From: Nitrospira sp.
GTDB taxonomy: Bacteria > Nitrospirota > Nitrospiria > Nitrospirales > Nitrospiraceae
Direction of reading: 5' to 3'
DNA: 10,000 nucleotides
Assembly (NCBI GenBank): GCA_020216985.1
Contig: JAIWOH010000203.1
Span: 1 to 10,000, forward strand
Positions 1-10,000 of this stretch are shown here, piece by piece. The position numbers and the translations under genes were made by a program. The notes below the pieces were generated by a model. That model was not told where the DNA came from and made no database searches. It was given only the letters and a program-made list of their open reading frames with translations. How positions within the stretch are numbered: the first letter of the stretch is position 1; every line of letters starts with the position of its first letter.

Positions 1-1233
1 CAAACGATCCCGATACCGGACAGCCCAGTCATCGAACTGTTCACAATCGATAAACAAGGCTCGAAGGGCATCATTCCTCTCCCCCTTGGTGGAGGAAAAC
101 GAGCCGAGCGTTCGAAAGGCGATCGTGTAATCGACGTGGCTTTCATAGAGCAGGTTCAGAAAATCGTCAATCAAAGATTGGTCGCCAGACTGTTCTTCGA
201 CGAGCCCTAGTTTGGCGCGCATGAGCCGCAGATATTCGCGATGAAACAGGCAATGATAGTGATCCAGTGAGGCCTTCAAAGCTTCCTTGGCAACCAACGG
301 CGTCAAGGCCTGAACTAAACAGCCCAGGTTCCATAATCCAATGGCCGGCTGTCGGTCGAAGGCATAGCGGCCGTTGATGTCAGAATGATTGCAGATAAAG
401 CCGGGATCATAGTCATCCATGAAGCCGAACGGTCCATAGTCGAGCGTGAGGCCAAGGATCGACATGTTGTCCGTATTCAACACACCATGGGCCCAGCCGA
501 CAGCCTGCCACTGGGCGATCAGGGTGGCCGTCCGTTCGACCACTTCGTTGAACCACCGCTCGTATCGATCAGACAGGCTGGCCAGGTACGGAAAATGAAG
601 ACCGATCACATAGTCGGCCAAGACCTTCAGATGCTCATATTGCCGGCGATAGTAAAACACCTCGAAGGTGCCGAACCGAACGTGGGATGGGGCCAGGCGC
701 AGGACCATGGCGCCAGTTTCGACTTGCCCCCGATATACGGGATCATCACTGCCGATGACACAGAGCGCCTGGGTGGTGGGAATGCCCAATCCCTGCATAG
801 CAATGCAGCAGAGATATTCGCGGATCGCCGAACGTAACACCGATCGCCCATCCCCATCACGCGAAAAGGGCGTCCGCCCTGCTCCTTTGAGATGGAGGTC
901 CCATCGTTCTCCTCGTTCATTCAACACTTCACCTAAAAGAATCGCACGACCGTCGCCAAGCTGCGGCACATAGACACCGAACTGATGACCTGCATACAGC
1001 ATGGCCAGCGGCTCCATACCGGAGAGCAGCAGGCTGCCACCAAAGAGTTGTGCAAACTCAGGTCGTGCCGCTTCTTGAGGATCAAGGTCGATCAACGATG
1101 CCGCCTCGGCATTGAAGGCGACTACCACAGGCGGGGAGGAAAAGGGTGTGGGAGACAGTTTGGCGTAAAAGGCCTCCGGCAGGCGCGCATAGGTATTGTC
1201 GAACACGAGCTGTTCAAAAGAACGCTGAGGCAT
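1..1233 (-). CDS. selO: SelO/YdiU protein adenylyltransferase (pseudokinase), 3' end outside window
   Basis: The minus-strand frame is open from an ATG at 1233 to the window edge, giving 411 residues; SelO proteins are usually about 480-500, so the C-terminus is missing only because the window ends. SelO has a kinase fold with flipped ATP and transfers AMP to Ser/Thr/Tyr of target proteins, with roles reported in redox homeostasis. Visible landmarks are YAGHQFG near residues 84-90, VPQLGDGRA (Gly-rich region), LKGAGRTPFSR with nucleotide-binding K116, E139 in SAIREYLC, NTDN with the catalytic D255 and N256, and LDYGPFGFMDDYDP with metal-binding D265. All match the family, so the enzyme should be active. 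The conserved C-terminal redox Cys lies beyond the window. No clear ribosome binding site precedes the ATG; an in-frame GTG at 1281 is an alternative. It runs convergently with nothing visible, downstream of and parallel to the DUF2294 gene, 62 bases away. Confidence 0.94.
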   Translation of the reverse strand, partial: MPQRSFEQLVFDNTYARLPEAFYAKLSPTPFSSPPVVVAFNAEAASLIDLDPQEAARPEFAQLFGGSLLLSGMEPLAMLYAGHQFGVYVPQLGDGRAILLGEVLNERGERWDLHLKGAGRTPFSRDGDGRSVLRSAIREYLCCIAMQGLGIPTTQALCVIGSDDPVYRGQVETGAMVLRLAPSHVRFGTFEVFYYRRQYEHLKVLADYVIGLHFPYLASLSDRYERWFNEVVERTATLIAQWQAVGWAHGVLNTDNMSILGLTLDYGPFGFMDDYDPGFICNHSDINGRYAFDRQPAIGLWNLGCLVQALTPLVAKEALKASLDHYHCLFHREYLRLMRAKLGLVEEQSGDQSLIDDFLNLLYESHVDYTIAFRTLGSFSSTKGERNDALRALFIDCEQFDDWAVRYRDRL

Positions 1234-1295
1234 GAGGAAGCATGGCAGGATCGGACCGCCGCACGCAAGCGCTAATCGCACGAGCTCAACAGCGA

Positions 1296-1640
1296 CTAAC
1301 GAACAATTGGCTGGATCTCTCGGTCCATGACAAACACAAAAATCCGCTCGCTGATCGGCACGTTGATATCGGTGAACACCGAGAGAATGCGAGCGCCGGT
1401 GATCTCACTTAACCGCTCGCACAGTCGTTCACGCCCCTGCGCGAACAAATTCTCCCTGAGCCGCTTTACCATCTCCACACCTTCTGGCGTTTTGGCTAGT
1501 TGGCGCTCGGCCGGGGTCAGGATTCCTTTTAACCGAACAACCACGAGATCCCGCACAATAAACGCCCGGACCTCATCCGGCCCTCTTCCCATAAATTCTT
1601 GCTCGAACTTGATGACAGCGTTTCGAATGGCGTTTTCCAT
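1296..1640 (-). CDS. DUF2294 (MpsC-like) small protein
   Basis: This 114-residue protein matches the DUF2294 pattern: an N-terminal helix ending in FMGRGPDEVRAFIVRDLVVV, then LKGILTPAERQLA, a long helix with MVKRLRENLFAQGRERL, and a final strand pair TGARILSVFTDI...ERIFVFVM. No signal peptide or membrane segment is seen, so it is probably cytoplasmic. Pfam names the family MpsC because it is linked with MpsA (NuoL-like) and MpsB (DUF2309) in staphylococci, where mpsAB supports membrane potential and inorganic carbon supply; the biochemical role of DUF2294 itself is unknown. The start was set at the ATG at 1640 because the conserved domain begins there; a longer in-frame extension to 1781 has no family character. 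The ribosome binding site is weak, in line with a predicted transcript start only about ten bases upstream. A DUF2309 gene lies at 7247 in this window, which makes a functional link plausible but unproven. Confidence 0.82.
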   Translation of the reverse strand: MENAIRNAVIKFEQEFMGRGPDEVRAFIVRDLVVVRLKGILTPAERQLAKTPEGVEMVKRLRENLFAQGRERLCERLSEITGARILSVFTDINVPISERIFVFVMDREIQPIVR

Positions 1641-1656
1641 GTAACACCGGCGCGAG

Positions 1657-1662
1657 ATTATA
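1657..1662 (-). promoter_or_regulatory. Putative -10 element for the DUF2294 gene
   Basis: On the minus strand a perfect TATAAT lies 16 bases before the ATG at 1640. Transcription would begin about ten bases before the start codon, so the message would be almost leaderless, which fits the lack of a Shine-Dalgarno sequence. The -35 position (TTTCTT-like) is poor, so this is only a candidate. Confidence 0.35.
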
Positions 1663-1803
1663 AGTCGAGCACTGGAGAGAAGAAAAGCTCTTCCGGCTCC
1701 GATCGCCGACAGCCCTACGGAAACCCAGGGGGTATCGGCCGACCTGCGCATGCGCGATCGTGGGGGCTCTAATCGATCCAAAGTGGTCTTGACCCCCTGA
1801 ACG

Positions 1804-1819
1804 CATCATCATGATGATG
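1804..1819. repeat. Perfect 16-bp palindrome of CAT/ATG triplets
   Basis: CATCATCATGATGATG is its own reverse complement and sits in the divergent intergenic region between the minus-strand DUF2294 gene and the plus-strand genes. A TTGACC hexamer at 1789-1794 lies 18 bases before GATGAT at 1813, so the palindrome would overlap a weak -10 box and could be an operator. It may equally be a chance triplet repeat. Confidence 0.4.
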
Positions 1820-1862
1820 ATCTCTCGTCAGAAGGGCTCCTCACATTGTGACCAGGAGACGC

Positions 1863-1982
1863 ATGAATTTTGCCTCTAAAGAATCATCCCACGAGGAGGC
1901 CGGGCATCATTGTGAATCAACTATGGATGAGTCAAAGGGGACAAAGTGCCTCTTGCTTCCAACATTTCAGGCGTCCCGTTGA
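1863..1982 (+). CDS. Possible 39-residue small protein or leader peptide
   Basis: An ATG at 1863 is preceded by AGGAG at 1854-1858 with a 4-base spacer, the clearest Shine-Dalgarno-like match in this intergenic region. It opens a 39-codon frame to TGA at 1980-1982. The peptide starts MNFASKESSHEEAGHH, is hydrophilic in its first part with His and Glu, holds two Cys and ends in a short hydrophobic run (CLLLP). I recognise no family. The frame stops 54 bases before the outer-membrane barrel gene, so it could be a small first gene of that unit or a leader peptide. Short frames like this occur by chance; only the ribosome binding site argues for it. Confidence 0.27.
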   Translation: MNFASKESSHEEAGHHCESTMDESKGTKCLLLPTFQASR

Positions 1983-2036
1983 TTCGCAAGGCCATATCCA
2001 CCCCACCAGCCTCCGGTCAATCTGAATGTGGCGATC

Positions 2037-3089
2037 ATGTCACATCGTAACGTGGCAATGTGGAGATACCGACACAGGTTATTCAAACTGAAGGGCCTGG
2101 CAACGGGGCTTTTTTTCCTGTTAGGCATGGGGTCCCCGGCAATGGCCGTGCCACCCAATGTCGGCTGGTCGGTCACCGGCGGAGGCTCATTGTTCTACAC
2201 GGATGACGCCGCGCTCTTTTCAGCCACCCGCCGATCGAGTCTGGATGGCGATCCATCGCAACCTGTCTTGGACATCTCTCGGACCGGCATCGGCAAGGAC
2301 ATGGTCTTTGAGCCATACATCCGCGTCTCGAAGCTGCTTCCATCTTCATTTGGAGAAACGGAGCTTTCGGCAAGGGTTCGCGGATTTGTCTATGCGAAAA
2401 ACCCGGAGTTTAGCCAAGGCTCGATGTATCTCGAAGCCATCCACGGCTTCACGCCCCAGACAATCCTCAGACTCCGGTACTTTACCGCCCCCGACCAACT
2501 GCTTGGACAGACCGAACTGCATGGATTCGACCATGATCTCCAGGACATGCGTGTCACTTCTCATTTGGGTACCGTCCGACTGGATCAGCGTCTCTCGGAA
2601 CATTGGGAACTCCAATTGCTCGGACGTGTTGGGATTCGCCGCTTCAATGATCCATTTGCCCATCGGGATACCTTCTTGTGGCGGATCGGGCCACATCTCT
2701 TGTATCACGTCAACCACCATGCGAGGGTGATTCTGGGCTATCACTATGAACAGGGTCTTGCTGAAGGACGCCATGAAATCGAGCTTCATGATGATGTTTC
2801 TTATAAGCATCACTTCGCGTCCGTTGGCCTCGAGATGGACCTTTTGGAACATTTGGAGCTTGAACTGGACTTCCATTACGAGCGCAACAATTTCACTACC
2901 AGCGACCCTGAGGACGAGCGGTTTGACGGCCACGAAAACATTTTCATCGGAAGCGGCAGGCTTTCCCTGCAGGTGACCGACCATGCCGCCCTGACCCTCA
3001 CGGTTCAACGATCCAATCGCAACCAGAATTTTCACCAGACGCATGACCATAACACCAACGTCTCGCTGGGAGTGATCTATCGTTTTTGA
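2037..3089 (+). CDS. Histidine-rich outer-membrane beta-barrel protein, function unknown
   Basis: The protein has about 350 residues. A basic N-terminus (RYRHRLFKLKG) is followed by a hydrophobic stretch LATGLFFLLGMG and an SPAMA cleavage site before VPPNVGW, a typical signal peptide. The mature part consists of alternating polar/hydrophobic strands with aromatic girdles (for example LRLRYFTAPDQ, RVILGYHYEQG, LELELDFHYERN) separated by polar loops, and it ends in SLGVIYRF with a C-terminal Phe, the usual signal for the BAM complex. It is therefore very probably an outer-membrane barrel. Histidine is unusually frequent (HH at three places, HQTHDHN near the end). I do not recognise a named family. 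Start choice is uncertain: GTG 2028, ATG 2037 and ATG 2058 are all in frame with weak ribosome binding sites; 2058 would give the most ordinary signal peptide length. A lipoprotein gene follows 141 bases later on the same strand. Confidence 0.8.
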   Translation: MSHRNVAMWRYRHRLFKLKGLATGLFFLLGMGSPAMAVPPNVGWSVTGGGSLFYTDDAALFSATRRSSLDGDPSQPVLDISRTGIGKDMVFEPYIRVSKLLPSSFGETELSARVRGFVYAKNPEFSQGSMYLEAIHGFTPQTILRLRYFTAPDQLLGQTELHGFDHDLQDMRVTSHLGTVRLDQRLSEHWELQLLGRVGIRRFNDPFAHRDTFLWRIGPHLLYHVNHHARVILGYHYEQGLAEGRHEIELHDDVSYKHHFASVGLEMDLLEHLELELDFHYERNNFTTSDPEDERFDGHENIFIGSGRLSLQVTDHAALTLTVQRSNRNQNFHQTHDHNTNVSLGVIYRF

Positions 3090-3230
3090 CCACCACCTGC
3101 GCGCTGGAGGCTGAGCCGTGAGCGATTGTGAAGATGGAGACCGACGTTGTGAAACACATGGTTGTGTCTGAGAATCAGATCTTGAAATACGGGAACATGG
3201 GCTTCTGACACCTTCAACAGGGGCTTGGTG
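3090..3230. other. Short intergenic spacer between barrel and lipoprotein genes
   Basis: The spacer holds no clear terminator or promoter. A small ACACA-tgg-TTGTGT hairpin is present around 3157-3170, and a 24-codon ATG frame that starts in the first half of the spacer has no convincing ribosome binding site. AGGGG at 3219-3223 serves the following gene. The two genes may share a transcript. Confidence 0.4.
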
Positions 3231-3854
3231 GTGGCAATGATGCTCCGCAGCAACAATCCTCCCCTTCACGACCTCCGGAGGAGTGCCTCGTTTAGAACGC
3301 TGGCGCTCTTGGTTCTCTGTTGCTCGCTCATGGCCTGCCATCGCACATTTGGCATTCCTAGAGACATCGTGCGTGACCTTCCCGCTTTGGCGTCCGTTCG
3401 CACCATTTATATCGAGGACCTGACCCATGGCGAAGATCCTCACCTCGTGGAAGGCTCCGATCTCGCCAAAGAAAAGATCCGGCAAAAGCTGACCCAGTCG
3501 GGTCGTTTCGTGGTGGTGGATCGTCCGGACCGGGCCGATGCCCTGTTAACAGGCGTCGCCGGTTTCCAACGGTGGTACTTTGGGATGGAAAGTTTCTTTG
3601 GATTAGAGGGCAGCCTCAACACCCAATATGCAGGGATCGGCATGGTTCGCCTGCTCGATGCGGCCACCAAACGACCCATCTGGACCCACGAATATGAGAC
3701 GGGTCTGTTCCACCCGACCCAACCGGTGGTGGACCGAGTCGCCGACCAGATAGCCGAACAGCTATTGGCTGATGCGTCTTCGGCGGCACGATCCTCCACT
3801 CCCCTTCCCTCTCCCCCCTTCATCAACAAAGAACCAGCCGAACCCACCCGGTAG
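3231..3854 (+). CDS. Lipoprotein with CsgG/TolB-N-like domain
   Basis: The protein has about 207 residues. The hydrophobic stretch TLALLVLCCSL leads to a lipobox LMAC with the modified Cys at residue 36, so it should be an outer-membrane or inner-membrane-anchored lipoprotein. The mature part follows the pattern seen in CsgG, TolB-N and related periplasmic lipoproteins: a first strand SVRTIYIEDL, a helix DLAKEKIRQKLTQSG, a strand RFVVVDRPDRADALLTG, a Gly/aromatic linker, GMVRLLDAATKRPIWTHEYETG, and a last helix VVDRVADQIAEQLLAD. A Pro/Ser-rich tail follows and is probably disordered. Such domains often assemble with outer-membrane proteins, which suits the barrel gene just upstream. The AGGGG at 3219-3223 best fits a GTG start at 3231; TTG 3225, GTG 3228 and ATG 3237 are alternatives. 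The exact family is not certain. Confidence 0.75.
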   Translation: MAMMLRSNNPPLHDLRRSASFRTLALLVLCCSLMACHRTFGIPRDIVRDLPALASVRTIYIEDLTHGEDPHLVEGSDLAKEKIRQKLTQSGRFVVVDRPDRADALLTGVAGFQRWYFGMESFFGLEGSLNTQYAGIGMVRLLDAATKRPIWTHEYETGLFHPTQPVVDRVADQIAEQLLADASSAARSSTPLPSPPFINKEPAEPTR

Positions 3855-4113
3855 TGTTGCCAAGCATTCGCCTGGTTCACATCCGAACCCTTCCTCATAT
3901 CGGAAGGCAGACCCTCATTCCGATCAGGTTCCCCACAAAGAGAGACTTGCATTTTCGACCTGAAGGTTGATATAAGCTCTCCCCCATAAAGGCAAAGGCG
4001 CCGTTCCGCTCGTCCCCAGTAGGTGGGGCGGGGCCAATTGCAGCTGGGCTGTTTCCATTCCCTCTGCGTCGGCTGTGTAAGATTTTCGGCTTCTCCTGGC
4101 CGGAAGTAATACG
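3855..4113 (+). other. Long leader/intergenic region upstream of the SulP gene
   Basis: No gene is supported here. Several short hairpins are visible: GGTTC-acatcc-GAACC and CTTCC-tcatatc-GGAAG just after the lipoprotein gene, CCCC-agtaggt-GGGG near 4015-4030, and a CTGGC around 4097-4101 that could pair with GCCAG at 4115-4119, the left arm of the downstream terminator. With the putative promoter at 3947-3976 this gives an mRNA leader of about 200 bases for the transporter. I do not recognise a known riboswitch consensus. Confidence 0.45.
3947..3976 (+). promoter_or_regulatory. Candidate sigma70 promoter for the SulP gene
   Basis: TTGCAT at 3947-3952 and TATAAG at 3971-3976 are separated by 18 bases. 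Initiation would fall near 3983, about 200 bases upstream of the SulP start codon and upstream of the terminator-like hairpin. Confidence 0.4.
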
Positions 4114-4167
4114 AGCCAGCGAGTGCGTCTCTCACGAGAAGAGAGGCACCGCTGGCTTTTTTATTTT
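4114..4167 (+). terminator. Strong intrinsic terminator hairpin just upstream of the SulP start; possible attenuator
   Basis: AGCCAGCG (4114-4121) pairs with CGCTGGCT (4150-4157), GTGC (4123-4126) with GCAC (4146-4149), and CTCTC (4129-4133) with GAGAG (4141-4145), giving 17 base pairs with two small bulges and a 7-base loop. It is followed at once by six T, an A and four more T. It ends only 15 bases before the SulP start codon at 4183, with the ribosome binding site in between. It either ends upstream transcription, with an unseen promoter very close to the gene, or acts as an attenuator in the SulP leader. Confidence 0.72.
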
Positions 4168-4182
4168 GTAAGGCAGGTCATC

Positions 4183-5886
4183 ATGACGACACCCACCCCG
4201 CTCCCACTCGACAGGCCATCCGGAGCAGAGATGCCTGAAGGAACGTTGGAGGGAATGAAGCGGTATCTCCGTTACGATCTCCTTTCGGGATTCCTCGTGT
4301 TCCTCATCGCACTGCCGCTCTGCTTGGGCATTTCTCTCGCCTGCGGCTATCCGGCGATCGCCGGAATCTTCACGGCGATCATCGGTGGGATTGTCGGCGC
4401 CACCATGAGCAACTCGGAACTCACCATCAAGGGCCCCGCGGCGGGGCTCATCGTCATCGCCATCGGCTGTGTGACCGAGTTCGGGTTTACAGCCGGCGCC
4501 AATCCGGACGCCGACTACCAAGCTTATCGTCTCGCCTTGGGCGTTGGTGTAGCGGCAGGCCTTGTTCAGATTTTCTTCGGAGTCTTCCGGGCAGGCATCC
4601 TGGCCGAGTTGGTCCCGACGTCCGTCATTCACGGCATGCTGGCAGCCATCGGCATCATTATCATCGCCAAACAGTTTCCGATCATGATGGGACTGAGCGC
4701 CAAAGGCGAACCCTTGGAATTGCTTATGGAAATTCCCACATTCGTGATGGAGATGAACCCTGAAATTGGGTTCATTGGACTGATGAGTCTCGCCATCCTG
4801 GCGTCCTATCCATACATCAAGAGCAGCGCACTCAAAAAGTTCCCCGCTCCGTTGATCGTGCTCATGATTGCCATCCCGCTGGAATTCTACTTCGACTTGG
4901 ACCACCCCCATGCCTATACCTTCAACCACCACGAATATCAGGTGGGACCCAATTATCTGGTCAATGTTCCGCTCAGTATGATCAGCGCCATGGCGTTCCC
5001 TGATTTCTCCGGTGTGTTCACGGGAACAGGCATGAAATACGTGATTTTATTCGCTCTAATCGGCAGTCTGGAAAGCCTGTTGAGTGCCAAAGCCGTCGAA
5101 GTCTTTGACCCTTGGAAGCGAAAAGCAAACCTAGACCGCGATCTCACGGCTGTCGGCATTGGGAATACCGTCGCCGCTCTAATCGGCGGCTTGCCCATGA
5201 TTTCGGAAATCGTGCGCAGCAAAGCAAATGTGGACAACGGCGCCCGCACCAGGTTCGCCAACTTTTATCATGGCATGTTTCTGTTGCTTTTCGTGGCTCT
5301 TCTTCCGGGGCTCCTCAACGAAATTCCGCTGGCCGCGCTGGCCGCTATGCTGGTCATCACGGGTTTTCGCTTGGCCGCGCCGGCGGAATTTGTGCATGTG
5401 TATCACGTCGGTAAAGAACAGTTGCTGATTTTCTTGTCCACCGTCGTGGGGGTACTGACCATCGATCTGCTGGCCGGTATCGCGATCGGAATCGTGGTCA
5501 ACATCCTTGTGCACCTCGTGAACGGAGCATCACCGGCCTCCTTGTTCCGATTGCATCATGAAGAGCGCCCTGCTCCGGACGGTTCGGTGCGCCTTTCGGT
5601 CAAACATGCCGCGATTTTTCCCACGTGGATTACTCTGCGCCGCAAGCTTCATGAGCATTTTCAGACACATTCCCGCGTCGAGCTTGACTTGTCAGAGACC
5701 CGCCTGGTCGATCACACCGTCATGTCACGACTACAGGAGATGCAAGCGGATCTAGCTGAAAAAAATCAGGAGCTGATGATTTCTGGACTCGATGGCCACC
5801 AACCGCTCTCGAGCCATAAAGCGGCGGCAAGGAAAAAGAACTGGAGCAAATCAGCCTCATCCAATAAATCGACCTCTCTCCACTAA
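4183..5886 (+). CDS. SulP-family anion (probable bicarbonate) transporter with C-terminal STAS domain
   Basis: This is a 567-residue inner-membrane SulP/SLC26 transporter. The membrane part begins with DLLSGFLVFLIALPLCLGIS (residues 32-51), continues with the TM3 region KGPAAGLIVIAIG from residue 83, and includes GLPMISEIVRSKANVDNGARTRFANFYHG, a hallmark of the SulP clade often found beside or fused to carbonic anhydrases. A short STAS domain follows, with VELDLSETRLVDHTVMSRLQ from residue 499, and then a Lys/Ser-rich tail. SulP proteins carry bicarbonate (as BicA does), sulfate or other anions, often with Na+ or H+; the substrate cannot be read from sequence, but the adjacent carbonic anhydrase and DabA genes favour bicarbonate. 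The ATG at 4183 is chosen because AAGGCAGG (4170-4177) precedes it; the upstream in-frame GTG at 4123 lies inside the terminator stem and has no ribosome binding site. No obvious terminator follows the gene. Confidence 0.93.
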   Translation: MTTPTPLPLDRPSGAEMPEGTLEGMKRYLRYDLLSGFLVFLIALPLCLGISLACGYPAIAGIFTAIIGGIVGATMSNSELTIKGPAAGLIVIAIGCVTEFGFTAGANPDADYQAYRLALGVGVAAGLVQIFFGVFRAGILAELVPTSVIHGMLAAIGIIIIAKQFPIMMGLSAKGEPLELLMEIPTFVMEMNPEIGFIGLMSLAILASYPYIKSSALKKFPAPLIVLMIAIPLEFYFDLDHPHAYTFNHHEYQVGPNYLVNVPLSMISAMAFPDFSGVFTGTGMKYVILFALIGSLESLLSAKAVEVFDPWKRKANLDRDLTAVGIGNTVAALIGGLPMISEIVRSKANVDNGARTRFANFYHGMFLLLFVALLPGLLNEIPLAALAAMLVITGFRLAAPAEFVHVYHVGKEQLLIFLSTVVGVLTIDLLAGIAIGIVVNILVHLVNGASPASLFRLHHEERPAPDGSVRLSVKHAAIFPTWITLRRKLHEHFQTHSRVELDLSETRLVDHTVMSRLQEMQADLAEKNQELMISGLDGHQPLSSHKAAARKKNWSKSASSNKSTSLH

Positions 5887-6134
5887 GATTTTTCTCGGCG
5901 TTCTTCCTCTCAATCTTTTTTTCCTTCATTATTGCGCCTATAATTAATTTAAATACATGATTTGATTTCGCTAAATTGTATTGCCTTTCGATAATTCACC
6001 CATGCTTGCCTTTTATGTTCTCATGCGCCTTGCAAGGGAAAAATCTGGCCCATTATTTGCTTTTTACTTTTAAGATGTGCTCTTGTTTTTTAGGCAAATT
6101 GATCCGTTTATCGTATAAACTGTCGAGAAACAAG
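5887..6134 (+). promoter_or_regulatory. AT-rich intergenic region with candidate promoter for the carbonic anhydrase gene
   Basis: The region is clearly richer in A and T than its surroundings. A perfect TATAAT at 5939-5944 has no good -35 box at the usual distance; a second -10-like TATAAA lies near 6115-6120, just before the gene. T-runs near 5915-5922 lack a convincing preceding stem, so a terminator for the transporter gene is not supported. The reading frame of the next gene is open back to 5976, but that extension (Cys/Phe-rich) precedes a clean signal peptide and is rejected. Confidence 0.4.
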
Positions 6135-7025
6135 ATGAAAAATACGGCTGTGTTCCTGGCGGCATTCCTCGCGGTTCCTTCTCTGGCCCTTGCAGAAGTG
6201 CCACAGCACACTGAAACATGTGTGGCGGCTAAGCAGGATGACATTGCGGCCTTATTTGACCGATGGAACGAGTCACTTAAGACTGGCAATCCGCAGAAAG
6301 TGGTCGCAAACTATGCGGAAAAGTCCGTGCTGCTTCCAACCTTATCCAGTAAGGCTCGCTTTACCCCTCAGGAAAAAGAAGACTACTTTCATCATTTCCT
6401 TGAAAATCAACCCGAAGGGCGCATTGACTCCCGTACGATCGAACTCGATTGCAACACGGCTATCGACGAAGGTCTCTACTCGTTTGTTTTCAAGAAGACC
6501 GGGGCGGTCGCAAAGGCCCGCTATACCTTCACCTACAAATGGGACGGTAAACAGTGGCTGATCACAAGCCACCATTCATCAACGTTGCCATCCGAGCAAA
6601 CCCCTTTGGACGAGCCCGTGAATGCCGTTGCGCAGCACGAGGAGGTGTGTGTGGCGGTCAGTGAAAAGGATATCGACGCATTGCTGGAACGATGGAAGGA
6701 TTCCATTCAAAGCGGCAATCCCCACAGAGTGATGACCCACTATGCCCCAAAATCTATGCTGCTTCCACTCTCCTCGACCAAGCCGCGGTTAACGCTCGAT
6801 GAGAAAGAAGAATACTTCCGTCATTTCCTCAAGAACAAACCGCTGGTGCACATCAAATCTCACACAATTGAACTGGACTGCAACACAGCTATTAACGAAG
6901 GGTTTTATTCGTACACCTTTCAGAAAACCGGAGCCATCGTCAACGCTCGCTACAGCATGGTCTTCAAGTGGGATGGTCTCCAATGGTTGATTACGAGCCA
7001 TCATTCATCCGTCTTTCCGAACTAG
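6135..7025 (+). CDS. Exported tandem-domain iota-class carbonic anhydrase candidate
   Basis: This 296-residue protein has a clean signal peptide (MKNTAVFLAAFLAVPSLALA, cleavage after residue 20), so the mature enzyme should be periplasmic. It consists of two copies of a SnoaL-like/CaMKII-association domain (residues 27-153 and 170-296). Each copy has the order C-V-A, RW, GNP, Y-A, LLP, YF-HFL, IELDCNTAI, EG-YS, KTGA, ARY, KWDG-QWLITSHHSS. The terminal HHSS (146-149 and 289-292) is the signature reported for iota-class carbonic anhydrases, first known from diatom LCIP63 and also found in bacteria as COG4337; some are metal-free. Expected reaction: CO2 + H2O to bicarbonate + H+. Domain 1 has LLPT (T69) where domain 2 has LLPL, a possible active-site difference. 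Each copy also has two Cys 77 residues apart (29/106 and 172/249), possibly a disulfide. The start is the ATG at 6135 because the signal peptide begins there. It lies between a SulP transporter and a DabA gene. Related DUF4440-type proteins with other functions are the main alternative. Confidence 0.84.
   Translation: MKNTAVFLAAFLAVPSLALAEVPQHTETCVAAKQDDIAALFDRWNESLKTGNPQKVVANYAEKSVLLPTLSSKARFTPQEKEDYFHHFLENQPEGRIDSRTIELDCNTAIDEGLYSFVFKKTGAVAKARYTFTYKWDGKQWLITSHHSSTLPSEQTPLDEPVNAVAQHEEVCVAVSEKDIDALLERWKDSIQSGNPHRVMTHYAPKSMLLPLSSTKPRLTLDEKEEYFRHFLKNKPLVHIKSHTIELDCNTAINEGFYSYTFQKTGAIVNARYSMVFKWDGLQWLITSHHSSVFPN
6213..7022 (+). repeat. Internal duplication: two 127-residue domain copies
   Basis: Residues 27-153 and 170-296 of the exported carbonic anhydrase candidate align without any gap at a constant offset of 143 residues. 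By hand count 75 of 127 positions are identical (about 59%). The 16-residue linker between them is Pro/Glu-rich. Confidence 0.9.
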
Positions 7026-7062
7026 GAGTCCTGTTTGATGAAAGGTTGCTTATCGGCCTTCC

Positions 7063-7075
7063 GAAGGAGGTGACC
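7063..7075 (+). other. Orphan, near-perfect anti-16S (Shine-Dalgarno) sequence
   Basis: GAAGGAGGTGACC is almost fully complementary to the usual 3' end of 16S rRNA, far stronger than any ribosome binding site used in this window. No start codon lies at a normal distance downstream: the only GTG overlaps it and its frame stops after five codons; the next ATG (7122) is about 47 bases away and opens a 23-codon frame. Confidence 0.45.
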
Positions 7076-7097
7076 AAGACCCCTTAAATCTCAGGAA

Positions 7098-7123
7098 ATC
7101 CGACTTATCAAAAATATTCGGAT
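7098..7123. promoter_or_regulatory. Dyad ATCCGA-N14-TCGGAT upstream of the dabA promoter
   Basis: Two perfect 6-base inverted arms at 7098-7103 and 7118-7123 flank an AT-rich core and end 8 bases before the -35 hexamer at 7132. The position suits an activator or repressor site. The arms could also form a weak hairpin at the 3' end of the preceding transcript. Confidence 0.4.
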
Positions 7124-7131
7124 GAAAATTA

Positions 7132-7162
7132 TTGACATCCTGCCCCATTGGAGCGCTAGAAT
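7132..7162 (+). promoter_or_regulatory. Sigma70-type promoter for dabA
   Basis: A perfect TTGACA at 7132-7137 is followed, after 19 bases, by TAGAAT at 7157-7162 (five of six matches). The spacer is a little long. Transcription would start near 7169, about 78 bases before the dabA start codon, so dabA probably has its own promoter separate from the carbonic anhydrase gene. Confidence 0.6.
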
Positions 7163-7173
7163 GCGTCCCCATT

Positions 7174-7205
7174 GTTGCCTTTGCCTTCGGTGAAGCAAAG
7201 GCAAC
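7174..7205 (+). promoter_or_regulatory. Perfect 11-bp stem-loop at the 5' end of the dabA message
   Basis: GTTGCCTTTGC (7174-7184) and GCAAAGGCAAC (7195-7205) form a perfect 11-bp stem with a 10-base loop. No T-run follows, so it is not an intrinsic terminator. It begins about five bases after the predicted transcript start, a position where hairpins often protect mRNA from decay or form part of a control element. Confidence 0.55.
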
Positions 7206-7246
7206 CGAGGCCGTAGTTACACCTTGTGGGGGGACATCGACCTCCG

Positions 7247-10000
7247 ATGGATGAATCACAAATCGAGAGCGGGTCTTCAAGCAAAGCGAGTTCTTCTCCT
7301 CCCCACCCTTCAGGCTTCATCAACGAGGAAGAGCGACAACGTCTTCGCTCCAAAGTCGCACATGCTGCCGAGCTGCTGCATGAGCAGGGACCGATCAGCA
7401 CGTTTGTTCATACCAATCCCCTCCATAGTCTTGAGTACCTCCCTTTTGACCAGGCGGTAGCAACCGCCGAACGATTGCTCGGCGGACGCGGATATTTGCC
7501 GAACGAAGAGTTCCGCCGGCTTTATCGCCAGGGCCGCATTACCGACCGCGATCTGACCGAAGCACTCGCCTCATGGCGATCCGACGAAGCATTGGACGGA
7601 GTCATTGTTGAGGACGACCGAATCATTCGATTGCAGGATGTGGCCCGTCTACAACTATTATATGGCGTCGAACCGCTAGATCCGGCCCACCTTTCCTGGC
7701 AAGTTCATCGCGAAGGAGCGACAAGACGCCTTCGTCCCGATTTGCCCGCCGACGTCAAAACCGCCATTTTAACCAAAGCCGCGAGCGAGCTTCGCCTGAG
7801 TTTAGATCGAATCGGTCGTGAGTGGACACTGGCGGAATGGGTGCAAGTCCATTGTCATATCGATCTTCCCGGCCGCGTGCGCAAACAACTCCTCCAGGAA
7901 TTCGGCTCCGGCGCCAAGACTGTGCACGGGCACTCAGATACGTCGACTGCCGTTCAGTTGGAGCGCTGGTTCGCGTCTCTGGAGATTCCTCCTGAACGAC
8001 GAGAGGGATACCGTCGCTGTATCAATCGGCACCTGTATAACATCGGCCTCTTTTCAACGACGCTTCAACTGATCCTACAAACTCGATGGCTGCAATTGGA
8101 GTGTGAATTCCTGCGAGAGGTCGTTCCTCGTCATCTTGGCGTACATGGGACATATACCGGCATTCGAGCGGGCTGCGAGCAGCATGTGGAGGCCTACGCG
8201 ACCATCAGTCTTTGGCATGCCGCGCTGGCCGCACGCGGATTGGATGATCCGCTCTCTCCCTCCGATCCGGAAACACTCATCGAAAACGATTGTCTCGCCG
8301 CGCGGCGGGATGCCCTTTATCGCCGCATTCTCGCCGTTGAGCGGGACGGAGGAGCGCCTCTGCCCCTCACGGCTGAGATTCGTACCGCCATCGAGGAAGA
8401 ACTGAATTCCGTGGGACGCCAACGGCAGCGGCGCCGAGCCATCCTCTTTGGCATCATTCGTCCCCGCCAAACCGGCGACTCTCATCACGACCTTCCGCCT
8501 CTCACCTTGACGGCGAACGCGGAGTCCAGGTTAAGAAAACTGCGCCAGGGCGATATCAGCTCGCCGGCCGGCCTTGTACGGATCTTAGGGGAACTTCGCG
8601 TGCGCGGAGGATTCGACTGGCACACCTGGAAACAGATCTGCGATCGACCTTTGTTCATCAACCCATCCGTCAGTGCCGAAGAGGAACCGTGGAGGAACTT
8701 TCTCAGAAACCATGTGCGGGTTCGGATCACGGATACCATCCGGTCGTCCATCCAAACCGAATTCTCCTCCCCTAAAGTCGATCTTCGAGCTGAAGAACGC
8801 CGTATCCGCATCCTTGGCGGGCTGACCGATGAAGGATTGACGCTCACGGCGTGGGAAGCCTTACAAGAAGAGGTGAACGAGTGGGACGGCGCTCTGCTGG
8901 CGGACCATTCTTACGACGATCTTGAAGCCACGCTTTGCCGAACCGTCCGAGAAGGGCTCCGTGAGACGGAGTTGACTCGGTCCGCCTACGATGCGCTCCG
9001 ACGCTTGCTCGAGCACCGCAACAGAATCTTCGCCTGTCGTCAGTTGCTCGCGGATCTCCACCATTTCGATCCCCGCGAGCGGCTCGTCAGACATTCCCGC
9101 GAAGATTTAACCGCCACGATGGAACGTGTCGGCCACAGCTTGACGCTGAGCGAGCTCTTGCACGACATCACCGGCGTCGACATTGCGGAATGCGTCAACC
9201 GGTATATGATCAAGTGGTGCGGAGCCTTTCTCGATCAAGGCATCGCCGGTTGGTCCATGCCATATCGACAGTTGGGCTTTTATCGCGCATGGAGAAAGCT
9301 GGCCACCGAGGAACTCTCGTTGGGGCTCGGAGAAGTGGACGGCTGGCACGAAGCCGTGCTCAATCTGCCCGAACGGCCGGAAGACTGCCTTCTCCACACG
9401 CTGCGCTCGCTGCAGATTCCCGAGCAGCATCATGCCCCCTACTTGACTCGACGTTTGCTCAAGCTGTCCGGATGGGCCGCGCTGGTGAAGTGGCGTGAAC
9501 ACCATCCCCTGCACTTCAAACAGATTGAGGAACACATCGATCTGGTCGAGTATCTGGCCGTCCGTTTATTTTGCGAATCAATGCTGATCAAGCGGGCTTG
9601 CCGAGAGATATGGGGACTTGAGGGGACGGTTCCCAAGCTCCATGATTTACATCGCGACCATCCCTACGAATTCTACCTGCGACGCGAGTTCTTCCGAGGA
9701 GGACTCCCCGACTATTTGGAATCCCGCTGTCGATTCTTGTTGCACGCAAATCCACAGAGCAATCGAGATCGATGGATTCGAACGGCGGAAATGGTCTGGA
9801 AATATCGGCAGGCCACCGCTTTGGGGCGGGACCCGCTCCCCACGGCCTGTCAACATGCCTGGCGGCTTTTTCACTTGAGCCAACTCCTTGGGCTCTCCGC
9901 AGGAAACCTGCGAAAGCTTTCGCCCAGTGACGGAGATCGTTTGCTGGCGATGCTCGATAAATTTCCTTCCTCCGCCCATGGGCCGATTTGGCAGGCCGCC
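7247..10000 (+). CDS. dabA: DUF2309 protein (DabA/MpsB family), inorganic carbon accumulation, 3' end outside window
   Basis: An uninterrupted frame of 918 codons runs from the ATG at 7247 to the window end. Family landmarks are the N-terminal FVHTNPLHSLEYLPFDQA (about residues 53-70), GGRGYLPNEEFRRLYRQGRI, and later FLDQGIAGWSMPYRQLGFYRAWR (LDQG at 662-665), GWAALVKWREHHPL and EYLAVRLFCE. DabA is a zinc-dependent, beta-carbonic-anhydrase-like subunit on the cytoplasmic face. With the NuoL-like membrane partner DabB it couples cation flow to one-way CO2 hydration. The zinc residues, in the motif around CIDVRSE and the later His/Cys, are not reached within 918 residues, although they come near residue 351 in the 830-residue Halothiobacillus protein. 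The excess lies mainly between about residues 150 and 620, an Arg/Glu-rich helical stretch of unknown role, so this is a long-form member. The first 35 residues are Ser/Pro-rich and probably disordered. No strong Shine-Dalgarno precedes the ATG (only GACCTCCG); the start is set by the family N-terminus. DabB is not in the window. Confidence 0.88.
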   Translation, partial: MDESQIESGSSSKASSSPPHPSGFINEEERQRLRSKVAHAAELLHEQGPISTFVHTNPLHSLEYLPFDQAVATAERLLGGRGYLPNEEFRRLYRQGRITDRDLTEALASWRSDEALDGVIVEDDRIIRLQDVARLQLLYGVEPLDPAHLSWQVHREGATRRLRPDLPADVKTAILTKAASELRLSLDRIGREWTLAEWVQVHCHIDLPGRVRKQLLQEFGSGAKTVHGHSDTSTAVQLERWFASLEIPPERREGYRRCINRHLYNIGLFSTTLQLILQTRWLQLECEFLREVVPRHLGVHGTYTGIRAGCEQHVEAYATISLWHAALAARGLDDPLSPSDPETLIENDCLAARRDALYRRILAVERDGGAPLPLTAEIRTAIEEELNSVGRQRQRRRAILFGIIRPRQTGDSHHDLPPLTLTANAESRLRKLRQGDISSPAGLVRILGELRVRGGFDWHTWKQICDRPLFINPSVSAEEEPWRNFLRNHVRVRITDTIRSSIQTEFSSPKVDLRAEERRIRILGGLTDEGLTLTAWEALQEEVNEWDGALLADHSYDDLEATLCRTVREGLRETELTRSAYDALRRLLEHRNRIFACRQLLADLHHFDPRERLVRHSREDLTATMERVGHSLTLSELLHDITGVDIAECVNRYMIKWCGAFLDQGIAGWSMPYRQLGFYRAWRKLATEELSLGLGEVDGWHEAVLNLPERPEDCLLHTLRSLQIPEQHHAPYLTRRLLKLSGWAALVKWREHHPLHFKQIEEHIDLVEYLAVRLFCESMLIKRACREIWGLEGTVPKLHDLHRDHPYEFYLRREFFRGGLPDYLESRCRFLLHANPQSNRDRWIRTAEMVWKYRQATALGRDPLPTACQHAWRLFHLSQLLGLSAGNLRKLSPSDGDRLLAMLDKFPSSAHGPIWQAA

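Follow-up and report, generated by a model that had tools for sequence, protein, structure and literature searches.

A candidate modular inorganic-carbon uptake island of Nitrospira with a SulP transporter, an exported iota-carbonic-anhydrase-like protein and a long divergent DabA

Nitrospira are major nitrifiers, and to our knowledge the way in which they gather CO2 and bicarbonate is poorly worked out. The locus described here raises the question whether three neighboring genes cooperate in this task: an earlier note on the same DNA had proposed a carbon-capture cluster composed of a bicarbonate-importing SulP transporter of the BicA type, an exported iota-carbonic anhydrase and a DabA/DabB pair. 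The window, i.e. the whole stretch of 10,000 nucleotides that was analysed, represents the entire contig C135 of the metagenome-assembled genome (MAG) G000 (222 contigs, 2.26 Mb, 87% complete). Pfam recovers a SulP transporter, a CaMKII_AD protein (CA) and a member of the DabA family in this order on the plus strand, exactly as the note had stated (Table 1).

Table 1. Features of the window with their positions, strand and supporting evidence
Feature	Position	Strand	Evidence and remarks
SelO protein adenylyltransferase gene	1-1281	minus	adjoins the island in several relatives too
MpsC family gene at the left island border	1296..1640	minus	PF10057, 116 bits (cut-off 23)
Outer-membrane beta-barrel-like protein (OMP)	2028..3089	plus	PF13505, 22.8 bits, under the cut-off of 28.7
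Putative lipoprotein (LP)	3225..3854	plus	lipobox read by eye; no match in Pfam
SulP-family transporter	4183..5886	plus	PF00916 (Sulfate_transp), 181 bits (cut-off 23.2); STAS_2 below cut-off
Exported tandem-domain iota-carbonic-anhydrase-like protein (CA), predicted	6135..7025	plus	CaMKII_AD, 80 bits (cut-off 22.1)
CA domain 1	6234..6590	plus	LLPT, DYF and HHSS present
CA domain 2	6672..7013	plus	HHSS present; LLPL replaces LLPT
Promoter-like pair TTGACA-19-TAGAAT upstream of dabA	7132..7162	plus	sequence alignment
Long divergent DabA	7226..10000, running on into C136:1-1605	plus	PF10070, 199 bits in the window (cut-off 25)
Insertion of ~420 residues specific to long DabA	7673..8950, borders approximate	plus	alignment with canonical Nitrospira DabA

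The three genes are kept together in five other Nitrospira MAGs and are strictly adjacent in three of them. The complete order OMP-LP-SulP-CA-DabA is present in L020 (same locus as L096; genome G139), L024 (same locus as L097) and L023 (same locus as L178; G164), where the OMP is cut by the contig end. L027 (same locus as L090; G105) harbors the same genes, with a sensor kinase, a response regulator (names read from the sequences) and one ORF separating SulP from CA. In G140, three ORFs lie between SulP and CA, which share contig C29 with the first piece of DabA, while the remainder of DabA is located on C17. All nine long-DabA loci that were examined (L020-L028) stem from Nitrospira MAGs, and the upstream order is visible in four of them; the contig starts inside CA, followed by DabA, in L021 and L025, and at or inside DabA in L022, L026 and L028. 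The order of the trio is contradicted neither by any of these nine loci nor by G140. The OMP co-occurs with the lipoprotein, SulP and CA: its orthologues are found in L020, L023, L024 and L027 and also in L101 beside a canonical dab operon, and lipoprotein orthologues are present in the same five loci and in L107. MpsC and the OMP-LP pair are parts of the same conserved site. The dN/dS values of the SulP, CA, DabA and OMP genes range from 0.037 to 0.116 (11 comparisons), and since the neighborhood is conserved and these values are low, the trio is not a chance assembly.

The site itself is bordered by SelO/MpsC on one side and by DUF2490-ArfB-TPR-FabI on the other, and it is not reserved for the trio. 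We retrieved nine canonical loci in which CA adjoins a canonical DabA (L091, L092, L093, L094, L095, L100, L101, L102 and L103), and tblastn located DabB, a NuoM/N-like gene, DabA, PII and one or two CA genes in all of them. MpsC borders all nine and DUF2490 eight, the exception being L093 from another genus. The borders, the CA family and a DabA gene are thus common to the canonical operon (e.g. L091, L092) and the window, whereas the one or two DabB, the NuoM/N-like protein and PII belong to the former, whose DabA is only 37-39% identical to long DabA over the aligned columns. Intermediate arrangements exist: L101 combines a canonical dab operon with the OMP-LP pair, and G105 (L089/L090) unites two DabB, a NuoM/N-like gene, DabA and PII with the subsequent OMP-LP-SulP-CA-long DabA series in one site. 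A gene for the bicarbonate transporter SbtA is inserted between MpsC and OMP in L020 (3217-4443, corresponding to L096 9515-10741; PF05982, 314 bits); SbtA is present in two of the 12 genomes searched, and the search did not find it in G000. In G087, a SulP with 73% identity occupies the space between MpsC and ArfB/FabI, with no CA or DabA there. A different dab locus, in which DabA, NuoL, NuoM and SulP stand together, was found in L169 (4158-13696), L170 (2901-12659) and L171 (5049-14732); the NuoL-like gene is full-size in all three, and the locus of L169 adjoins MpsC and SelO. The SulP proteins of these loci are 39-41% identical to that of the window and represent a second SulP orthogroup beside DabA. 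Judged by its gene neighborhood, the window probably carries one variant of a modular Nitrospira island for the uptake of inorganic carbon. This reading is mainly founded on the replacement and joining of carbon-uptake families at one site, and it bears out the carbon-handling role and the conserved linkage that the earlier note had proposed. A fixed site where DabB-DabA, SbtA, SulP, exported carbonic anhydrase and PII swap or join provides a direct list of testable genes. The border is also reminiscent of the staphylococcal MpsABC system, whose MpsB is a DabA; its MpsC homologue borders the window island, but on the opposite strand and with MpsA/DabB absent at the locus.

Among 147 genomes of the family, the DabA query matches 130, CA 21 and SulP 13 (E <= 1e-90), and nine of the 13 SulP matches are at least 73% identical. 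Of the 21 genomes with CA, 15 have it near DabA, i.e. within about 10 kb or on a contig with DabA at its end (G000, G035, G041, G050, G096, G100, G105, G111, G121, G128, G137, G139, G140, G141 and G142), a count that does not amount to 15 independent events because the genomes are related. The insertion of long DabA has matches in nine of 79 genomes of the genus, and the CA profile in 16 of 295 genomes of the phylum, 13 of these in the family of Nitrospira. Several observations count against the island reading. CA stands apart from DabA in six of the 21 genomes: G070, G117, where CA lies at the site and DabA on another contig, and G087, G042, G082 and G112, whose CA are single-domain forms. 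G070 (L173, L174; 2.0 Mb, a member of the genus) contains CA and SulP and no DabA match despite 99% completeness, and SulP occurs without the trio in G087 and G103 as well.

The CaMKII_AD protein has a signal peptide predicted by eye (residues 1-20) and two Pfam domains at residues 34-152 and 180-293; SnoaL_3 and DUF4440 likewise exceed their cut-offs. A PDB profile search matched 3h51 (E 1.3e-37) and the iota-carbonic anhydrase 7c5x (E 6.2e-18) and nothing further at E <= 0.001. The best folds for the predicted model (mean pLDDT 78) are 7c5y and 7c5x, followed by 3h51; the TM-scores by query length are only 0.35-0.37, which we put down to domain orientation in the model. The protein is accordingly predicted to consist of CaMKII_AD/NTF2-like domains with the iota-carbonic-anhydrase fold. 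LLPT, YF and HHSS, which we take to be the active-site residues of iota-carbonic anhydrases, are kept in domain 1 of all 16 aligned proteins (LLPT/LLAT, YF, HHSS). In domain 2 several relatives carry DHSS where the window has HHSS, and second CA copies in other genomes possess LLPT and HHSS in both domains. Tandem NTF2-like domains and the HHSS motif are shared with 7c5x and 7c5y, but the latter exhibit three aligned repeats instead of two domains, and the LLPT threonine is lost in domain 2 of the window protein, unlike in iota-carbonic anhydrases; its activity is putative. This loss and the closest solved relative, 3h51, whose title gives no proven function, also weigh on the island reading. 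Together with the many NTF2-like folds that match the model, they would fit a binding protein of the NTF2-like type that has no carbonic anhydrase activity. We regard this as unlikely in view of the iota-carbonic anhydrase as best fold and second profile match, the motifs kept throughout domain 1 and the location beside DabA in 15 of the 21 genomes.

The SulP transporter has its best solved relative in 6ki1 (E 3.7e-23), which we take to be the BicA membrane domain, although the PDB entry names a low affinity sulfate transporter. Membership in the BicA type, as assumed in the earlier note, was not borne out: the protein scores below the cut-offs of all three NCBIfam models that it matched, with 122 bits for the BicA equivalog versus a cut-off of 880. 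The presumed Na+-site residues of BicA (D258, T262, G300, A301 and T302) correspond to E297, S301, S341, E342 and I343, of which none is identical and two are conservative. The identification as BicA was rejected on this score and these residues, and the failure counts against the island reading; the protein shares the SulP family with BicA, whose membrane domain is its best solved relative. The same data would suit a transporter of sulfate or another anion that is a neighbor by history and stands outside carbon uptake, as would its presence in G070 and G103, where it is unaccompanied by DabA, and in G087, where neither CA nor DabA is nearby. Such a role is a possibility of some weight, but we judge it the less probable one, because SulP resides inside the carbon island in the window, L020, L023, L024, L027 and G140, occupies the same site alone in G087 and has a counterpart of a second orthogroup adjoining DabA in L169-L171. 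The company of its genes suggests that the imported anion is probably bicarbonate. The window also differs from SulP-carbonic-anhydrase fusions in that its CA is a separate, putatively exported protein.

The DabA frame comprises 1,459 codons when the window and C136 are joined and counted from GTG 7226, but ATG 7247 appears to be the likelier start. PF10070 scores 637 bits on the C136 part (cut-off 25), and relatives encode the protein as a single piece, e.g. L020 with 96.5% identity over residues 2-1459. Relative to canonical Nitrospira DabA, an insertion of ~420 residues lies near the N-terminus of the protein, and ~85 residues are missing from the central part of its C-terminal half; judged from the alignment, long DabA is a divergent paralog of canonical DabA. 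A predicted model of its first 925 residues (mean pLDDT 50) was set aside. DabA2 (9rd0) was the only sequence matched in the solved-structure search, and its residues C351, D353, H524 and C539 (positions counted in 9rd0), which we take to be catalytic, correspond to C959, D961, H1149 and C1164 in the numbering of the joined frame, all beyond the end of the window. They are identical in L096, whose orthologue shows 96% identity, and in the joined frame the motifs lie at 958, 1148 and 1162. Long DabA thus resembles the DAB complex in its family and in the four catalytic residues, but differs in the insertion, the missing residues and the lack of an adjacent DabB; the partner of DabA2 is DabB2.

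A functionless, decaying copy might be suspected from the absence of DabB next to long DabA and from the frame of G141 (L161 9311-13677), which is in pieces. This MAG has a coverage of only 1.66, and frames of 1,441-1,463 codons are present in L020, L023, L024 and L027; the dabA stretch of L024, omitted from one alignment, holds one stop, after which a 1,452-codon ORF starts. The dN/dS values of 0.094 versus L020, 0.105 versus L024 and 0.087 versus L027 document purifying selection, on which ground a pseudogene was rejected. Together with the full frame of the window and the retained catalytic residues they make decay highly improbable. In a small unrooted FastTree phylogeny, long DabA groups with the DabA of L169, L170 and L171 with a support of 1.0 (25 rows, gene-called proteins >850 aa only, including the duplicates L090/L027, L096/L020, L178/L023 and L097/L024).

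The search for a DabB partner at the locus, which the earlier note had suggested looking for among the genes past position 10,000, yielded no tblastn match to canonical DabB on C133, C134, C135, C136 and C137 (threshold E 1e-8 and 45 bits), and a hidden DabB near the window locus was rejected at this threshold. A DabB profile scored 481-1146 bits in G128, G105, G111, G127 and G117, indicative of true DabB, and in G000, G139, G141, G140 and G070 it retrieved only NuoL-grade matches of at most 287 bits. Since its seven rows represent one DabB type, DabB of the L169 type (35-36% identical) could hide among the NuoL-grade scores. The NuoL copies of G000 were rejected as DabB candidates, with 284 and 213 bits versus 481-1146 for true DabB, and its ten PF00361 matches appear by eye to form two complex-I sets and a third, Hyf-like one. 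The lack of an adjacent DabB and of any detected one in G000, G139, G140 and G141 counts against the island reading.

Does long DabA then work alone? G140 (99% complete, 3% contamination) contains only long DabA, with no DabB detected by the profile; on its contig C16, two pieces of the flanks of the G111 locus are separated by 4.3 kb with no dab genes in between, an observation that is only suggestive because the third flank piece sits on another contig. The grouping of long DabA with the DabA of SulP-bearing loci and the purifying selection seen when the window is compared with L020, neither of which has a detected DabB, point in the same direction. Activity without DabB, with the ~420 extra residues, the neighboring SulP or a complex-I NuoL as substitute, is nevertheless rather unlikely. 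DabB is encoded beside the genome-mates of long DabA in G105, G111 and G127, NuoL-like genes are part of the L169-type loci, and the profile covers one DabB type. Moreover, the G111 dab locus and its flanks are absent among the matches listed for G000 and G139 (40 of 50 and 40 of 63 candidates scored); with G000 being 87% complete, the DabB of both genomes may be unassembled. G141 contains a second DabA, cut by the contig start. The specific proposal that Nitrospira possesses a second, DabB-independent CO2-trapping protein, i.e. a long DabA that exchanged ~85 residues for the ~420-residue insertion and works with SulP and the exported iota-type CA without its own NuoL-type proton channel, is slightly more doubtful still. 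Were long DabA active in the absence of DabB, the notion of a proton-channel partner as a requirement of DabA would have to be revised.

We consider it probable that the locus is a modular carbon island of Nitrospira in which the exported CA, an anion-importing SulP and long DabA with a separately encoded DabB-type partner act jointly. The tandem iota-CA-like protein would equilibrate CO2 and bicarbonate in the periplasm, SulP would import an anion, probably bicarbonate, and at the inner side of the membrane long DabA would turn CO2 into bicarbonate by hydration, its partner presumably being a DabB-type membrane protein encoded away from the locus. The cluster proposed in the earlier note accordingly stands with respect to its gene set, conservation and carbon-uptake site, and lacks support with respect to BicA membership and an adjacent DabB. 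Of the outcomes that the note had named as counting against its proposal, the absence of DabB near dabA holds, whereas a lack of conserved gene order does not.

The region upstream of dabA contains a promoter-like pair, whose TTGACA is kept in five of seven aligned sequences, window counted. A promoter scan of the window listed none, its spacer limit being 18 and the spacer of the pair 19. The gene may have its own promoter, and the trio as one operon is thus not established, a further point against the island reading. A long perfect hairpin at 7174-7205 folds well in the window (z -2.6) but is not conserved among the aligned relatives, and Rfam has no matches in the window; a conserved RNA element upstream of dabA was rejected on these grounds. 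About 8 kb after dabA, a second SulP is fused to a beta-carbonic anhydrase (L007 9599-10000 into L008 1-1848; Pro_CA 115 bits), the frame of this fusion being split in L162 (G139) and L178 (G164). Finally, dS between the window and L020 amounts to 0.18 for DabA but to 0.49 for the neighboring SulP, a gap that may point to recombination.
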